Below are positions 1 to 64,000 of a stretch of DNA of 64,000 bases, one piece after another; position 1 is the stretch's first letter, and the number at the start of each line of letters is the position of its first letter. The translations under genes and the position numbers were made by a program. The notes under the pieces were generated by a model. That model made no database searches. It had not been told where the DNA came from and was given only the letters and a program-made list of their open reading frames with translations. This stretch comes from Bacteroidia bacterium. Lineage in GTDB: Bacteria; Bacteroidota; Bacteroidia; Bacteroidales; Paludibacteraceae. Location: the NCBI GenBank assembly GCA_009929375.1, contig SAAO01000016.1, positions 1-64,000 of the forward strand. Direction: 5' to 3'.

Positions 1-213
1 GCCGGTTGTGAACACAATTACGATTTACTTGTAAAAAATACCTGGCTTATTCTTTCGGGTTGGTATGGATTTTCGATGATATTTAAAAATACAAAATACG
101 CAATCACCAAAGAAGAATTTTTCTTTTCCATTTGGAACATGTATGTATATCATTTAACTGAATCTGGAAAAGAAATCGTTCGAAAATCATATGCTGATTT
201 AATTGAAAATTAA
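1..213 (+). CDS. C-terminal fragment of an unidentified protein
   Basis: Frame 1 is open from the first base of the window to a TAA at 211-213 and gives 70 residues. The start lies outside the window. The fragment is rich in aromatic residues and looks helical, with segments such as NTWLILSGWYGF and SIWNMYVYHLTESGK. Length and style are compatible with the C-terminal ligand-binding half of a TetR-type regulator, but no DNA-binding part is visible, so this is only a guess. Coding character is supported by the long open frame and the hydrophobic periodicity. No terminator was seen between it and the next ORF. Confidence 0.55.
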   Translation, partial: AGCEHNYDLLVKNTWLILSGWYGFSMIFKNTKYAITKEEFFFSIWNMYVYHLTESGKEIVRKSYADLIEN

Positions 214-224
214 TTGTATTTCTT

Positions 225-413
225 ATGTTCATTGATTCAAAACTAAAAAAAATAAGGATATTCACCTATATATTTGCAGTAATATCTTCATTAATTGTAA
301 ATATAAATGCACAAACAGTAAAATATGCACCAGCCTGGTTTGGCCCCAACGCCAATCCTGTACCCGAATTTACCGATGGGCGTATTCCAGACCAAACGGA
401 TATGCTATCATAA
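225..413 (+). pseudogene. Truncated secreted or outer-membrane protein (N-terminus only)
   Basis: A 62-residue ORF starts with a typical signal peptide (charged start, hydrophobic IFTYIFAVISSLIV, cleavage near NAQ). It continues into an apparently mature segment, KYAPAWFGPNANPVPEFTDG, and stops at once. That motif looks like the beginning of a much larger Bacteroidetes surface or outer-membrane protein. No continuation was found in the other frames before the convergent LuxR-type gene ending at 498. I infer that it is a remnant left by a deletion or rearrangement. A genuine small secreted peptide is the alternative. Confidence 0.5.
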
Positions 414-497
414 AACACTAAGCTTCGCGTACGTTCGACGGGATTTTGCTCATTTAAAGGACATAGCTACGAGGTCAGGAAAGCAGAAAGTATCTTG

Positions 498-1550
498 CTA
501 TATTGCACCCTTATTGATATTAGAATTTGAGTTTGTCGATACAAATTCAATCAGAGATTTATTGTCGGGGATATTCAGTTTTTTTCGTATGTTTTTCCGG
601 TGCCACTTCACGCTCTCGACGCTCAGCCCTTGTTTTTCGGCAATTTCTTTTGAAGAAAGTCGCAGTCTGATCAGAGAGCAGATATATTGTTCTTTGGCTG
701 TGAGTTGTGGGTATTTCGATGTTAGTCCGGCAATAAACTCCACATCAGTGTGTTTTTGCCAGCGTGCATTCTCGCTGTTTTCGGCATTATAAAGAAAAAG
801 ATGACATCTTTTTTTAAGCGATAAAAGTTCATTCTTTATTTCATTTGCATTTTCAAGTTTCAGAATCCCGTTCATTTTTTCACTCAATTCATTCAACAAT
901 TGTATATCCGATTGTTGAATTACTGATAAGAACTGATTGCGTTTATTCTCTTCATCAATTTTAAAATTCAGAATCTTTTTCTCGGCCTCTTTTAGTTGTT
1001 CCTTCTCATCTTCAGTTTTCTTTATAAAGGTATTTATCTGCCTGAACACAATATAAATGACCACCGGAACCACAATAAAAGTAAAAATATTGATATAGTC
1101 GATATAGAAAAAGCCCTGATGAGCAGCAAAGCGCAATGAAGTGATCAGATAAAGTGCAAGATTAAGTCCTCCCAGATAAAGCACGTGAATGCCCATACCT
1201 GTAAGTGCTGTAAAGAAGATGTAAATGACACAGCAATACGTTTTTGAAAAATAATAAAGTGTTTCTGTATTGTTGATTGCCGGATCGACTATGCCAGGAA
1301 CGTAGAAAAACACCGTGAAAGTATAGCTGTATATTAGTAGCAGATAACGTGGCGAAATCCGTCGGAAAAGAAACAGAGTATATGCCAGAACTGCCACAGT
1401 CAGGATGGGATAGTTCAGATGACTTATCCATACCGGATGTCCGAACGCAGGCGTTTTTAAGTCGATTACAATTCCTATTGCGCTTATAATAAAAATCCAG
1501 TGCGCAATTTTATCAATTGTTTGATGAAAATATGTTCTGTAACCGCTCAT
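498..1550 (-). CDS. Membrane-bound LuxR-type transcriptional regulator
   Basis: The 350-residue protein has about six hydrophobic helices in its first 175 residues and a charged coiled-coil stretch near residues 170-205 (INTFIKKTEDEKEQLKEAEK). A GerE/LuxR helix-turn-helix follows at about residues 283-327, with LTAKEQYICSLIRLRLSSKE, then SVESVKWHR and IRKKLNI. No receiver domain is present. It is therefore probably a one-component regulator that senses through its membrane part and binds DNA in the cytoplasm. It is transcribed away from the giant secreted-protein gene, with 197 bp between the two starts, so that gene is a reasonable but unproven target. An exact Bacteroidetes promoter lies just upstream (1576-1605). 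The ligand is unknown. Confidence 0.85.
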   Translation of the reverse strand: MSGYRTYFHQTIDKIAHWIFIISAIGIVIDLKTPAFGHPVWISHLNYPILTVAVLAYTLFLFRRISPRYLLLIYSYTFTVFFYVPGIVDPAINNTETLYYFSKTYCCVIYIFFTALTGMGIHVLYLGGLNLALYLITSLRFAAHQGFFYIDYINIFTFIVVPVVIYIVFRQINTFIKKTEDEKEQLKEAEKKILNFKIDEENKRNQFLSVIQQSDIQLLNELSEKMNGILKLENANEIKNELLSLKKRCHLFLYNAENSENARWQKHTDVEFIAGLTSKYPQLTAKEQYICSLIRLRLSSKEIAEKQGLSVESVKWHRKNIRKKLNIPDNKSLIEFVSTNSNSNINKGAI

Positions 1551-1575
1551 ATGATATGTAACTTTTTCAGTGCAA

Positions 1576-1605
1576 CAAAATTAGCATTTTTTACTACAAA
1601 CGCAA
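1576..1605 (-). promoter_or_regulatory. Promoter of the LuxR-type regulator gene
   Basis: Read on the minus strand, TTG is followed after 19 bases by TAATTTTG, which matches the Bacteroidetes consensus TTG-N19-21-TAnnTTTG. The predicted start of transcription is about 17 bases before the ATG at 1550, so the leader is very short. Confidence 0.75.
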
Positions 1606-1747
1606 AACCACCCCTTAACTACCCCCTGAAAATTGCTGTAAAACAACTAAATGTGTTTTCTTTATGCTTTGTTTATAAAAAGCTTAATACAGGAGTTTAC
1701 AGCTCCACATATTTTCCAGTTTCCCCCACCAACAAAAAACTTACGTC

Positions 1748-4700
1748 ATGCAAAACAAAACTACCCAATTGCTTTATTGTCTGTGCTTTGTGATGTTATT
1801 TACAAGTGCAGTTAAATCACATGCAGCAGATACCGAATTGTGGTTAAAGTCCGGATTCAGGGCCACAGCTTTCGATGGAGGCTCCGGAACTCAAACCGAT
1901 CCTTACCGTATTGCTAATGCGGGTCAGTTGGCATACCTGGCTTATCTGGTAAACGAATATAGCGGCACAATCTACAACTCACAGGGCAAATATTATCAAC
2001 TGGTAAGCGATATTGACCTTGGAGCTCACCTCTGGGAACCGATTGGATTCTGGAGTGATTATTCGTCGCAACCTACAAAAACATTCAATGGGATTTTTGA
2101 TGGGAATGGATTTATCATCAAAAACATGACAATTAAGGACGGCACAAGAGGATTCGACACTTATTCAATTTATCATGGAAGGGGTCAGAATATGTGTCTG
2201 GGTTTGTTTGGAACAATACGAGGAAATGTAACCGTGAAAAATATATTTTTCGAAAATGCGATCATTGAGGCAAAGAAAACATATCATGGAGGAGTAGTTG
2301 CCGGTGATATCAGTTTAAGTTTTACAGTAAATATTGAAAACTGTCATGTAAAAAACTCTAAGATTGGTGTATTGGATACCTTTGGAGGTCTGGTAGGTAA
2401 AATTGAAGGAGCTACAGTGAATCTGCGTGCATCATCGGTGAGAAATACGATTATTGATTCTTATCAAATGGAAGGTGGTGGTAACGATGCGGGCGGTTTG
2501 GTTGGCACATTGCGAAATGGAACTCTGAACATGTCCGATTGTTTGTTTGCAGGGAAATTGCTTATGAACGATGGCGGTAAAAATGCTTCTTTCGGAGGAA
2601 TTCTCGGCTGGCTACAGGCCGGAGTTTTTAATGTGAAAAGAGTTGTGCAGATGGGACATTTCGATTATGGAGGAATTGCAGGTCCCGGCTATCGCGGTCT
2701 TCTTGTGGGCGATTACAGCAGTTCTGCCGTAAGAAAAATGAGTGGAACAAATTTTGGTTGGGGGGTAACGGTACCTGACGATAATGTAATATGGATTGTG
2801 GGCATTAAAAACTTTAATCCTTCGAATATCGCCAAAAGAACAAGTATCGCTGAAATTAAGAAACTCGACTTAAATGCAGACGAAAATACGGGCGAAAAAA
2901 TATGGTACCTGGACGCCAATGATTCGCTTCGAAACGATGGTCAGGCATTTTTCAGACGACCAAAATACCTGAATGCCGAAGTGCTTAAAGAAACTGGGCG
3001 AATAAAACTCAGCTGGACACAAAGCGTGGGTTGCGAAACAACCAGCCCACAACCTTTCTCTTTGCAAATGAGAAGGGTTGGCGAATCGCAATGGCGTGAG
3101 GTGGTTATAAAAAAAGGTCATCTGAATTATTCCGACACCATATCCCGAACGATTGAAATTCAATATCCTGACATAAACAAAGCTGCTGCCGAATATGAAT
3201 TTCGTATCAGACGGGCCGATGTGGCATGGGATAATGATATTCTCCTGTCGAAAACAAAACTGGCATTACCGGCATATCCTGTTCCGGTAAATCCGGTGGT
3301 ATTACCCATCAAAAACACAGATTCGGACATTACTCTGAGGTGGAATTTAGTTCAGCCTGCCACTACAGATTCTCCGACAGGGGATTATGTAATTGAATGG
3401 AGCTTTGATGGAAATCAGTGGAACGCAATCAACTCACTAACAAAGGGAAACCTGACTGTTGACTTAAACAAAACAACTCAGGAAATAGCTTTTGCATATC
3501 CTGAAGCCATGCTGAATAAGGGTATCAAAAATGTGCAATTCAGAATAAGAAGAGCTAATTTTGAATGGAATGAAATGGTCAATGGAGTTAGTTCAACTGC
3601 CAAAACATCCTATGCTGAATTAAATACAAACATCGTAAAATTTAAAGGAATTTATGCTGAAGGAAGCAGTTCCGGAATTAAGGTGTTGTGGGAACAGGAC
3701 AATGGACGGCTGAATGATACCTGGTATTTCCGTCTTTACCGGAAAAATGTCGATCAGGCAGACTTTGACTATTCAGCAAATTTTGTCGATCAGGTCAGGG
3801 TAAGCGCTATTGGGAGCAATCTTTCCATTATGGATAATTATCTGACAGAATCGTGTATTCCTTTTCATTATCAGGTAAGGCTCGAAGAAGGGGACGATTA
3901 TAATACGGCAGTCGTAAAATCCGAATCGGCTGTAATGAAAAACCCCGATGTGGTTAAACTGTTTGAGGCCAAAGGTAATATTGAGTCGGTAAGTGTTTCG
4001 AAAGGGTTTTTCAACGACCGCGTAGTTGTGAAATGGAAGGTTACTGCAGGAAACACTTTTAGCCGTTATAGCATTACCCGCAGAATGATAGATGCTGAAA
4101 ATGCCGGTACCGAAAGCCTTCACGAATTTGTACCGGTTTCGGCGCATACCACTCAGTATTCGTATATCGACAATTCAGCTATTCCCGGTATCTATTATAG
4201 TTATGAGGTAAAAGCATGGAACGATTGTGGCGACAGATCGACCGAGAGTGCTAAAATGAGCAGCATCGGATTTATACAGCCTTTGGGTGTGGTCAGCGGA
4301 AAAGTTACATTCGAAGGTGGAAATGCGGTAAGTGGCGTTTCGGTTATTGTCGAAAGCGATGCTTCATCGCAGTATGCCAACCGGTCGTTGCCCTTCAGTA
4401 CTGAACTCGACAATCATGTAAAATTACCTTTCAAAGCGGATTTATGGTCACCTACAGCATTTACAACTCAGTTCTGGATACGTGAAACCAGAACCGACTA
4501 CAATGCATCTTACTTTTCGGCTAAATATCGTTATGCACTCCGCGCCGATAGTACAACAGCCTATAAACTTACTTTCGACACATGGGATGGCGTAAGTACA
4601 ACTGATTTCTACGACGATGGCCGGTATAGTTTCATTTTCAATTATAAATTACCACTGAACGAATGGGTACATGTGACTGTGAGCTATGCCGTTTCTGAAA

Positions 4701-7700
4701 ATTCCGGAACAGCAAAGTTATATATCAATGGCAAACATTTCGAAACCATAACGCAGGTATATGAAAATATGGTGTCAGGCTTCATGACTGATGCCATTTA
4801 CTCCGGAGCTTATCCTGGAGTGGAGGACATTTTTATCGGAAGTACTTATCTGAGTGATGTTTATTATTATAATCAAAACCAGCACGCTCAAAAAGCTCAG
4901 AAACAGAGAAGTAATTATACACAGAATAATTACAATCCAAATCCTTATATTGAAATAAAATATAATCTGAATGCATATCTGGATGAGTTCCGATTCTGGA
5001 AAACTGCTCTTGATTCTGCGACAATTCTTTCGAACTACGACAGTTATTTGTCCGGAAAAGAAGCAAATCTGTCGTTGTATTACCGATTCAACGAACCAAT
5101 GATTCAGGAGGTTTTCGATATTTCGGGACGAAATGGTGTTTTCAACGAAAATCACGGTAAAATGATATCCTCCTCATTGTTGCGGTCGGCTGTGTATGTT
5201 CCACCATGTTACAACAAAGCCACTACGGATGTGAATGGAAATTACCTGATCACCACAATTCCTTACACCGGCGAAGGCTCGACAGCCATATTAAAACCAC
5301 TTTTGGGAATACATAAATTCAGTCCCGGCAATAAACCACTGTTCTTCAGTCAGGCGTCTGCTACCTACAACAATGTGGATTTTACAGATGTTTCTGCCTT
5401 CAAAGTGCAGGGAAAAGTTGTTTACGAAGGTAGCAATTATCCTGTGTCTGGTTGTAGTTTCCGTATCGATGGAACGCAGGCTACAGTGGGCGGACAGGTT
5501 GTCACCACTGATGCTGAAGGGAAATTCACGCTTTCAGTGCCTATAGGTAAGCACACACTGCAAATTGAGAAAAGCGGACATGTTTTTGCCAACAACGGTT
5601 TTGCTCAGATAAAGAAATCGAACATGATCGATTTTCAGGATGATATTACTGAAATGAACTTTGTTGACAAAACAAAAGTGAAGCTGATTGGCCGTGTTAC
5701 CGGCGGTTTGAAGGAAAACGATAAAGTGCTTGGCTTTGGCGAATCATTGAACAATATCGGAGTGGACTCAATCACACTGATAAACACAAAATCAGATCAG
5801 TACGATTTGCGTCTGGCCGAAAGCGACAGTACAGCGATAATGAATCATAACAACGGAGAATGGAAACGGACAGGTGTTTTATCGAATGACACTTCAATTG
5901 TAAAATATCAGAAAGATAAAGTAACAATACATGTGAGTCCGAAAACAGGAGAATTTGTAGCATGGCTTATTCCTGAAAAATTCAGTATCGACGATATCAA
6001 CGTGAAAACTGCCGATGGAAAAATGACCATTTACAATCAGCAGGCTCAACTTGACTTAAGCAACAAGGCTGTTCCCAACGATTCGTATATGCAAACAGAA
6101 GTCCGCACCTGGACCGATTCAGTATTTGTAACGGACAAAAAAGGAATGGTGGATCACTGGGAATACAGCGAAAAGTCGGATACGGTACGCTACCATGACA
6201 AATGGCAATGGTACTATCAGTCGACACCAACTTTCAGTATGCAGCAAATTGTGAATAGCGAAGTGGTGCCTTATCTTGGCGAAAAGACCTTTGTAGTCAG
6301 AGATCAGCTTACCGGACAGACGGATACATTGCAGCTTGCCACAGTTCACGCGAACGATTCGGCTTCCTATCTTTTCGGAAAACCTGTTTTCCGTCAGGGA
6401 AATGCTTATACAATGTATTTCAAGGCATACGAAGAATACATAAATTACTCAGCCGGGACAGCCAGCCCGGTAATAACACATACAGCTGTTACCGGTACTG
6501 TAAATGTGGATAATACTATTGCACTTAAGCAGGAAGGACAAAACGGAAACATAGTTGGTGTGGAACTTGACGAACAGGGAACAGCAAAATATACATTCGT
6601 AGGTGGTTTGCCCGACCTTACTACAGCTCAGAATCAGATTTCAGCCACTGTGCAGATTGGAAACTTCAGTTATTACTGGAATCGTGGCAGTGATCCTGTG
6701 ACGGCCTGGCATCTTGGCGAAAAAAGTACAGGAACCGACTTTATGACTTCAGGTCCTAATGAAATCGATATGGTTTTACACGATCCGCCGGGAAGTTCCA
6801 GTTATTCATATATTGAAAAAGGAAGTAAAATGTCTTCAACCACAACTACTTCTGTGGATAATGAAGTGCTGAAGGAGCTGAATGCAACGCTCGATTTCGG
6901 AGCTGAAATCACAATGTTTGTGGGTGTTTGGGGTGGTTTTGGCGGAGGCGTAATGGCTGGTGTGGTCGAAACTGCTGAGACAAAATTAGATGTCAAAACA
7001 GGAATCAAAAGCGAGCAAAAGTGGAATAAATCAAACGAGAAAACCAAAACCACAACATTCTCCGAACGTTTGAGTACTTCTGACGATCCTTTGTATGTGG
7101 GACATTTGGGTGATGTGTTTATTGGCAATTCCACTAATATTCAGTATGGCCTCACGAATGGCGTAAGTATAACAAAAGGAGATGTGGAAACTACGCCCTG
7201 GGCAAAAGCCGGTGCTGATTCGGTGTATAAAATTGCTCCTTCTGCAAGTATCGCATACGGTCAGACTTTTGCTACACGCTTTGTGTTTACACAGGTTGAA
7301 CTTGAGCAAATTATGATTCCGAAATGGAAAAATGCGATAAATCTTTTGCTGAAAGATAAAGGTACTGTGGTTGATTTGAACCAGATAGAGAGACCTGTAT
7401 ACGTGTCAAAACTGTTGCGCGACGACGTCAACTTTGGCAAAATGAATACCGATAAATCAGCATTTAAGACGCTTGCAACACCGCTGAGTCCTTACGATGG
7501 ACCAAGTTATACAATTTATTTCCCTGCAAGCTGGGGAGATGGTAACCCATGGACAGAATTCGGATTGGAAAAACATAAAACTTTTCAGGATTCAATAGTG
7601 TGGGCAAATAATCAGATAAATGGCTGGACCAAAGCACTTGCAGAGAGCGAAAGATCGAAAGTACAAATGCGACAGGCCGGAAACTACAGTTTCGGAGGTG

Positions 7701-10700
7701 GCAGCGAAATGGAATATTCGATTGAATCCACACAATCGAAATCTTACACAAGTTCATTTACATGGGTACTTTCTCCTTCGCTGGGATTAACCACCGGTAT
7801 GGAAATTAAAGGAATCGGAACTGAAATTGAAACATCAATTGAATATACACACAGTGAAGCTCAAACCGGAACCGATGAAGCCGAATATACCGTAAATAGT
7901 GGTTTTGTTTTGAAAGAAGATGGCTTTGGCGACGAAATCAGTGTGGATTACGGTGTGACCGATTTGGGAGCTTTTGCCTTTAAATCGCGTGGCGGTCGTA
8001 CTTCATGTCCTCACGAGGCCGAAGTGCGTTCACAGTATTTCGAACCGGGTAAGCATATACTCAGCGAAGGTACAATGCAAATAGAAGTACCTAAAATCGA
8101 TGTCTATGGCCCGGCTAAAGTATTGAATGTGCCTGCCAACAAAGCAGCATCATTTAAACTTCAGATGAAAAACGAATCCGAGACGAATGACGATGTGTGG
8201 TTCCAGCTGATTGTAGATGAAGAAACAAATCCTGATGGAGCCGAACTGCAAATCGATGGTGGAATTATCGGAAACGGACGTACGTTCCTGGTGAAAGCCG
8301 GCGAAGTGCTTACCAAAACATTATTCGTAAGTAAAGGAAGCGTTGATGTGTACAACAATATCGGACTTGTTCTGCGATCGACCTGTCAGAACGATCCGAC
8401 TGATTTTCTGCCCGATATTGCCGATACAACATGGGTTTCGGTGGAATTTATCCCGGCCTGCAGCGAAGTGGCTATCAAGGAACCGGTAAATAACTGGATT
8501 GTAAATACGCAGAATCAGTCAGGCGATACCTTACAGATTGTGATTGACAGCTATGATGTGAACTTCCCCAATTTTGGTTATATAAGGCTGGAATACAGAC
8601 CCACAAGTTCGCCTTCGTGGAGTACAATTACTACATTCTATCCCCAGGCATTGTATGCAAATGCACAGGGTGTAAAGGAAAATATCGGTAGCCGTTCCTC
8701 TTTGGTTTACAAGTGGAAAGTTCCACAAGATGGACCTTATGAGTTACGTGCAACAACTGCTTCGGTCAATATTGATTCTGAAAATAAAATTGTGGGTAGC
8801 CCGCTTTCTACCTATTCTTCCGATGCGGTAAGTGGTTATGTCGATTTCTCAAGACCAAAATCATTGGGAACTCCATTACCATCAAATGGAATTCTGACTT
8901 CTGACGGTGAAATATCCATTACTTTCAACGAAAAAATTCAGAATGTGTACGAAAGTATGATCAGTGTTCAGGCTTCGTTGAACAAGGGTGAAACCGACCA
9001 TAGCCGCGCTGTGAAATTTACAGGCGGACAGCCGGCTTACACCGAAGCGGGCATTGCACTTGCTAACAGGTCGTTTAGCTTCGAAAGCTTCTATAACCGT
9101 AAAGCCGGAACTGCCGGAACGCTTTTGGCACATGGTGATGGTCTTTCGGTAGGGTTCAACAGTGCTAACAAACTTGTAGTCACTGTTCAGGGTGTCACAT
9201 ACACATCAACAAATACTCTTCCGTCTGACGAATGGTGCTATTTAGCTTTCAGTTACAATAATACAAGCAGATATTTTGATGTTTATCATTATTCCGGAAG
9301 TATTTCGTCAAAACTCGGATTCGACAAAACAACGCAGCTAAATCAGACATACAGTGGTTTGGGAAGATTGTTTGTGGGTGCAAATCTGAATGTAAATATG
9401 CACGAATTATCACTTTGGACTAAGGATATGTCGAGCATCAACGACCATCACATGTATTCGGCCAAAACAGGCAAAGAACTGAATATGGTGGGTTACTGGC
9501 CTATGAACGAAGGTCATGGCAGTATAAATACCGATAAAGCCCGCAGTCGCCATCTCATATTGCCATCATCTCAAATGTGGTACAGCAATTTTGGAAACTA
9601 TGCCGTGCATTTCAATGGTAGTAATTATGTGGAAGTTCCGGCTGCAAATGTGGCGCTTCTCGAGCAGGATAATTTTGCCATAGAGTTTTGGTTCAATGGT
9701 GAAAAGCAGTCAAATGCAACACTTTTCTCTTGTGGTGATGGTGTTCTGGATATTGAACCGTCAAAAAAAATGTCGGTGGCATTTGATGAAAACAGTAAAC
9801 TAAGCTTGCGCACCAATGGTGTGGCTTATGTCCTGTCCGACAGTAATTATCTCGATAATACCTGGCATCATTTTGCATTGAATGTGCTTCGCAACGGAAG
9901 TACTGTGGCTTATATCGATGGTGAGGCTGTCAGACAATTGCCTCCGACTGCTGTGAAATGGGTTAACGGCGATAAATACCTTTTGGGAGCAAACAATTAT
10001 CGTTCAGCTACCGAAATGAACAATGTCGGAAAGTATTTCAAAGGTGCAATTGATGAATTCCGTTTCTGGAAATCGACACTTACAGCGGGAGCAATTCGTT
10101 CCGATATCTACAACCGTCTTACCGGAAGTGAAGATGGATTGCTGGTTTACATTCCATTCGACAGACTGGCAATTGAAAGCGGTATGCTTGTCGCTTATGA
10201 TTCCTGGACCGATGCAGTGACCGATTCTTTGTTGGTAAATCCCGTGAATGGAGCTGTGGCTTCGGATACAAATGCTCCTACGCTTCAGGTGGAACGTCCG
10301 TTGCAAAATGTGCCTTTCAGCTTTGTGGCTTCCGATAATAAAATTGTAATTACGCCTACAGCCAATGCGGCCGATATTGAGGGTACAACGCTCGAAATCC
10401 GTGTGAAAGATGTAAAGGATTTGCACGACAATCTGGTGCAGCCTGTTTCGTGGATAGCTTATGTCAATAATAATTCGCTGCTATGGAGTGAACAGAATAT
10501 CAGTATCTCCAAAGAAATGCTTGTTCCGCGACAGTTTAGCGTCAGCATTTCAAATCAGTCGGCTACCAACGAAAACTGGTCGGTTAAAGAACTTCCGGGC
10601 TGGTTAACCGTTTCGAAAACACACGGAACGCTTAAACCACTGGCAACTGATTTGCTGACCTTTACAATCGATGAGGCACTTCCGATTGGAAGTTACGAGG

Positions 10701-12268
10701 AAACCATATATCTCACAGGAAATCTGCAGATTAATTCTGCGTTGAATATCCTGCTCAAAGTAACCGGAATAAAGCCTGGCTGGACGACTCAGCCTTCCAA
10801 CTACGAATTATCGATGAATTTAATCGGACAACTGCATTTCGAAGGAGCTGTTTCCGAAGATTCTGAAGATATTGTAGCTGCATTTATCGAAAATGAATGT
10901 GTGGGTCTGGCTTCACCTGAATATTATAAAAATTATGATGCATATTATCTTGTAATGGATATTTACGGTGATGATAAACATCTGAACAAACCTGTAATAT
11001 TCAAAGCATGGGATGCTTCTACCGGTGAGATTTACCCTGCTGCAAATGTGTCGGAAAATATCACATTTGTCAGCAATAAGCTGTATGGAAAAATGAGTAC
11101 TCCGGTATTGCTGCGGGCTTCTGATTATATCGAGCAGTCTGCAATGTTGCAACAGGGATGGAACTGGATGGCGCTTAATGTGAAACCCGTAAACATGTCA
11201 TTGTCCGGTATTTTCGGTTCTGTCGATCATAAATCGGTGGTTCTGAAGAATGATATAGGTTTCTCTGTGCCTACCGATGCCACTGCTGATATCTGGAACG
11301 GTACTGTCGACAGTCTGAAAATCGGAAAAATGTATAAACTCCGAATGAATGAAAGTGCAGAATTACTGATAAGCGGACGAAAGGTGAATCCGGCTGATGT
11401 GACGATTCCGATCACTCAAAACTGGAACTGGATAGCGTATGTGCCACGTTTCAATATGACCGTTGATGAAGCACTTTCGGGTCTGGAGGCCGTTGAAAAC
11501 GATATGATAAAAGGTCAGACTCAGTTTGCCGTGTATGAAAACGGTGCATGGGTTGGTTCGCTCCGAAGCCTTGTTCCCGGCAGGGGATATCTCTATTATT
11601 CCGGCGATAATATGCCGAAATCATTTATCTATCCTTCGGTTTCTTCTGCGGCTATGCGTGCTAAATCTGTTATTAATGAATCACCATTGTGGTCGGTTGC
11701 CAACGAAAGTGCTTTTGACGACAATATGCCACTGATTGCAGTTGTGAAATACGATGAACAGCTGGTTCTGAACACGCAGGTTGGTGTGTTTAAAGATAAT
11801 GAATGCAGAGCTACAGCTATTTCGCAGCCTGATGGTAAGCTTTATATTTCGGTGCGTGGAAACGAAAGTGATTCTTATCCGCTGACATTCAAAGTGTATA
11901 GCAAAGATACCGACAGCTATTATGATTTGACGCAAACCATCGTGTTTAACTCAGGAAGTATCGATTATATCGACTATCAGAATCCTTATGTTTTGCAGAT
12001 TAAAAACGAAACCGGATTACAAAATGCATCGAAAGGCAAAGTTCGGGCATATCCGGTGGTGGTGAAGACTATATTACATATTGAGGCTGTCGACTTTAAT
12101 GTAACGCGTGTGGTTGTATGCGATATAAGCGGAAAAATTATTAAACATATCGAAAACGACGATGATGTGAGTACAATTGACTTTACAGGCGTAGAACCCG
12201 GAATTTATATTGTGAAAGCTGTAAACGCCGAGAACGAAGCGCATGTTTTGAAAATTGTAAAACAATAG
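1748..12268 (+). CDS. Giant multidomain secreted protein with T9SS C-terminal sorting domain
   Basis: The protein has 3506 residues. It begins with a signal peptide ending near SHAAD. Residues about 35-330 are a Gly-rich GLUG-like beta-helix (GTQTDPYRIANAGQLAYLA, FGGLVGKI, AGGLVGTL). Fn3-like repeats follow at about 410-850, two of them sharing FRIRRA. A carboxypeptidase-regulatory-like fold begins near 848 (VSGKVTFEGG), is interrupted by a LamG-like domain (about 880-1140), and resumes at TTDVNGNYLITT. A second such fold starts near 1217. Two more LamG-like domains lie at about 2430-2590 and 2618-2805, and a BACON-like segment at about 2910-3010. A WNWMA/WNWIA repeat pair lies at about 3130-3285. 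The last 80 residues form a T9SS type A sorting domain (FTGVEPGIYIVKA). It is probably exported through the Por machinery and surface-attached, with binding of glycans or matrix inferred from LamG. Residues about 1250-2400 are unassigned. Confidence 0.9.
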   Translation: MQNKTTQLLYCLCFVMLFTSAVKSHAADTELWLKSGFRATAFDGGSGTQTDPYRIANAGQLAYLAYLVNEYSGTIYNSQGKYYQLVSDIDLGAHLWEPIGFWSDYSSQPTKTFNGIFDGNGFIIKNMTIKDGTRGFDTYSIYHGRGQNMCLGLFGTIRGNVTVKNIFFENAIIEAKKTYHGGVVAGDISLSFTVNIENCHVKNSKIGVLDTFGGLVGKIEGATVNLRASSVRNTIIDSYQMEGGGNDAGGLVGTLRNGTLNMSDCLFAGKLLMNDGGKNASFGGILGWLQAGVFNVKRVVQMGHFDYGGIAGPGYRGLLVGDYSSSAVRKMSGTNFGWGVTVPDDNVIWIVGIKNFNPSNIAKRTSIAEIKKLDLNADENTGEKIWYLDANDSLRNDGQAFFRRPKYLNAEVLKETGRIKLSWTQSVGCETTSPQPFSLQMRRVGESQWREVVIKKGHLNYSDTISRTIEIQYPDINKAAAEYEFRIRRADVAWDNDILLSKTKLALPAYPVPVNPVVLPIKNTDSDITLRWNLVQPATTDSPTGDYVIEWSFDGNQWNAINSLTKGNLTVDLNKTTQEIAFAYPEAMLNKGIKNVQFRIRRANFEWNEMVNGVSSTAKTSYAELNTNIVKFKGIYAEGSSSGIKVLWEQDNGRLNDTWYFRLYRKNVDQADFDYSANFVDQVRVSAIGSNLSIMDNYLTESCIPFHYQVRLEEGDDYNTAVVKSESAVMKNPDVVKLFEAKGNIESVSVSKGFFNDRVVVKWKVTAGNTFSRYSITRRMIDAENAGTESLHEFVPVSAHTTQYSYIDNSAIPGIYYSYEVKAWNDCGDRSTESAKMSSIGFIQPLGVVSGKVTFEGGNAVSGVSVIVESDASSQYANRSLPFSTELDNHVKLPFKADLWSPTAFTTQFWIRETRTDYNASYFSAKYRYALRADSTTAYKLTFDTWDGVSTTDFYDDGRYSFIFNYKLPLNEWVHVTVSYAVSENSGTAKLYINGKHFETITQVYENMVSGFMTDAIYSGAYPGVEDIFIGSTYLSDVYYYNQNQHAQKAQKQRSNYTQNNYNPNPYIEIKYNLNAYLDEFRFWKTALDSATILSNYDSYLSGKEANLSLYYRFNEPMIQEVFDISGRNGVFNENHGKMISSSLLRSAVYVPPCYNKATTDVNGNYLITTIPYTGEGSTAILKPLLGIHKFSPGNKPLFFSQASATYNNVDFTDVSAFKVQGKVVYEGSNYPVSGCSFRIDGTQATVGGQVVTTDAEGKFTLSVPIGKHTLQIEKSGHVFANNGFAQIKKSNMIDFQDDITEMNFVDKTKVKLIGRVTGGLKENDKVLGFGESLNNIGVDSITLINTKSDQYDLRLAESDSTAIMNHNNGEWKRTGVLSNDTSIVKYQKDKVTIHVSPKTGEFVAWLIPEKFSIDDINVKTADGKMTIYNQQAQLDLSNKAVPNDSYMQTEVRTWTDSVFVTDKKGMVDHWEYSEKSDTVRYHDKWQWYYQSTPTFSMQQIVNSEVVPYLGEKTFVVRDQLTGQTDTLQLATVHANDSASYLFGKPVFRQGNAYTMYFKAYEEYINYSAGTASPVITHTAVTGTVNVDNTIALKQEGQNGNIVGVELDEQGTAKYTFVGGLPDLTTAQNQISATVQIGNFSYYWNRGSDPVTAWHLGEKSTGTDFMTSGPNEIDMVLHDPPGSSSYSYIEKGSKMSSTTTTSVDNEVLKELNATLDFGAEITMFVGVWGGFGGGVMAGVVETAETKLDVKTGIKSEQKWNKSNEKTKTTTFSERLSTSDDPLYVGHLGDVFIGNSTNIQYGLTNGVSITKGDVETTPWAKAGADSVYKIAPSASIAYGQTFATRFVFTQVELEQIMIPKWKNAINLLLKDKGTVVDLNQIERPVYVSKLLRDDVNFGKMNTDKSAFKTLATPLSPYDGPSYTIYFPASWGDGNPWTEFGLEKHKTFQDSIVWANNQINGWTKALAESERSKVQMRQAGNYSFGGGSEMEYSIESTQSKSYTSSFTWVLSPSLGLTTGMEIKGIGTEIETSIEYTHSEAQTGTDEAEYTVNSGFVLKEDGFGDEISVDYGVTDLGAFAFKSRGGRTSCPHEAEVRSQYFEPGKHILSEGTMQIEVPKIDVYGPAKVLNVPANKAASFKLQMKNESETNDDVWFQLIVDEETNPDGAELQIDGGIIGNGRTFLVKAGEVLTKTLFVSKGSVDVYNNIGLVLRSTCQNDPTDFLPDIADTTWVSVEFIPACSEVAIKEPVNNWIVNTQNQSGDTLQIVIDSYDVNFPNFGYIRLEYRPTSSPSWSTITTFYPQALYANAQGVKENIGSRSSLVYKWKVPQDGPYELRATTASVNIDSENKIVGSPLSTYSSDAVSGYVDFSRPKSLGTPLPSNGILTSDGEISITFNEKIQNVYESMISVQASLNKGETDHSRAVKFTGGQPAYTEAGIALANRSFSFESFYNRKAGTAGTLLAHGDGLSVGFNSANKLVVTVQGVTYTSTNTLPSDEWCYLAFSYNNTSRYFDVYHYSGSISSKLGFDKTTQLNQTYSGLGRLFVGANLNVNMHELSLWTKDMSSINDHHMYSAKTGKELNMVGYWPMNEGHGSINTDKARSRHLILPSSQMWYSNFGNYAVHFNGSNYVEVPAANVALLEQDNFAIEFWFNGEKQSNATLFSCGDGVLDIEPSKKMSVAFDENSKLSLRTNGVAYVLSDSNYLDNTWHHFALNVLRNGSTVAYIDGEAVRQLPPTAVKWVNGDKYLLGANNYRSATEMNNVGKYFKGAIDEFRFWKSTLTAGAIRSDIYNRLTGSEDGLLVYIPFDRLAIESGMLVAYDSWTDAVTDSLLVNPVNGAVASDTNAPTLQVERPLQNVPFSFVASDNKIVITPTANAADIEGTTLEIRVKDVKDLHDNLVQPVSWIAYVNNNSLLWSEQNISISKEMLVPRQFSVSISNQSATNENWSVKELPGWLTVSKTHGTLKPLATDLLTFTIDEALPIGSYEETIYLTGNLQINSALNILLKVTGIKPGWTTQPSNYELSMNLIGQLHFEGAVSEDSEDIVAAFIENECVGLASPEYYKNYDAYYLVMDIYGDDKHLNKPVIFKAWDASTGEIYPAANVSENITFVSNKLYGKMSTPVLLRASDYIEQSAMLQQGWNWMALNVKPVNMSLSGIFGSVDHKSVVLKNDIGFSVPTDATADIWNGTVDSLKIGKMYKLRMNESAELLISGRKVNPADVTIPITQNWNWIAYVPRFNMTVDEALSGLEAVENDMIKGQTQFAVYENGAWVGSLRSLVPGRGYLYYSGDNMPKSFIYPSVSSAAMRAKSVINESPLWSVANESAFDDNMPLIAVVKYDEQLVLNTQVGVFKDNECRATAISQPDGKLYISVRGNESDSYPLTFKVYSKDTDSYYDLTQTIVFNSGSIDYIDYQNPYVLQIKNETGLQNASKGKVRAYPVVVKTILHIEAVDFNVTRVVVCDISGKIIKHIENDDDVSTIDFTGVEPGIYIVKAVNAENEAHVLKIVKQ

Positions 12269-12298
12269 ATTCAGATATTGTTTACATGTAAAATGTTT

Positions 12299-12347
12299 GA
12301 ACGCAAATTACGCGAATATTCGTGTAATTTGCGTTCTTGTTTTTTTA
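12299..12347 (+). terminator. Rho-independent terminator of the giant gene
   Basis: A perfect 13-bp stem (GAACGCAAATTAC pairing with GTAATTTGCGTTC) with a 12-base loop is followed by a T-rich run at 12337-12346. It lies 30 bases after the stop codon and between convergent genes. Confidence 0.85.
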
Positions 12348-12349
12348 AA

Positions 12350-13465
12350 TCAGAATTTCAGATTTATCACCACCAGTTCCGATTGCGTGCCAATGCGGTA
12401 TTTCGGACCCCAGAGTCCAAGTCCCGACGATACATAATAGTGTGTATTCTCAATTTTGCGGTATCCGTAGCCCAGTTCGTACATTTGCTTTACAAACAAA
12501 TTGCCTGGGAAAAACTGTCCGTTGTGCGTATGTCCCGAAATTTGCAAGTCCACACCGTTTTTGCGGGCTTCCTTCAAATGATAGGGCTGATGGTCAAGCA
12601 TAATAACCGGCTTGCTGTGGTCGATATCAGAAGTCAGTTGCGCAATTTCTTTGCGTTTGTGGTTGGTACGATCGTCGCGTCCTAACAGATAAAAACTATT
12701 GTTGACAAGCATTGTGGAGTCGCGCAGAAAGGTAATCCCCGCTGATTTAAGATATTGTTCAGCAATATAAGGATTCTCTCCATAATACTCATGGTTTCCG
12801 CTGATGGCATACACGCCCAGTGGCGCAGCAATTTGCCTCAGTTCTTCGGCCATATTTTGTTCAATCAGCGGTTGAGTGATATTATCCACCACATCGCCTG
12901 CCATCAGTACAATGTCAGGTTTTTGTTCGTTGATAAGTTTTACGTATTTCTGCAGGTTGGTTTTGTTGATGGAATAACCAAGGTGCACATCGCTTAGCGC
13001 TACAATTTTTAATGTTTTTTGTTGTGGTGTTTTGTTAATATTCAAATCGAGTTTGACAATTTCAGGGTGATTGAATTTATAATTTCCATAAATCATGGCA
13101 ATGGCAGTAGCCGAAATGCTGATCAGAAACGCCAAATAGCGGAAACTCTTCATTCCGGCAGGGGCAAAATGAAATGCAAGGTTGGCTAATCGTACCAAAT
13201 CGACCACCAGAAACGACAACAACAGATAAATCATGATGATCATGTAGCTGAAACCGAGGCTTGTGACCACTTTCATGGCTACAGGCGACATGATGCCGCG
13301 GGCCATAAAACCTGCCATCATGATGACAAAAAGAAGGATATTGGCACCAAGATACCAGAAACGAAGGTTTCCTGAGTTTTGCAGAGCCTGCCAGCCTCGT
13401 AAAGTCACATACGAAGCCATTAAGAGAGTAAAGAGCGTTACAATAATAAAAAATCCCGTTTTCAT
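12350..13465 (-). CDS. Membrane-anchored metallophosphoesterase (calcineurin-like)
   Basis: The 371-residue protein has four hydrophobic helices in its first ~145 residues, then a calcineurin-like phosphoesterase domain. The metal-binding motifs appear in the usual order: DVHLGY, GDVVDN, SGNHEYYG, LDHQP and SGHTHNGQ. This is the common Bacteroidetes/YkoQ-like architecture with the catalytic domain held at the membrane. Members of this superfamily hydrolyse phosphomonoesters or phosphodiesters, and the substrate cannot be read from sequence. The gene is convergent with the giant gene and divergent from the next. Its length fits a complete protein. Confidence 0.88.
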   Translation of the reverse strand: MKTGFFIIVTLFTLLMASYVTLRGWQALQNSGNLRFWYLGANILLFVIMMAGFMARGIMSPVAMKVVTSLGFSYMIIMIYLLLSFLVVDLVRLANLAFHFAPAGMKSFRYLAFLISISATAIAMIYGNYKFNHPEIVKLDLNINKTPQQKTLKIVALSDVHLGYSINKTNLQKYVKLINEQKPDIVLMAGDVVDNITQPLIEQNMAEELRQIAAPLGVYAISGNHEYYGENPYIAEQYLKSAGITFLRDSTMLVNNSFYLLGRDDRTNHKRKEIAQLTSDIDHSKPVIMLDHQPYHLKEARKNGVDLQISGHTHNGQFFPGNLFVKQMYELGYGYRKIENTHYYVSSGLGLWGPKYRIGTQSELVVINLKF

Positions 13466-13676
13466 ATTTTATGGAAGTATTTTTCCTGTCTTTTGTTTGT
13501 TAAACTTCATATAAAACGATATTGTGAGCTTTGTGTTTTATTTGTAACACAATTTAAGTTTTATATTTAAAGACTGTTTTTTGAGGTATGTATAAACATA
13601 AACAGTAAATTATCATTTTGAAACTTTTCTGTGTTTGACAATGTTATACGTACGGACTTTTTAAAATTATAAATAT

Positions 13677-14309
13677 ATGAAGATAGTTATATTCGGAGCC
13701 AGCGGAAAAACCGGCAAACTCCTTATCGATATGGCTCTGGAAGCTGGTCACGAAGTGAGAGCCTATGTGCGTCGTCCTTTATCGGTTCAGCCAGAAAATA
13801 AAAACCTGAGTGTGGTGGTAGGCGCATTGAGTGACACAGAAAAAATAAGAACTGTTGTGGCCGGTGCTGATGCCTGTATATCTGTTTTGGGTGGAAACTC
13901 GCTGAAAGAACATGCCACAGAGTTTATGGAGGGTATTCGGAATATCGTGTCGGTGATGGAACAGGAAAATGTGAGCAGATTTATTTACATGTCGAGCATT
14001 GGAGCAGGAGATAGCCGCTATCTGATGGCTCAACCGGCACGTTTTTTTATTGTGAACATGTTACTTCGTATTCCTTTAGCCGACCATACCACAAACGAAC
14101 AATACATTTCGCAAGGTACTCTTAACTATACCATTGTCCGACCCGGTGGCTTGACCGATGGTCCTTTGGTTCATGAAGTTAAACATGGTACTGAGAAGGT
14201 TACTGTTAAAGGCAGTCCATCAATCTCACGTGCCAGTGTGGCTGCATTTATTATGAAACAGCTTGCTGAAACAACTTACCATCGCAAAGCTGTATGGTTG
14301 TATGCCTGA
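13677..14309 (+). CDS. NAD(P)-binding atypical SDR (NmrA/SDR_a5-like)
   Basis: The 210-residue protein starts with the Rossmann nucleotide-binding loop VIFGASGKTGK. It continues with the features of atypical short-chain dehydrogenases: a GADACISVLGG strand, SRFIYMSSIGAG, and a C-terminal TIVRPGGLTDG. Members use NAD(P)H to reduce quinones or flavins, or only sense the cofactor, and the reaction here is unknown. It stands alone, divergent from the metallophosphoesterase and followed 97 bp later by the GH2 gene. A TATTTTTG -7-like element at 14377-14384 suggests that the GH2 gene has its own promoter. Confidence 0.8.
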   Translation: MKIVIFGASGKTGKLLIDMALEAGHEVRAYVRRPLSVQPENKNLSVVVGALSDTEKIRTVVAGADACISVLGGNSLKEHATEFMEGIRNIVSVMEQENVSRFIYMSSIGAGDSRYLMAQPARFFIVNMLLRIPLADHTTNEQYISQGTLNYTIVRPGGLTDGPLVHEVKHGTEKVTVKGSPSISRASVAAFIMKQLAETTYHRKAVWLYA

Positions 14310-14406
14310 TTGACTAGTTTCGATTTAAACCCTTTTTTTGAATGATTGGGCACTCTGTTTGCTTCGTTTTTTGTGTTATTTTTGTAAATAAAATAAGACA
14401 GAACAA

Positions 14407-16911
14407 ATGATGAAGAAACTAATCTTGTGTGTGTGGGTAGTTTTACTTTCCTGCTCATGTATGGCTGCCAAACCAACCCGTGTGGTGACCGATTTTAATC
14501 AGAACTGGAAATTCAGCCTCGACGATACCAAAGTAGCCGGCCAACAGGTTTCGCTAGACGATTCGCAGTGGCGCGTGCTTCGTCTTCCGCACGATTGGAG
14601 CATCGAGTCCGACTTTCAGGAAAAAACTCCTGCTACTCCCGGAGGTGGCGCTTTGCCGGGTGGATTGGGATGGTACCGCAAAACCTTCGCGGTAGAAAAA
14701 AACATGACCGGAAAAAAGGTCTTTGTGGAATTCGATGGCGTTTATCATCGCAGCGAAGTCTGGATCAATGGTATTTCTTTGGGTAAACGTCCCAATGGCT
14801 ATATCTCATTTCGTTACGATCTTACGCCGCATATTCGTTTCGGTGCTGAGAATGTAATTGCCGTGAAAGTGGATAATTCGCAACAACCCAATTCGCGCTG
14901 GTATTCGGGGTCGGGCATTTACCGCAATGTGCGTCTTGTATTTACCGACCCGATGCATGTGGATTATCACGGCACTTATGTGACTACGCCACGCATTTCG
15001 GCCGATAGTGCCGACATTAATATACAAACCATTGTGAGAAACGATATGACGCATCGTCGCGAGGTGAAAGTAGAGCAAAGCCTTTTCGATGCGGAGGGCA
15101 AACTGCTTACCAAAACCGATGCAACCATGATTATGCTTCCGGGGAAAACGGGAAAAATGGTTCAGAAACTCGTGGCTCACAAACTCGTGCTGTGGGATAT
15201 CGATCGTCCGTATTTGTACAAAGTGGTGACCAAACTTTATGTGGGCGGATTGCTGAAAGACGAATACAGTACTTTTACAGGTATTCGCTCGTTTCGTTTC
15301 GATGTGGAAAAAGGATTCTTCCTGAATGGAAAGCCTCTGAAAATAAACGGCGTGTGCAATCATCACGATTTGGGTGCTTTGGGCGCTGCGGTCAATACAC
15401 GTGCCATTGAGCGTCAGCTCGAAATACTGAAAGCCATGGGTGTAAATGCCATTCGTACTTCACACAATCCTCCCGCACCTGAATTGCTCGATCTTTGCGA
15501 TCGCATGGGCTTCATTGTGCAAAACGAGGCTTTCGATATCTGGCGCAAAGGAAAAACAACCTACGACTATTCGCTCGATTTTGCAGACTGGTACGAGCGC
15601 GACCTTACTGATTTTGTGGTGCGCGATCGCAATCATCCTTCGGTAATGATGTGGAGCATTGGCAATGAAGTACAGGAACAGTGGATTCAGCAGGAACGCG
15701 ATACCATAAATCTGCAACAAGCCAACGTATTACTTAATCAGAAGCGCGATATTAATCCTGATGATTATAAAGATGGAAAAGTAAGTTTCAATGCTTTGCT
15801 CACAAGTCGCCTGGTGGATATTGTAAAGTCGCTCGACCTTACACGCCCCGTCACAGCCGGTTGCAACGAAACGCGTGATATCAACCCGCTTTTCCAGTCG
15901 GAATCGCTCGACCTGATCGGGTTTAATTATCACGAAAACGAATTTGCCGACATTACCAGGCGTTTTCCCAAAACTCCATTTATAGTCACAGAATCGGTTT
16001 CGTCGCTTCAGACACGTGGTTTTTACCTTACGCCATCGGATAGTATGAATATTTGGCCCGAACGTTGGGACAAGCCTTTTCACAATCCGCTGCAAAAATG
16101 TTCGGCTTACGACAACAGTCATGCACCCTGGGGCTCGACCCACGAAGCTACATGGAAAATTGTAAAGAAATATCCACACATTGCAGGGCAGTTTATCTGG
16201 ACAGGTTTTGATTATCTGGGCGAGCCGACGCCTTACTGGTGGCCATCGCGCAGTTCGTATTTCGGAATTGTCGATTTGGCTGGTTTTCCGAAAGATGTGT
16301 ATTACATGTATCAGAGCGAATGGACTTCGAAAGATGTGTTGCATGTTTTTCCACACTGGAACCGGGCGGATGGGCAAATAGTTGATCTTTGGGCTTATTA
16401 CAACAATGCCGACGAAGTGGAACTCTTTATTAATGGCGTTTCGCAGGGTGTGCGCAGCAAGCAAAACGACGACCTGCATGTAATGTGGCGTGTAAAGTTT
16501 GAGCCGGGAGTTGTCAAAGCGGTGTCGCGTAAAGGTGGTCGCGAAGTGCTTGTGCGCGAAATCCGTACAGCCGGTGATCCTGTTACTATCAGGCTGAAAG
16601 CTGATAGAACCACAATTTCAGCCAATGGAAACGATCTTTCGTTTGTAACCTGCGAATTGCTCGATGCACAGGGAAATGCACATCCACTGGCTGATAAACT
16701 GGTAAAGTTTACTGTCACAGGTGAGGGTTTTGTGGCAGGTACAGACAATGGCTATCAAAACGACCACAATTCGCTGAAGAAGCCGGAGCGGCATTTGTTC
16801 AATGGAAAATGTATGGCAATAGTGCAAAGCTCGGGCAAGCCGGGTAAAATCATTCTGAAAGCTTCAGTTGAAGGATTGCCTGATCAACAGATCGAAATTA
16901 CAGCGCAGTAA
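14407..16911 (+). CDS. Glycoside hydrolase family 2 (beta-galactosidase-like), exported
   Basis: The protein has 834 residues with an export signal (LLSCSCMAA); the Cys residues could make it a lipoprotein. The order is that of GH2: a sugar-binding jelly roll (about 40-200, with LRLPHDWSIE and GLGWYRKTF), an immunoglobulin-like domain (about 200-300), and the TIM barrel from NGVCNHHDLGALG. The acid/base Glu is E421 in MWSIGNEVQ, and the nucleophile is E529 in PFIVTESVSS. A further Ig-like domain ends the protein. It probably removes a terminal beta-linked sugar from glycans in the periplasm or at the surface. No SusC/SusD pair adjoins it, so it is not in a canonical PUL. Beta-galactosidase is the default, but other GH2 specificities remain possible. 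Confidence 0.88.
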   Translation: MMKKLILCVWVVLLSCSCMAAKPTRVVTDFNQNWKFSLDDTKVAGQQVSLDDSQWRVLRLPHDWSIESDFQEKTPATPGGGALPGGLGWYRKTFAVEKNMTGKKVFVEFDGVYHRSEVWINGISLGKRPNGYISFRYDLTPHIRFGAENVIAVKVDNSQQPNSRWYSGSGIYRNVRLVFTDPMHVDYHGTYVTTPRISADSADINIQTIVRNDMTHRREVKVEQSLFDAEGKLLTKTDATMIMLPGKTGKMVQKLVAHKLVLWDIDRPYLYKVVTKLYVGGLLKDEYSTFTGIRSFRFDVEKGFFLNGKPLKINGVCNHHDLGALGAAVNTRAIERQLEILKAMGVNAIRTSHNPPAPELLDLCDRMGFIVQNEAFDIWRKGKTTYDYSLDFADWYERDLTDFVVRDRNHPSVMMWSIGNEVQEQWIQQERDTINLQQANVLLNQKRDINPDDYKDGKVSFNALLTSRLVDIVKSLDLTRPVTAGCNETRDINPLFQSESLDLIGFNYHENEFADITRRFPKTPFIVTESVSSLQTRGFYLTPSDSMNIWPERWDKPFHNPLQKCSAYDNSHAPWGSTHEATWKIVKKYPHIAGQFIWTGFDYLGEPTPYWWPSRSSYFGIVDLAGFPKDVYYMYQSEWTSKDVLHVFPHWNRADGQIVDLWAYYNNADEVELFINGVSQGVRSKQNDDLHVMWRVKFEPGVVKAVSRKGGREVLVREIRTAGDPVTIRLKADRTTISANGNDLSFVTCELLDAQGNAHPLADKLVKFTVTGEGFVAGTDNGYQNDHNSLKKPERHLFNGKCMAIVQSSGKPGKIILKASVEGLPDQQIEITAQ

Positions 16912-16929
16912 ATAAGCCTTTATTCAGAT

Positions 16930-16974
16930 ATAAAAAAAGCAGGCTGTTTCATTTGTTGAAACAGCCTGCTTTAA
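16930..16974 (-). terminator. Terminator between the GH2 and lipoprotein genes
   Basis: The stem AAAGCAGGCTGTTTC (16936-16950) pairs perfectly with 16958-16972. On the minus strand it is followed by a run of T residues (the A run at 16932-16938 on the plus strand), so it serves the minus-strand lipoprotein gene best. It may also stop readthrough from the GH2 gene. Confidence 0.8.
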
Positions 16975-16991
16975 GAGAATATCTTTCTGTG

Positions 16992-17513
16992 TTACATTCC
17001 AAGCACTTTCAGATCCATGATAAAGATCATGTCCAGTTGAATTTCTGTGGCTGAACTAAGTGCTTCATCTGTACTTACTTCAATTTTCAGTTTAAAGCTT
17101 TCCCCCATAATGAAATTTTTCACATCTACGTCCTGTGTCGTGAATTTCAGTTCTGTTACATTTCCAACGCCGGTAGCCGAAGCAATCTTCACATCATCTT
17201 TGCCGGTAGAGCTAATGTAAATGTTTACATCTTTCAGGAAGCTTAAATCTTCACTTCCGTTCGAAATGCTGAATTCCATCTTCGAAAGTTTCATTCCTTC
17301 AATAAAATCCGAACTTACACCCGATGCGTTGAGTACACTGTCAAGTCCTGTTTCAATGACAGGGGTTTCGATGGTTTGGCTTCCGGGAACCGGAGTGGCA
17401 GGTATGGTAATTGACTGAGTGATCGGGAGTGGAATTTTTGTAAGTTCCCCAAGCATGTCACAACCTGTCATAAACGGAATTATCAGTAATACTGACCAAA
17501 ATAGCTTTTTCAT
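16992..17513 (-). CDS. Small lipoprotein of unknown function
   Basis: I chose the start at 17513 (MKKLFWSVLLIIPFMTGC) because it gives a clean lipoprotein signal with lipobox MTGC. The longer frame to 17540 only adds nine polar residues. The mature part (about 155 residues) is rich in beta-strand patterns and in Thr, Ser, Val and Ile, with no recognisable catalytic motif. A -7-like element (TATCTTTG on the minus strand, 17581-17588) lies about 70 bases upstream. It is a single gene between two terminators. It is probably attached to the outer or inner membrane; function unknown. Confidence 0.75.
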   Translation of the reverse strand: MKKLFWSVLLIIPFMTGCDMLGELTKIPLPITQSITIPATPVPGSQTIETPVIETGLDSVLNASGVSSDFIEGMKLSKMEFSISNGSEDLSFLKDVNIYISSTGKDDVKIASATGVGNVTELKFTTQDVDVKNFIMGESFKLKIEVSTDEALSSATEIQLDMIFIMDLKVLGM

Positions 17514-17647
17514 AAAAGTAATTATTTTATTGTGATACATAAAAAAACTGTATAAATGTTTCTATACTCTAACAACGGTTCAAAGATATAGTTTTTTAAT
17601 GTTCAGAATATCCATACAAATATGGAATAAAATCAATAAATATATGC

Positions 17648-17686
17648 AAAAAAAGCGGCTTTGGTCATTCCAAAGCCGCTTTTTAT
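17648..17686 (-). terminator. Terminator of the 56-residue membrane protein gene
   Basis: AAAGCGGCTTTGG (17652-17664) pairs with CCAAAGCCGCTTT (17670-17682), with A residues on the left and T residues on the right. It can therefore work in both directions. It lies 27 bases beyond the stop codon of the small minus-strand gene at 17709-17879. Confidence 0.8.
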
Positions 17687-17708
17687 TAATTCTTTCCTGT
17701 TTATTTTC

Positions 17709-17879
17709 TTATTGTACTTTACGGTTGATAAGGATGTGAGCAAAAAATCCTACTATCATAATAATACCGGCAGAAGCAAGATATGTATTCGAGCTTGAGC
17801 TTGTGAAGAAATAAACCGACAATATAATTACACCAATCAATATCAGAATGGGACCTAAGAACTTCAAAAGGGTTTTCAT
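17709..17879 (-). CDS. Small two-helix membrane protein (56 residues)
   Basis: An ATG at 17879 (minus strand) opens a 57-codon frame ending with TAA at 17709-17711. The product starts MKTLLKFLGPILILIGVIIL and has two hydrophobic helices separated by a Ser-rich turn (FFTSSSSNTY), with a basic end (HILINRKVQ). The gene is followed at the right distance by a strong terminator, which supports a real transcript. No function is recognisable. Its position alone between the lipoprotein and the glycosyltransferase gives no hint. Confidence 0.7.
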   Translation of the reverse strand: MKTLLKFLGPILILIGVIILSVYFFTSSSSNTYLASAGIIMIVGFFAHILINRKVQ

Positions 17880-18120
17880 TGTGCTATATGTTTTTATGTT
17901 CGTTATTTTCAGGCTACAAATTAAGTGATTTTTTGGCTACTAATAAAATTATTTCCCTAAAAAAACATGAATTCAGTAAAAAAACAGCTATCTCTGTCGA
18001 ATATACATTCCGCTTATAAAGGTTTTGTTCAAAAATTATAACTATAATAAACCGGTGCCCTCTGATAAATTTTGTATTTTTGCAGATAAGTAATCGATAA
18101 TTATTGTTGATATGTTTTCA

Positions 18121-18285
18121 CCACATAGTACACAATAGTTTTGAAAACAACAGAAAAGACTAAGAACACATAGGATTATCCCGAAAATCGGGATAATTTC
18201 AGCGCTGTAAAACGTATCATCAGATACGTTTACTATGTGAACTAAGTCTTTTTCTTAAATAATTTCTATGTGTTCTATTGTGTTA
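18121..18285. repeat. Nested palindromic element in the glycosyltransferase leader
   Basis: Imperfect outer arms of about 50 bases pair 18121-18173 with 18231-18285: CACATAGTA with TACTATGTG, and the GAAAAGACTAAG region with the CTAAGTCTTTTTC region. The centre holds two perfect hairpins (ATTATCCCGA/TCGGGATAAT at 18175-18197 and AAACGTATC/GATACGTTT at 18210-18231) and the palindrome CAGCGCTG. A -7-like TATTTTTG at 18075-18082 lies just before it. The glycosyltransferase leader would then contain the element. The 17880-18362 stretch holds nothing else that I can support. Confidence 0.7.
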
Positions 18286-18362
18286 GAAATATATCATTAA
18301 ATATTTCAACGAACTTATAAACTGCCTTAAAAACAGCTTTTGTGAACAAAAATATCAATAAA

Positions 18363-19487
18363 ATGAAGATAGTCATTGTCGGTACTGCGCATCCATATCG
18401 TGGCGGACTGGCTGCTTACAATGAGCGGCTGGCACACGAGTTTGTAAAGGAAGGTCATGAGGTGGAAGTATTTACCTTCTCGCTTCAGTATCCATCATTC
18501 CTGTTCCCCGGAAAGTCGCAATTTTCCGACGAAAAAGCTCCTTCGGATCTGCGTATTCGCCGGCGTGTAAACTCTGTAAATCCGCTGAACTGGATGGCTG
18601 TGGGGCGCGAAATAAAAAAAATGCAGCCCGACAGAGTTATTTTTTGTTACTGGATGGCATTTATGGCGCCCTGTTTCGGAACTATTGCGCGGTTTGCCCG
18701 CTCGCCACGCACAAAAATGATAGCGTTGGTACACAATATGATTCCGCACGAACCGACCGTGCTCGACAAACTTTTCCCCGGTTATTTTGTTCGCAGTATG
18801 GATGGTTTTGTGGCTATGGCCGATGCTGTGGCTCGCGATATCAGGCATTTCGATAAGCAAAATAAACCAATAGCTGTGTCGCCGCATCCCATTTACGACC
18901 ATTTTGGTGAATTGCCCGACAAAAAATCGGCTGCCATGAAGCTTGGATTGCACGAGCAATTTTCATATCTGCTGTTTTTTGGCTTTATCCGTCAGTACAA
19001 GGGGCTCGATTTGCTACTCGAAGCCTTTGCCGATAAGCGTTTGCGCGAATTCCCGATCAAACTGATTGTGGCTGGTGAGTTTTACGAAAATCCGGAGCCT
19101 TATCTGCAGCAAATTGCAAAGCTCAAACTCGAAAATCTTGTAGAACTGCGCACTTCATTTATCCCTGACAGCGAAGTGCGAAACTACTTCGGTATTGCCG
19201 ATTTGGTAGCTCAGCCTTACCGCACAGCCACGCAGAGTGGCGTAAGTCAGATTGCTTACCACTTCGAAAAACCAATGCTGGTGACCAATGTAGGCGGATT
19301 GGCCGAAATTGTACCGCACGGAAAAGTAGGATATGTAGTCGATGTGGAGCCCAAACAAATTGCTGATGCACTTGTTGACTTTTATCAACAGCAACGTGCT
19401 GAGACATTTATTGAAAATATAAAAACTGAGAAACTAAAATATGAGTGGTCGAAAATGACTGCGGCTATAAATAATTTGATAATTTGA
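18363..19487 (+). CDS. Glycosyltransferase family 4
   Basis: I chose the ATG at 18363 (MKIVIVGTAHPYRGG), which places the first Rossmann strand and the G-G loop at the very N-terminus as usual for GT4. An upstream GTG at 18342 would add seven residues. The 374-residue protein has the GT-B two-domain form, with LLFFGFIRQYKGLDLLLEAF at the start of the C-terminal domain and the E-x7-E region around YRTATQSGVSQIAYHFEKP. It probably transfers a nucleotide-activated sugar in envelope polysaccharide or glycolipid synthesis at the cytoplasmic face. It is isolated from other polysaccharide genes, so the acceptor is unknown. Confidence 0.85.
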   Translation: MKIVIVGTAHPYRGGLAAYNERLAHEFVKEGHEVEVFTFSLQYPSFLFPGKSQFSDEKAPSDLRIRRRVNSVNPLNWMAVGREIKKMQPDRVIFCYWMAFMAPCFGTIARFARSPRTKMIALVHNMIPHEPTVLDKLFPGYFVRSMDGFVAMADAVARDIRHFDKQNKPIAVSPHPIYDHFGELPDKKSAAMKLGLHEQFSYLLFFGFIRQYKGLDLLLEAFADKRLREFPIKLIVAGEFYENPEPYLQQIAKLKLENLVELRTSFIPDSEVRNYFGIADLVAQPYRTATQSGVSQIAYHFEKPMLVTNVGGLAEIVPHGKVGYVVDVEPKQIADALVDFYQQQRAETFIENIKTEKLKYEWSKMTAAINNLII

Positions 19488-19560
19488 AGATTTGAAAATT
19501 CGAAAATGAATTTTCGTGTGTTTTTTAATCTTCAAATTCCTAATTTTCAAATCTTCAAAT
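19482..19560. repeat. 19-bp perfect inverted repeat between the GT4 and mutS genes
   Basis: ATTTGAAGATTTGAAAATT (19482-19500) is repeated in perfect inverse at 19542-19560. A smaller hairpin (GAAAATTC/GAATTTTC, 19495-19515) is nested inside. The left arm overlaps the last codons of the glycosyltransferase. A T6 run lies in the loop, not after the stem, so a simple terminator is less likely. Confidence 0.7.
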
Positions 19561-19571
19561 AAAATATTTAA

Positions 19572-22184
19572 ATGGCAAACGAAATAGTAGAAACTCCCTT
19601 AATGAAGCAATTTTTCGAAATCAAGGCGCAACATCCTGATGCGATTTTGCTTTTTCGTTGTGGCGATTTCTACGAAACTTTCTCACAAGATGCGATTGAA
19701 GCTTCCGAAATTCTGGGTATTACCCTTACCCGACGTGCCAATGGCTCTGCCAAAACGGTTGAGCTGGCCGGCTTTCCGCATCATGCACTCGATACCTACC
19801 TGCCTAAATTAGTGCGTGCAGGCAAGCGTGTGGCTATTTGCGACCAGCTCGAAGACCCGAAACTGACCAAGAAATTAGTAAAACGTGGTGTGACCGAGCT
19901 TGTAACGCCGGGCGTATCATACAGTGATACCACACTTAATCATAAAGAAAATAACTTTCTGGCTTCCGTGTTTATCAATAAACAGCGGGTAGGAGTGTCC
20001 TTTCTCGATATTTCCACCGGTGAATTTCTGGTAGCCGAGGGTACTGCCGAGTATGTGGATAAATTGCTGAGCAGCTTTAGTCCCAAGGAGGTGCTTTTCG
20101 ATCGTACCAAAAAGAAAGAATTCGAGAGCATTTTTGGCAATAAATTCTTTAGCTATGCACTCGAAGACTGGGCTTATATTCCCGATTCGGCCAACGAACG
20201 CCTGCTGAAACATTTCGAGACCAAAACACTGAAAGGTTTTGGTGTAAGCAATCTGCCCGATGCTGTGGTGGCGGCCGGTGCAATTCTGCATTATCTCGAC
20301 CTTACGCATCATCAGCAAACAGGCCATATTACTCAGCTTTCGCGTATTGAGGAAGACCGCTATGTGTGGCTCGATCGCTTTACCGTACGCAACCTCGAAC
20401 TTTACGGATCGATGAATGAAGGTGCTAAAACGCTGGTGGATGTGCTCGACCGCACTATCGGACCCATGGGCGCTCGTCTTCTGAAACGCTGGGTGGCTTT
20501 TCCGCTGAAAGATGTGAAACCCATTGTGGAGCGTCAGAGCGTGGTAGAGTACTTTTTCCGCAATCCAGAACTCAAAAATCTGCTCGAACAACAAATTGCA
20601 CTTATCGGCGACCTCGAACGTATTATTTCAAAAGTGGCTGTCGGACGTATTAATCCGCGAGAAGTAGTGCAGCTTAAAGTCGCGCTCAAAGCCATAGAAC
20701 CTATCAAAGAGGCTTGTGCGGAATCCGGAAATCCTACTTTGAACCGCATTGCCGAGCAACTGAATGCCTGCCACAGTATTTCTGATAAAATTGAACATGA
20801 GCTGAACAACGATCCGCCAATACAGATACATCGTGGCGATATTTTCCGTGCAGGAGTTGATGCTGATTTGGATGAACTGCGCATGCTGGCTCATTCGGGC
20901 AAGGAATTTTTGCAACGTATTCAGGATCGCGAAAGTGAAATCACAGGTATCCCAAGTCTGAAAATCAGTTTTAATAATGTGTTTGGCTATTACATTGAAG
21001 TACGTAATACTCACAAAGACAAAGTGCCTGATACCTGGATTCGTAAGCAAACGCTTGTAAATGCCGAACGCTATATTACGCAGGAACTTAAAGAGTACGA
21101 AGAGAAAATTCTCGGTGCTGAGGAAAAAATTCTGGCCATTGAAACTCGTCTTTTCAACGATCTGGTCATTGCTTTGTCCGAATATATTACTGCAGTGCAA
21201 CTCGATTCGAATCTGATAGCACAGCTCGATTGCCTGCTTTCGTTTGCCCGTGTGTCTGCCGAAAACAAATATGTGCGACCCGAAATCTCCGATTCTGATG
21301 TGCTCGATATCCGTCAGGGACGCCATCCGGTGATCGAAAAGCAGCTTCCTGTGGGTGAAAGCTACATAGCCAACGATGTGTATCTCGATAGCGAAACACA
21401 ACAAATTATTATCATTACCGGTCCGAACATGGCAGGTAAGTCGGCGCTGCTTCGTCAGACTGCACTTATCACGCTAATGGCGCAGATAGGTTGTTTTGTG
21501 CCGGTGGAAAGTGCCAAAATCGGTGTGGTGGATAAAATCTTTACCCGCGTGGGTGCCAGCGACAATATCTCGCAGGGCGAATCGACTTTTATGGTGGAAA
21601 TGAACGAAGCGGCCAGCATTCTGAACAATCTCTCGGGACGTAGTCTGATTTTGTTCGATGAACTCGGGCGCGGAACAAGTACTTACGACGGTATCTCCAT
21701 TGCCTGGGCCATTGTGGAATATATTCACGAACACCCGAATGCACATGCTAAAACGCTATTTGCCACTCACTACCATGAGCTCAACGAAATGGAAAAATCG
21801 TTCAGTCGCATAAAAAACTATAATGTGTCGGTAAAAGAGGTGGACAAAAAGATTATTTTCCTTCGTAAATTAGTGCGTGGAGGCAGCGAACATAGTTTTG
21901 GTATTCATGTGGCCAAAATGGCGGGCATGCCGCAAAGTATAGTGAAACGTTCGGAGCAAATACTGAAAGATCTCGAATCGGAAAACCGTCAGAATGGCGT
22001 GTCGAAACCCATAGGCGAAATTGCCGAACATCGCGAAGGTCTGCAGCTCAGCTTCTTTCAACTCGACGATCCTGTGCTTGAACAAATCCGCGACGAAATC
22101 AAAAACCTCGATATCAACAACCTTACTCCCGTGGAAGCGCTTAATAAACTCAATGAGATTAAGCGGATTATCAGAGGAAAATGA
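19572..22184 (+). CDS. mutS: DNA mismatch repair protein MutS
   Basis: The 870-residue protein has the full MutS1 layout. The mismatch-reading F-x-E motif is F33-Y34-E35 in CGDFYETF. Connector and lever/clamp regions follow, then the ATPase with Walker A GPNMAGKS at about 617-624 and Walker [14 protein letters not shown] near 692. The ABC-type His is in [11 protein letters not shown]. The C-terminal region ends in a helix-turn-helix dimer part ([17 protein letters not shown]). It recognises mismatches and recruits MutL. Length and motifs match functional MutS1 and not MutS2, which lacks the N-terminal mismatch domain. It has its own terminator downstream. Confidence 0.97.
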
Positions 22185-22210
22185 TGTGATGATGTGATGA
22201 TATGATGATA
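22183..22210. repeat. GATGTGATGAT short tandem repeats at the mutS stop codon
   Basis: Starting at the mutS TGA codon, GATGTGA/GATGATGTGA units are repeated in tandem. The same motif recurs directly after the stop of the MBL hydrolase gene (57245-57280). Confidence 0.6.
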
Positions 22211-22221
22211 GGAAGATTTGG

Positions 22222-22262
22222 AAAACGGGCTGCTGAAAATTATTTCAGCAGCCCGTTTTTTA
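22222..22262 (+). terminator. Terminator of mutS
   Basis: AAAACGGGCTGCTGAAA (22222-22238) pairs with the inverse copy ending at 22259, with a 4-6 base loop and a following T run. It is a strong intrinsic terminator. Confidence 0.9.
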
Positions 22263-22372
22263 TAGACATGCTCTATTAGCTATACAAAAAACCTTTCCAA
22301 CATTCAATCGTTCTGTTTTGTTTTATTCTTCAAGATTCACTAAAAACAAATTAAAACAAAACAAAATTGAAT

Positions 22373-22939
22373 ATGAAACAAGTAAAATTGATAGCCCTGC
22401 TTTTGATGGCAGGCACGTTTGCAGTATTTGCACAAAAAATTGATGTAAAACCTTCCGATGCAGTTGTAAAATGGACAGGTAACAAAATTGGTGGTGCGCA
22501 CAATGGCGAGATCAAAGTCAAAAGCGGAACGCTCGAACTTAAATCCGGAAATATCGTAAAAGGAAGTGTGGTTATCGATATGAATTCTATTACCTGCACC
22601 GACATTGAGAACGAAGGAGTCAACAAAAAACTGGTCGATCACCTGAAGTCCGATGACTTTTTCGGCGTTGAGAAATTCCCGACAGCTAAATTTACTGTAA
22701 CCAAAGCCACCAAGTTCAGCAATGGCAAAGCCAATGTGTCGGGCAATATAACCATCAAAGGCAAAACAGAACCTGTAAACTTTGTAGTTACCAAACAAAA
22801 CAATGTGTACAAAACACAGTTGAAAGTGGACCGTTCGAAATTCGACGTGCGCTACGGTTCGAACTCATTCTTCGATAACCTCGGCGACAAAGCCATCGAT
22901 AATATCTTTATCATCGACATTCAGCTAACTGCAAAATAA
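22373..22939 (+). CDS. YceI-family periplasmic lipocalin-like protein
   Basis: The ATG at 22373 (MKQVKLIALLLMAGTF) gives a standard signal peptide cleaved near FAQK; the TTG six bases earlier is an unlikely start. The mature part is a YceI domain (about 165 residues) with SDAVVKWTGNKIGGAHNGEI, an IDMNSITCTD strand, a LKSDDFFGVEKFPTAKF segment and SGNITIKGKTEPVNF. YceI proteins form an elongated lipocalin barrel that binds isoprenoid-like lipids in the periplasm. The gene is free-standing with its own terminator, and no partner cytochrome b561 gene lies beside it. The ligand is not known. Confidence 0.9.
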   Translation: MKQVKLIALLLMAGTFAVFAQKIDVKPSDAVVKWTGNKIGGAHNGEIKVKSGTLELKSGNIVKGSVVIDMNSITCTDIENEGVNKKLVDHLKSDDFFGVEKFPTAKFTVTKATKFSNGKANVSGNITIKGKTEPVNFVVTKQNNVYKTQLKVDRSKFDVRYGSNSFFDNLGDKAIDNIFIIDIQLTAK

Positions 22940-22966
22940 CAAACAGTATCTGCAATTATAAATGAA

Positions 22967-23004
22967 TGGTAGTTTCACAATTAGGTGAAACTACCACTTT
23001 TTTT
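22967..23004 (+). terminator. Terminator of the yceI-like gene
   Basis: TGGTAGTTTCAC (22967-22978) pairs with GTGAAACTACCA (22985-22996), followed by a run of seven T residues. Confidence 0.85.
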
Positions 23005-23079
23005 GTATGCGACATGTTTATAAATATATTATACAACCGGGATAAGGAGGATTAAAGACCTGGTTTAGTTTAGTGTTTT

Positions 23080-23340
23080 GACGCCATAGGCGTCACATAT
23101 TTATAGAAAATGCCCAACGTGGGCGATGGTTCGACCCCGTCGGGGTCGCATGTTTGTTGTAGGTGTTTTTTTATAGATATATTATCCCTCAGTGATTTGT
23201 GTTTGGGCGTTTTTTTTGACGCCATAGGCGTCACATATCTATAGAAAATGACCAACGCGGGCGATGGTTCGACCCCGACGGGGTCGTATGGTTGGTTGTT
23301 GTAACGTGTTTTCTATAAATATGTTATCCCTCCGGGATAA
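23080..23340. repeat. Two REP-like palindromic units next to a Y1 transposase gene
   Basis: Two units repeat with a 138-bp period. Each holds GACGCCATAGGCGTC (23080-23094 and 23218-23232), a spacer with TATAGAAAATG, a partly palindromic CAACG(T/C)GGGCG segment, and a GACCCCG-centred palindrome (23132-23148 and 23270-23286). TTATCCC-TCC-GGGATAA closes the second unit (23324-23340), and broken versions of it flank the first. ACATATTTATAGAAAA (23095-23110) is the exact inverse of TTTTCTATAAATATGT (23309-23324), so the block also folds as a whole. This is the make-up of a BIME-like element. Confidence 0.8.
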
Positions 23341-23452
23341 AGAAAAATGTGGTTGGTTATATAGTGTTTTATTAAATATGTACTAGCTTCCGGATAAATG
23401 TACACATTATTTCATATTTTTACAGATTAAACAACTTTAAACCCTAAAAATT

Positions 23453-23929
23453 ATGTCGAATACTTTTTCTCAAATTTACATTCATGTGGTCTTTGCGGTG
23501 CAAAACCGAAAAGCACTAATTAAACCCACATGGGAAGACGAGCTTTTCAAATACATTACAGGCATTGTCCAAAATAAAGGTCAGAAAATGCTTGCCATAA
23601 ATGGTACCTCCAACCATATTCATTTCCTTATTGGCATGAAACCGTCATGCTGCTTATCTGACTTAGTTCGCGAGGTGAAAAAATCTTCGAACTCATTTGT
23701 TAAAGAAAAACATTTTACAGCTGCTAATTTTAATTGGCAGGAAGGATTTGGTGCTTTTTCGTATAGTCAATCACATCTCAATACAGTTATCAATTACATC
23801 GAAAACCAAAAGCAGCATCACAAGAAGAAAACATTTAAAGATGAATATATTGCCTTGCTAAAAGCATTTGAAATAGAGTATAATGAAGAATATACTTTTG
23901 AATGGTTCGATGAAAATGAATTGGATTAG
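23453..23929 (+). mobile_element. Y1 (HUH) transposase of IS200/RAYT type
   Basis: The 158-residue protein is a complete Y1_Tnp domain. It has the HUH motif H55-I56-H57 in NHIHFLIG and a single catalytic tyrosine, Y104, in AFSYSQSH. A basic end contains KQHHKKKTFKDEY. IS200/IS605 enzymes cut and join single-stranded DNA at hairpins. REP-associated relatives (RAYTs) act on the REP palindromes dispersed in the genome. The two palindromic units 110-370 bp upstream, and the lack of a tnpB gene or clear left/right IS ends, favour a RAYT. The gene may be functional, since all key residues are present. Confidence 0.85.
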
Positions 23930-24080
23930 TCTGATTTCGATTTAAAAAATTTCTGAATACGAATTCACAGTTTTTAGAGCGAAGTAGTTATCTTTGTGGA
24001 AGCAGCAATTGCCGGATGATCTGCTTACAGCAGTGTGTCAATTGTTACTTGTTCAAATTGCTTATTTAAAAGAACTTACT

Positions 24081-27000
24081 ATGCTGAATATCTATCGTGC
24101 TTCGGCCGGATCGGGAAAAACTTACAGACTTACTCAGGATTATATTCATTTGCTTTTCGACCCAAAGCGCGAACATGTGCATCGCCGAATTCTGGCTGTG
24201 ACTTTTACCAACAAAGCTACCGAGGAAATGAAAACCCGCATTCTGCATGAGCTTTATGCACTTGCTTCGCATGCTAAATCGGATTACCGCAAGGGCTTGA
24301 TGGAGAAATTCCGCTTCGATGAAAATCAGGTGGACGAAAAGGCCCGCAGCATAATGATTGAGATTCTTCACGATTACTCTGCTTTTCAGATCAGCACCAT
24401 CGATAAGTTTTTTCAGCAGGTAATACGTGCTTTTGCGCGTGAAATTGGCGTACATGGAGGTTATAACCTGCAGGTGGATACGGATGATACGCTTGTTCAG
24501 TCGGTCGATAATTTGTTTATGGCGCTTTCTGACAAAGAAAATCCACAATTGCTGAAATGGTTGACGCGTTTTGCGGAGGACAGGGTTGAAGAATCGAAAA
24601 ACTGGGATACACGCGAAAGCATTACGGCACTCGGGCGCGAAATTTTCAAGGAAAGTTATCAGTTTAAAGCAGAGGAAACCAACCGAAAACTACACGACAG
24701 AGAGTTTTTGGATGAGTTCAGGAGCAAGCTTCGACAAATTAAGGAGATTTATACAAATGCTTTAAAGGAAAATGCAGGCAAAGCGCTGGCTGTAATGCAG
24801 AAATACGGTCTTGAACATTCCGACTTTTCGCGAAGCAGTACCAAGGTTTTTGATGAAATTCTGAACGGACGGCTCGATATTACCAAAACTATTGCCGCAA
24901 TGGCCGAAGAGGAATCGAAATGTTATACACAAAAGGCTCCCGCCAATATCAAAAACGCCATAGCTTCGGCTTATCACGATGGTTTGCAGCAGGCCTTACA
25001 GCAGCTGGTTCAGCTCACAGAACAGGATGTTGTGCGCTACAACTCGGCCGATATCGTGCTGAAACATATCAATACGCTGGGCATTTTGTCGGACCTGGCC
25101 ATGCAAATTCGCAAACTGACGGGCGAGCAAAACACCATGTTGCTGAGCGACACCAATATGCTGCTCAACCGCATTATCGACGAAAGTGATACGCCTTTTG
25201 TGTACGAAAAAACCGGAATTCATATCGATAATTATATGATCGACGAGTTTCAGGATACTTCGGTGTTGCAATGGAAAAACTTTTATCCGTTGATATGGAA
25301 TAGTTTATCGTCTGATAAATTCAATCTGGTGGTGGGCGATGTAAAGCAAAGCATTTATCGCTGGCGAAATTCCGACTGGAAATTGCTCGACGAGAAAATA
25401 CTCAACGACTTCCGTCCGGAGCAGTTGCACGAAGAAGAACTTGATACAAACTGGCGCAGCGACCGCAATATTGTGGAGTTCAACAATACGTTTTTTAAAA
25501 TGGCGGCCTGGCTGCTACAGAAAAAACTCAATCTGGAGTTGAATGAAGTGCTTCCTGTGTACCCAAGCCTTGCTCCTCTGGCCAAAAAAATTGAACATGC
25601 ATACAAAAATACGGCGCAGAAAACTAACCCCAATGCGGGCGAAGGTTTTGTGAAGTTTGCCTTTATTCCCAACGAAAAAGAAGAAAAGTGGACTCAGAAA
25701 AGTCTGGAGCAGTTACCGGCTATTCTCGAAAACTTACAGGAAAGAGGATACAAACCCTCCGATGTGGGCATTCTGGTAAAAAAGAACGACGAAGCCATGC
25801 GTGTAACCCGCACTTTGCTGAATTACAAAACCACGGCCGCTGCACGTGAAGGTTTTGTGTATGACATTATGGGAAACGAGGGTCTGCAAATTGCCGGATC
25901 GCATGCGGTGAGGTTTATTCTCGGTTTGCTTAAACTGTTTGTTTCGCCCGACGATACTGTGCAGAAAACAATCGTGAAATTTGAGTTTGCACGTGCCGGA
26001 ATGGACATGAGCGATAACGAGGCGCTTAATTTTTGCTTCAGCAGCGCACAATCGGAAGCTGGACTCGATGCGCTCTTTGGCACCGAAAAGTATCGTGAAC
26101 TTATGAAGCTGCGCAATAGTTCGCTTTTTGAAATGGCCGAGAAAATGATAGCCCTTTTCGGTGTGGGTCAATGGCCCGACGAAGCTGTATTTGTACAGGC
26201 TTTTCAGGATGTGGTGTATAAATTCACAACTTCGCGTACTGCCGATTTGTACAGTTTCCTGAAATGGTGGGACAAAAACGGTGAAAAGCAATGTATTGCC
26301 ACACCCGATCAGCAAAATGCTTTCAGGGTAATGACCATTCACAAGTCGAAAGGGCTTGATTTCAAAGTGGTGGTTATTCCTTTCTGCGATTGGGATTTTG
26401 AGAAATCGTCGGGAAATATCCGGAGCATACTCTGGTGTACGCCTACCGAAGCGCCTTTCAACGATTTGTCGTTGTTGCCCGTTGAGTTTAGCAAGAAACT
26501 TGGAGTATCGGTTTTTGCCGAAAATTACTACGATGAACTTATGCATCAGTATATCGATAACCTGAATGTGGCATATGTGGCATTTACCCGCGCCCGCCAC
26601 GAACTGATTTGTATGCTTCCCGCGCCGGCGAAGGAGCCTGAAAGCGAAGAAAAAATCAACTCTCTTTCGTCGATGATTTATTTCTGTTTGAAGAATAAAC
26701 ATCTGCAGCCATACGAAATTCCCTGCGAAGAAAAAGAAGAAAGGCTTTTTTGTGCCGGAACTGAAACTTTTGAAAAAACAAAAGAAGTTGTGGAAGTGCA
26801 GAAAGGTGAGAGTATCACAAATTACCCCACAGTAGGTAGCGCAGGCAGGTTGCGTATTTTGCACCAGAGTAAGGATTACTTAAAACACAACGATGATATT
26901 ACCGAAAGTAAACTGAACTATGGTATAGTGATGCACGAAATTCTGATGCAGATTAAAGTGCCTGCTGATCAGGAAAATGCCGTAAAGCAAATGCTTGGGC

Positions 27001-27335
27001 AGGGAATTATCGACAGCAAGGATGCTGACATTATCAATGCAGAGTTTGAAAAGTTTTGGAAAATTCCGGGAGTGGCACACTGGTTTTTACCTCATCTACA
27101 GGTGTTGAATGAGGCTACCATTCTGACGCCATCGGGTGAGATGTACAGACCCGACAGAGTTGTGCTGGATGGACAAAAGGCGATTGTGGTCGACTATAAA
27201 TTCGGCGATACCGAAAACAAAAAATACATAGCTCAGGTAAGGGAATATATGGCTTTAATGCAGGGAATGGGTTATCAGACCGAAGGTTATCTGTGCTATC
27301 ATTCGCTCGGAAAAGTGGATGCTGTGGCTTTGTAG
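24081..27335 (+). CDS. AddA-like UvrD-family helicase with RecB-type nuclease
   Basis: The ATG at 24081 (MLNIYRASAGSGKT) is chosen because the upstream TTG at 23994 lies inside a -7 promoter element (TATCTTTG, 23989-23996). The 1084-residue protein has Walker A at 7-14, motif Ia TFTNKATEEMK, motif II D388-EFQDT, VVGDVKQSIYRWR, TNWRSDRNI, TIHKSKGLDFK and AFTRARHEL. Its C-terminal PD-(D/E)XK nuclease has RPDRVV and VVDYKFG (D1038, K1040). It would process double-strand breaks for RecA, as AddAB/RecBCD does. The usual AddB-like partner gene is not next to it in this window. Confidence 0.9.
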   Translation: MLNIYRASAGSGKTYRLTQDYIHLLFDPKREHVHRRILAVTFTNKATEEMKTRILHELYALASHAKSDYRKGLMEKFRFDENQVDEKARSIMIEILHDYSAFQISTIDKFFQQVIRAFAREIGVHGGYNLQVDTDDTLVQSVDNLFMALSDKENPQLLKWLTRFAEDRVEESKNWDTRESITALGREIFKESYQFKAEETNRKLHDREFLDEFRSKLRQIKEIYTNALKENAGKALAVMQKYGLEHSDFSRSSTKVFDEILNGRLDITKTIAAMAEEESKCYTQKAPANIKNAIASAYHDGLQQALQQLVQLTEQDVVRYNSADIVLKHINTLGILSDLAMQIRKLTGEQNTMLLSDTNMLLNRIIDESDTPFVYEKTGIHIDNYMIDEFQDTSVLQWKNFYPLIWNSLSSDKFNLVVGDVKQSIYRWRNSDWKLLDEKILNDFRPEQLHEEELDTNWRSDRNIVEFNNTFFKMAAWLLQKKLNLELNEVLPVYPSLAPLAKKIEHAYKNTAQKTNPNAGEGFVKFAFIPNEKEEKWTQKSLEQLPAILENLQERGYKPSDVGILVKKNDEAMRVTRTLLNYKTTAAAREGFVYDIMGNEGLQIAGSHAVRFILGLLKLFVSPDDTVQKTIVKFEFARAGMDMSDNEALNFCFSSAQSEAGLDALFGTEKYRELMKLRNSSLFEMAEKMIALFGVGQWPDEAVFVQAFQDVVYKFTTSRTADLYSFLKWWDKNGEKQCIATPDQQNAFRVMTIHKSKGLDFKVVVIPFCDWDFEKSSGNIRSILWCTPTEAPFNDLSLLPVEFSKKLGVSVFAENYYDELMHQYIDNLNVAYVAFTRARHELICMLPAPAKEPESEEKINSLSSMIYFCLKNKHLQPYEIPCEEKEERLFCAGTETFEKTKEVVEVQKGESITNYPTVGSAGRLRILHQSKDYLKHNDDITESKLNYGIVMHEILMQIKVPADQENAVKQMLGQGIIDSKDADIINAEFEKFWKIPGVAHWFLPHLQVLNEATILTPSGEMYRPDRVVLDGQKAIVVDYKFGDTENKKYIAQVREYMALMQGMGYQTEGYLCYHSLGKVDAVAL

Positions 27336-27353
27336 CACTCCTGTTTGTAAAGG

Positions 27354-28277
27354 TTAGGGCACATTCAGCATTTCTTTTGCAAACTCTTTTACCAAAGCCA
27401 GTGCAATTAAGTCTTCTGAAACGACATTGTTCATTTCAATGCCGGTTTCTGATTTTGCAATGTCGTTTTCAAGTTTATTTTTGCGGGCCAAAAGTTCATA
27501 TAATTTAGGTAGATCGGCTTTTTTCTTATTCAGATATACTTTTGTTTTAGGAGTCATGTAGTTACAGTAGTTATTGTAACATATTGCTTCGTTTTTCTCA
27601 ATGTATTCGTCAATTGCATGCTGATTAACACAGTGTTCACCCTGATACCTGGGTTCAGGTGCACTTCGCTGAACCTTTTCGATGCATGTGTCGCATTCGG
27701 TTTTTGCAATTCTCTGGTGTTTTTGTAAGTCCATCTGCATAGCCGTCCAATCATTGATGTAAGCTGTAATTTCGGTATTCAGCCTGTTTATTTCTTCTGC
27801 TGATTGATAGTTGTTTTTGCCTTTTTGTACCGTCTGTTTTGATTTCTCAGTTTTTGCATATTCTTTGCCCCATTTTTCCTGTTCATCTTTACTCATATTG
27901 GCCACATTTTCGAATTCGCTGATCGACACTCCGTATTGTTTTTGTACCTGCTGCTGTATTATTTTTTCAGCCTCATCTTCGTCTTCCGTATTTATAAGTT
28001 CGTTCAGTTTCTGAGTTGAAATACCGGTTTTTTTTGAAATATCCTTCAGGGCCTGATTTTCGGTAGGTGTTTGTTTCTGAATTCTTTCAATTTCGTCATC
28101 GATGGTCGCAATTACTTTTGTAACCTGGTCGGAGAAATTACTGTAAGCGGCACTGTTGGTGTTGCAAAAGTCTTCAGGCAGTGGTGGTAATTTCGACATG
28201 TATTTTATCAGGGCATTTTGTGCCGAAAGACTCTGTGTTATCCACATCAGGCTGATAAGTATAACTGTATTTTTCAT
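27354..28277 (-). CDS. Secreted coiled-coil protein of unknown function
   Basis: I chose the start at 28277 (MKNTVILISLMWITQSLSAQ), which gives a signal peptide; the longer frame to 28337 adds 20 residues without character. The mature ~287 residues are strongly helical and charged, with coiled-coil stretches (EDEDEAEKIIQQQVQKQYG, NKKKADLPKLYELLARKN). Four Cys motifs (CDTC, GEHC, AICYNNYC) may form disulphides in the periplasm. It ends 19 bp from the convergent AddA-like gene. It precedes no obvious partner on its strand, but the OmpA-like gene lies upstream in the same orientation, 104 bp away. I do not recognise a family. Confidence 0.75.
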   Translation of the reverse strand: MKNTVILISLMWITQSLSAQNALIKYMSKLPPLPEDFCNTNSAAYSNFSDQVTKVIATIDDEIERIQKQTPTENQALKDISKKTGISTQKLNELINTEDEDEAEKIIQQQVQKQYGVSISEFENVANMSKDEQEKWGKEYAKTEKSKQTVQKGKNNYQSAEEINRLNTEITAYINDWTAMQMDLQKHQRIAKTECDTCIEKVQRSAPEPRYQGEHCVNQHAIDEYIEKNEAICYNNYCNYMTPKTKVYLNKKKADLPKLYELLARKNKLENDIAKSETGIEMNNVVSEDLIALALVKEFAKEMLNVP

Positions 28278-28381
28278 AATATTCTGATTTTTAAAGTTTA
28301 TTACTTTGTGATTGATTGGGGTTATAAGCTGAGACACCGTAAGTCCATTTTTATCAGATATAATGCGACATCCGTGCCCGA

Positions 28382-29629
28382 TTATTTTATTTTTACAAAT
28401 TCCACCCTGCGGTTTTTAGCTCTGCCCTCAGCTGTTTCGTTGCTGTCCATTGGTTTGCTCATGCCATGTCCTTTGGCAGTCAGTCGCGTGGTGGCAATAC
28501 CCATTTGCTGCAGTTTGTCGCAAACGGCTTTTGCACGTGCCTCCGAAAGAGTTTGATTGCCAGACGCATTTCCAGTGTTGTCGGTATGTCCTTCAACTGA
28601 GAATCTCAGGTCAGGATATTTTTGAAGTATGCTGAATATCTCATTGATAGTACCCATCGACTGAGGTTTTATGGTGGCTTTACCGACATCGAAAGTAATA
28701 CCGTGTGTAATTATTTTGCCATCGGTAAGCAGCTTGTCGTATAGCGGAACTGCGCCTTTGGCTATGCGGATATTCCTGATATGGAACGCGGAATTATCCT
28801 CGCTTCCTCGTGCAAAGAACTTTACCTTTGCAGGTTTCTCTGTTATGTTGGGAATGTTTGCCACGCGTTTTTCATCCACATACACTTTAATGGCGCGTTT
28901 GTTGAACGAAAGCGCGTAATGCCGCCAACCGGGACTGTTGGTGAAGGTTTCTTCGCTGGTTTTTTCGTTGCCGGAACTTTTCCAGTTGAATAAAAACCGC
29001 GTGTTGTCTTTCCAGAAAAGCGACGACGCTATGTTCTCTCCATCAGTGTTTTCAAATTCAACAGCATTCTCGCCCTCTTTGTCGTCGATAAAGAAATCGA
29101 ACTCAAGTGTGAATTCGTCGGGCAGGTATTTTGCTGTCTTATCCTTAAACAAAGGAGTTATATAGGAAAAACCAACTATCGCGAGTACCTTTTCTCCGTT
29201 TATTTCGGCAATCTCGGCATTTCCTTCCACCAGATCCCATTTACTCGGAAATTCTCCTTTTTGTTCATCCTTCAAATCATCCTCAAAAATTACTTCGTTT
29301 CCGGCTACAAAATCGTATTTGGCATACGAAACGTCTGATTTTGGCTTTGAAACAGGCTGATTTTTTTCTTCGTTTTCAATATTGGTTTCTGTATCTTCGG
29401 AGGTGATTGTTTCATCGTTTTCCTTTTCCTCCCCCTTCTTTTTTAATCCCTTCTCTGTTTTGTCGAGCAATTTATCCACAACTTCACCGGCTTTGTTTTC
29501 GATACGTTGTTCTACTTTTTCGACTGTGCTTTCCTTGACTTTGTTTCCCACTTTTTCAAGCCACGATTGCGCATTCAACTGTGTACCTGCAAGTAATGCA
29601 AAGCATATCAGAAATATTGACTTATTCAT
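28382..29629 (-). CDS. OmpA-family protein with LamG-like central domain
   Basis: The 415-residue protein has a signal peptide (LLAGTQLNAQ) and an acidic, low-complexity coiled-coil part (about 20-100). A LamG/concanavalin-like beta region follows (about 105-300, with WRHYALSFNKRAIKVYVD). The last ~100 residues are an OmpA-like peptidoglycan-binding domain, with ITFDVGKATIKPQSMG, FSVEGHTDNTG, SEARAKAVCDKL and AKNRRVEFVKI. It is expected in the periplasm, tied to peptidoglycan. The LamG-OmpA combination without a beta-barrel points to an anchored binding protein. It is probably transcribed together with the coiled-coil gene downstream. Confidence 0.85.
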   Translation of the reverse strand: MNKSIFLICFALLAGTQLNAQSWLEKVGNKVKESTVEKVEQRIENKAGEVVDKLLDKTEKGLKKKGEEKENDETITSEDTETNIENEEKNQPVSKPKSDVSYAKYDFVAGNEVIFEDDLKDEQKGEFPSKWDLVEGNAEIAEINGEKVLAIVGFSYITPLFKDKTAKYLPDEFTLEFDFFIDDKEGENAVEFENTDGENIASSLFWKDNTRFLFNWKSSGNEKTSEETFTNSPGWRHYALSFNKRAIKVYVDEKRVANIPNITEKPAKVKFFARGSEDNSAFHIRNIRIAKGAVPLYDKLLTDGKIITHGITFDVGKATIKPQSMGTINEIFSILQKYPDLRFSVEGHTDNTGNASGNQTLSEARAKAVCDKLQQMGIATTRLTAKGHGMSKPMDSNETAEGRAKNRRVEFVKIK

Positions 29630-29731
29630 AATAGTGTATATTTTAGGGTTTTTAGCATTGATACTGATTTCGTAAGAATGATAAAGATAGTCCGGCGAAT
29701 AGTGGCGTGATTGGAAAAAAACGACAGATTT

Positions 29732-30538
29732 TCAGACCTGCCCTTCCAATTGGCCGGCAAACATTTTCACAACTGTAAGGTTGCGATTGAAGAAGTCGCC
29801 GGGAGTTTCCCCGATAATTGATTTGAAGTCGTTGATGAAATGTGACTGATCGAAATAATTTCCTTCGAAAACCATATCCTGATAATCGATGGCATTTTCG
29901 TCTTTGATTTTATTCCAGAAATAACACAAGCGAACAATTCGCATTAATGTTTTGGGACTCACTCCGGTGCGTTTAATAAAGTTCCGTTCCAGTGTGCGCT
30001 GGCAGGCAGGGCAATCTTTAATAATCTCCTTAAGCAGTGTTGTGGTGCCTTTTTCGATAATTTTATCGTAAAAGATATCGATGGCATCGGGAGTGTAGGG
30101 AGTTTCCTGAATGCTGTTGACAAATCTGCTAAAGTGCTGAATTCTTTTTTCTGTGGTTTTAATTTTTGAAAGTTCAAACCATAGTGGTTCAAAAATATGT
30201 TGTGGTAAGTCGATGCTTTTCTTTTGTACAGGCGATAAGTCGATGCCGAAAATACGCGAAAATACTGTGGGTTTGCAAATTGCAATAAAGGTGTCCATTG
30301 TTCCGTGGAAGTTTAAAACAATGGATTGAGGAATTATGGGTGCTGCAAAAAACGGTTCGAGCTGAATTGTATTTTCTCCCAGAATAAGAGGAATGTCCCT
30401 GAAATGAAACACGATAGAGATATCAGGGCGGGGAATAAATTTCTCTGCAATAACGGTGTCGGAAAAATGAAAAGTCTCAAATTGCCTGACTAACCATTTG
30501 TTGTGAATATTGTGGCAAAAGATTTCAACGTCGAACAT
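29732..30538 (-). CDS. AraC-family transcriptional regulator
   Basis: The 268-residue protein has a cupin-like N-terminal domain (about 1-150; IVFHFRDIPLILGENTIQL) as in the DUF6597 group. A C-terminal AraC DNA-binding domain contains CQRTLERNFIKRTGVSPKT and FDQSHFINDFKSIIGETPGDF. The two helix-turn-helices appear complete. The effector is unknown. It lies between the OmpA-like protein and the XRE gene, all on the minus strand but separated by more than 100 bp, so it is probably its own unit. It is a typical Bacteroidetes AraC protein, without a membrane or response-regulator part. Confidence 0.85.
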   Translation of the reverse strand: MFDVEIFCHNIHNKWLVRQFETFHFSDTVIAEKFIPRPDISIVFHFRDIPLILGENTIQLEPFFAAPIIPQSIVLNFHGTMDTFIAICKPTVFSRIFGIDLSPVQKKSIDLPQHIFEPLWFELSKIKTTEKRIQHFSRFVNSIQETPYTPDAIDIFYDKIIEKGTTTLLKEIIKDCPACQRTLERNFIKRTGVSPKTLMRIVRLCYFWNKIKDENAIDYQDMVFEGNYFDQSHFINDFKSIIGETPGDFFNRNLTVVKMFAGQLEGQV

Positions 30539-30662
30539 AGCAGAGTGTTTGAATGATGATAAAGATGCATGTTCTTTTTCATTTCACTATGTTGGTTGGT
30601 CGCCTACAGCGATATTTTCAGATTCAGTACAGATTTATTGTTACATTGTTGACCTGAGTTGG

Positions 30663-30875
30663 TCAGAGCTCCTCATCACGATACTCAAGGATATCGGCAG
30701 GCTGGCAGTTTAGCACCTTGCAGATGGCTTCGAGTGTGCTAAAACGTATGGCTTTAGCTTTTCCGGTTTTAAGAATCGACAGGTTTGCGGGTGTAATATC
30801 CACCTTCTCAGACAGATCGTTCAGCGATATTTTTCGCTTAGCCATCATTACATCCAAATTTACTATTATCGGCAT
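30663..30875 (-). CDS. XRE-family small helix-turn-helix regulator
   Basis: The 70-residue protein is a single Cro/C1-type HTH (MMAKRKISLNDLSEKVDITP, NLSILKTGKAKAIRFSTLEA, then VLNCQPADILEY). It matches the YozG/HTH_26 type that accompanies DUF2975 membrane proteins in many bacteria. It lies 30 bp downstream of the DUF2975 gene on the same strand, so the two form an operon. It may control expression of that pair; this is inferred from the family pattern and not shown by any operator. Confidence 0.88.
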   Translation of the reverse strand: MPIIVNLDVMMAKRKISLNDLSEKVDITPANLSILKTGKAKAIRFSTLEAICKVLNCQPADILEYRDEEL

Positions 30876-30905
30876 AATCCTTTTCTTTTATACAGAATTT
30901 CTTTT

Positions 30906-31562
30906 TCAGATAGTCAAATCCTGTTCTTCTTTAATTTCAATCGCAATTCTCAATACCTCGTTCATAATCAGAATGACCACACCCATAATCAACGCATTGA
31001 AATCAATCGCACGGGCATACGAAAACTCATAATGAGCAAGATCAACCATAAATTGTGCCATATAAATACTGATAAACTGAATCACTGTACCGGCAATTCC
31101 CATGGCCAGTAAAATGATTCCGATACGGTTGATGCGTATCAGGTTTATCCGGTCGAATACTTCGGAATTTTGTAATGATTTAATGATTTTCAGTACTAAA
31201 AACGGAATCCAAACACCCAAAATCAAAAGTCCGAGTGTAAGAAGGGCATTAAAACTCTGTAGAATCATCCACCAAACCGGTTTTTCGGGTAAGCTGTTGG
31301 CAATTATTGAAACTGTATTCGGACGAAGAACAACCTGCTCTCCGGTTTTCAGATTCAGTTCCGATGCTTCCATGTAGTCGTTTATTTTGGGCACTACATC
31401 CATTAGCAGAAACTCTTCGGTTTTAAGTTGCGTATCCGACTCGTAACGGGCAATGGCCAAACCATACTTTAAACCTTCGATAAAGGGCATTACAGCACCC
31501 TGATAAAGGCTTCCGAAAAAGACAATCAGCAGAACTACACACAGTGTTTTTAATTGTTTCAT
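30906..31562 (-). CDS. DUF2975 membrane protein
   Basis: The 218-residue protein has four hydrophobic helices: a first near residues 8-26, one at LQSFNALLTLGLLILGVWIP, a third from IGIILLAMGIAGTVI and a last near FNALIMGVVILIMNEVLRI. It carries the DUF2975 signature around SEVFDRINLIRINRIG. The family has no established function but usually sits with an HTH_26/XRE regulator, as here. A promoter-like pair (31602-31631 on the minus strand) lies 40 bp upstream. Confidence 0.85.
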   Translation of the reverse strand: MKQLKTLCVVLLIVFFGSLYQGAVMPFIEGLKYGLAIARYESDTQLKTEEFLLMDVVPKINDYMEASELNLKTGEQVVLRPNTVSIIANSLPEKPVWWMILQSFNALLTLGLLILGVWIPFLVLKIIKSLQNSEVFDRINLIRINRIGIILLAMGIAGTVIQFISIYMAQFMVDLAHYEFSYARAIDFNALIMGVVILIMNEVLRIAIEIKEEQDLTI

Positions 31563-31601
31563 TTTCTGATTTTAGTACTTAACAATTATTAGTTTGTAGC
31601 A

Positions 31602-31631
31602 CAAAGTAAGTTTATTTTTTTTAAATATCAA
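31602..31631 (-). promoter_or_regulatory. Promoter of the DUF2975-XRE operon
   Basis: On the minus strand, TTG is followed after 19 bases by TTACTTTG, a one-base variant of the Bacteroidetes -7 element. It lies 40 bases before the start of the DUF2975 gene. Confidence 0.5.
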
Positions 31632-31672
31632 AACTATTTATGCTTTAAAATGGCTTGTTTTCAGTAATGATT

Positions 31673-31912
31673 TTATTTAACTCTGTGGGCTTCCTGGAAT
31701 TCTTTCGGAGTCATTCCGAATTCAATTTTAAAACAGCGACTGAAGTATTTCGGGTCGTTGAAACCTACTGCAAAGGCAATTTCCGAAATGTTTCCTACAT
31801 TGTTGTTGAGCATTTGCACAGCATGTTTAAGTCGTACATTACGGATAAACTCGCCCGGTGAAAGGCCTGTAAGCGACTTGAGTTTGCGATGAAGTGTCGA
31901 TTTTGAATTCAT
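31673..31912 (-). pseudogene. Remnant of an AraC-type DNA-binding domain
   Basis: A 79-residue frame holds most of an AraC domain: TLHRKLKSLTGLSPGEFIRN, LNNNVGNISEIAFAVGFND and SRCFKIEFGMTPKEF. The first helix of the domain and every upstream sensor or receiver part are missing. The sequence between 31913 and 32088 is non-coding. The motif style is that of the C-terminus of hybrid two-component proteins. I infer a decayed fragment of such a gene. A functional small AraC protein is possible but would lack part of its first HTH. Confidence 0.65.
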
Positions 31913-32088
31913 GTGCTTATTTTTTCATGATGCATTTGTGCAACACAACTGATTTCAAACAACAAATATAAGGCCTTTCAGGAGATGTTGCAACCCCGAA
32001 TTGCTGAAATTGACAAAACAAACATTAATTATGCTTCTAATAATTAGAGTATTGTAGTGTGGCTTTTGTCTCCTGTGGCTAAGTGTTG

Positions 32089-34212
32089 CTAATCCTTTCT
32101 TCGGAATATTGTTTCAGCTTTTTCTTTGAGATTTATAATATTTTCCTGTAGCGAGGCATCCTGATACAGATTGCTGTCGTTGCCCGCACTATAAGCGCTG
32201 TTCGAGTAAATCAACATAAAACTATTGGTAATGAAATACTTTTCAATGTATTCCGGGATTTTTTCCATTGCAGGAGAGTACGAAACACCGTCTCTGCGAC
32301 TGAGATTTACGATAAGCATTGTGTCTTCATCAACTTCACGCGAAATGACGAGAAAGTCGTCGAAGTTTTCAAAAATATTGAATTTGACATTGGCTTCAGC
32401 TTTTAGTTTTTTCAGATAGGTTGTGGTCTGACCAGTGGCAAACACTTCGAAGGAATTTCCTGTGTTGCGGGCCATCTGCATTGCGCGCGAATACCAGTCC
32501 GAAAAACCTGATTCCAGTTCGGCATTGGCCGGAATAATGAGTACAAATTTTCGAATGGTGCTCAGCGGATGTTGCGCCTTGTAAATGTAAAGTGTGCAAT
32601 CGTTTTTTGAGAGTAAATCCCTGGTTAGGTTGCCAAAGAAATGATCGATCAGCGATGTTTTTTCGTGCAGGCCAATATAGAAGTGCTTGATTCCCTTTTC
32701 TTTAATAGTGTTTTTCATTCCCGATACAATGTTCATGTCGTATCGCACCAGTGGTTGCATTTTAAAATCGACCGAAGCAGCATACTTTTGACCGAGTTCA
32801 CTGAGTTTTGCTGCTTTGTTTACTGTTTCGGCATTTTCTTTTTCGTTTGTAATTACATTGAGACCAAACAGTTCGTTGTTTTTCTTTTTATCGAGCATGG
32901 TCACAGCCATTTGAATAAGGCTTTCCACGGTGGCCTCGTTCGAAAGCCCGATAAGGGTATTTTGAGCAGGTGACTGGTGTGCGGCTTTTTCGTTGTTGAG
33001 TTCAGTCTTGGCAATTCCTATTCCTGCTTTTTGTGTAGCAAACGAAGCAATGGTACAGGTTACCAGAATCATTATAATTGTGCCGTTCAGAATATCCTCG
33101 CTCAACAATCTTATTTTTTCTCCGTCAGCTGTCTCACCCAGAATAATGTTGTAACCAATCAGTACGGCTGCCAGTGTGGCTGCTGCCTGCGAGTTGCTGA
33201 GTCCGAAAATCATTAAACCCTGATCATTGCTTAATCGGAAAATTTTCTGGGTGGAAACAGCTGCGAGGTATTTTGCCGCGGTTGCTATGACTGTCATAAT
33301 AAGTGCAATCAGTAATGCATTGTAACTTCCAAAAAGTACTCTGTAATCGATAAGCATTCCTACTCCGATCAGGAAAAAAGGTATAAAAAGTGCATTTCCC
33401 ACAAATTCAATGCGGTTCATTAGCGGACTCGTGCGCGGAATGAGTCTGTTGAGCGCCAAACCAGCCAAAAAGGCTCCGATAATGGCTTCGATGCCTGCCA
33501 CCATTGCCAGAAATGAAGCCATGAAGACCAGTGCAAGTACAAAAATGTACTGAGCAATACTGTCGCTGTTACGTTTAAAAAACCAACGGCTCACAATTGG
33601 GAAAAGAAATATGACTATGGCTGCAAAAACAAGTACTGAAATTGTTAGCCGTATCCAGAATGCATTGTCGAGTTGACCGGTGGCACTTCCTGCAATCACT
33701 GCTAATACCAACAGCGCTGCTGTGTCGGTAATCATTGTACCGCCCACAGTGATATTTACGGCAGGGTTTTTCGAAATTCCAAGCTTGCTTACCATTGGAT
33801 AAGTTACCAGTGTGTGTGATGCAAACATGCTGGCAATCAGAAGAGAAGAAACCATGGAATAATTCAGAAAATAATAGAATACCACTGTTCCCATCAGCAT
33901 TGGAATCGAAAATGTGAGAAAGCCAAAAGTGATGCTTTTGTACTTGTTTTTCCTGAATTCGTTCAGGTCAATTTCGAGCCCGGCCAAAAACATGATATAG
34001 AGCAGGCCCACTGTCCCAAAGAGCTCCACACTGGAGTTTCGCATCAGAATATTAAACCCGTTTGGCCCTACAATAATACCGGCCACAATCAAACCAATGA
34101 CTGCCGGTATCTTCAATCTCGAAAGCAGAATCGGAGCAAAAAGTATAATAAACAGTATGATAGAGAATACAAGAACGGGATTCTGAAAGGGAAGTGTGAA
34201 GTCTATATGCAT
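32089..34212 (-). CDS. CPA2-family cation/proton antiporter with USP-like C-terminal region
   Basis: The 707-residue protein has about 12 hydrophobic helices in residues 1-410 of the KefB/NapA type: VIGLIVAGIIVGPNGFNIL, GTVGLLYIMFLAGLEID, and GIEAIIGAFLAGLALNRLIP. The cytoplasmic part from about residue 430 resembles a pair of universal-stress-protein domains (LIGLSNEATVESLIQMAV, KHFYIGLHEKTSLIDHFFGN). It probably exchanges Na+ or K+ for protons across the inner membrane, with the C-terminal part as regulator. No TrkA-N/RCK motif is visible. It is a single gene, and the ion is not deducible. Confidence 0.87.
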   Translation of the reverse strand: MHIDFTLPFQNPVLVFSIILFIILFAPILLSRLKIPAVIGLIVAGIIVGPNGFNILMRNSSVELFGTVGLLYIMFLAGLEIDLNEFRKNKYKSITFGFLTFSIPMLMGTVVFYYFLNYSMVSSLLIASMFASHTLVTYPMVSKLGISKNPAVNITVGGTMITDTAALLVLAVIAGSATGQLDNAFWIRLTISVLVFAAIVIFLFPIVSRWFFKRNSDSIAQYIFVLALVFMASFLAMVAGIEAIIGAFLAGLALNRLIPRTSPLMNRIEFVGNALFIPFFLIGVGMLIDYRVLFGSYNALLIALIMTVIATAAKYLAAVSTQKIFRLSNDQGLMIFGLSNSQAAATLAAVLIGYNIILGETADGEKIRLLSEDILNGTIIMILVTCTIASFATQKAGIGIAKTELNNEKAAHQSPAQNTLIGLSNEATVESLIQMAVTMLDKKKNNELFGLNVITNEKENAETVNKAAKLSELGQKYAASVDFKMQPLVRYDMNIVSGMKNTIKEKGIKHFYIGLHEKTSLIDHFFGNLTRDLLSKNDCTLYIYKAQHPLSTIRKFVLIIPANAELESGFSDWYSRAMQMARNTGNSFEVFATGQTTTYLKKLKAEANVKFNIFENFDDFLVISREVDEDTMLIVNLSRRDGVSYSPAMEKIPEYIEKYFITNSFMLIYSNSAYSAGNDSNLYQDASLQENIINLKEKAETIFRRKD

Positions 34213-34315
34213 AGAGTGATGTGCGTTTTAAGGTGTAATGTATTGATTATGTGATAGTGTAACAAGATGTTGGGTTAATTTGTTCAGCAAATTTGTTGTG
34301 ACTGTGATAATGTGA

Positions 34316-34366
34316 ATAAAAAAAGAATGTTGTAAAAACACACCGGAGCGATTTTACAACATTCTT
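34316..34366 (-). terminator. Terminator of the trmD-argC gene string
   Basis: AAGAATGTTGTAAAA (34323-34337) pairs with its inverse (34352-34366), and the minus strand continues into a T run. It lies 14 bases past the argC stop codon. Confidence 0.85.
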
Positions 34367-34379
34367 CAAATAAAACGTA

Positions 34380-35354
34380 TCAGAAACCGATGGATTTCAG
34401 ATTCAGTCCGGCTTTTTCATCGAGCCCAAACATCAGGTTCATGTTCTGAACAGCCTGACCTGAAGCTCCTTTCAGCAAGTTGTCAATCATTGATACAACA
34501 AGCAATTTGTTACCATGTTTTTCGAGATATACAATGGCTTTATTGGTGTTTACCACCTGTTTCATATCCGGATTTTTATCCACCATAAAGGTAAATGCTG
34601 CATCGCTGTAATAGGCTTTATACATTTCGCGGGCTTCCTCTAAGGTCAAATCTGTATTCAGGTAAGTAGTTGCATAAATGCCACGTGCAAAATTTCCGCG
34701 CACAGGAATGAAATTAATGTCCTTGTCGAATCCAGCCTGTAACTGACGCACCGACTGTCCGATTTCCTGTAAATGCTGATGTCCGAAAGCTTTGTAAATT
34801 GAAATATTGTTGTTTCTCCAGCTGAAATGCGAAGTTGACGAAGGTTTTACACCGGCTCCTGTCGATCCGGTAATGGCGTTCACGTGTACTTCGTCGGTAA
34901 TTTTTCCGGCAGCAGCCAATGGCAAAAGTGCCAGTTGAATGGCTGTGGCAAAGCAACCCGGGTTTGCAATGTGTTGCGCTTTAATGATTTCGCTGCGGTT
35001 CATCTCAGGAAGTCCGTACACAAAGTCGTGATCATCGCGTTTCTGACGATAATCGGTTGATAAATCGACGATTTTGATGTCTGCAGGAACGTTATTTTCG
35101 TCCATAAATTTTTTGCTGTCGCCATGTGCCGAGCAAAGAAAAAGCACATCCACTTTTTCGAATGGCAGTTCGGAGGTAAAAATCAAATCTGTTTCACCTA
35201 CAAGTCCGCTATGTACATCAGCTACAGGATTTCCTGCATTACTGCTGCTATTTACAAATGCTATTTCCACGTTCGGATGATTTACCAGAATACGGATCAA
35301 TTCTCCGGCAGTGTATCCTGCGCCACCAATGACGCCTGCTTTAATTTTTGTCAT
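34380..35354 (-). CDS. argC: N-acetyl-gamma-glutamyl-phosphate reductase (ArgC)
   Basis: The start at 35354 (MTKIKAGVIGGAGYTAGELI) places the Rossmann loop at the N-terminus. The longer frame adds 20 meaningless residues that overlap the previous gene. The catalytic Cys is in IANPGCFATA, and the family motifs ITGSTGAG and VRGNFARGIYAT follow. The enzyme reduces N-acetyl-glutamyl phosphate with NADPH in arginine synthesis. The start overlaps the stop of the DUF1294 gene by four bases (ATGA), which indicates translational coupling. No other arg gene is adjacent, which is unusual for argC. Confidence 0.95.
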   Translation of the reverse strand: MTKIKAGVIGGAGYTAGELIRILVNHPNVEIAFVNSSSNAGNPVADVHSGLVGETDLIFTSELPFEKVDVLFLCSAHGDSKKFMDENNVPADIKIVDLSTDYRQKRDDHDFVYGLPEMNRSEIIKAQHIANPGCFATAIQLALLPLAAAGKITDEVHVNAITGSTGAGVKPSSTSHFSWRNNNISIYKAFGHQHLQEIGQSVRQLQAGFDKDINFIPVRGNFARGIYATTYLNTDLTLEEAREMYKAYYSDAAFTFMVDKNPDMKQVVNTNKAIVYLEKHGNKLLVVSMIDNLLKGASGQAVQNMNLMFGLDEKAGLNLKSIGF

Positions 35355-35629
35355 ATTATTTGATGTTTTATTCCAAAATAAATAATTGTTATCCAGGCAA
35401 CTAAAATACCCCAAGCAATGCTGTAATAGCTGAATTTTCTGTTTTTATGTCTGATAAAGTACATTAAGAAAATGTTGATAAATATACCTCCGGAAATTTC
35501 GAAAAAATGCAGAAGTTTTTCTGAAATGCGTGTTTTGCCTTTTTGAGCAGCATATTTGTCGTAAATGAAAAACGTGGCGCTTATTGCGCTGATTATAAAA
35601 AGATAAGCTAATATTATTTGCTTAGTCAT
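35351..35629 (-). CDS. DUF1294 membrane protein
   Basis: The 92-residue protein has three hydrophobic helices and the DUF1294 signature: YDKYAAQKGKTRISEKLLHF, then EISGGIFINIFLMYFIRHKN. The family is of unknown function. It overlaps the Bro-N gene by 8 bp and argC by 4 bp, so it is part of one transcript with both. A partner role in arginine synthesis is not expected from the family; the linkage may be accidental. Confidence 0.85.
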   Translation of the reverse strand: MTKQIILAYLFIISAISATFFIYDKYAAQKGKTRISEKLLHFFEISGGIFINIFLMYFIRHKNRKFSYYSIAWGILVAWITIIYFGIKHQII

Positions 35630-36452
35630 TATTGTTTTTTAGTTCTTTCCTTTTGTTTTCGGGCAAAAAGTTATCGCCTGTTACCACGCTTTTACCTGAT
35701 TTTAATTCAAGTTGTTTTCGTGCGTCGCCGGCAATTTTCCCACCTGCACGAGCTGCTTTTTTGTTCTCGTCGAAACCCTGAGTGTCAGTATTCACAGCAA
35801 TTTCTTTGGTTGAAGCCTCGCCCAACATCGAGAAAATCAATTCAAGATCAGTCATGTGGTCGCGCAGATTCTGACTTTTAAGCCCTTTTACTTCTTTATA
35901 TTCTTTGGGAGTAAGGCCGAATGCAGCTTTCGATATCTCGGCTGTCAGTATCGCATATTCCATTTTTTCTTTAATTCCTCTTTTGCTCCATTCCTCAGTC
36001 AGCTCTTCACGTATGGCAATGCTTCGCATACGTTTTTCAATCCAGTCGTCAGGATAACCTTTGAGTTTATAAAGTTCGCGTGTGCGCTGCGTGGCCAATT
36101 CAGGATTCTCAATTTCAGCCATGCGTTCAGCACCTATTTTAGCCAACCATAGTTTAAAAGGTTCAGCTTTTGGCGAGGGAATCGACTGAATAATGCGAAG
36201 TAAGCTTTCTGAATTCGCACAATTCATTTTTTGCTTACCTCCCGGAGTGTCAATCCAAAGGGTGGGTACAAATTGTACCCACCCTTTGGCGAGTTCCGGA
36301 TCACGACTACGCATTTTTTTTATATACTGCTTTGGATCAGCGCTATCAGTCAATACTTCAATGACATCCTGCACTGAAAAATACCATTTTTCTTCGGTTT
36401 CGTTCCAAACCGAACGAATTTGTTTGTTTTCGAATAGTTTAATCTGACTCAT
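35622..36452 (-). CDS. BRO-N / DinD-like DNA-damage-inducible protein
   Basis: The 276-residue protein starts with a BRO-N (antirepressor-type) DNA-binding fold: RSVWNETEEKWYFSVQDVIE, LRIIQSIPSPKAEPFKLWLA. It ends with a DinD-like part (EIENPELATQRTRELYKLKG, IAVNTDTQGFDENKKAARAG). Chromosomal relatives of DinD are associated with the SOS response in Proteobacteria; no SOS box was identified here. It lies 31 bp after trmD and overlaps DUF1294, with no phage genes nearby, so it is not evidence of a prophage. The coding sequence contains a 35-bp perfect palindrome (36255-36289). Confidence 0.87.
   Translation of the reverse strand: MSQIKLFENKQIRSVWNETEEKWYFSVQDVIEVLTDSADPKQYIKKMRSRDPELAKGWVQFVPTLWIDTPGGKQKMNCANSESLLRIIQSIPSPKAEPFKLWLAKIGAERMAEIENPELATQRTRELYKLKGYPDDWIEKRMRSIAIREELTEEWSKRGIKEKMEYAILTAEISKAAFGLTPKEYKEVKGLKSQNLRDHMTDLELIFSMLGEASTKEIAVNTDTQGFDENKKAARAGGKIAGDARKQLELKSGKSVVTGDNFLPENKRKELKNNND
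36255..36289. repeat. 35-bp perfect palindrome inside the Bro-N gene
   Basis: CCAAAGGGTGGGTACAA (36255-36271) is followed by one base and its exact inverse (36273-36289). It encodes part of KGWVQFVPTLW in the Bro-N protein. Confidence 0.9.
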
Positions 36453-36483
36453 AATTCAAAGTATTTTAAGGTAAAAAACAACC

Positions 36484-37161
36484 CTAATCTTCGAGCAAAT
36501 CAGGGCGCAATAGTCGTGTTCGTTCCACAGCCTGTTGATGATTCCATTCATCTACTTTAGCCTGATGGCCCGAAAGCAAAATATCGGGAACGCGCCACCC
36601 TTTATATTCTGCCGGACGCGTGTAAACGGGAGGCGCCAGCAAATTATCCTGAAACGAATCCGACAGCGCCGATTGTTCGTCGCCAATAGCGCCGGGGATA
36701 AGTCGTACGATAGCATCAGTCATGATGGCAGCCGGAAGTTCGCCGCCTGTGAGTACAAAATCGCCAATGGTTATTTCTTTAGTAATGAGATGTTCGCGTA
36801 TGCGATGGTCGATGCCTTTGTAATGTCCGCAAAGGATAATCAGATTTTCGTACATCGACATGCGGTTGGCCATTTTCTGATTAAACTGTTCTCCATCGGG
36901 CGAAGTGTAAATTACTTCGTCGTAGTTTCGTTCACTTTTCAGTTTTGTAATAATAATGTCGATAGGTTCAATTTGCAATACCATTCCGGCACTGAAACCA
37001 AAGGCATAATCGTCCACGCGGCGATGTTTGTTGGTGCTGTATTCGCGCAGGTTATGCACATAAAGTTCTACGAGACCTTTGTCGCGGGCACGTTTCACAA
37101 TAGAATGGTTCAGTGGACTATCGAGTAATTCGGGAACGGCAGAGATAATGTCGATGCGCAT
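36484..37161 (-). CDS. trmD: tRNA (guanine-N1)-methyltransferase TrmD
   Basis: The 225-residue protein starts [17 protein letters not shown] and has the TrmD knot: [31 protein letters not shown], then [18 protein letters not shown] and the C-terminal [12 protein letters not shown]. It methylates G37 of several tRNAs using SAM to prevent frameshifting. The usual partners rpsP, rimM and rplS are not adjacent; the downstream genes are bro-N, DUF1294 and argC. A -7-like element (37236-37243, TATCTTTG on the minus strand) lies about 75 bases before the ATG. Confidence 0.96.
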
Positions 37162-37304
37162 CTTTTTATATTTACAATTTAATCATTTACAATTTACCAT
37201 TTTATAGGAAAAACCGCATAATTGTAAATTGTTTGCAAAGATACGAAAAATCAGACTAACTTTTAGTTGGTTTTTTACATTAGAATGCCACAAAACAGGA
37301 CAAA

Positions 37305-38231
37305 TCAGAGATTTGCAGCCAGCCATTTGCGCAGTACTTCGGGCGATTTTCCGGCACGGCGACAATAATCTTCGAACTGAGCCAGATCGATTTTGCCAAT
37401 GTTGAAGTATTTCGATTTGGGATGATCGAAAACCAATCCCGATACTGAAGCATTGGGATACATGGCGCCATTTTCGGTAAGCGATATGCCCAACGAACTG
37501 AAATCGATGAGTTCATTCATAGTAAAAATAACCGATTGATCGGGCAGCGAAGGATATCCCACGGCCGGGCGAATGCCCTGATAATGAGTTTTGAAAAATT
37601 CATTTACATTCAGTTCTTCGTTGGGCACATATCCCCATATTTCTGTGCGAATTTTGTAGTGAAGCCATTCGGCAGTAGCTTCGGCAAGACGATCGGCCAG
37701 CGTTTTTATCAAAATAGAATGATACATGTCGTCGTCCTTTTCGTAGGTTTCGGCCAGTGCTTCAGCACCAACCACAGTATTTGCAAACACGCCCACATAA
37801 TCGTCGGCAGGTTTCAGAAAATCGGCCAGCGCGTAACAAAAACCATCGCTTGCAGGTATTTGCTGCCGTAATGTAGGAATGGTGATTTTTTTATTTTCAA
37901 ACGCTACCACAATGTCTTCATCTTCGGAATGCGCCGGAAAAATTCCCACCATTGCATTTAGCGTTACAATCTTCTCGTCGAGAAAGCGGCGAAGCATTTC
38001 CTGTGCATCTTTGTAAAGTTTCAGGGCTTCTTCGGCTTTCGCCCGTTCGTTTTCCGGAAACTTCTGCAACCAGCCCACGCGACACGAGCCGCAGTCGCAA
38101 ACAGATTGAATATCATCGTATTTTCCATTCAGTCGCCAGGCCATAAAAAAGAATGTCCAGTGAATGAAAGGAACAATTTCGCGTAAATCGATATCATTAA
38201 ATCGGGTTATGCCCGGTTGTCTTGGTGTCAT
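37305..38231 (-). CDS. Free-standing MetH activation domain protein
   Basis: The 308-residue protein corresponds to the C-terminal SAM-binding activation domain of cobalamin-dependent methionine synthase. It has DIDLREIVPFIHWTFFFMAW, a long helical region, EWLHYKIRTEIWGY and the SAM motif GIRPAVGYPSLPD. In E. coli this domain is fused to MetH and serves reactivation of the oxidised cobalamin. Here it is a separate gene, so it should act in trans on a MetH that lacks it. No other MetH part is in the window. It lies 48 bp after zupT. Confidence 0.9.
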   Translation of the reverse strand: MTPRQPGITRFNDIDLREIVPFIHWTFFFMAWRLNGKYDDIQSVCDCGSCRVGWLQKFPENERAKAEEALKLYKDAQEMLRRFLDEKIVTLNAMVGIFPAHSEDEDIVVAFENKKITIPTLRQQIPASDGFCYALADFLKPADDYVGVFANTVVGAEALAETYEKDDDMYHSILIKTLADRLAEATAEWLHYKIRTEIWGYVPNEELNVNEFFKTHYQGIRPAVGYPSLPDQSVIFTMNELIDFSSLGISLTENGAMYPNASVSGLVFDHPKSKYFNIGKIDLAQFEDYCRRAGKSPEVLRKWLAANL

Positions 38232-38279
38232 AAAAGGAGTGTTTTTAGTTTGTGAGATAATTTTCAGCCGTGCTGCATA

Positions 38280-39074
38280 TTACAGTATTAACAGACTGAT
38301 AGCCATTACGGCCATTCCTGCCACAAATCCTGAAATTGAATAATGGTGTTCGCCATATTTTTCGGCACCGGGCAAAAGTTCATCTACCGAAATAAACACC
38401 ATAATTCCCGCTACCGAAGCCATTAACAAGCCCAATGTAAACGGCGACAGGAAAGGCATGAGTATAAAATAACCCATAAGTCCCCCAATTGGTTCAGCCA
38501 TGCCCGAAGTAAACGAGAGCCAAAATGCTTTTGATCGGCTTCCCGTGGCATAATAAATGGGCACCGACACCGCAATTCCCTCGGGAATATTATGAATGGC
38601 AATGGCCACAGCAATGGGAATGGCAATCTCGGGCGAAATCATGGCCGATGCAAAAGTGGCCATTCCTTCGGGAAAGTTGTGGATGCCGATAGCAAGTGCC
38701 ATCATAATGCCCATTCGCTTGAGTTGCTTTTCTTTGTGTCCGCCCATTTCTTCAACCGAACGCATCTCGTGCGGATTTTCGGCATTAGGAATAAGCATAT
38801 CAATCATAAATATCAGGGCAATTCCGGCAAAAAAAGCGAGAACCACCGTTAATTCCGGCAATCGCGCATTTCCCTGCTCCAGCAAATGCAGTGCCTCGGG
38901 AAATATCTCTGTAAACGACACGTAAATCATTACACCTGCCGAAAAGCCAAGTGCTGTGGATAAAAATTTGGTATTTGTTTTTTTTGCAAAAAATGCAATT
39001 GCACTTCCAATTCCGGTACTTAAACCTGCAAAAAGTGTTAGTCCCAGCGCAAATAATATATTTGATGTCTCCAT
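38280..39074 (-). CDS. zupT: ZIP-family metal transporter (ZupT-type)
   Basis: The 264-residue protein has about eight hydrophobic helices and the two ZIP motifs [13 protein letters not shown] and [12 protein letters not shown], with [17 protein letters not shown] in the third helix. The metal site residues (His, Asn, Pro, Glu of helices IV and V) are all present. It imports Zn2+ or other divalent metals into the cytoplasm. It has a -7-like element (39115-39122 on the minus strand) and is divergent from the nitroreductase gene. A second, different ZIP protein lies at 59618-60367. Confidence 0.93.
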
Positions 39075-39175
39075 AATTTTGAAATTACATTCACCTTAAC
39101 GATGGTTTTGAATGCAAAATTAATGGAAAAAGTTGTATATTTGACGAATAAAAATTTAATTTATTGCATATTAGT

Positions 39176-39868
39176 ATGAAGTTGAACAGTTTTGTAATTG
39201 TGTTTTTTATGTTTATAGTTGTGGCTTGTAATAAGCCTGCTACGCAGTGTTGCGACAATCATTCTCAGAATCAAATCCCAATGGAGCTGAATGCGTTCGA
39301 TACCATACATTTACAGGCTCCTGATACACTTGGAGGAGTGGTTTTGTTATCGGCCATGCAAAACCGTAAATCCGACAGGCAGTTTTCGGCAGAAAACCTT
39401 TCGCTCAAACATTTGTCCGAAATTCTTTGGGCTGCCAACGGACAAAACCGCGGGAATGGTAAGCGTACGGTTCCATCGGCATTAGCGCTTTATCCCATTC
39501 AGACATACGCAGTGCTGGCTAATGGTATATATTTGTACAACGTAGAAAAACATTTACTCGAACCTGTGAAGGAAGGAGATTTTCGGGATTTGGCAGGACA
39601 GCAGGATTTTGTAAAAACAGCACCACTCAATCTGGTATTTATTGCTGATTATAAAGTCTACGAAGGCGACCGGAAGGTTGACGCTGAAAAGCGTTTATGG
39701 CTTGCATCGCTCGATGCCGGTCATAGCACTCAAAATGTGTATCTGTACTGTGCTTCCGAAAGTCTGAAATGTGTGGTGCGCGCCGGTGCAAAGGAAAAGG
39801 AATTGCTCCAAACAATTGGGTTGAATGATAAATATCAGTTTATAGTAGCCCAAACAGTAGGTTATTAG
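39176..39868 (+). CDS. Nitroreductase-family lipoprotein
   Basis: The ATG at 39176 (MKLNSFVIVFFMFIVVAC) gives a lipoprotein signal with lipobox VVAC. The mature ~210 residues are a nitroreductase/SagB-type domain: MQNRKSDRQFSAENLSLKHL, EILWAANGQNR, TVPSALALYPIQTY and LDAGHSTQNVYLYC. Such enzymes bind FMN as dimers and reduce or oxidise small molecules. Localisation at the membrane as a lipoprotein is unusual for an FMN protein, but it is recurrent in Bacteroidetes. A -7-like TATATTTG lies at 39136-39143. The substrate is unknown. Confidence 0.85.
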   Translation: MKLNSFVIVFFMFIVVACNKPATQCCDNHSQNQIPMELNAFDTIHLQAPDTLGGVVLLSAMQNRKSDRQFSAENLSLKHLSEILWAANGQNRGNGKRTVPSALALYPIQTYAVLANGIYLYNVEKHLLEPVKEGDFRDLAGQQDFVKTAPLNLVFIADYKVYEGDRKVDAEKRLWLASLDAGHSTQNVYLYCASESLKCVVRAGAKEKELLQTIGLNDKYQFIVAQTVGY

Positions 39869-39922
39869 ACTTTGCGAAGGCAAAAAAAATGTTGAAAAAC
39901 TCAATAATTTCTCACAATATCT

Positions 39923-39952
39923 TTGCCAAAAAGAAAAACAATCGTATCTTTG
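39923..39952 (+). promoter_or_regulatory. Promoter of tRNA-Gln (UUG)
   Basis: TTG is followed after 19 bases by TATCTTTG, an exact match to the Bacteroidetes consensus. The tRNA begins 29 bases after the -7 element. Confidence 0.8.
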
Positions 39953-39981
39953 CACCGCTTTTGAAAAAAGGCAGCTATGAT

Positions 39982-40055
39982 TGTCTCATGGTGTAATGGT
40001 AGCACTGCAGTTTTTGGTTCTGCCTGTCAAAGTTCGAATCTTTGTGAGACAACCA
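39982..40055 (+). tRNA. tRNA-Gln (anticodon UUG)
   Basis: The acceptor stem TGTCTCA pairs with TGAGACA, and the D arm is GTGTAATGGTAGCAC. The anticodon loop TTTTGGT carries TTG at the 34-36 position. The T arm CAAAG-TTCGAAT-CTTTG is perfect. The U1-A72 pair agrees with glutamine identity. The discriminator A at 40052 is followed by an encoded CCA (40053-40055), which the CUG copy lacks. Confidence 0.92.
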
Positions 40056-40060
40056 ATTCA

Positions 40061-40100
40061 AAAATAGTTGGTTTTAAAATTTAAAGTCAACTATTTTTTT
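40061..40100 (+). terminator. Terminator of tRNA-Gln (UUG)
   Basis: AAAATAGTTG (40061-40070) pairs with CAACTATTTT (40088-40097), followed by T residues. Confidence 0.75.
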
Positions 40101-40111
40101 CTCTTATCTTT

Positions 40112-40142
40112 TTGCATGAGGAAAATAAATTGATTATTTTTG
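40112..40142 (+). promoter_or_regulatory. Promoter of tRNA-Gln (CUG)
   Basis: TTG is followed after 20 bases by TATTTTTG, an exact match to the Bacteroidetes consensus. The tRNA begins 20 bases later. Confidence 0.8.
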
Positions 40143-40162
40143 CCTCATATTATTGAAAACAC

Positions 40163-40233
40163 TGACTTATGGTGTAATGGTAGCACTGCAGTTTCTGGAT
40201 CTGCCTGTCTAGGTTCGAGTCCTGGTAAGTCAA
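40163..40233 (+). tRNA. tRNA-Gln (anticodon CUG)
   Basis: The acceptor stem TGACTTA pairs with TAAGTCA, the D arm is the same as in the UUG gene, and the anticodon loop TTCTGGA carries CTG at 34-36. The T arm contains TTCGAGT. The discriminator A is followed by CTA, so CCA is not encoded. Bodies of the two tRNAs are near-identical up to the anticodon, which indicates duplication. Confidence 0.92.
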
Positions 40234-40238
40234 CTACG

Positions 40239-40280
40239 AGCGTCAACAATCATTTTATTGGTTGTTGACGCTTATTTTTT
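40239..40280 (+). terminator. Terminator of tRNA-Gln (CUG)
   Basis: AGCGTCAACAA (40239-40249) pairs with TTGTTGACGCT (40262-40272), followed by a T-rich run. Confidence 0.85.
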
Positions 40281-40371
40281 ACAATTATTCTCGTGATTAT
40301 CAAGTTAAATTTATATTTTTGCTGAGGGATTTTATTCAGTCTGATCAGGTTTAATTTCAGAATACAGCAAT

Positions 40372-40728
40372 ATGAAAAAACGTATTAATAGTTTTAAGTA
40401 CGCCGGGCGGGGAATCAGGGAGGTGATTTTGGGTGAAATAAATATGCGAATTCATATTTTTCTCGCTTTTATGGTTGTTGTTTGCGGACTCATTTTCAAT
40501 ATATCAGTCTTCGAGTGGCTTGTGTGTGTGCTTTGCTTTGCAGTGGTTATGACTGCCGAAATGCTGAATACTGCCATTGAAACTGTTGTCGATCTGGTGT
40601 CGCCCGATAAACATGAACTTGCCCGAAAGGCCAAAGATGTGGCAGCCGGCGCAGTGCTACTTAGTGCTTTTTTTGCGGCAATTGCCGGGTTGTTGATTTT
40701 TATTCCTAAGTTTTTAGCCTTACTTTAA
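40372..40728 (+). CDS. dgkA: Diacylglycerol/undecaprenol kinase (DgkA family)
   Basis: The 118-residue protein has three membrane helices and the DgkA signature EMLNTAIETVVDLVSPDKHE followed by ARKAKDVAAGAVLL, with the conserved catalytic Glu and Asp. It phosphorylates diacylglycerol or undecaprenol at the inner membrane with ATP. A -7-like TATTTTTG (40314-40321) lies about 50 bases upstream. It is followed 12 bp later by the ComF-family gene, so both are probably co-transcribed. Confidence 0.93.
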   Translation: MKKRINSFKYAGRGIREVILGEINMRIHIFLAFMVVVCGLIFNISVFEWLVCVLCFAVVMTAEMLNTAIETVVDLVSPDKHELARKAKDVAAGAVLLSAFFAAIAGLLIFIPKFLALL

Positions 40729-40740
40729 TAAATAGAAACT

Positions 40741-41427
40741 ATGAAAAATCCATTTGTCGAATTGTTGAACCTCTTTTATCCAAATCTTTGCATTATATGC
40801 AACGAGCCGCTCAATAAGTCGGAAAATCAGATTTGTATTTCCTGTATTCAGCAAATTCCGCGCACACATTATCATAAACTGAGCGATAATCCCGTTGAAA
40901 AACGCTTCTGGGGAAAAGTCAATATATTTCGGGCTACATCATTTTATTTCTTTCATAAAGGGTCACCTTTTCAGAAACTTATACACGAACTTAAATATAA
41001 GAACAACAAAGAAGTAGGGGAGGTGATGGGGCGACTTGCAGCCATAGAGTTAATGGAGTCAGCTGATTTTACAACTGTTGATTTTGTAATTCCCATTCCA
41101 TTGCATCCTAAAAAATACGCGCTCAGAGGTTATAATCAAAGTGAATGTATTGCTAACGGTATTTCTGCTGTTCTAAAAAAGCCTGTGGATACATCCTCGC
41201 TTGTCAGAGTAATGGAAAATACAACTCAAACAAAGAAGTCGGTGTATGAAAGGTACAAAAATACGTCCGGGATTTTTGAGTATAAACAGGGCTGTATTCC
41301 CGATAATTCACATCTGCTTTTGGTGGACGATGTGCTTACCACGGGCTCTACACTCGAAGCAGCTGTAGAAGCTCTTTCTGCTATACCAGGTGTTCGCGTC
41401 AGTGTTTTTACACTTGCAGTGGCTTGA
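40741..41427 (+). CDS. ComF-family phosphoribosyltransferase-like protein
   Basis: The 228-residue protein begins with a four-cysteine zinc site (LCIICNEP, then ICISCIQQ). It continues with IHELKYKNNKEVGEVMGR and the phosphoribosyltransferase fold, including VIPIPLHPKKYALRGYNQSE and the PRPP loop LLLVDDVLTTGSTL. In naturally competent bacteria ComF is needed for DNA uptake; in Bacteroidetes its role is less clear. It is in one unit with dgkA. Confidence 0.9.
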   Translation: MKNPFVELLNLFYPNLCIICNEPLNKSENQICISCIQQIPRTHYHKLSDNPVEKRFWGKVNIFRATSFYFFHKGSPFQKLIHELKYKNNKEVGEVMGRLAAIELMESADFTTVDFVIPIPLHPKKYALRGYNQSECIANGISAVLKKPVDTSSLVRVMENTTQTKKSVYERYKNTSGIFEYKQGCIPDNSHLLLVDDVLTTGSTLEAAVEALSAIPGVRVSVFTLAVA

Positions 41428-41564
41428 TTTTGGTGCTCAAATGCAAAAAAATGTAAACATGCAACTTTTGGAACTAAACGCATGTAGTATTTTTTTTAAT
41501 TCATGCCCGTAGTTTTATTTAATTTGTATTTTTGCACACCAACAAACTTTCTTTATTCAGAAAG

Positions 41565-43179
41565 ATGTCTCATATGTATTCAAGGGTAAGTATTGTAATT
41601 GTATTCTGTGTTTTCATTTTTGCCGGATTTTCGTTTTTTCCCGGTGAAATCAAAACTGCCGAGCGTTTAATGGAAACTGCTCCCGATTCGGCATTGCAAA
41701 TTCTCCGAAACGTAAACTACGACAAATCTCTCTCCGCTGCCGAACGTGCCAACTACGGACTTCTGCTTTTCGAAGCCCTCGACAAAACATACCAACCACT
41801 CAAACCGGACTCTGTTCTTAATTTCTCAATAGATTACTACAAACGTAAAAGAAACTCCGAAAAACTTGCTAAAGGGTATTTTTATAAAGGGAGGTCGTAT
41901 AACTATGTTTTTCAATATGAAAATGCAAGCCGGTTTTATATGCTCGCTTTGGATAATTTGAAAGGGACTAATGATTATAATTTACTAGCTAAGATTTATT
42001 CTGATTTGGGTGATATTTGTACAGCTCAGAATGATTTTGAACAAGCTAGAGATAAATACTTACAATCAGTCAGTTTTTTTGAAAGAGCAGGCAAGTTCAA
42101 TGAAGCTTTGTATGATAGAATTGATATTGGAAATACATATAGAAGTCAACGTGAATTCAGAAAGGCACATGGAATTTTCCTTGACATCTTGAATACTGCT
42201 AAAGATTCCGTATTAATCGGTATTACTTTACAAGAAATTGGAGTAAATTACTTTTGGGTTGAGAAGTATGATTCCTCAATTATTTTTTTAAAGAGAAGTG
42301 TAAAATATCCTTATCGTGATTATTATCAATCGATAAAATTTCTAAGACTTTCTGATTCATATTTTGAAATTGGAAAATTGGATTCAGCTCTACTTTACGC
42401 AAAAAAAATCACTTACATATCCTGCGAATTTTTACACAAAGCGTGAGTGTTACAGAGTACTAGCAAATACTGCGTATCTAAACGGGAATTACAAGGAGAT
42501 GGCTGGTTATATGACATATTATCAAGCAATGTCTGATTCTGTAAGGATAATCGATACTCATACAAAATCAACAATAATTGAAGATATTCATGTTGCGAAA
42601 GAAAAGGTGAGTAAAGCTAAAACGTGGTTGTGGACTAGTTTGAGTATATTACCAGCGTTTTTACTTGTTGGAGTGCTGATTTACATTCGTTTGCAGAGTC
42701 GCAGAAGGGGGGCTGAAGTTGAATTAGAACAAAAGTCTGAAAAGCTTGTTGTTTTTGAACAGAAACTTCATGAGAATCAAGAGCAACTCAGAAGTAATTT
42801 AATTTTCAAGATAGATGAATTAAAGAGGCGTGAATTTAATAAAATTAAACGACCTACTTTGTTTGAAAGACAAGAGATTGAAAGGAGAGTATTTCTTGAA
42901 TGTCTTTATTTTGATGATACTTCTTCTTTTGATACATTAATGAGTCTTACATTCAATAATATTGTGGATAAGCTAAATAAAGCTCACCCGGAATTATCGA
43001 GAAATGAATTGATGTATTGCTGCTTAATTTTGCTTGAGTTGTCAAATCAGGAAATTCTTTTAATACTCCAACTTCAACTAAATTCAATTTATAAAATAAA
43101 GCAGCGGATTGCACAAAAGTTTAATCTTTTTAGTACTACGGAAATTGTCCCCTATCTGCAAAAACTTTGGCTTAATTAA
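41565..43179 (+). pseudogene. Frameshifted transmembrane TPR-HTH regulator (homologue of 47378-52236 genes)
   Basis: Two overlapping frames together make one protein like the three 532-residue regulators downstream. The first runs from ATG 41565 through TPR-like repeats to LLYAKK at 42401. The second continues with SLTYPANFYTKRECYR, a membrane helix (LWTSLSILPAFLLVGVLIYI), a coiled coil and a degenerate HTH (LSRNELMYCCLILLELSNQE). The shift falls in a run of eight A at 42401-42408, where seven would restore the frame. Either the gene is inactive, or the A8 tract allows slippage or phase change. A -7-like TATTTTTG (41527-41534) lies upstream. Bases are AT-rich from about 41900. Confidence 0.85.
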
Positions 43180-43376
43180 TGAAATCGCTTGCTTTATTAT
43201 ACAATTTGCGATCTTGTCTTAATTTGTTTTTTTTGTAGCTTGTAATATTTTGTAAATCTGTGTTTTGTAAATGCGTCATGTCTTAAAAGTATGTGTTTAT
43301 TATTTTGTAATCTTAATGACTAAAGACTAATTTAGCGTGAGGTAAATCACAAAATTTAAATTTTAAAATCAAAGGT

Positions 43377-43769
43377 ATGAAAACGCAGAAATTTACTTTC
43401 CTGATTTTTATTATGCTTACATCTTGTTTCACAACTTCACAATTTGTTTACGCTGATGATGTTCCTCTTAAGCGAGATGCAAATATTGGTAACGATGCTG
43501 TTAATAATACTAGCCATCGTACCCGTATTTACATTCCTCTCTCTGTTTCTTTCGAATCCGGAGAACTCTCATTATTCTTCGAAAGCAGTGTAGGAATGTG
43601 TAATGTGTCTGTTGAAGACGAAAATGGTAACGTACAAATGTCAGAAATTATCGACACCGATAATGGAACTGAATTCTGGTTAGATTTGACCGGCTTAAGT
43701 ACAGGTTTACATTATGTAAAAATCAGCTACGGCTCCATTAATTTAATTGGGGAATTCTATGTAGAGTAA
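43377..43769 (+). CDS. Secreted DUF3244 protein
   Basis: The 130-residue protein has a signal peptide cleaved near QFVYADD. It is followed by a single beta-sandwich domain of the DUF3244 type (IYIPLSVSFESGELSLFFES, VSVEDENGNVQMSEI, LTGLSTGLHYVKISYGS). This fold resembles the beta-sandwich of T9SS sorting domains. It lies 197 bp after the frameshifted TPR regulator in the same direction and has its own terminator. The function of the family is unknown. A role as ligand or target of the TPR receptors is a guess from location. Confidence 0.8.
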   Translation: MKTQKFTFLIFIMLTSCFTTSQFVYADDVPLKRDANIGNDAVNNTSHRTRIYIPLSVSFESGELSLFFESSVGMCNVSVEDENGNVQMSEIIDTDNGTEFWLDLTGLSTGLHYVKISYGSINLIGEFYVE

Positions 43770-43809
43770 AAGTGTTTCTGGATTTTATTGAGATGTGATA
43801 GAAACAAAA

Positions 43810-43849
43810 AAGGTACAGACGGGTGATAGCGTCTGTACCTTATTTTTTT
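43810..43849 (+). terminator. Terminator of the DUF3244 gene
   Basis: AAGGTACAGACG (43810-43821) pairs with CGTCTGTACCTT (43830-43841), followed by ATTTTTTT. It lies between convergent genes. Confidence 0.88.
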
Positions 43850-43863
43850 GTTGAATTATTTGC

Positions 43864-45012
43864 TTAATAAGCGTGGCTGTCGTTATTTACATCGGCAATG
43901 TCAGTTCGCTTTTTTTCCATTGATCTCCATGCGTAGAAAATGTATCCCAACACAAATGGTATCAGAATTGATACGTACGACATGGCTGTAAGCGTAAACT
44001 GGCTCGAAGACGAGTTAAATATAGTCAGCGAGCTTTGCAGGTCTGTCGACGAAGGATAATACGCTGTATTGTTGAAGCCGGCAATCAGCAGAAGCGAGCA
44101 AACAGTAAGTACAGTTCCGGTTCCACTAAACCAGATCCCTTTGCGGAAAGTTTTTGATAACATCGACCAAATAATACCTGTAAGCACCAAAACCACACCT
44201 GCAAGGAATGTGATCATTACTATCGGCATTTCAATTAAATTGTTGAAGTATTTGAATTGTTCGAGGCTTACTTCTCCTGTGGCCGGATTTACATCAAATC
44301 CTTTACCCACGAGTATCCAAATTACAAAAGTCAGGAAAAATACCACAAATGGTATGGCATTATAAAACAGGTATTTGTACGATCTGTCTTCAAGTGCTTT
44401 GTCGTTCAGTCGGTTGATAAGAAACAATAAAGCATTTGTACGTGCAAGGAAAAACACTGTAAGTCCCAAAGCCCAGTTTCGTGGTTCCAATAAAGCTTCT
44501 AATCCATGCCAGCCATTGCCCCACTGACTGATAGCAGGAGCCAGTTGTTGAGCAATATTTCCTTTGTTGACCGTGAAATCGGAACCTGTAAAGAAAGTAG
44601 CAACAGCGGCTCCAATCAGGAATGTACCAAGATACCCATTAATAAGCAAAAAAGTTCTATATGTAGTTTTGCCATAGATATTACCTGCTTTAGACTGAAA
44701 TTCGAAAGAAACAGCCTGTATTACAAAGCAAAATAATATAATCATCCAAACCCAGTAAGCTCCTCCAAAACTTGTTGAATAGAAAAGAGGAAATGAGGCA
44801 AAAAATGCTCCTCCGAAAGTTACAAGTGTTGTAAAGGTAAATTCCCATTTACGGCCAAGTACATTTACTAAAAGACGTTTTTCATCTTCGGTTTTTGAAA
44901 GACTGAAGAGCATTGATTGACCACCCTGAATAAACAGCAAGAAAGTCAAAAGTCCTCCCAGCAATGAGATAATAAACCACCAATAGTGCTGTAAAATTGA
45001 ATATGTTGTCAT
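43864..45012 (-). CDS. cydB: Cytochrome bd oxidase subunit II (CydB)
   Basis: The 382-residue protein has nine hydrophobic helices in the CydB pattern, starting with HYWWFIISLLGGLLTFLLFI and including GRKWEFTFTTLVTFGGAFFA and MSYVSILIPFVLGYIFYAW. Together with CydA it forms the quinol oxidase that reduces O2 at high affinity in the inner membrane. It lies 59 bp after cydA on the same strand, so both form an operon. No cydX-like small gene or cydCD pair was seen in the window. Confidence 0.95.
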   Translation of the reverse strand: MTTYSILQHYWWFIISLLGGLLTFLLFIQGGQSMLFSLSKTEDEKRLLVNVLGRKWEFTFTTLVTFGGAFFASFPLFYSTSFGGAYWVWMIILFCFVIQAVSFEFQSKAGNIYGKTTYRTFLLINGYLGTFLIGAAVATFFTGSDFTVNKGNIAQQLAPAISQWGNGWHGLEALLEPRNWALGLTVFFLARTNALLFLINRLNDKALEDRSYKYLFYNAIPFVVFFLTFVIWILVGKGFDVNPATGEVSLEQFKYFNNLIEMPIVMITFLAGVVLVLTGIIWSMLSKTFRKGIWFSGTGTVLTVCSLLLIAGFNNTAYYPSSTDLQSSLTIFNSSSSQFTLTAMSYVSILIPFVLGYIFYAWRSMEKKRTDIADVNNDSHAY

Positions 45013-45071
45013 AATTTTATTCTTTTATTGTGTAATAACTTTTTGTATGAATTCGATTCAATGTAGATTGA

Positions 45072-46625
45072 TTAGTGTTGCTCTGTTTCAGGTCCTTTTT
45101 TTATTTGTTTAGCCATTATTCTCACCTCTGCAATAAGTAGTGCTGTGAAAAGTGCTGCAAATAGAAAAACTGTGATTTTTACCGATTCCACCGAGATACC
45201 TGATATTGCAGCTTGTAATGGAAGTACATCCTGGATAGCCCAGGGCTGACGGCCCATTTCTGCAACTATCCAACCTACCTGGCTGGCCACATAGCCCATC
45301 GGAATTGTAAATAATGCTGCGTACGATAGCCAGTTTGCATTTTGCATTTTCCGGCGGTACAACATGAATACCAAAAGTGCAAAAAGTGCTAGGAAATACA
45401 TTCCTAAACCCACCATTATATGAAAAGCATAAAATACAATTGGTATGTTAGGGATAATATCTTCTGGTTTGTCGAGATATCCGTAGCCAAAATGCGGATA
45501 ATTCTCGCGTAGTACTGCTTTGTGAATTTGTGCATTGGCAGTATCTTTCTCCGACATGGCTTTTTTATACTCGTTAAGAGCTGTTTGTGCTTTTTTTCCT
45601 TTTACTTTTCGCTCCTCAAACGAAAGAGCTGTTCCTTCGGGCGTTTCGTAGCCACCCTCAATAATATCTTTTACACCGGGAACAAAGGCGTTAAAATCTC
45701 TGTATCCTAAAAATGAAAGTAAGCCCGGAACAGGAACTTTTACCGACACGATATAAGGGTCGATACTGTCATTGTATGTTTTTTCCGGATTTAATACAGC
45801 TATGGCAAGCAGATCGGCGTTTGTTTTTCCTTCATAGAGGCCTTCCATCGCAGCGAGTTTCATTGGTTGACGCTGTGCAACGTGATAAGCTGAGCCATCG
45901 CCTGTCCAGATAATTAAAACTGAGGATATGAGCCCGAAAATGGCTCCAACCCATAAACTTTTAATCGCAAAATCAACTTCACGTTTTTTTATCAAAAACC
46001 AGCCACTGATTCCAACTACAAACAAGGCGCCAACCACCCAGCTTGAAACTATGGTGTGCAGAAACTTGTTTATAGCAATGGGTGAAAGGACTACGGCCCA
46101 AAAATCAACCATTTCGTTTCGAACAGTGTCTGGGTTAAATTCCATCCCTACAGGATACTGCATCCAGGCATTAGCTATCAGAATCCAAAGTGCCGAAAGC
46201 GTAGCTCCAAGAGCAGTAAGCCATGTGGCAGCAAGGTGGAATTTTTTACTTACCTTATTCCAGCCAAAAAACATAATGGAGATAAAGGTAGCTTCCATAA
46301 AAAATGCTAAAATACCTTCGATTGCCAGTGGTGCTCCGAAAATATCGCCTACAAACCAACTGTAGTTTGACCAGTTTGTTCCAAACTGAAATTCCATAAT
46401 AATTCCTGTCGCAACCCCAATTGCAAAATTAATTCCGAAAATTGTCATCCAGAATTTGGTCACCTTCTTCCATTTTTCATCACCGGTTTTCAGATAAATG
46501 CTCTCCATTATGGCCATAATTACTCCCAGGCCAAGTGTAAGAGGAACAAAAATCCAGTGATACATAGCTGTTAACGCAAATTGCGCTCTCGACCAATTGA
46601 CTAATGCAGCATCAAGTAGTTCCAT
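45072..46625 (-). CDS. cydA: Cytochrome bd oxidase subunit I (CydA)
   Basis: The 517-residue protein carries the N-terminal haem ligand His23 (ALTAMYHWIFVPLTLGLG) and a second His in NKFLHTIVSSW. The Q-loop region starts at GDGSAYHVAQRQPMKLAAME, and GRQPW stands near the C-terminus. The Q-loop side carries an extra segment between about residues 280 and 380 (YNDSIDPYIVSVKVPVPGLL to RENYPHFGYG), as in many Bacteroidetes. It oxidises quinol and holds haems b558, b595 and d. A consensus promoter lies about 230 bp upstream. Confidence 0.96.
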   Translation of the reverse strand: MELLDAALVNWSRAQFALTAMYHWIFVPLTLGLGVIMAIMESIYLKTGDEKWKKVTKFWMTIFGINFAIGVATGIIMEFQFGTNWSNYSWFVGDIFGAPLAIEGILAFFMEATFISIMFFGWNKVSKKFHLAATWLTALGATLSALWILIANAWMQYPVGMEFNPDTVRNEMVDFWAVVLSPIAINKFLHTIVSSWVVGALFVVGISGWFLIKKREVDFAIKSLWVGAIFGLISSVLIIWTGDGSAYHVAQRQPMKLAAMEGLYEGKTNADLLAIAVLNPEKTYNDSIDPYIVSVKVPVPGLLSFLGYRDFNAFVPGVKDIIEGGYETPEGTALSFEERKVKGKKAQTALNEYKKAMSEKDTANAQIHKAVLRENYPHFGYGYLDKPEDIIPNIPIVFYAFHIMVGLGMYFLALFALLVFMLYRRKMQNANWLSYAALFTIPMGYVASQVGWIVAEMGRQPWAIQDVLPLQAAISGISVESVKITVFLFAALFTALLIAEVRIMAKQIKKGPETEQH

Positions 46626-46853
46626 AATAATCCTTTTTTGTGTGTATTACAATTTAATGTCTGTTTATTTCTTTTAGTTAGTTCCGGAGAAGTGGGTTAC
46701 TGTTTATATTTCAATTTGTTCAAAATATACAGTTTGATGTAAGTCTGCCCGTCTGACATAAGCTATTTGTAATTCAATTGTTTACATAGTGTTTTAATTC
46801 TGCGTGATTTGAGAATACTTATGTCTTAAAAATGTCTGACAATTTTTAACGCA

Positions 46854-46885
46854 CAAAATTACAAAATTATTTGACATTATTACAA
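46854..46885 (-). promoter_or_regulatory. Promoter of cydAB
   Basis: On the minus strand, TTG is followed after 21 bases by TAATTTTG. A second TAATTTTG overlaps at 46862-46869. The leader to the cydA start would be about 220 bases, long for this genome, which leaves room for regulation. Confidence 0.6.
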
Positions 46886-47070
46886 AAATGGAATTATTTT
46901 CCATTTTGATTTGGAAATTATTCTGAATTTTTGAAAAAATATTCGAAAGATAACAGGTTTCCTTTAAATAGCAATGGAAATTTAATTAAATGGAAAATTT
47001 TTTTCGTGGAGGGTACAAAAGAATGTGAAAATAAGAGGAGTTGGGTTGGGTATGTGGGGAAATAAAAAAT

Positions 47071-47176
47071 AGCATCAAGGCCGGCTTTTTAGTTTTGCAG
47101 TCTTCTTGTATATTAGGTTTAGGAAGAAGCTGTTTTTTTTTACTATCACTATCACGCTAATTTGCCGGCCTTGTGC
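47071..47176. other. Possible structured RNA or mobile palindromic element
   Basis: AGCATCAAGGCCGGC (47071-47085) pairs, with one bulge, with GCCGGCCTTGTGCT (47164-47177). Inside lies a second pair, CAGTCTTCTT with AAGAAGCTG, followed by a run of nine T residues. The element is GC-rich relative to its surroundings. No matching gene or promoter was found. Confidence 0.45.
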
Positions 47177-47377
47177 TAAAAGGATTAGGGTAATTCACAA
47201 AATTTTGTGCTGCTAAATTAGTGCTATCCGGCTGAAAAGTCAAACTTTTTGAGAAAAACTTTTGGACATGTTAAAAATTAATTGTTTGTTTATCAGGTAT
47301 TTACGACCACTTGTCTTTCGTGTTTTGGACGTCAGTTAATTTTAACCGTAATTGTGGTCGTTTTTCAGGTAAAATGA

Positions 47378-48976
47378 CTATTCTCCGTAAGTGTTTTTCA
47401 AAAAGTCATCAAGTTCGCGGGTCGATGAAAGTTCAAGCTTTTGTGCGAGTCGCTGACGGATTTTGTAAAGCCCGTTCGAGGTAGTTTCGAGCAAAACCAT
47501 GGCATGATTCTGAGGGATGTCGAGCAGCACAAAGCAACAATAAAGCATTTCCTTTTGATTGATTGCCGGAAATTTAATAGCTAACTCGCAGACCATATTG
47601 TTGTATGCTGCATTTATTTTCTGACTGAAAAGTGCGTAGTCGTTTAGCTGTAATGCCTGATTGTAGATTTCGAAAACCGCTTCGTCGCTCAGCAGAACAT
47701 CAGCATTTTTCTTGCCATTGCTTTTCAATGCTTTGTTTTTATCAATAAGTTCTTTTAGGCTTTCGCGCAGCATAAATTTATTCTGTTTTTTTTCGTTTAT
47801 ACTTACGCTCAAAGATGCTTCTACTGCCTTTTTCTGCTCAGAAATTTTTCTGTTTCTTTTTATAAACCAGTACGAAATGAAAATTCCAATAGTCAGAATC
47901 AGCGCAATTAGGGAAATAAGCCAATAAACCTGACCTGATTTCTTTTTTGCTTTCGTAGTGGATAGGTGTGCCTGCTCAATGACTGTTGCTTTGGTCTGGC
48001 TATCAATTTTACTGACAGAATCAACCATAGTTTGATAATGGGTCATATATTCGGCCATGGTTTTAAAGTCTTTCTTTAAATAACATGTGTTTGCAAGAAT
48101 ACGATAGCATTCACGTTTGGTGTAAAAATTGCCCGGAAATTCAAGAGACATTTTAGCGAAATACATTGCAGAATCATGTCGATTAAGCTCATAATAGGTA
48201 TCAGCAAGTCTTAGTAATCTGATTGAATTATAAAATGCGGTATGAGGGTATTTTATACTTTTTTTCAAATAAGATAATGCTGAATCAAATTTGTTATGCC
48301 AAAAAAAATTTATTCCTATTTCCTGTAAAGCTATTCCGGTCAAAAGCGAGTCATCGGAGTTTTTTAATATATCAATGTAAATTTCATGTGCTTCGTTAAA
48401 TTTTCTTTCAGTTCTAAAAGTGTTTCCAATATCCATTTTTACAAAGCATGCATCCGTACTATCACCATCTAAGTGAAAACATACAATAGTCTTTTGGAAC
48501 TTTTCTCTAGCATTCTTAAAATCACCTTGAACAACAGAAATACGAGCCAAATCTGAGTAAATCTTAGCCAGTAAATTATATTCTTGACTCCCATTCAAAT
48601 TATCCAAAGCAAACATATATAATTTAGTTGCATTCTCATATTGATATACATAGTTATACATCCTACCCTTGTAAAACAGCGCCTCGCCCAGTTTTTCCTT
48701 GTCATTTTTATCCTGATAAAACTTTATTGAGAAGTTTATCAATGAATCCGGAGTAAGTGACAGATAGTTTTTATCCAGTGCTTTAAACATTAGAATTCCA
48801 TAAAGTGCCTTATTTCTATCGGATTTTTCGTTTTGATAATCAATTTCTCTCAGGACTTTTAATGCCGAGTCGGGTTGCGTCTCAATAATTTCTTCAGCCA
48901 GACGAAGCTTTTGGGAAGTTTGTTGGCAAGAAGTCAGTATGACTATTAGAGAGAAGAAATACAGTAATTGTTTCAT
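47378..48976 (-). CDS. Transmembrane TPR-HTH regulator, copy 1
   Basis: The 532-residue protein begins with a lipoprotein signal (lipobox LTSC), then TPR-like repeats (about 90-330; ALFYKGRMYNYVYQYENATK, LLAKIYSDLA, IALQEIGINFFW). A membrane helix lies near 352-375 (VYWLISLIALILTIGIFISY), followed by a coiled coil, and a GerE-like but degenerate HTH ends the protein (INQKEMLYCCFVLLDIPQNH, GLYKIRQRLAQKLEL). The topology implies a periplasmic sensor and a cytoplasmic DNA-binding part in one chain. It is the last gene of a three-gene operon, 35 bp after copy 2. Its first ~103 and last ~245 residues are almost identical to copy 2, while the middle is closer to copy 3. Target genes are unknown. 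Confidence 0.85.
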   Translation of the reverse strand: MKQLLYFFSLIVILTSCQQTSQKLRLAEEIIETQPDSALKVLREIDYQNEKSDRNKALYGILMFKALDKNYLSLTPDSLINFSIKFYQDKNDKEKLGEALFYKGRMYNYVYQYENATKLYMFALDNLNGSQEYNLLAKIYSDLARISVVQGDFKNAREKFQKTIVCFHLDGDSTDACFVKMDIGNTFRTERKFNEAHEIYIDILKNSDDSLLTGIALQEIGINFFWHNKFDSALSYLKKSIKYPHTAFYNSIRLLRLADTYYELNRHDSAMYFAKMSLEFPGNFYTKRECYRILANTCYLKKDFKTMAEYMTHYQTMVDSVSKIDSQTKATVIEQAHLSTTKAKKKSGQVYWLISLIALILTIGIFISYWFIKRNRKISEQKKAVEASLSVSINEKKQNKFMLRESLKELIDKNKALKSNGKKNADVLLSDEAVFEIYNQALQLNDYALFSQKINAAYNNMVCELAIKFPAINQKEMLYCCFVLLDIPQNHAMVLLETTSNGLYKIRQRLAQKLELSSTRELDDFLKNTYGE

Positions 48977-49011
48977 GTGTAGTAAGAATCTGAGTGGTTA
49001 TTTCGTTTATC

Positions 49012-50610
49012 TTATTGTCCGTAAGTGTTTTTCAGAAAGTCGTCGAGCTCGCGTGTGGATTCAAGTTCGAGTTTTTGTGCGAGTCGTTGACGGATTTTGT
49101 AAAGCCCATTCGAGGTAGTTTCGAGCAAAACCATGGCATGATTCTGAGGAATGTCGAGAAGAATAAAACTACAATAAAGCATTTCCTTTTGATTGATTGC
49201 TGGAGATTTAATGGCTAACTCGCAGACCATATTATTGTATGCTGCATTTATCTTCTGGCTGAAAAGTGCGTAGTCGTTTAGCTGTAATGCCTGATTGTAT
49301 ATTTCGACGATAGTTTCGTCACTCAGCAGAATATCAGCATTCTTTTTACCATTGCTTTTCAATGCTTTGTTTTTATCAATAAGTTCTTTCAAACTTTCTC
49401 TCAGCATAAATTTATTCTGTTCTTTTTCGTTTATGCTTACGCTTAAAGATGCTTCTACTGCTTTTTTCTGCTCGGAAATTATTCTGTTTCTTCGTATAAA
49501 CCTGTATGAAATGAAAATTACAAGAGCCAGAATCAGCGCGATTAGAGAAATAAGCCAATAAACCTGACCTGATTTCTTTTTTGCTTTCGTAGTGGATAGG
49601 TGTGCCTGCTCAATGACTGTTGCTTTGGTTTGGATTTCAATTTTTCCAACAGAATCAGACATGGCCTGATAATGGGTCATGTGTTCGGCCATGGTTTTAA
49701 AGTCCTTCTTTAAATAGCATGTGTTTGCAAGAATACGATAGCATTCCTTCTTTGTATAAAAAGTTGCTGGAAACTTCAAAGCCATTTCTGCATGATAGCG
49801 TGCAGAGTCATAACTATTCAATTCAAAATATGAATCAGAAAGTTTATAATGTCTAATCGACTGATTATATCCAATATGCGGATAATAAATGCTCCTTTTT
49901 AGATAATAAGCTGCTGAATCATAGTTTGTTTTAAAGAAATAAGTAATTCCGATTTCCTGTAGAGCAATTCCCATTAATGTTGAATCTATTGTATTGTCAA
50001 ATATAGACTTGAAAATATCGTGTGCGGTTTTAAAATCCCCTTCACTTCTATATGTTTTTCCAATATCAAGTTGTCTATACTGTGCATCTTTATCTCTCCC
50101 TGAAGCATTACTATATTTGATTGCAAGATTGTATTTGTTTCTTGCATCTTTGAATTCTTTTTGTGTTGAACATATTTCACCCAAATCAGAATAGATTTTG
50201 GCTAAAAGATCATACTCTTGGCTGTGTATTATGTTGTTAAGAGCAAGAATATATGTATTAGTGGCTTCAGCAAATTGAAAGACATACTTATATGATCTTC
50301 CTTTATAAAACAGAGCCTCACCCAGTTTCTCATTGTCATTCTTATCCAGATAAAATTCTATTGAAAAATTTATCAATGAATCCGGAGTAAGTGACAGATA
50401 ATTTTTATCCAACGCTTTAAACATTAGAATTCCATAGAGCGCTTTATTTCTATCGGATTTTTCGTTTTGAAAATCAATTTCTCTCAGGATTTTTAGTGCA
50501 GAGTCGGGTTGAGTTTCAATGATTTCTTCAGCCAGACGAAGCTTTTGGGAAGTTTGCTGGCAGGAAGTTAGTACGATTATTATAATGAAGAAATACAGTA
50601 ATTGTTTCAT
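49012..50610 (-). CDS. Transmembrane TPR-HTH regulator, copy 2
   Basis: This is a second 532-residue paralogue with the same layout: lipobox LTSC, TPR-like sensor, membrane helix (VYWLISLIALILALVIFISY), coiled coil and C-terminal HTH (INQKEMLYCSFILLDIPQNH). Residues about 104-285 differ strongly from copies 1 and 3 (GRSYKYVFQFAEATNTYILA, KYSNASGRDKDAQYRQLDIG). The ends are nearly identical to copy 1, also at the DNA level. The equal length despite divergence suggests a fixed fold with a variable sensor surface. It lies 27 bp after copy 3 and 35 bp before copy 1. Confidence 0.85.
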   Translation of the reverse strand: MKQLLYFFIIIIVLTSCQQTSQKLRLAEEIIETQPDSALKILREIDFQNEKSDRNKALYGILMFKALDKNYLSLTPDSLINFSIEFYLDKNDNEKLGEALFYKGRSYKYVFQFAEATNTYILALNNIIHSQEYDLLAKIYSDLGEICSTQKEFKDARNKYNLAIKYSNASGRDKDAQYRQLDIGKTYRSEGDFKTAHDIFKSIFDNTIDSTLMGIALQEIGITYFFKTNYDSAAYYLKRSIYYPHIGYNQSIRHYKLSDSYFELNSYDSARYHAEMALKFPATFYTKKECYRILANTCYLKKDFKTMAEHMTHYQAMSDSVGKIEIQTKATVIEQAHLSTTKAKKKSGQVYWLISLIALILALVIFISYRFIRRNRIISEQKKAVEASLSVSINEKEQNKFMLRESLKELIDKNKALKSNGKKNADILLSDETIVEIYNQALQLNDYALFSQKINAAYNNMVCELAIKSPAINQKEMLYCSFILLDIPQNHAMVLLETTSNGLYKIRQRLAQKLELESTRELDDFLKNTYGQ

Positions 50611-50637
50611 ATTTAGTTTGTTGTTGGGCAGAATTAT

Positions 50638-52236
50638 TTATTTTCCGTAAGTACTTTTCAGAAAATCGTCAAGTTCGCGGGTTGAGCTAAGTTCAAGTTT
50701 TTGCGCGAGTCGCTGGCGGATTTTGTATAGTCCGTTCGGGGTGGTCTCGAGTAAAACCATGGCATGATTCTGAGGAATGTCGAGAAGAATAAAACTACAA
50801 TAAAGCATTTCCTTTTGGCTGATAGCTGGAAATTTGATAGTCAATTCGCAAATCATATTGTTGTATGCAGCATTTATTTTCTGACTAAACGCCTCGTAAT
50901 TATTGATTTGCAGTGCCTGTGTGTAGATTTCCAGAACAGTTTCGTCGTTTAGCAGAACATGAGCATTCTTTTTTCCATTGCTTTTCAGTGCTTTATTTTT
51001 TTCGATAAGATCTTTCATGCTTTCACGAAGCATTGTTTTATTCTGCTCAATTTCAGATTTACTGTTTTTGAGCGAGTTTTCCATAGTTCTTTTTTGTTCT
51101 GAGATTATTCTGTTTTTTCTGATAAAACGATACAAAATATAGATACCAGCACCCATAATGAGGATTATAAGGGCGATCAGCCAATAAATCTGACCCGATT
51201 TTTCCTTCACTTTAGTGTTGGATTGATGGATATCTTCAATTATGGTTGCCTTGGTTTGTATATCGATTTTTCTGATAGAGTCGGACATGGTTTGATAATG
51301 TGTCATGTATCCGGCCATGGTTTTAAAGTCTTTTTTCAGATAACAGGAATTTGCAAGAATACGATAGCATTCACGCTTGGTATGAAATGTTGCAGGATAG
51401 GTTAGTGATTCGTGAGCATAAAATAATGCTGAATCTAATTTAAGTAACTCATAATAAGCATCAGCAAGCACATACAATCTAACAGATTTATTGATATCAA
51501 CAAAAGGATAGTCTAAGCTTTTTTTTAAATAGTAAATCGTAGAGTCGTATACATTTTCCCAAAAAAAGGCAACACCAATTTCCTGTAGTACAAGTCCGGA
51601 TATAATTGAATCGGTTGAATTAGAAAATACTTCATTGTATATTTGATGTGCTTTATCAAATTTTTTCTCGAATCTATAAACATTTGCGATGTTAATCTTT
51701 TCCTTTAGTACATTCTTATTATTATTTGTTTTAGATGCATAAAACACAGCTTTGTGAAATTTTCCTAATGCTTTCTCAAACTCATTTTGAATAACAGAAA
51801 TACGACCCAGGTCAGAATAGACTTTGGCCAATAAATCATAATTTTCACTTCCTTCAAGATTGTCCAATGCAAGCATGTATAATTTAGTTGCATTCTCATA
51901 TTGATATGCATCGTTATACATTCTGCCTTTGTAAAACAAAGCTTCACCCAGTTTCTCATTGTCTTTTTTGTTTTGATAAAATGTTATCGAAAAGTTGATA
52001 AGGGAATCAGGAGTAAGATCAAGGTAGTTTTTATCAAGCGCTTTAAACATGAGGATTCCGTAAAGTGCTTTCTCACTTTGGGTTTTCTCTTTTTTATAAT
52101 CAATTTCTTTGAGTATTTTTAATGCAGAATCGGGCTGAGAATCAATAATTTCTTCAACCAACTGTAGTTTTTGGGATGAGTGCTGGCATGAGGCCAGAAA
52201 TAGCAGTAAGAGTGTCAGATAAATTATTTGTCTCAT
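50638..52236 (-). CDS. Transmembrane TPR-HTH regulator, copy 3 (first gene of operon)
   Basis: The third 532-residue paralogue has lipobox LASC, TPR-like repeats, a membrane helix (IYWLIALIILIMGAGIYILY), a coiled coil (KRTMENSLKNSKSEIEQNKT) and the C-terminal HTH (ISQKEMLYCSFILLDIPQNH). It is the most divergent of the three at its ends. A consensus promoter (52253-52283) lies directly before its ATG and probably drives all three genes. Relatives with a TPR part, a membrane helix and a GerE-like end are common in Bacteroidales, but I know of no described role. Confidence 0.85.
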   Translation of the reverse strand: MRQIIYLTLLLLFLASCQHSSQKLQLVEEIIDSQPDSALKILKEIDYKKEKTQSEKALYGILMFKALDKNYLDLTPDSLINFSITFYQNKKDNEKLGEALFYKGRMYNDAYQYENATKLYMLALDNLEGSENYDLLAKVYSDLGRISVIQNEFEKALGKFHKAVFYASKTNNNKNVLKEKINIANVYRFEKKFDKAHQIYNEVFSNSTDSIISGLVLQEIGVAFFWENVYDSTIYYLKKSLDYPFVDINKSVRLYVLADAYYELLKLDSALFYAHESLTYPATFHTKRECYRILANSCYLKKDFKTMAGYMTHYQTMSDSIRKIDIQTKATIIEDIHQSNTKVKEKSGQIYWLIALIILIMGAGIYILYRFIRKNRIISEQKRTMENSLKNSKSEIEQNKTMLRESMKDLIEKNKALKSNGKKNAHVLLNDETVLEIYTQALQINNYEAFSQKINAAYNNMICELTIKFPAISQKEMLYCSFILLDIPQNHAMVLLETTPNGLYKIRQRLAQKLELSSTRELDDFLKSTYGK

Positions 52237-52252
52237 ATTGCAAAATTTGCCA

Positions 52253-52283
52253 CAAAGTTAATGAAACAATTTAATTCTAACAA
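52253..52283 (-). promoter_or_regulatory. Promoter of the TPR regulator operon
   Basis: On the minus strand, TTG is followed after 20 bases by TAACTTTG, an exact consensus match. The predicted leader to the ATG at 52236 is only about 10 bases. Confidence 0.75.
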
Positions 52284-52309
52284 TTCATTTATATAGTAGG
52301 GTAAAGAGC

Positions 52310-52352
52310 TTATAAAAAAAGCTGTCGGAAAAATTTCACGACAGCTTTTTAT
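52310..52352 (-). terminator. Terminator of fba
   Basis: AAAAGCTGTCG (52317-52327) pairs with CGACAGCTTTT (52339-52349), with A residues on the left and T residues on the right. It can work in both directions and lies 23 bases past the fba stop. Confidence 0.85.
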
Positions 52353-52374
52353 TTTTATATTGATATATAATCAA

Positions 52375-53367
52375 TTAAGCTTTTCCGGCACTTCCTAAAA
52401 CATTTACTGTTTTGTGAGAATACAGTTTCTTAAGTTCGTCACGGGCTGGTCCGAGGTATTTGCGTGGGTCGAACTCAGCAGGATTTTTTGCAAAAGTTTC
52501 GCGAACCGAAGCAGTCATAGCCAAACGGCCGTCTGAGTCGATATTGATTTTGCAAACAGCTGATGTAGCAGCTTTACGCAATTGTTCTTCAGGAATACCG
52601 ATAGAGTCTTTCAGTGCACCACCATATTGATTGATAGTAGCTACATATTCCTGTGGAACTGAAGAAGCTCCGTGAAGTACGATAGGGAATCCGGGGATTT
52701 GTTTTTCGATTTCTTCCAGAATGTCGAAACGCAATGGAGGAGGAATCAGAATTCCGTTTTCGTCGCGGGTACATTGGGCAGGAGTAAATTTGTTAGCTCC
52801 GTGCGAAGTACCGATAGAGATAGCCAATGAGTCAACACCTGTGCGGGTTACAAAGTCAACTACTTCTTCGGGACGAGTGTATGTGTGGTGTTCGGCCACT
52901 ACATCGTCTTCCACGCCAGCAAGCACACCAAGTTCGCCTTCAACGCTTACGCCATGAGCATGCGCATATTCAACAACTTTTTTGGTCAACGCGATATTGT
53001 CTTCGTAAGAGTGATGCGAACCATCGATCATTACCGAAGAAAAGCCTGAGTCGATACAGCTTTTGCAAAGTTCGAAAGTATCACCATGGTCGAGGTGAAG
53101 CACGATAGGAATGTTTTTACCCAATTCTTTGGCATATTCCACTGCTCCCTGAGCCATATAGCGGAGTAAAGTCTGATTGGCATATTTGCGTGCACCGCTC
53201 GATACCTGAAGAATTACAGGAGAATTTGTTTCCACACAGGCAGAAACAATAGCCTGCAGCTGTTCCATGTTGTTGAAGTTGAAAGCAGGAATTGCATACT
53301 TTCCTTCAATGGCTTTTTTGAATAACTCGTTGGTATTCACCAAACCAAGCTCTGAATAATGTACCAT
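52375..53367 (-). CDS. fba: Class II fructose-bisphosphate aldolase
   Basis: The start at 53367 (MVHYSELGLVNTNELFKKA) is chosen over the frame to 53415, whose first 16 residues come from AT-rich repeats. The 330-residue enzyme has the class II motifs: VLHLDHGDTFELCKSCID with a zinc-binding His, FSSVMIDGSHH, SVEGELGVLAG, and HGASSVPQEYV. It cleaves or forms fructose-1,6-bisphosphate in glycolysis/gluconeogenesis with Zn2+. A -7-like TAATTTTG (53403-53410, minus strand) lies 36 bases upstream. The leader holds a tandem repeat of TTGATTGATAATTTA. Confidence 0.95.
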   Translation of the reverse strand: MVHYSELGLVNTNELFKKAIEGKYAIPAFNFNNMEQLQAIVSACVETNSPVILQVSSGARKYANQTLLRYMAQGAVEYAKELGKNIPIVLHLDHGDTFELCKSCIDSGFSSVMIDGSHHSYEDNIALTKKVVEYAHAHGVSVEGELGVLAGVEDDVVAEHHTYTRPEEVVDFVTRTGVDSLAISIGTSHGANKFTPAQCTRDENGILIPPPLRFDILEEIEKQIPGFPIVLHGASSVPQEYVATINQYGGALKDSIGIPEEQLRKAATSAVCKINIDSDGRLAMTASVRETFAKNPAEFDPRKYLGPARDELKKLYSHKTVNVLGSAGKA

Positions 53368-53525
53368 ATTGATTGATAATTTATTGATTGATAATTTGAC
53401 TGCAAAATTAGACATTTTTTATCAGAAATAAAAGTAAATACAGTGTTGATTCAGAATAATTATTATCATTATTCAATTATTCTGTGTAATTTCTGAATGA
53501 ATATGCATTACTTTGATTATTAGTA

Positions 53526-55445
53526 TCAAAGTTGATATTTTATACCCACTCTGAAATTGAATCCCGGTTGGGGCATACCACCAAAATCGAGGTAACTTAT
53601 ATTCAGCAAATTGTTTATTCCGGCATAAATATCGAAGTCCGAAATCTTATATTGAAGTTTTACATTCAGCATATGGTAAGGTTTGTATTGCTCGTTTTCG
53701 GTTGTAGCTGTGTTGTAAAAAGTGCCTTCACGATCGAAATATCCGTACGACCACATGGCATTCAGGCCTTTGTATATTTTATGACCCATATCCAGCGTCG
53801 CTTTGTGTTTCAGGTAGTCGAGCGCGTATTGCGAATCGTAATTGGTGGCTTTTTTGTCGGAGTTGAGATACGAATAGCCCACCTGAATACTGTTCAGGAA
53901 GCTTTCTCTGAAAATGTAACCCGCGCTCAATTCTCCTCCAAAAGTGTTTACAGTGGCCAGATTGGCGCTTTTGTATTTGGCCTCGCCATTGTATTTTACC
54001 CAGTCAATTACATCTTCGCCTATGCGGTAAAATACTGAAATGTTGGTATAAAAACCATTTTTATTGAATTTAGCACCCGTTTCAATAGTTTTGGAATGCT
54101 CGGGTTTCAGGTTCGGATCGGCCTGATGTGTGCCTGTGTTGTAATATAAATCGGTAAAAGTTGGTAAACGCATTGCGTTATTGGCAGCAATAAAAATGCT
54201 GCTATGGTTATTCATATTGTACCCCAGATCGATACCACCATAAGTGTAATTGCCAAATGCCTGATTATGTGTTTGTGCTATTCCGGCCGAGAGGTAGAAT
54301 TTGTCGATATTCAGTGCATAATCGGCGAAAGCTGTGGCAGAAAGACGATTGTCCTCTTTCACGAATTGAATGTTTTTTTCGAAATAATTATCGACGGGTT
54401 CACTCATTGTTTTCCCCAATGTAGTGCTATAAATATGTTCGTTTCGAATGTCGGTTCCCAAAGTAAATTTTCCAAACGATGATAAATAATTAGCCGAGGC
54501 TTTTCCGCCTGTTACATTGGTAAGGTGGTAATAATGGCTGCTGTACCAGGACGCTGCATTTTCAAAATTTCGGAAAAACTCAAATCTGTCGTGATGCAGA
54601 CGGTTGTAAATCTGTGCATTAAGTTGTACTTTGTTGAGTTGTAAATTCCAGTTTAATGCACCGAAAACAGTTTTGGTGTTTTCGAACTGGTTGCGAAATA
54701 CAGTATGATAAAATCCATCTGCACCATAGGCTTTTTGCTGATATGCCAGTTGGATATCGAACTTTCCGGCTTTTGGGGTTTTTAAAGCACTATGTATAAA
54801 TGCATTTGTCATTATGTAATCGGTGTTTGGCGCATAGCCTTCGCTGGCTTTATGTGTGATTGAAGCAAAATTTTTGAAATTGCCCTTACCCAATGAAGCG
54901 CTTAAATTTCCCAGATACGAATTGTAGCTACCTCCTTCCACTGTGGCTGAGAGGCTTTTGTTTTTGCTTTGCTCTGTGACGATATTAATAGCGCCACTGA
55001 AAGCATTCGGTCCCAAAAGGCGTGCAGCCGAGCCCTGCAGGATTTCAATACGCGAAACGTCGCTCAGTTCCACCGGAATGTCGAGATTGTAATGTCCCGT
55101 TTGCGGATCGGTTATGTTTACGCCATTGAGCAAAACAAGCACTTGATCGAAAGTGCCTCCGCGCATACTGATATCGGCCTGAGTGCCATCGGTGCCTCGC
55201 TGACGAATGTCGATGCCGGGAATGTTTTCGAGCAATGCATCGAGGCTTTTTACAGGTAGTTTTTCAATTTCCGCACGGTCGATCACTGTGAGTATGCGTC
55301 CCATTTCGGAATACAACTTGGTTTTGTTTGCATTTACTTCAATAGCCGATAACTGTACAGGAACTGAATCGTTGAAGTTTGTGGCCACACTAAATTGATT
55401 AACAAAAACTGCTAATAGCAGACTTAGAAAAGATTTTCTGATCAT
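53526..55445 (-). CDS. BtuB-type TonB-dependent receptor
   Basis: The 639-residue protein has a signal peptide (LLLAVFVNQFSVA) and a plug domain with DALLENIPGIDIRQRG, QADISMRGGTFDQV and RIEILQGSAARLLGPNAFSG. A ~500-residue beta-barrel follows, ending INNLLNISYLDFGGMPQPGF and a terminal aromatic/Leu residue. No carboxypeptidase-like N-terminal extension and no SusD neighbour are present, so it belongs to the metal/cobalamin/siderophore type and not the glycan type. Plug and length resemble BtuB. B12 import would fit the cobalamin-linked MetH domain at 37305-38231, but no B12 riboswitch was found before it. Confidence 0.85.
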   Translation of the reverse strand: MIRKSFLSLLLAVFVNQFSVATNFNDSVPVQLSAIEVNANKTKLYSEMGRILTVIDRAEIEKLPVKSLDALLENIPGIDIRQRGTDGTQADISMRGGTFDQVLVLLNGVNITDPQTGHYNLDIPVELSDVSRIEILQGSAARLLGPNAFSGAINIVTEQSKNKSLSATVEGGSYNSYLGNLSASLGKGNFKNFASITHKASEGYAPNTDYIMTNAFIHSALKTPKAGKFDIQLAYQQKAYGADGFYHTVFRNQFENTKTVFGALNWNLQLNKVQLNAQIYNRLHHDRFEFFRNFENAASWYSSHYYHLTNVTGGKASANYLSSFGKFTLGTDIRNEHIYSTTLGKTMSEPVDNYFEKNIQFVKEDNRLSATAFADYALNIDKFYLSAGIAQTHNQAFGNYTYGGIDLGYNMNNHSSIFIAANNAMRLPTFTDLYYNTGTHQADPNLKPEHSKTIETGAKFNKNGFYTNISVFYRIGEDVIDWVKYNGEAKYKSANLATVNTFGGELSAGYIFRESFLNSIQVGYSYLNSDKKATNYDSQYALDYLKHKATLDMGHKIYKGLNAMWSYGYFDREGTFYNTATTENEQYKPYHMLNVKLQYKISDFDIYAGINNLLNISYLDFGGMPQPGFNFRVGIKYQL

Positions 55446-55819
55446 GATTTTTTGAAATTAAAAAAGCCGTTGAAAGAGATTTTCTCTTCCAACGGCTTCG
55501 GGTATAATACAATATTGTTTAAGCCACAGGCAGCTGCGGCTTCGGATGTTTGGTTTAAAACTACTATTTCGGACAAAAATGTGCTGAAATTATCCAAAAC
55601 TTCTGTTTCGGACTCTCTGTCGCTGTCATTGTCAATAGTTGAAAGTGTTGCGCTTGACAATTCGGCCTTCGACTTGAGAAGCGATTTTTCGCCAACCGAA
55701 ACCGACAAAAAACCGATTGAAACAATTGCCGACAAGCTTGCAAACACAGCCCACGACTGGCGCGACCACCTGCGAAAGCGGGCGTTTCGTAAACTTATAT
55801 GTAGGTTTTTTTCTTTCAA
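55442..55819 (-). CDS. Small membrane-linked protein translationally coupled to the BtuB-type receptor
   Basis: The 125-residue frame overlaps the receptor start by four bases (ATGA). Its N-terminus (ISLRNARFRRWSRQSWAVFA, then LSAIVSIGFLSVSVGEKSLL) is Arg-rich and followed by one hydrophobic stretch. It resembles the conserved leader seen before or at the N-terminus of BtuB-like receptors in other Bacteroidales. The second half is Ser/Glu-rich and poorly structured. A strong terminator-like hairpin lies within its last ~15 codons. The consensus promoter at 55843-55872 drives both genes. The N-terminal half is likely a real protein; the 3' half may have a regulatory role as RNA. Confidence 0.65.
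   Translation of the reverse strand: MKEKNLHISLRNARFRRWSRQSWAVFASLSAIVSIGFLSVSVGEKSLLKSKAELSSATLSTIDNDSDRESETEVLDNFSTFLSEIVVLNQTSEAAAACGLNNIVLYPKPLEEKISFNGFFNFKKS
55456..55498 (-). promoter_or_regulatory. Putative attenuator hairpin before the BtuB-type receptor
   Basis: On the minus strand, AAGCCGTTGGAAGAGA (55498-55483) pairs with TCTCTTTCAACGGCTT (55479-55464), one mismatch, and is followed by six T residues. It has the form of an intrinsic terminator but lies inside the small ORF, 18 bases before the receptor start. A second hairpin with AAGCCGCAG/CTGTGGCTT lies at 55520-55542. Confidence 0.65.
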
Positions 55820-55842
55820 AATTTCTTTCTGATTTCAGAGTG

Positions 55843-55872
55843 CAAAGTTATTCCAATTTTACGATTATACAA
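55843..55872 (-). promoter_or_regulatory. Promoter of the BtuB-type operon
   Basis: On the minus strand, TTG is followed after 19 bases by TAACTTTG. The predicted leader before the small ORF (start 55819) is only about 15 bases, too short for a riboswitch. Confidence 0.75.
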
Positions 55873-55964
55873 GAACATGGAAAAATTCTTCTGTAATAAT
55901 GAACATAAGTTCAAAACTATTTCTACCTTTGCAGTCGTAAACCATTAAATTGTAAATTTAAGAA

Positions 55965-56369
55965 ATGTCTCGTCCCAAACAATTCAGAAAAATAGTTTCA
56001 CCACCATTAATGGTTGGTTTTAAACCATTTGGTATTCCGCGGTCTCAGTTGGAGGGGGTCGTTTTGCATTACGACGAATATGAAGCTGTACGCTTACTCG
56101 ATTACGAGGGGCTTATGCAGGAGCAGGCGGCGGAGAAAATGAATGTGTCGCGACCTACGCTCACACGCATTTACGAAAGTGCCCGAAAAACCATTGCGAA
56201 AGCATTTGTAGAGGGCAAAATGATTGTGATCGAAGGTGGTAATGTCGATTTTGGTCGCCAATGGTTTCGTTGTCGGAAATGTCATAAATTGGTTGATGGT
56301 GTCGAAAATCATATACCCTGCAAAAACTGTGTAAGCTTTGGTAATGAAGAACTTACTCCATTAAAATAA
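55965..56369 (+). CDS. DUF134 DNA-binding protein
   Basis: The 134-residue protein has the DUF134 signature (VGFKPFGIPRSQLEGVVLHY, EYEAVRLLDYEGLMQEQAAE) and a sigma-70 region 4-like helix-turn-helix (MNVSRPTLTRIYESARKTI). A C-terminal zinc ribbon has CRKC and CKNC. It probably acts as regulator or metal-responsive switch for the following genes. DUF134 genes commonly occur with NifX-like and ferredoxin-MinD genes in anaerobes and archaea. A -7-like TACCTTTG lies at 55924-55931. It is divergent from the BtuB-type operon. Confidence 0.9.
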   Translation: MSRPKQFRKIVSPPLMVGFKPFGIPRSQLEGVVLHYDEYEAVRLLDYEGLMQEQAAEKMNVSRPTLTRIYESARKTIAKAFVEGKMIVIEGGNVDFGRQWFRCRKCHKLVDGVENHIPCKNCVSFGNEELTPLK

Positions 56370-56382
56370 CAACTAATCACTA

Positions 56383-56410
56383 AATTCCCCCTTTAGGGGG
56401 TTAGGGGGCT
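56383..56410. repeat. CCCCCTTTAGGGGG palindrome before the MBL gene
   Basis: The palindrome CCCCCTTTAGGGGG (56387-56400) is followed by TTAGGGGG (56401-56408), four bases before the ATG. Related elements precede two further genes of the cluster (57327-57370 and 58309-58320). Confidence 0.7.
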
Positions 56411-56413
56411 GAA

Positions 56414-57247
56414 ATGAAAATTATCGTATTATCAGATAACAGAACAATCAATTCTGAGCTGGAAACTGAACATGGTTTGTGCGTGTACCTCGAAACCGCA
56501 AAATATAAATGTCTGCTCGATACCGGTGCTTCAGATATTTTTGTGCGCAATGCTGCCAAACTGAATGTGGATCTTTCCGAAGTGGATTATGTGTTTATTT
56601 CGCACGGGCATGCCGATCATATCGGAGGACTGCCCTTCTTTCTGAAACTTAACAGCAAAGCGAAAATCGTAATGTCAGAAAATGCACTTTCGCAAACTTA
56701 TTATTCGGTACGTAATGGTTTACATCGCATAAGTATTGACTTTGATGTTGAAAAAATCAAAGAGCGTTTGGTGTTGGTGAATAAGGATGCGTGGTTCGAA
56801 AGTGATATTCATGTATTTTCTGTACATGAACTGAAGAATCCATTGCCACAGGGAAATCGTACATTATTAAGAGATGCAGGGACAGGAGTGGAGCCCGATG
56901 ATTTTAATCACGAAATAGTAGTGACTTTTGGAACTGATAATCTTTTTGTTTTTACCGGTTGCGGTCACAAAGGTCTGCTAAATATATTAGATACATTAAA
57001 ATCAACAACATTAAAGCGTATTCGCTATGTGATGGGTGGGTTTCATTTGTTGGATGCTAAAAACGGGATTCTTTTTGAATCGGAACAGGAAATTGAGAAA
57101 TTAGCGAAATCGCTGATCAAAGATTATCCTCATACTGAATTTATCACCGGGCATTGCACGGGTGAACACACCTACGAAATACTGAAAAAAACTCTGGAAT
57201 ACAAACTCATCCATTTTTTTACCGGATATAGGTTAGAGATGTGGTGA
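56414..57247 (+). CDS. MBL-fold metallohydrolase
   Basis: The 277-residue protein is a complete metallo-beta-lactamase fold, with the metal motif HGHADHIGG (residues about 65-73), LLDTGASDIF, VFTGCGHKG and a C-terminal FITGHCTGEHT. The TGCGHxG type is that of the archaeal/anaerobic dihydropterin-ribofuranosylaminobenzene phosphate synthase-like group. The true substrate is unknown. It lies 44 bp after DUF134 and belongs to the cluster by position. Its stop codon opens a GATGTG tandem repeat. Confidence 0.85.
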   Translation: MKIIVLSDNRTINSELETEHGLCVYLETAKYKCLLDTGASDIFVRNAAKLNVDLSEVDYVFISHGHADHIGGLPFFLKLNSKAKIVMSENALSQTYYSVRNGLHRISIDFDVEKIKERLVLVNKDAWFESDIHVFSVHELKNPLPQGNRTLLRDAGTGVEPDDFNHEIVVTFGTDNLFVFTGCGHKGLLNILDTLKSTTLKRIRYVMGGFHLLDAKNGILFESEQEIEKLAKSLIKDYPHTEFITGHCTGEHTYEILKKTLEYKLIHFFTGYRLEMW

Positions 57248-57280
57248 TGTGATGATGTGATGATGTGGTGATGTGATGAA
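57245..57280. repeat. GATGTG tandem repeats after the MBL gene
   Basis: GATGTGAT/GATGTGGT units repeat in tandem from the stop codon onward. The pattern is the same as after mutS (22183-22210). Confidence 0.6.
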
Positions 57281-57326
57281 GATAATGGAGTTAAAAGTAA
57301 ATTAAAATAAAACAAAATCTCTTATT

Positions 57327-57370
57327 CCCCGCAATTTATCCCGATTCTTTTATCGGGAGGGGTTTAGGGG
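57327..57370. repeat. Extended CCCC...GGGG element before the first NifX-like gene
   Basis: CCCC (57327-57330) and GGGG (57359-57362) enclose a hairpin TCCCGAT/ATCGGGA (57339-57358), and TTTAGGGG follows. It is a longer relative of the palindromes at 56387 and 58309. Confidence 0.65.
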
Positions 57371-57385
57371 TCAAATTCTACAAAT

Positions 57386-57691
57386 ATGAAAATAGCAATA
57401 ACATCCGAAGGGAATACTTTAAATGCACAAATCGATAGTCGGTTTGGTCGCTGCAACTATTTTGCTTTTTACGATACCGATACAAAGCAAACAGAATTTA
57501 TGTTGAATCCCGGGAAAGAAGCCTCAGGAGGTGCCGGCCCTGCTGCTGTGCAGTTTGTAGCGCAACAGGGTGCAAAAAAAATCATTGCTGGTGAGTTTGG
57601 TGGTAAAACAGTGCCTTTGTTTCAAAGTCTTGGTATACAGATGGTCAACGCTTCAGGTAAAAGCATCGCTGAGATAATTGAACAATTGTGA
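57386..57691 (+). CDS. NifX/NifB-type dinitrogenase iron-molybdenum cofactor family protein (ORP-like)
   Basis: The 101-residue protein is one NifX-like domain: MKIAITSEGNTLNAQIDSRF, GRCNYFAFYDTD, GGAGPAAVQFVAQQGAKKII and AGEFGGKTVPLFQSLGI. Members bind metal-sulphur clusters and carry them between assembly proteins; the orange protein of Desulfovibrio holds a Mo-Cu-S cluster. With no nif structural genes in the window, a nitrogenase role is not supported. It is one of two such proteins here. Confidence 0.9.
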   Translation: MKIAITSEGNTLNAQIDSRFGRCNYFAFYDTDTKQTEFMLNPGKEASGGAGPAAVQFVAQQGAKKIIAGEFGGKTVPLFQSLGIQMVNASGKSIAEIIEQL

Positions 57692-57718
57692 TTATTTACA
57701 TCTAAAAAACAATTAAAT

Positions 57719-57904
57719 ATGCCACACATGGACGGCACAGGTCCCGAAGGTAAGGGAAAATCGTCAGGGCGCCGGTTAGGTCAGTGTAAACCCACAAAAG
57801 AAGAATCGATAATTTCGAAACTTGGCAAAGGCATGGGACTAAAACGCAAGTCGGGTGGAGGAAGCGGAAAACAGAAACGCTTAAAAAGCGGAGAGAATTT
57901 ATAG
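57719..57904 (+). CDS. Small Gly/Lys-rich DUF5320-like protein
   Basis: The 61-residue protein begins MPHMDGTGPEGKGKSSGRR, which has the (M)PxxDGTGPxGxG pattern of DUF5320. A basic tail follows (KRKSGGGSGKQKRLKSG). It contains one Cys in GQCKPTKEE. It lies 27 bp after the NifX-like gene and 28 bp before the next small gene. DUF5320 proteins usually accompany NifX-like and MinD-type genes in anaerobes, but their role is unknown. Confidence 0.75.
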   Translation: MPHMDGTGPEGKGKSSGRRLGQCKPTKEESIISKLGKGMGLKRKSGGGSGKQKRLKSGENL

Positions 57905-57932
57905 AATTTTATTTTTAAAAAAGGAGGTTATT

Positions 57933-58169
57933 ATGCCTGGTTTTAATCAAACAGGTCCTATGGGTCAGGGATCCATGACCGGACGAAAAATGGGAAAATG
58001 CACAAATTTTGGTGCAAAAGTAAAAGAACAAACAGCTACTGATGCGCAGGAGAATGTGCAAAATAATGCACAGGGAATGGGACGCGGTATGGGTCGTGGT
58101 TTTGGTGGAGGTCGTGGCATGGGACGTTGCAGAGGTCGCGGTAATCGTGGCGGCGGATTTAATAATTAA
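57933..58169 (+). CDS. Gly/Arg/Met-rich DUF5320-like protein
   Basis: The 78-residue protein begins MPGFNQTGPMGQGSMTGRKM and ends in GMGRGMGRGFGGGRGMGRC and RGRGNRGG repeats, with Cys residues in GKCTNF and GRCRGR. It is a second DUF5320-like protein with a low-complexity end. Its start has a strong Shine-Dalgarno sequence (AAGGAGG, 57920-57926), which is unusual for this genome and points to high or transferred expression. The function is unknown; Cys-Gly-Arg-rich tails may bind metal or nucleic acid. Confidence 0.75.
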   Translation: MPGFNQTGPMGQGSMTGRKMGKCTNFGAKVKEQTATDAQENVQNNAQGMGRGMGRGFGGGRGMGRCRGRGNRGGGFNN

Positions 58170-58308
58170 TATGAATGGAGGGTGCAAAAGCCCTCCGTTT
58201 TTAAATATTTGCAGAAAAAATGTGAATATAAATACAAAAGTCTCTTTGGATGTTTAGATTTGCATTCATGAAGAAAACTCTTAATTCTCAAAAAAACTAA
58301 TCTTTATT

Positions 58309-58320
58309 CCCCTTTAGGGG
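58309..58320. repeat. CCCCTTTAGGGG palindrome before the second NifX-like gene
   Basis: The palindrome lies 18 bases before the ATG at 58339. It is the third member of the CCCC-TTTA-GGGG set in this cluster. Confidence 0.65.
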
Positions 58321-58338
58321 TCATAATTAATTAAATAA

Positions 58339-58707
58339 ATGAACAAATGTATTGCTATTCCCATGGAAAATGGGGTTGTATGTGCTCACTTCGGGCATTG
58401 CGAGTATTTCTCAATAATCAATGTAGTTGATGGTCGGATTACCGACATTAAAGAAATGACACCTCCCGAGCATGTACCGGGACTCTATCCCCGCTGGGTG
58501 GCTTCGCATGGAGTAACCGATGTAATTGCCGGGGGTATGGGACAAAAGGCGATCGATCTGTTTAAAGCCCAGCAGGTGAATGCTTTTGTGGGTGCTCCTC
58601 AGAAGGATGCCAAATCGATAGTAGAAGATTTTATTGCCGACAAACTAATTCTTAACGCAAATTACTGCAATCACGATGACAAACACGAACATAGCTGCCG
58701 ACATTGA
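58339..58707 (+). CDS. Second NifX-type protein with His/Cys-rich tail
   Basis: The 122-residue protein has the NifX-like fold: CIAIPMENGVVCAHFGHCEY, MTPPEHVPGLYPRWVASHGV and GGMGQKAIDLFKAQQVNAFV. Its last 15 residues are rich in His and Cys (YCNHDDKHEHSCRH), which suggests extra metal binding. It overlaps the DUF89 gene by 32 bp, so the two are translated together. It differs strongly from the first NifX-like protein and lacks its PAAVQF helix pattern, so the two probably carry different cargo. Confidence 0.88.
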   Translation: MNKCIAIPMENGVVCAHFGHCEYFSIINVVDGRITDIKEMTPPEHVPGLYPRWVASHGVTDVIAGGMGQKAIDLFKAQQVNAFVGAPQKDAKSIVEDFIADKLILNANYCNHDDKHEHSCRH

Positions 58708-59563
58708 GCAAAAAGTTGAATTTGACCTGCGTTGCGTGGAATGTCAGTATAAGTCATTTGAACGCCTCATGAATAAATTTCAGATGGATGAATCGATGCG
58801 CAATGAATTTGTAGATTTTTACAACAAAGAAATTCGTGGACTTACTGTAAAAACGACTCCGGAAATTCACAGAGTCCTGAATCGGGAATTTTGTCGTCTG
58901 ATTTCAAACAACGACCCTTACAGCGAGGAAAAGCAAGTGAGTAACAGGCTAATGCTTCAGTTGTATAAGCACTTTCGCACAGAAGTGCTTGAAGCAATGA
59001 ATCCATTTAAAACAGCCTTGAAGCTATCGATTGCAGGAAATATTATGGATTATGGGGTGGCTCAGGATTTTGACATACACAAAACTATTGACACTGTGTT
59101 GGGCGCGGATTTCGCCATCGATCATTCTGTAGAACTTGAGAAACGTATTAAATCGGCAAAAAAAATTCTTTATCTGGGCGATAATGCAGGCGAAATCGTA
59201 TTCGATAAGCTTTTTATTGAGCTTATCATGCATCCGGGGCTTACTTTTGCTGTGCGCGGAAGTGCGGTACTTAACGATGCTCTTGAAATTGATGCCCGTG
59301 AAGTAGGAATAGATATGGTTGCTGATGTGATAAATAATGGTTACGATGCGCCTTCAACTGTTTTGAGTGAATGTAGCCCTGAGTTTCTCGAAGTTTACAA
59401 CGAAGCCGATTTAATTATATCGAAAGGACAGGGAAATTTTGAAGGTCTTATGGACGAGAATGACCCGCGCATTTTCTTTTTACTTATGGTAAAATGCGAT
59501 GTAGTAGCCGAAAAGATGAGTGTTCCCCAAGGCAGTTTTGTGGTATATAATAAAACCATTTAA
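58676..59563 (+). CDS. DUF89 / ARMT1-like metal-dependent phosphatase
   Basis: The 295-residue protein has the DUF89 fold with the metal motif ILYLGDNAGEIVFDKL, preceded by a conserved Cys pair (LRCVECQYKS) typical of the bacterial/archaeal subgroup. The C-terminal part has ADLIISKGQGNFEGL. DUF89 proteins are Mn/Ni/Co-dependent phosphatases of damaged sugar phosphates or pantetheine phosphates. The start ATG lies inside the NifX-like gene. This linkage is unusual and suggests metal or phosphate-related repair linked to cluster synthesis. Confidence 0.87.
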   Translation: MTNTNIAADIEQKVEFDLRCVECQYKSFERLMNKFQMDESMRNEFVDFYNKEIRGLTVKTTPEIHRVLNREFCRLISNNDPYSEEKQVSNRLMLQLYKHFRTEVLEAMNPFKTALKLSIAGNIMDYGVAQDFDIHKTIDTVLGADFAIDHSVELEKRIKSAKKILYLGDNAGEIVFDKLFIELIMHPGLTFAVRGSAVLNDALEIDAREVGIDMVADVINNGYDAPSTVLSECSPEFLEVYNEADLIISKGQGNFEGLMDENDPRIFFLLMVKCDVVAEKMSVPQGSFVVYNKTI

Positions 59564-59617
59564 TTGTTTCGGTAAATACAGTTTTTTAAGGGTGAGGTTT
59601 TTTCAGACTTTTTTAAT

Positions 59618-60367
59618 ATGGATGTGAAATTGGTATATACAATAATAGCGCTTGTGGCCGGTAGTGTGGGAAGCGTGGCACTTGCTGCTTTGTTGCTGTT
59701 GTTTAGCGACAAACCCCTGATGCGGATATCAACTTATCTGAGTTATTTGGCTGGTGGAACTTTACTTGGTGCTGCATTTCTGGGGATGATACCCAATGCA
59801 CTTACTATGCTGGATGCTCCTTATGTGTTACAAATTGTATTAGCCGGTATTATATTTTTTTTCGTTCTGGAAAAAATAATCCTCTGGCGTACCTGCCGGA
59901 ATAAAGATTGCGAACGACATTTACATGCAGCAGCTCCAATGATTCTGGTGGGCGATGCGTTTCACAATGCTATTGATGGGATTGTGATTGCAGCTTCGTT
60001 TCTCACTTCTACTGAGTTGGGAATTTTTGTAACGCTGTCGGTTGTGTTTCACGAGGTCCCACAGGAATTAGGCGATTTTGGTATTCTGTTGCGTAGTGGC
60101 TTGTCGAAAAAGAAAGCATTATTTTATAATGCACTTTCGGGAAGTTCGGCCATTGTAACAGGTATTCTCGCTTTTTATTTTATGCAGGAACTGAAGTCTT
60201 TTATTCCTTATGCGTTAGCATTTTCGGCGTCAAGCTTTTTGTATATTGCTATGGCTGAATTGATTCCGGAAATGCACAAAAAGACAAAGGCATTTGAATC
60301 GGTGGCTCAGATATTACTTATTATTGCCGGAATTTTTATTATTTTTCTGATAAAACAAATACATTGA
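59618..60367 (+). CDS. ZIP-family metal transporter (cluster copy)
   Basis: The 249-residue protein has about seven helices and the ZIP motifs LVGDAFHNAIDGIVIAASF and VVFHEVPQELGDFGIL in the two central helices. A Cys/His segment between helices III and IV (WRTCRNKDCERHLH) may bind metal. It differs from the ZupT-type protein at 38280-39074. It is between DUF89 and the ATPase genes and overlaps the latter by four bases. It could supply metal for the cluster assembly system. Confidence 0.88.
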   Translation: MDVKLVYTIIALVAGSVGSVALAALLLLFSDKPLMRISTYLSYLAGGTLLGAAFLGMIPNALTMLDAPYVLQIVLAGIIFFFVLEKIILWRTCRNKDCERHLHAAAPMILVGDAFHNAIDGIVIAASFLTSTELGIFVTLSVVFHEVPQELGDFGILLRSGLSKKKALFYNALSGSSAIVTGILAFYFMQELKSFIPYALAFSASSFLYIAMAELIPEMHKKTKAFESVAQILLIIAGIFIIFLIKQIH

Positions 60368-61242
60368 ATTCGAAAATTAAAATAGCTATCGCCAGCGGAA
60401 AAGGCGGAACAGGTAAAACATTTATTTCCACCAATTTATTCAATGCTCTACAAAAGTCGGGCACGAAAGTGAATTTGGTAGATTGTGATGCTGAGGAGCC
60501 CAACGATCGTGAATTTATTGCAGGGGATTTTCAGCAATCGTTCGATGTGACACAAAAGGTGCCCATTATCGACGAATCGAAATGTACCTATTGTGGCAAA
60601 TGCTACGAATATTGCAACTACAACGCCATCTTTTTTCTGGGCGAGCAGCGTATGATTCGCGTACTCGAAGATCATTGTCATGGTTGCGGAGCATGCTCGG
60701 TGGCTTGCGAGTATGACGCTATTACCGAAAAGGACGATTTGCTGGGCACAGTGGCTTCGTACAAAGTGCAGCAAAACAGCAATTTGATTGAAGCCCGTAT
60801 GAAGGTTGGGGTTCATTCTCCGGTGCCGGTGATAAAAGAAGCTATAAAAGCAGCGAAAAATGCTGATGTGATTTTGCTCGATTCACCTCCGGGAACTTCG
60901 TGCCCGTTTATTCAAACTGTTGCAACAGCCGATTATGTGGTGCTCGTAACCGAACCTACGCCCTTTGGGTTAAGCGATTTACGTCAGTCGGTAGATACGC
61001 TCCGAAGTATGGGTAAAAACTGTGGGGTGATTGTGAATCGTGCAGGACTTGGCAACGATGAGGTGTTCGATTATCTGAAAAAAGAGAATATCACTTTACT
61101 GATGTCGGTGCCTTTTGATAAATTCATTGCTATGACTTATTCCAAAGGAAAGCTCATTAGCAATGAAAGTGCCGAATGGCAAAATAAATTTTCGCAGTTG
61201 TTTAATATTATACTTCAGGAAAATGGAAATAGCGGTAATTAG
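60364..61242 (+). CDS. MinD/Mrp-type ATPase with ferredoxin insertion, copy A
   Basis: The start is a TTG at 60364 that overlaps the ZIP stop (TTGA); no ATG or GTG is available before the P-loop. The 292-residue protein has the deviant Walker A IASGKGGTGKTF. Two 4Fe-4S motifs follow (CTYCGKCYEYC and CHGCGACSVAC, residues about 70-115), then the Walker B region ILLDSPPGTSCPF and switch TEPTPFGLSDL. In Desulfovibrio two such proteins form the ORP complex. It probably binds ATP to load or move a metal cluster. It overlaps copy B by 20 bp. Confidence 0.9.
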   Translation: MNSKIKIAIASGKGGTGKTFISTNLFNALQKSGTKVNLVDCDAEEPNDREFIAGDFQQSFDVTQKVPIIDESKCTYCGKCYEYCNYNAIFFLGEQRMIRVLEDHCHGCGACSVACEYDAITEKDDLLGTVASYKVQQNSNLIEARMKVGVHSPVPVIKEAIKAAKNADVILLDSPPGTSCPFIQTVATADYVVLVTEPTPFGLSDLRQSVDTLRSMGKNCGVIVNRAGLGNDEVFDYLKKENITLLMSVPFDKFIAMTYSKGKLISNESAEWQNKFSQLFNIILQENGNSGN

Positions 61243-62092
61243 TGGAAAAGGAGGAACAGGGAAAAGTAGTGTAAGTGCTGCTTTTGCTACCATGCAACCC
61301 AATGTGGTGCTTGCCGATTGCGATGTGGATGCTGCCAATCTGTATATATTATTCAACCCTACGCACGAAAAAGAGGAAGTTTTTGTGTCGGTTTACAAAG
61401 CGGTTATCGACAAGGATATTTGTACAAATTGTGGTTCATGTATCGATTATTGTCGGTTCGACGCCATACATGATGTAGATGGCGAAGTGCTGATTGACGA
61501 AACTGCTTGCGATGGTTGTAAACTTTGTTCGCGCATTTGTCCATCAGAAGCCATTTCTATGATTCCAGAGGATAAAAGCCGTATGTACTCGGGTACTTTT
61601 CGTAACGGTAAAATGGTGTACGGTCGTTTGTCACCGAGCGAAGAAAACTCCGGACGATTGGTAGATATGGTGCGCGAAGAAGCGAAAAAAGTGTCAAAAG
61701 CAAATCAATTGGATACGATTATAATTGATGGTCCTCCGGGAATTGGTTGTCCGGTGATTTCTACCATCACAGGTGTAAACAAAGTGGTGATTGTGACTGA
61801 ACCTACGCTTTCGGGTTTGCACGATTTGAAACGCACAGTGGAAGTGGTGTCGAAGTTTAAACTTACTAAATCAGTCATTATTAATAAATACGACCTGAAT
61901 GCCGATATGGCCAACAATATTGAGGATTATTGCAACTCGCAGGCTGTGAGGGTGATCGCAAAAATACCTTTCGACAAAGTGGTGGTCGATGCCATGGTAA
62001 ATTGTAAAAGTGTGATTGAATATGCACCCGGGTCTGCAATAGCTAAATTGCTCACTGAGGCATATTTGAAATTAATTGATAAATCAAATTGA
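61223..62092 (+). CDS. MinD/Mrp-type ATPase with ferredoxin insertion, copy B
   Basis: The start at 61223 (MEIAVISGKGGTGKSS) is chosen; the frame to 61163 adds 20 residues before the P-loop. The 289-residue protein has the same layout as copy A: 4Fe-4S motifs CTNCGSCIDYC and CDGCKLCSRIC, then IIIDGPPGIGCPVIS and TEPTLSGLHDL. The two copies share fold and motifs but are clearly different proteins, which fits a heterodimer as described for the ORP system. It lies 9 bp before the DUF59 gene. Confidence 0.9.
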   Translation: MEIAVISGKGGTGKSSVSAAFATMQPNVVLADCDVDAANLYILFNPTHEKEEVFVSVYKAVIDKDICTNCGSCIDYCRFDAIHDVDGEVLIDETACDGCKLCSRICPSEAISMIPEDKSRMYSGTFRNGKMVYGRLSPSEENSGRLVDMVREEAKKVSKANQLDTIIIDGPPGIGCPVISTITGVNKVVIVTEPTLSGLHDLKRTVEVVSKFKLTKSVIINKYDLNADMANNIEDYCNSQAVRVIAKIPFDKVVVDAMVNCKSVIEYAPGSAIAKLLTEAYLKLIDKSN

Positions 62093-62101
62093 AAGTTATT
62101 T

Positions 62102-62398
62102 ATGGATATTGAAGAGATTATAATGTTGTTAGACGAAATTCCACATCCAGCTATAAATTATTCCTTACGAAAGCTTGGTATTCTGACTGATATTAAAGCC
62201 GAAGGCGACAAGATAAGCGCTGTTTTTGCATTCCCATTTCCAATTGATAAAATTCCGATAGCCGATAGAATTATTCAATCGGTAGTTGTGACGCTCGAGA
62301 ATTTCAGTCTTTCATTTTCATATACAATAAGAATAATGACTGAAGCAGAAAAACAAAACTTTTTGAAACTCGAACATGAGGCTTGGAAAGGGTTATAA
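62102..62398 (+). CDS. DUF59/MIP18-like Fe-S assembly protein
   Basis: The 98-residue protein resembles the DUF59 (PaaD/SufT-like) fold: IMLLDEIPHPAINYSLRKLG, VFAFPFPIDKIPIADRIIQS. The usual catalytic-like Cys of SufT is replaced by a Pro-rich segment. It is part of the operon with the MinD-type ATPases (9 bp gap). DUF59 proteins help mature Fe-S proteins, which fits the cluster. It precedes the thioesterase gene by 19 bp. Confidence 0.75.
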   Translation: MDIEEIIMLLDEIPHPAINYSLRKLGILTDIKAEGDKISAVFAFPFPIDKIPIADRIIQSVVVTLENFSLSFSYTIRIMTEAEKQNFLKLEHEAWKGL

Positions 62399-62417
62399 TT
62401 TTTTTAAATTAGCACTA

Positions 62418-62831
62418 ATGATTACACACGATTATCAGTTTCGCGTAGCTTATCCCGATACCGACCAAATGGGAACTATGCACCATGCAAATTATGTAAA
62501 GTATTATGAACTTGCCCGATGGGAACTTTTTCGCAGTATAGGAATTTCGTATAAGTCGGTTGAAGAAGCCGGCGTAATGTGTCCGGTGATTAAAATGAAT
62601 TTCACTTTTCTGAAAACCACACATTACGACGAGTTGCTTACTGTGCGCACCACGCTAAAAGCTATGAAAGGCGTGCGTATATGGTTTGAGTATAAACTAT
62701 ACAACGAACAAAATGAGCTGATCAACAAAGCCGAAACCGAACTGGCTTTTGTGGGGCGCGATAATTGGAAACCCTGCGAGCCGCCTGAAATGGTTGTGAA
62801 TGCCATAAATGAGCATATGACTAAAGATTAA
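62418..62831 (+). CDS. Acyl-CoA thioesterase, 4HBT (YbgC-like)
   Basis: The start at 62418 (MITHDYQFRVAYPDTDQMG) is chosen; the frame to 62376 overlaps the DUF59 gene. The 137-residue protein has the hotdog signature YPDTDQMGTMHHANYVKYYE, with the catalytic Asp of YbgC-type enzymes, and FTFLKTTHYDELLTVRTTL. It hydrolyses short or medium acyl-CoA thioesters. It is probably transcribed with the cluster but has an unrelated role. A strong terminator follows. Confidence 0.92.
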   Translation: MITHDYQFRVAYPDTDQMGTMHHANYVKYYELARWELFRSIGISYKSVEEAGVMCPVIKMNFTFLKTTHYDELLTVRTTLKAMKGVRIWFEYKLYNEQNELINKAETELAFVGRDNWKPCEPPEMVVNAINEHMTKD

Positions 62832-62850
62832 ATGGAAATCATAGATAAGA

Positions 62851-62896
62851 AATCAGCCCCGAAATACATTTTGTATTTCGGGGCTGATTTTTTTTT
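62851..62896 (+). terminator. Terminator after the thioesterase gene
   Basis: AATCAGCCCCGAAATACA (62851-62868) pairs perfectly with its inverse (62872-62889), followed by a run of nine T residues. It would end the transcript that starts at DUF134 or within the cluster. Confidence 0.92.
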
Positions 62897-62997
62897 GCAT
62901 GCTCCGGGTAGGGAAAATGATGAGAATACTTCTAAACCAATTTTCGACGCCAATACGATTAAACTAATTATTTAAAACGAAATACGAACGAAAAAAA

Positions 62998-63031
62998 TAG
63001 GATTTACACCTATTAAAAGTAGGATTTACAC
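62998..63031. promoter_or_regulatory. Direct repeat TAGGATTTACAC x2, possible operator
   Basis: TAGGATTTACAC occurs at 62998-63009 and 63020-63031, 22 bp apart (two helix turns). A -7-like TATCTTTG lies at 63057-63064. The 62897-63242 stretch holds no other supported feature. Confidence 0.55.
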
Positions 63032-63242
63032 TATATTAAAAATCTAAACTGTGAATTATCTTTGCTTACAATATTTTAGAGTTTTAAAATTTGCGAATTA
63101 ATCACCGAAACTCAAAATATGGCAGGCTGTCTTCCCTGATATCATAGATTTAAATGAAACGATTTCAACCCTTAATTCGCATATGATCGTATTTTATAAT
63201 AAACAATTCACAAATATATTCACAATTTAATTCAAAAAAGAA

Positions 63243-63674
63243 ATGAAAAAATTTAGTTTGCTCATTATGACTTTTGTGCTTTTTAGTTTTGTAACTAACG
63301 CACAAACAAAACACACTGTAGGCGAAAAATTCGGTGGTGGTATAGTGATTAGTGTTTCTGCCGATGGCTTAACCGGAGTTATTGCCGAAACACAGGACCA
63401 GGGTGTATGTGATTGGGATGCAATAAATGCACTTATTGCCAATCCTGCAAGCCACAGCGAAAAGGGTAAAGCATTTAACAACTGGAGACTACCCACAAGA
63501 GAAGAGTTAGCATTGATGTATGCTCAAAAAAAGGCTCTTGGTATTTCGGGTGGAAACTATTGGTCGTCGACTACCGGTAAAGGAAGAGTTTCTACACAGA
63601 ATTTTGCCACCGGTAAAGTGACTGTGATTGCCAAGACAGAAAAAAATGCTATTCGTTCGGTACGTAATTTCTAA
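63243..63674 (+). CDS. Secreted DUF1566 (Lcl C-terminal)-like protein
   Basis: The 143-residue protein has a signal peptide (VLFSFVTNAQ) and a domain with GGGIVISVSADGLTGVIAET, NNWRLPTREELALMYAQK, GGNYWSSTTGKG and IRSVRNF. These are the features of DUF1566/Lcl C-terminal beta domains of secreted Bacteroidetes proteins. Such domains may bind extracellular matrix or glycans. It has its own promoter region with a direct repeat and its own terminator. The function is unknown. Confidence 0.82.
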   Translation: MKKFSLLIMTFVLFSFVTNAQTKHTVGEKFGGGIVISVSADGLTGVIAETQDQGVCDWDAINALIANPASHSEKGKAFNNWRLPTREELALMYAQKKALGISGGNYWSSTTGKGRVSTQNFATGKVTVIAKTEKNAIRSVRNF

Positions 63675-63692
63675 TAAGGAAAACTGTATGTC

Positions 63693-63740
63693 AAACACAA
63701 TAAGCTGATTTCTTATAAATTCAGCTTATTGTGTTTGTTT
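63693..63740 (+). terminator. Terminator of the DUF1566-like gene
   Basis: AAACACAATAAGCTGA (63693-63708) pairs with TCAGCTTATTGTGTTT (63721-63736), followed by GTTT. Confidence 0.8.
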
Positions 63741-63787
63741 AATTTCATGATTTGTATTTAAACAAACTTACGCAAATAAAAAAACCA

Positions 63788-64000
63788 ATGAATAAAGATT
63801 ACTCAATTCAATGTTTCTTACAATCGCTATGTAAGCATATGAGTTTTTCTGAAAGTAAGAGTCGGCAATATTTAGCTCTGTTTTCGAAACTGGCATTGCT
63901 TCTTATGCTTTTTGTATTTCCTCAGCATAGCAATGCCAATACATTTTTTAATCCTGACAACAGAGATCATTTGAATATTTATCTCCCCGGAGGTGCTCAA
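63788..64000 (+). CDS. N-terminal part of a secreted protein (runs off window)
   Basis: An ATG at 63788 opens a frame that is still open at the window end (71 residues seen). It has a long charged N-terminal region (MNKDYSIQCFLQSLCKHMSF), a hydrophobic stretch (LALFSKLALLLMLFVFPQ) and likely cleavage near SNANTF, so it is secreted. The mature start FFNPDNRDHLNIYLPGGAQ looks like an extracellular Bacteroidetes protein, perhaps large. No family can be named from this much. Confidence 0.6.
   Translation, partial: MNKDYSIQCFLQSLCKHMSFSESKSRQYLALFSKLALLLMLFVFPQHSNANTFFNPDNRDHLNIYLPGGAQ

Follow-up and report, generated by a model that had tools for sequence, protein, structure and literature searches.

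Mosaic TPR-HTH proteins of a three-gene Bacteroidales operon and their possible relation to DUF3244 genes and paired promoter boxes

The three-gene operon and its mosaic sensors

The window, a 64,000-nucleotide stretch of a Paludibacteraceae genome (G000), was found to carry an operon of three genes on the minus strand (47378-52236). In the order of transcription these are c3 (50638-52236), c2 (49012-50610), and c1 (47378-48976), separated by gaps of 27 bp (c2/c3) and 35 bp (c1/c2). Each encodes a protein of 532 residues with Pfam TPR matches (TPR_12 at 2.5e-10 in c1) and a weak full-length match to the BT3442 family model NF053779. The domain order is the same in all three: a lipobox with Cys17, a TPR superhelix, a single membrane helix, a long helix, and a LuxR/GerE-like HTH. 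All 30 aligned family members have Cys17 of the lipoprotein-type start. The AlphaFold2 model of c3 (pLDDT 87.9) shows the TPR superhelix and places the membrane segment between the sensor and the HTH. This segment covers residues ~350-372 of c1 (47861-47929) and the equivalent positions of c2 (49495-49563) and c3 (51121-51189), all on the minus strand. It is the sole strongly hydrophobic segment of each protein, with a hydropathy of 2.4-2.8 at residue 350 (19-residue window), and it is flanked by more K/R residues after it (5-6) than before it (3-4). Thus, hydropathy and the model agree that sensor and HTH belong to one chain and are joined by a single membrane helix, whose orientation we infer. 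An earlier note on this DNA had described three 532-residue proteins with a lipoprotein signal, a TPR sensor, a membrane helix, and an HTH, and the reading frames, Cys17, Pfam matches, hydropathy, and HTH model bear this out. In other words, c1-c3 look like membrane-bound gene switches with different outside sensors and almost the same DNA-binding end.

The HTH occupies residues 473-532 of c1 (47381-47560) and the equivalent residues of c2 (49015-49194) and c3 (50641-50820), again on the minus strand. Evidence for it comes from structure. The model of the c3 C-terminus (pLDDT 91.7) has a four-helix LuxR-type fold, and 48 of the 50 structural matches listed for it are LuxR/NarL-type HTHs by title, with Foldseek E-values all >0.6. 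The GerE model PF00196 did not match c1-c3 at E <=0.1, its gathering score of 23.5 bits not being reached, nor the c3 C-terminus alone at E <=1; it did match 5 of 31 C-termini of the family, all in relatives, the best at 7.1e-8. The HTHs of c1-c3 are mutually 90-93% identical.

Promoters of Bacteroidetes follow the consensus TTTG/TAnnTTTG. A probable promoter of the operon, read from the sequence as TTG, 20 bp, and TAACTTTG, lies at 52253-52283 on the minus strand; no box pair of the kind described below was seen upstream of c3. A sigma-70-type scan around the operon returned 27 promoter-like sites, against 23.1 expected, and 0 terminator-like sites, and its calls were set aside.

The three sensors differ in a block of residues 104-285 that extends from part of TPR1 to TPR5, with the repeat register set by eye (c1, 48122-48667; c2, 49756-50301; c3, 51382-51927; minus strand). 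Between c1 and c2, dS is 1.40 in residues 104-285, compared to 0.32-0.43 in the flanks, and 1.58 in residues 126-285, compared to 0.34-0.47 in the flanks. The best two-rate segment for this pair covers codons 102-288, with an LR of 95, whereas 100 codon shuffles reached 14 at most. A tree of residues 126-285 groups c1 with c3 (99/97), and dS between these two is 0.9-1.6 by block. The pair c1/c2 is therefore a recombination mosaic. Divergence is not uniform along the genes, and the dS contrast and the flip of the tree uphold the gene conversion proposed earlier. The same is true of the proposed likeness of c1 to c3 at the start of the middle block, because in residues 101-125 there are 20 sites that pair c1 with c3 and 4 each that pair c1 with c2 and c2 with c3. 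The contrast between blocks also stands as first described, but "nearly identical" was slightly too strong a wording for the c1/c2 flanks, which are 88-95% identical in amino acids by block and 82-97% in nucleotides by 20-codon window.

Copy 4, DUF3244 genes, and paired boxes

A fourth copy lies on the plus strand in two pieces. The N-terminal piece (41532-42446), also recovered by the search of the own genome, clusters with c1-c3 (99/99). The C-terminal piece (42364-43179) is in another frame and falls among first-type orthologs (96/94), on a long branch whose placement the tree tool flagged as unsure. The frame breaks at an A8 tract (42401-42408), which agrees with the frameshift noted earlier at 42401. 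Downstream of copy 4, on the same strand, are two boxes reading TGTCTTAA, the first at 43215-43222 and the second, 64 bp after it, at 43279-43286. These are followed by a probable promoter (TTTG, 20 bp, TAATTTAG; 43304-43335) and by a gene for a small DUF3244 protein of 130 residues with a signal-like start (43377-43769; PF11589, 9.5e-11). Copy 4 thus forms a regulator-DUF3244 pair, and c1-c3 themselves do not. A search of solved structures with the DUF3244 sequence gave one weak match (4g5a, E 0.47). The idea that a cydA-c1-c3 segment of the ancestral array was inverted was considered as well, and cydA was located ~58 kb (G005) and ~70 kb (G015) from the array.

DUF3244 appears to be the partner of this regulator family. 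Across 40 genomes, counting the own genome, 33 stand-alone DUF3244 genes were considered, and 29 of them had a family gene at a distance of no more than 1.5 kb; 18 of these 29 were co-directional with and downstream of the regulator and 11 divergent from it. The 33 genes are what remained of 38 matches at E <=4.7e-6 after five were excluded because they lie within frames of 545 to 1589 aa; weaker matches were excluded too. The four unlinked genes are G016:C142, G004:C224 (200 bp from a contig end), G017:C167, and G012:C354. Conversely, 29 of 68 regulator hits in the same genomes had a DUF3244 neighbor, the 68 having been chosen by hand with most short or partial hits excluded. The pair also occurred in four of nine regions from other genera (L159, L160, L161, and L165), and BT_3442/BT_3441 of B. 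thetaiotaomicron presumably form another; the other five regions, including both copies in G188 (L157 and L158), were without DUF3244.

Two direct boxes 64-65 bp apart precede 16 of the 18 co-directional DUF3244 genes, although orthologous promoters among these are not independent. The letters of the box vary between species but agree within one promoter: TGTCCTAA, TGTCGCAC, or TGTCCAG elsewhere and TGTCTTAA in this genome. When spacings of 40-100 were compared, the best direct repeat fell at 64 (12 promoters) or 65 (2 promoters) in 14 of 15 promoters tested, and its score exceeded all 60 shuffles in 11 of 15. No TGTC-like box pair was seen upstream of DUF3244 in L065 and L121, nor, at spacings of 62-67, upstream of the 11 divergent genes (L110-L120), of which L118 carries a repeat rich in T at 66 that falls, by score, among the weaker of the accepted pairs. 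L106 lacks a clear -33/-7 element.

The boxes were then used as exact patterns, at spacings of 62-66, in 48 genomes of the genus (G000 and 47 congeners); in G000 the pairs searched were those of TGTCTTAA, TGTCCTAA, TGTCGCAC, and TTGTCCAG. The TGTCTTAA pair occurred at five sites, all in G000, and at none in the congeners. Across the 48 genomes, the TGTCCTAA pair had 12 sites in seven genomes, every one at 64; the TGTCGCAC pair had four, three at 64 and one at 63 within a local tandem repeat; and the TTGTCCAG pair had seven, six at 64 and one at 63. Reversed patterns gave 3, 2, 1, and 0 sites for TGTCTTAA, TGTCCTAA, TGTCGCAC, and TTGTCCAG, respectively. Two of the 23 sites outside G000, both at 63 bp, were set aside, one in G224 as a tandem-repeat artefact and one in G005 as chance. 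With these two excluded, DUF3244 lies downstream of 14 of 26 sites (L166 judged by eye). Two of the five TGTCTTAA sites have no sizeable ORF closer than 363 and 543 bp, respectively.

The identity of the box follows HTH residue 501 in the LYK clade. Residue 501 is A or G with TGTCCTAA (7/7), R with TGTCGCAC (4/4, one L061 box reading TGTCCCAC), and D with TGTCCAG (3/3); single cases pair V with TGTCTCAA and N with TGTCTTAA. Residue 501 leaves the boxes of the LK clade (L059, L065, L066, L070, and L122) unexplained. Second-type copies with D501 were predicted to use TGTCCAG; this did not hold in G005, G007, G009, and G015.

A proposed regulatory role and its alternatives

How might these parts work together? 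The architecture seen in sequence and model, the mosaicism, the linkage to DUF3244, and the paired boxes are directly supported, and on balance we favor a reading in which the family are membrane one-component activators of secreted-protein genes, with three sensors here probably feeding one output. The lipoprotein-type N-terminus and TPR superhelix would be on the outer side of the inner membrane, where they would sense something. The single membrane helix and the long helix would pass the signal to the HTH inside the cell. The promoters that the family would bind and drive are those in which two matched boxes, spaced by 64-65 bp, stand immediately upstream of -33/-7 elements; the chief target would be the promoter of the small secreted DUF3244 protein next to the regulator. 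In G000 the box is TGTCTTAA, with five sites, and the old neighboring regulator, copy 4, is frameshifted. The copies c1-c3, with divergent sensors and a near-identical HTH kept alike by gene conversion, would probably bind and feed this shared set.

It is possible, though we doubt it, that c1-c3 act on other, unseen promoters and that the TGTCTTAA boxes belong to copy 4 alone, which may be expressed through slippage within the A8 tract or be intact in the living cell. The box pair adjoins copy 4, whose frame breaks within a homopolymer. Furthermore, in the HTH tree c1-c3 cluster with second-type array copies (89/76), apart from copy 4 beside the boxes, whose HTH goes with the first type, albeit on its long branch. 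Residue 501 argues the other way. It is N in c1-c3 and in copy 4, but D in every second-type copy of G005, G007, and G009 (four in total) and in one of two in G015.

Likewise, several box pairs have no family gene seen nearby, and the boxes might be sites of another regulator, the linkage having some other cause (for example, DUF3244 as ligand or partner of the sensor). We consider this unlikely, because LYK-clade loci found by the box without knowledge of the HTH (in G224, G225, G226, and G240) have the expected residue in the adjacent HTH.

Another account, put forward in the earlier note, is that diversifying selection acts on the middle block as a sensor surface, serving self/non-self or variable ligand recognition. 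In its favor are the dN of 0.43 in the c1/c3 middle, compared to 0.09-0.19 elsewhere, at high dS, and a middle-to-HTH dN ratio of 4.8 (c1/c3) and 5.9 (c2/c3), compared to 1.0-2.6 in five ortholog pairs. However, dN/dS in the middle (residues 126-285) is 0.27-0.36, and because it is about 0.3, selection for sensor diversity is not supported. The middle block evolves faster between orthologs too. The changes are not concentrated in the concave groove of TPR2-5, where 13 of 20 concave and 59 of 88 other non-core positions vary; no hot spot was found there. A search of the own genome (122 contigs) with c3 at E <=1e-3 gave no match beyond c1-c3, both parts of copy 4, and a single distant sequence (E 1.7e-5); no further close copies were thus found that could serve as the silent donor cassettes of a cassette-switching variable surface system, and self/non-self sensing finds no support. 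Selection for different sensor surfaces is therefore improbable. As for peptide sensing by c1-c3, the sole hint is the likeness of the modeled fold to Rap/NprR, which suggests it.

Equally improbable is neutral decay with chance conversion, in which the sensors of redundant duplicates drift and their ends are homogenized without functional meaning: dN/dS is higher in the middle, though still purifying, and a sibling, copy 4, is frameshifted, but the three ORFs are intact despite the dS between c1 and c3, the TPR2-5 core varies less than the rest (14/28 vs. 72/108) with no core position different in all three copies, and an array with a homogenized HTH recurs in G002 (copies 1/2, HTH dS 0.19, middle dN 0.72).

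The favored reading can be widened, with somewhat less than even confidence, to a Bacteroidales signaling system of membrane TPR-LuxR regulators, small secreted Ig-like DUF3244 proteins, and paired boxes 64 bp apart. The box would have co-evolved with the HTH in each species, giving a private, insulated regulon of secreted and surface proteins, and tandem copies would be several sensors with one output, which gene conversion of the output domain preserves. If so, a BT3442-like and DUF3244 family of no known function would gain a concrete role together with a DNA target that can be read and a regulon that can be tested. Boxes of fixed spacing whose letters change jointly would be a natural experiment on specificity change between regulator and site, and the operon a clear case of many inputs and one output maintained by gene conversion. 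The earlier note knew of no described function for such a set, and in the open-access literature we likewise found none, nor a description of the regulator-DUF3244-box system.

Relation to known systems

RRNPP receptors (Rap, NprR, and AimR) are cytoplasmic, and their HTH, where present, is N-terminal. The c3 model has the same kind of TPR superhelix, but c1-c3 have a lipobox-like start, a membrane segment, and a C-terminal HTH; in fold likeness, APPBP2 (24.6), LGN (24.1), and MalT (22.9) score nearly as high as Rap/NprR. ToxR and CadC are transmembrane one-component regulators with an N-terminal winged HTH. They share with c1-c3, given the likely topology of the latter, the plan of an extracytoplasmic sensor, one membrane helix, and a DNA-binding domain in one chain, but c1-c3 have a TPR sensor with a lipobox and a C-terminal LuxR/GerE-like HTH. 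The listed structural matches liken that HTH to LuxR/GerE/NarL domains, whereas the sensor is unlike those of response regulators and AHL receptors. A weak match to FimS of P. gingivalis (NF053520) was found in c1, c3, and copy 4, in the TPR half of each; FimS is a histidine kinase, and c1-c3 have no kinase domain in the Pfam search.

The closest named family is BT3442 (NF053779), a model whose name gives no function. The copies c1-c3 are of similar length and match it at E-values of 9.4e-28, 1e-25, and 8.8e-20, but with 97.2, 90.5, and 70.9 bits they stay far under the curated cut-off of 940 bits and fall outside the family as curated. Among 393 genomes of the order, only G188 passed this cut-off, with two copies that lack a DUF3244 neighbor; the control genome Bacteroides ihuae passed it too. 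BT_3441 of B. thetaiotaomicron is presumably a DUF3244 protein. In a published study, BT_3442 adjoins BT_3441, which is described as a small Ig-like protein (PMC2954219).

Linkage of the regulators to DUF3244 genes

The 532-aa genes c1, c2 and c3 (minus strand; 47378-48976, 49012-50610 and 50638-52236) encode TPR-TM-HTH regulators. A frameshifted fourth relative, copy 4 (41532-43179, plus strand), lies upstream of a DUF3244 gene (43377-43769, plus strand). In many congeners, the usual order is a DagK-like gene, a ComF-like gene (both named by eye), a regulator, DUF3244 and an HU-like protein, often with one or two more regulators. The HU-like protein (~175-180 aa) matched Pfam HU-DNA_bdg in one tested case (L055:6958-7503) and was recognized by eye in two other regions (L056:5738-6274; L152:1904-2440). 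Copy 4 and the DUF3244 gene at 43377 are the window's version of this locus, although, unlike in many congeners, no HU-like gene follows DUF3244.

Across 40 genomes, including the window's own (G000), 29 of 33 stand-alone DUF3244 matches had a family gene within 1.5 kb, and 29 of 68 listed regulator matches had a DUF3244 neighbour. In a sample of 198 genomes of the order, 17 contained a match to the family profile (E <=1e-40). Six genomes of other genera supplied nine regions, of which four had DUF3244 adjoining the regulator (L159, L160, L161 and L165, divergently in L165); in L157, L158, L162 (which ends at a contig end), L163 and L164 it was not beside the regulator. Passages of one 2010 paper place BT_3442 (TPR) beside the Ig-like BVU_0276 homologue BT_3441 within a MACPF cluster (PMC2954219), and the iron-response tables of another paper contain two DUF3244 entries (PMC10434189). 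Literature searches limited to open-access papers turned up no description of the regulator-DUF3244-box system.

The frameshift that the earlier note reported in copy 4 is borne out by a frame break in an A8 tract (42401-42408), which may be a sequencing error, slippage or a true loss. In trees, the N-terminal piece of copy 4 groups with c1-c3 (support 99/99), its C-terminal piece falls among first-type orthologs (96/94; long branch), and the c1-c3 C-termini lean towards second-type copies (89/76). Two cydB- and cydA-like genes (by eye; 43864-46625) separate copy 4 and DUF3244 from c1-c3. Because cydA lies ~58 kb from the array in G005 and ~70 kb in G015, the region has been rearranged.

Paired promoter boxes and the genes behind them

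DUF3244 genes following a regulator are preceded by two direct repeats, the second of which is in most cases followed by a TTTG / TAnnTTAG-like promoter. The best repeat had a spacing of 64 or 65 in 14 of 15 regions (spacings 40-100 tried). A box pair was present at 16 of 18 DUF3244 genes co-directional with the regulator (misses, L065 and L121), and a TGTC-type pair at none of 11 divergent ones. Box letters vary between species and agree within one promoter.

Searching 48 genomes of the genus for exact pairs (spacings 62-66 allowed) located the TGTCTTAA pair at five sites, all in G000, the TGTCCTAA pair at 12 sites in seven genomes, the TGTCGCAC pair at four and the TTGTCCAG pair at seven; reversed-pattern controls gave 3, 2, 1 and 0 sites. 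One TGTCGCAC site was set aside as a tandem-repeat artefact and one TTGTCCAG site as likely chance. Outside G000, 21 of 23 sites had a spacing of exactly 64, and the two set aside had 63; the G000 spacings were 64, 65, 65, 66 and 66. In the distant family of L160, TGTCCGTGAT occurs twice, 68 bp apart. A short tandem array with TGTCGC units mimics a box pair in L127 (G224:C9), and several TGTCC pairs contain a third TGTCC 19 bp past the first (L134, L133). Between cydA and c1, a lone exact TGTCTTAA box (46822-46837, plus strand), possibly a chance match, has no partner at 64 bp.

In G000, the pairs precede the window's DUF3244 gene (90 bp from pair to ORF), a DUF4469 Ig-like protein (C105, 107 bp), a 68-aa protein and then a lipoprotein-like operon (C104, 118 bp), a lipoprotein-like protein and, downstream of it, an alpha/beta hydrolase (C106, 363 bp), and a 221-aa protein without a clear promoter (C100, 543 bp). 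The C104 operon genes resemble by eye those beside the regulator-DUF3244 locus in G015 (L059). In other genomes, DUF3244 operons that include the HU-like gene, a locus encoding an SpvB/FG-GAP protein and genes for large secreted-looking proteins lie downstream of box pairs. Large secreted-looking proteins near box pairs lie at L150:4102-6000, L151:2-2215 and L148:1687-2655; one matches SpvB/FG-GAP and the others are YD-repeat-like by eye. Their proximity to box pairs hints at control of competition-type proteins.

Residue 501 and a proposed mechanism

Within the LYK clade, HTH residue 501, which precedes the recognition motif, tracks box type. It was A or G in 7/7 TGTCCTAA loci, R in 4/4 TGTCGCAC-type loci (L061 has one box reading TGTCCCAC), D in 3/3 TGTCCAG loci, V with TGTCTCAA and N with TGTCTTAA; L132, L135, L142 and L166 were located by their boxes, before their HTH was known. 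N501 is common to c1-c3 and copy 4. The residue groups partly coincide with clades and LK-clade boxes do not agree with residue 501, so the residue is a marker rather than a code. A direct prediction that second-type D501 copies use TGTCCAG failed.

Most likely, the TPR sensor would read a signal outside the inner membrane, the signal would cross through the single membrane helix to a LuxR-like dimer, and the dimer would occupy both boxes and switch the promoter on. Because the HTH is nearly the same behind all three divergent sensors of G000, and copy 4 carries a frameshift, the TGTCTTAA set is probably driven by c1-c3. Sequence anatomy, mosaicism, linkage to DUF3244 and the box pairs are observed, whereas box binding, activation, topology and a ligand are inferences.

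Recombination and constraint in the sensor block

The mosaic pattern that suggested gene conversion between c1 and c2 held up. Their divergence is high within codons 102-288 and low outside (LR 95 versus a maximum of 14 in 100 shuffles), and synonymous divergence is 1.58 over residues 126-285 and 0.34-0.47 in the flanks; every block of the c1/c3 and c2/c3 comparisons gives 0.9-2.0. The tree of the middle, the divergent sensor block, joins c1 with c3 (99/97). In the tree of the flanks, c1 instead pairs with c2 (weak support, 81/54), and in either tree the three copies make up a single clade. The noted likeness of c1 to c3 at the start of the middle corresponds to a short common tract (residues 101-125). 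Together, the codon-segment test, the synonymous contrast, the tree switch and this tract make recombination within the lineage well supported.

The further proposal of selection for different sensor surfaces was not supported. dN/dS is 0.27-0.36 over residues 126-285, the middle also outpaces the rest in ortholog pairs, but less strongly than among c1-c3, and the concave TPR groove has no excess variation over other non-core positions. A divergent middle with a homogenised HTH was absent from the G005 and G015 arrays and from two of three copy pairs in the independent three-copy array of G002. In the remaining pair, G002 copies 1 and 2, the HTH output domain is homogenised (dS 0.19) and the sensor is not (middle dN 0.72).
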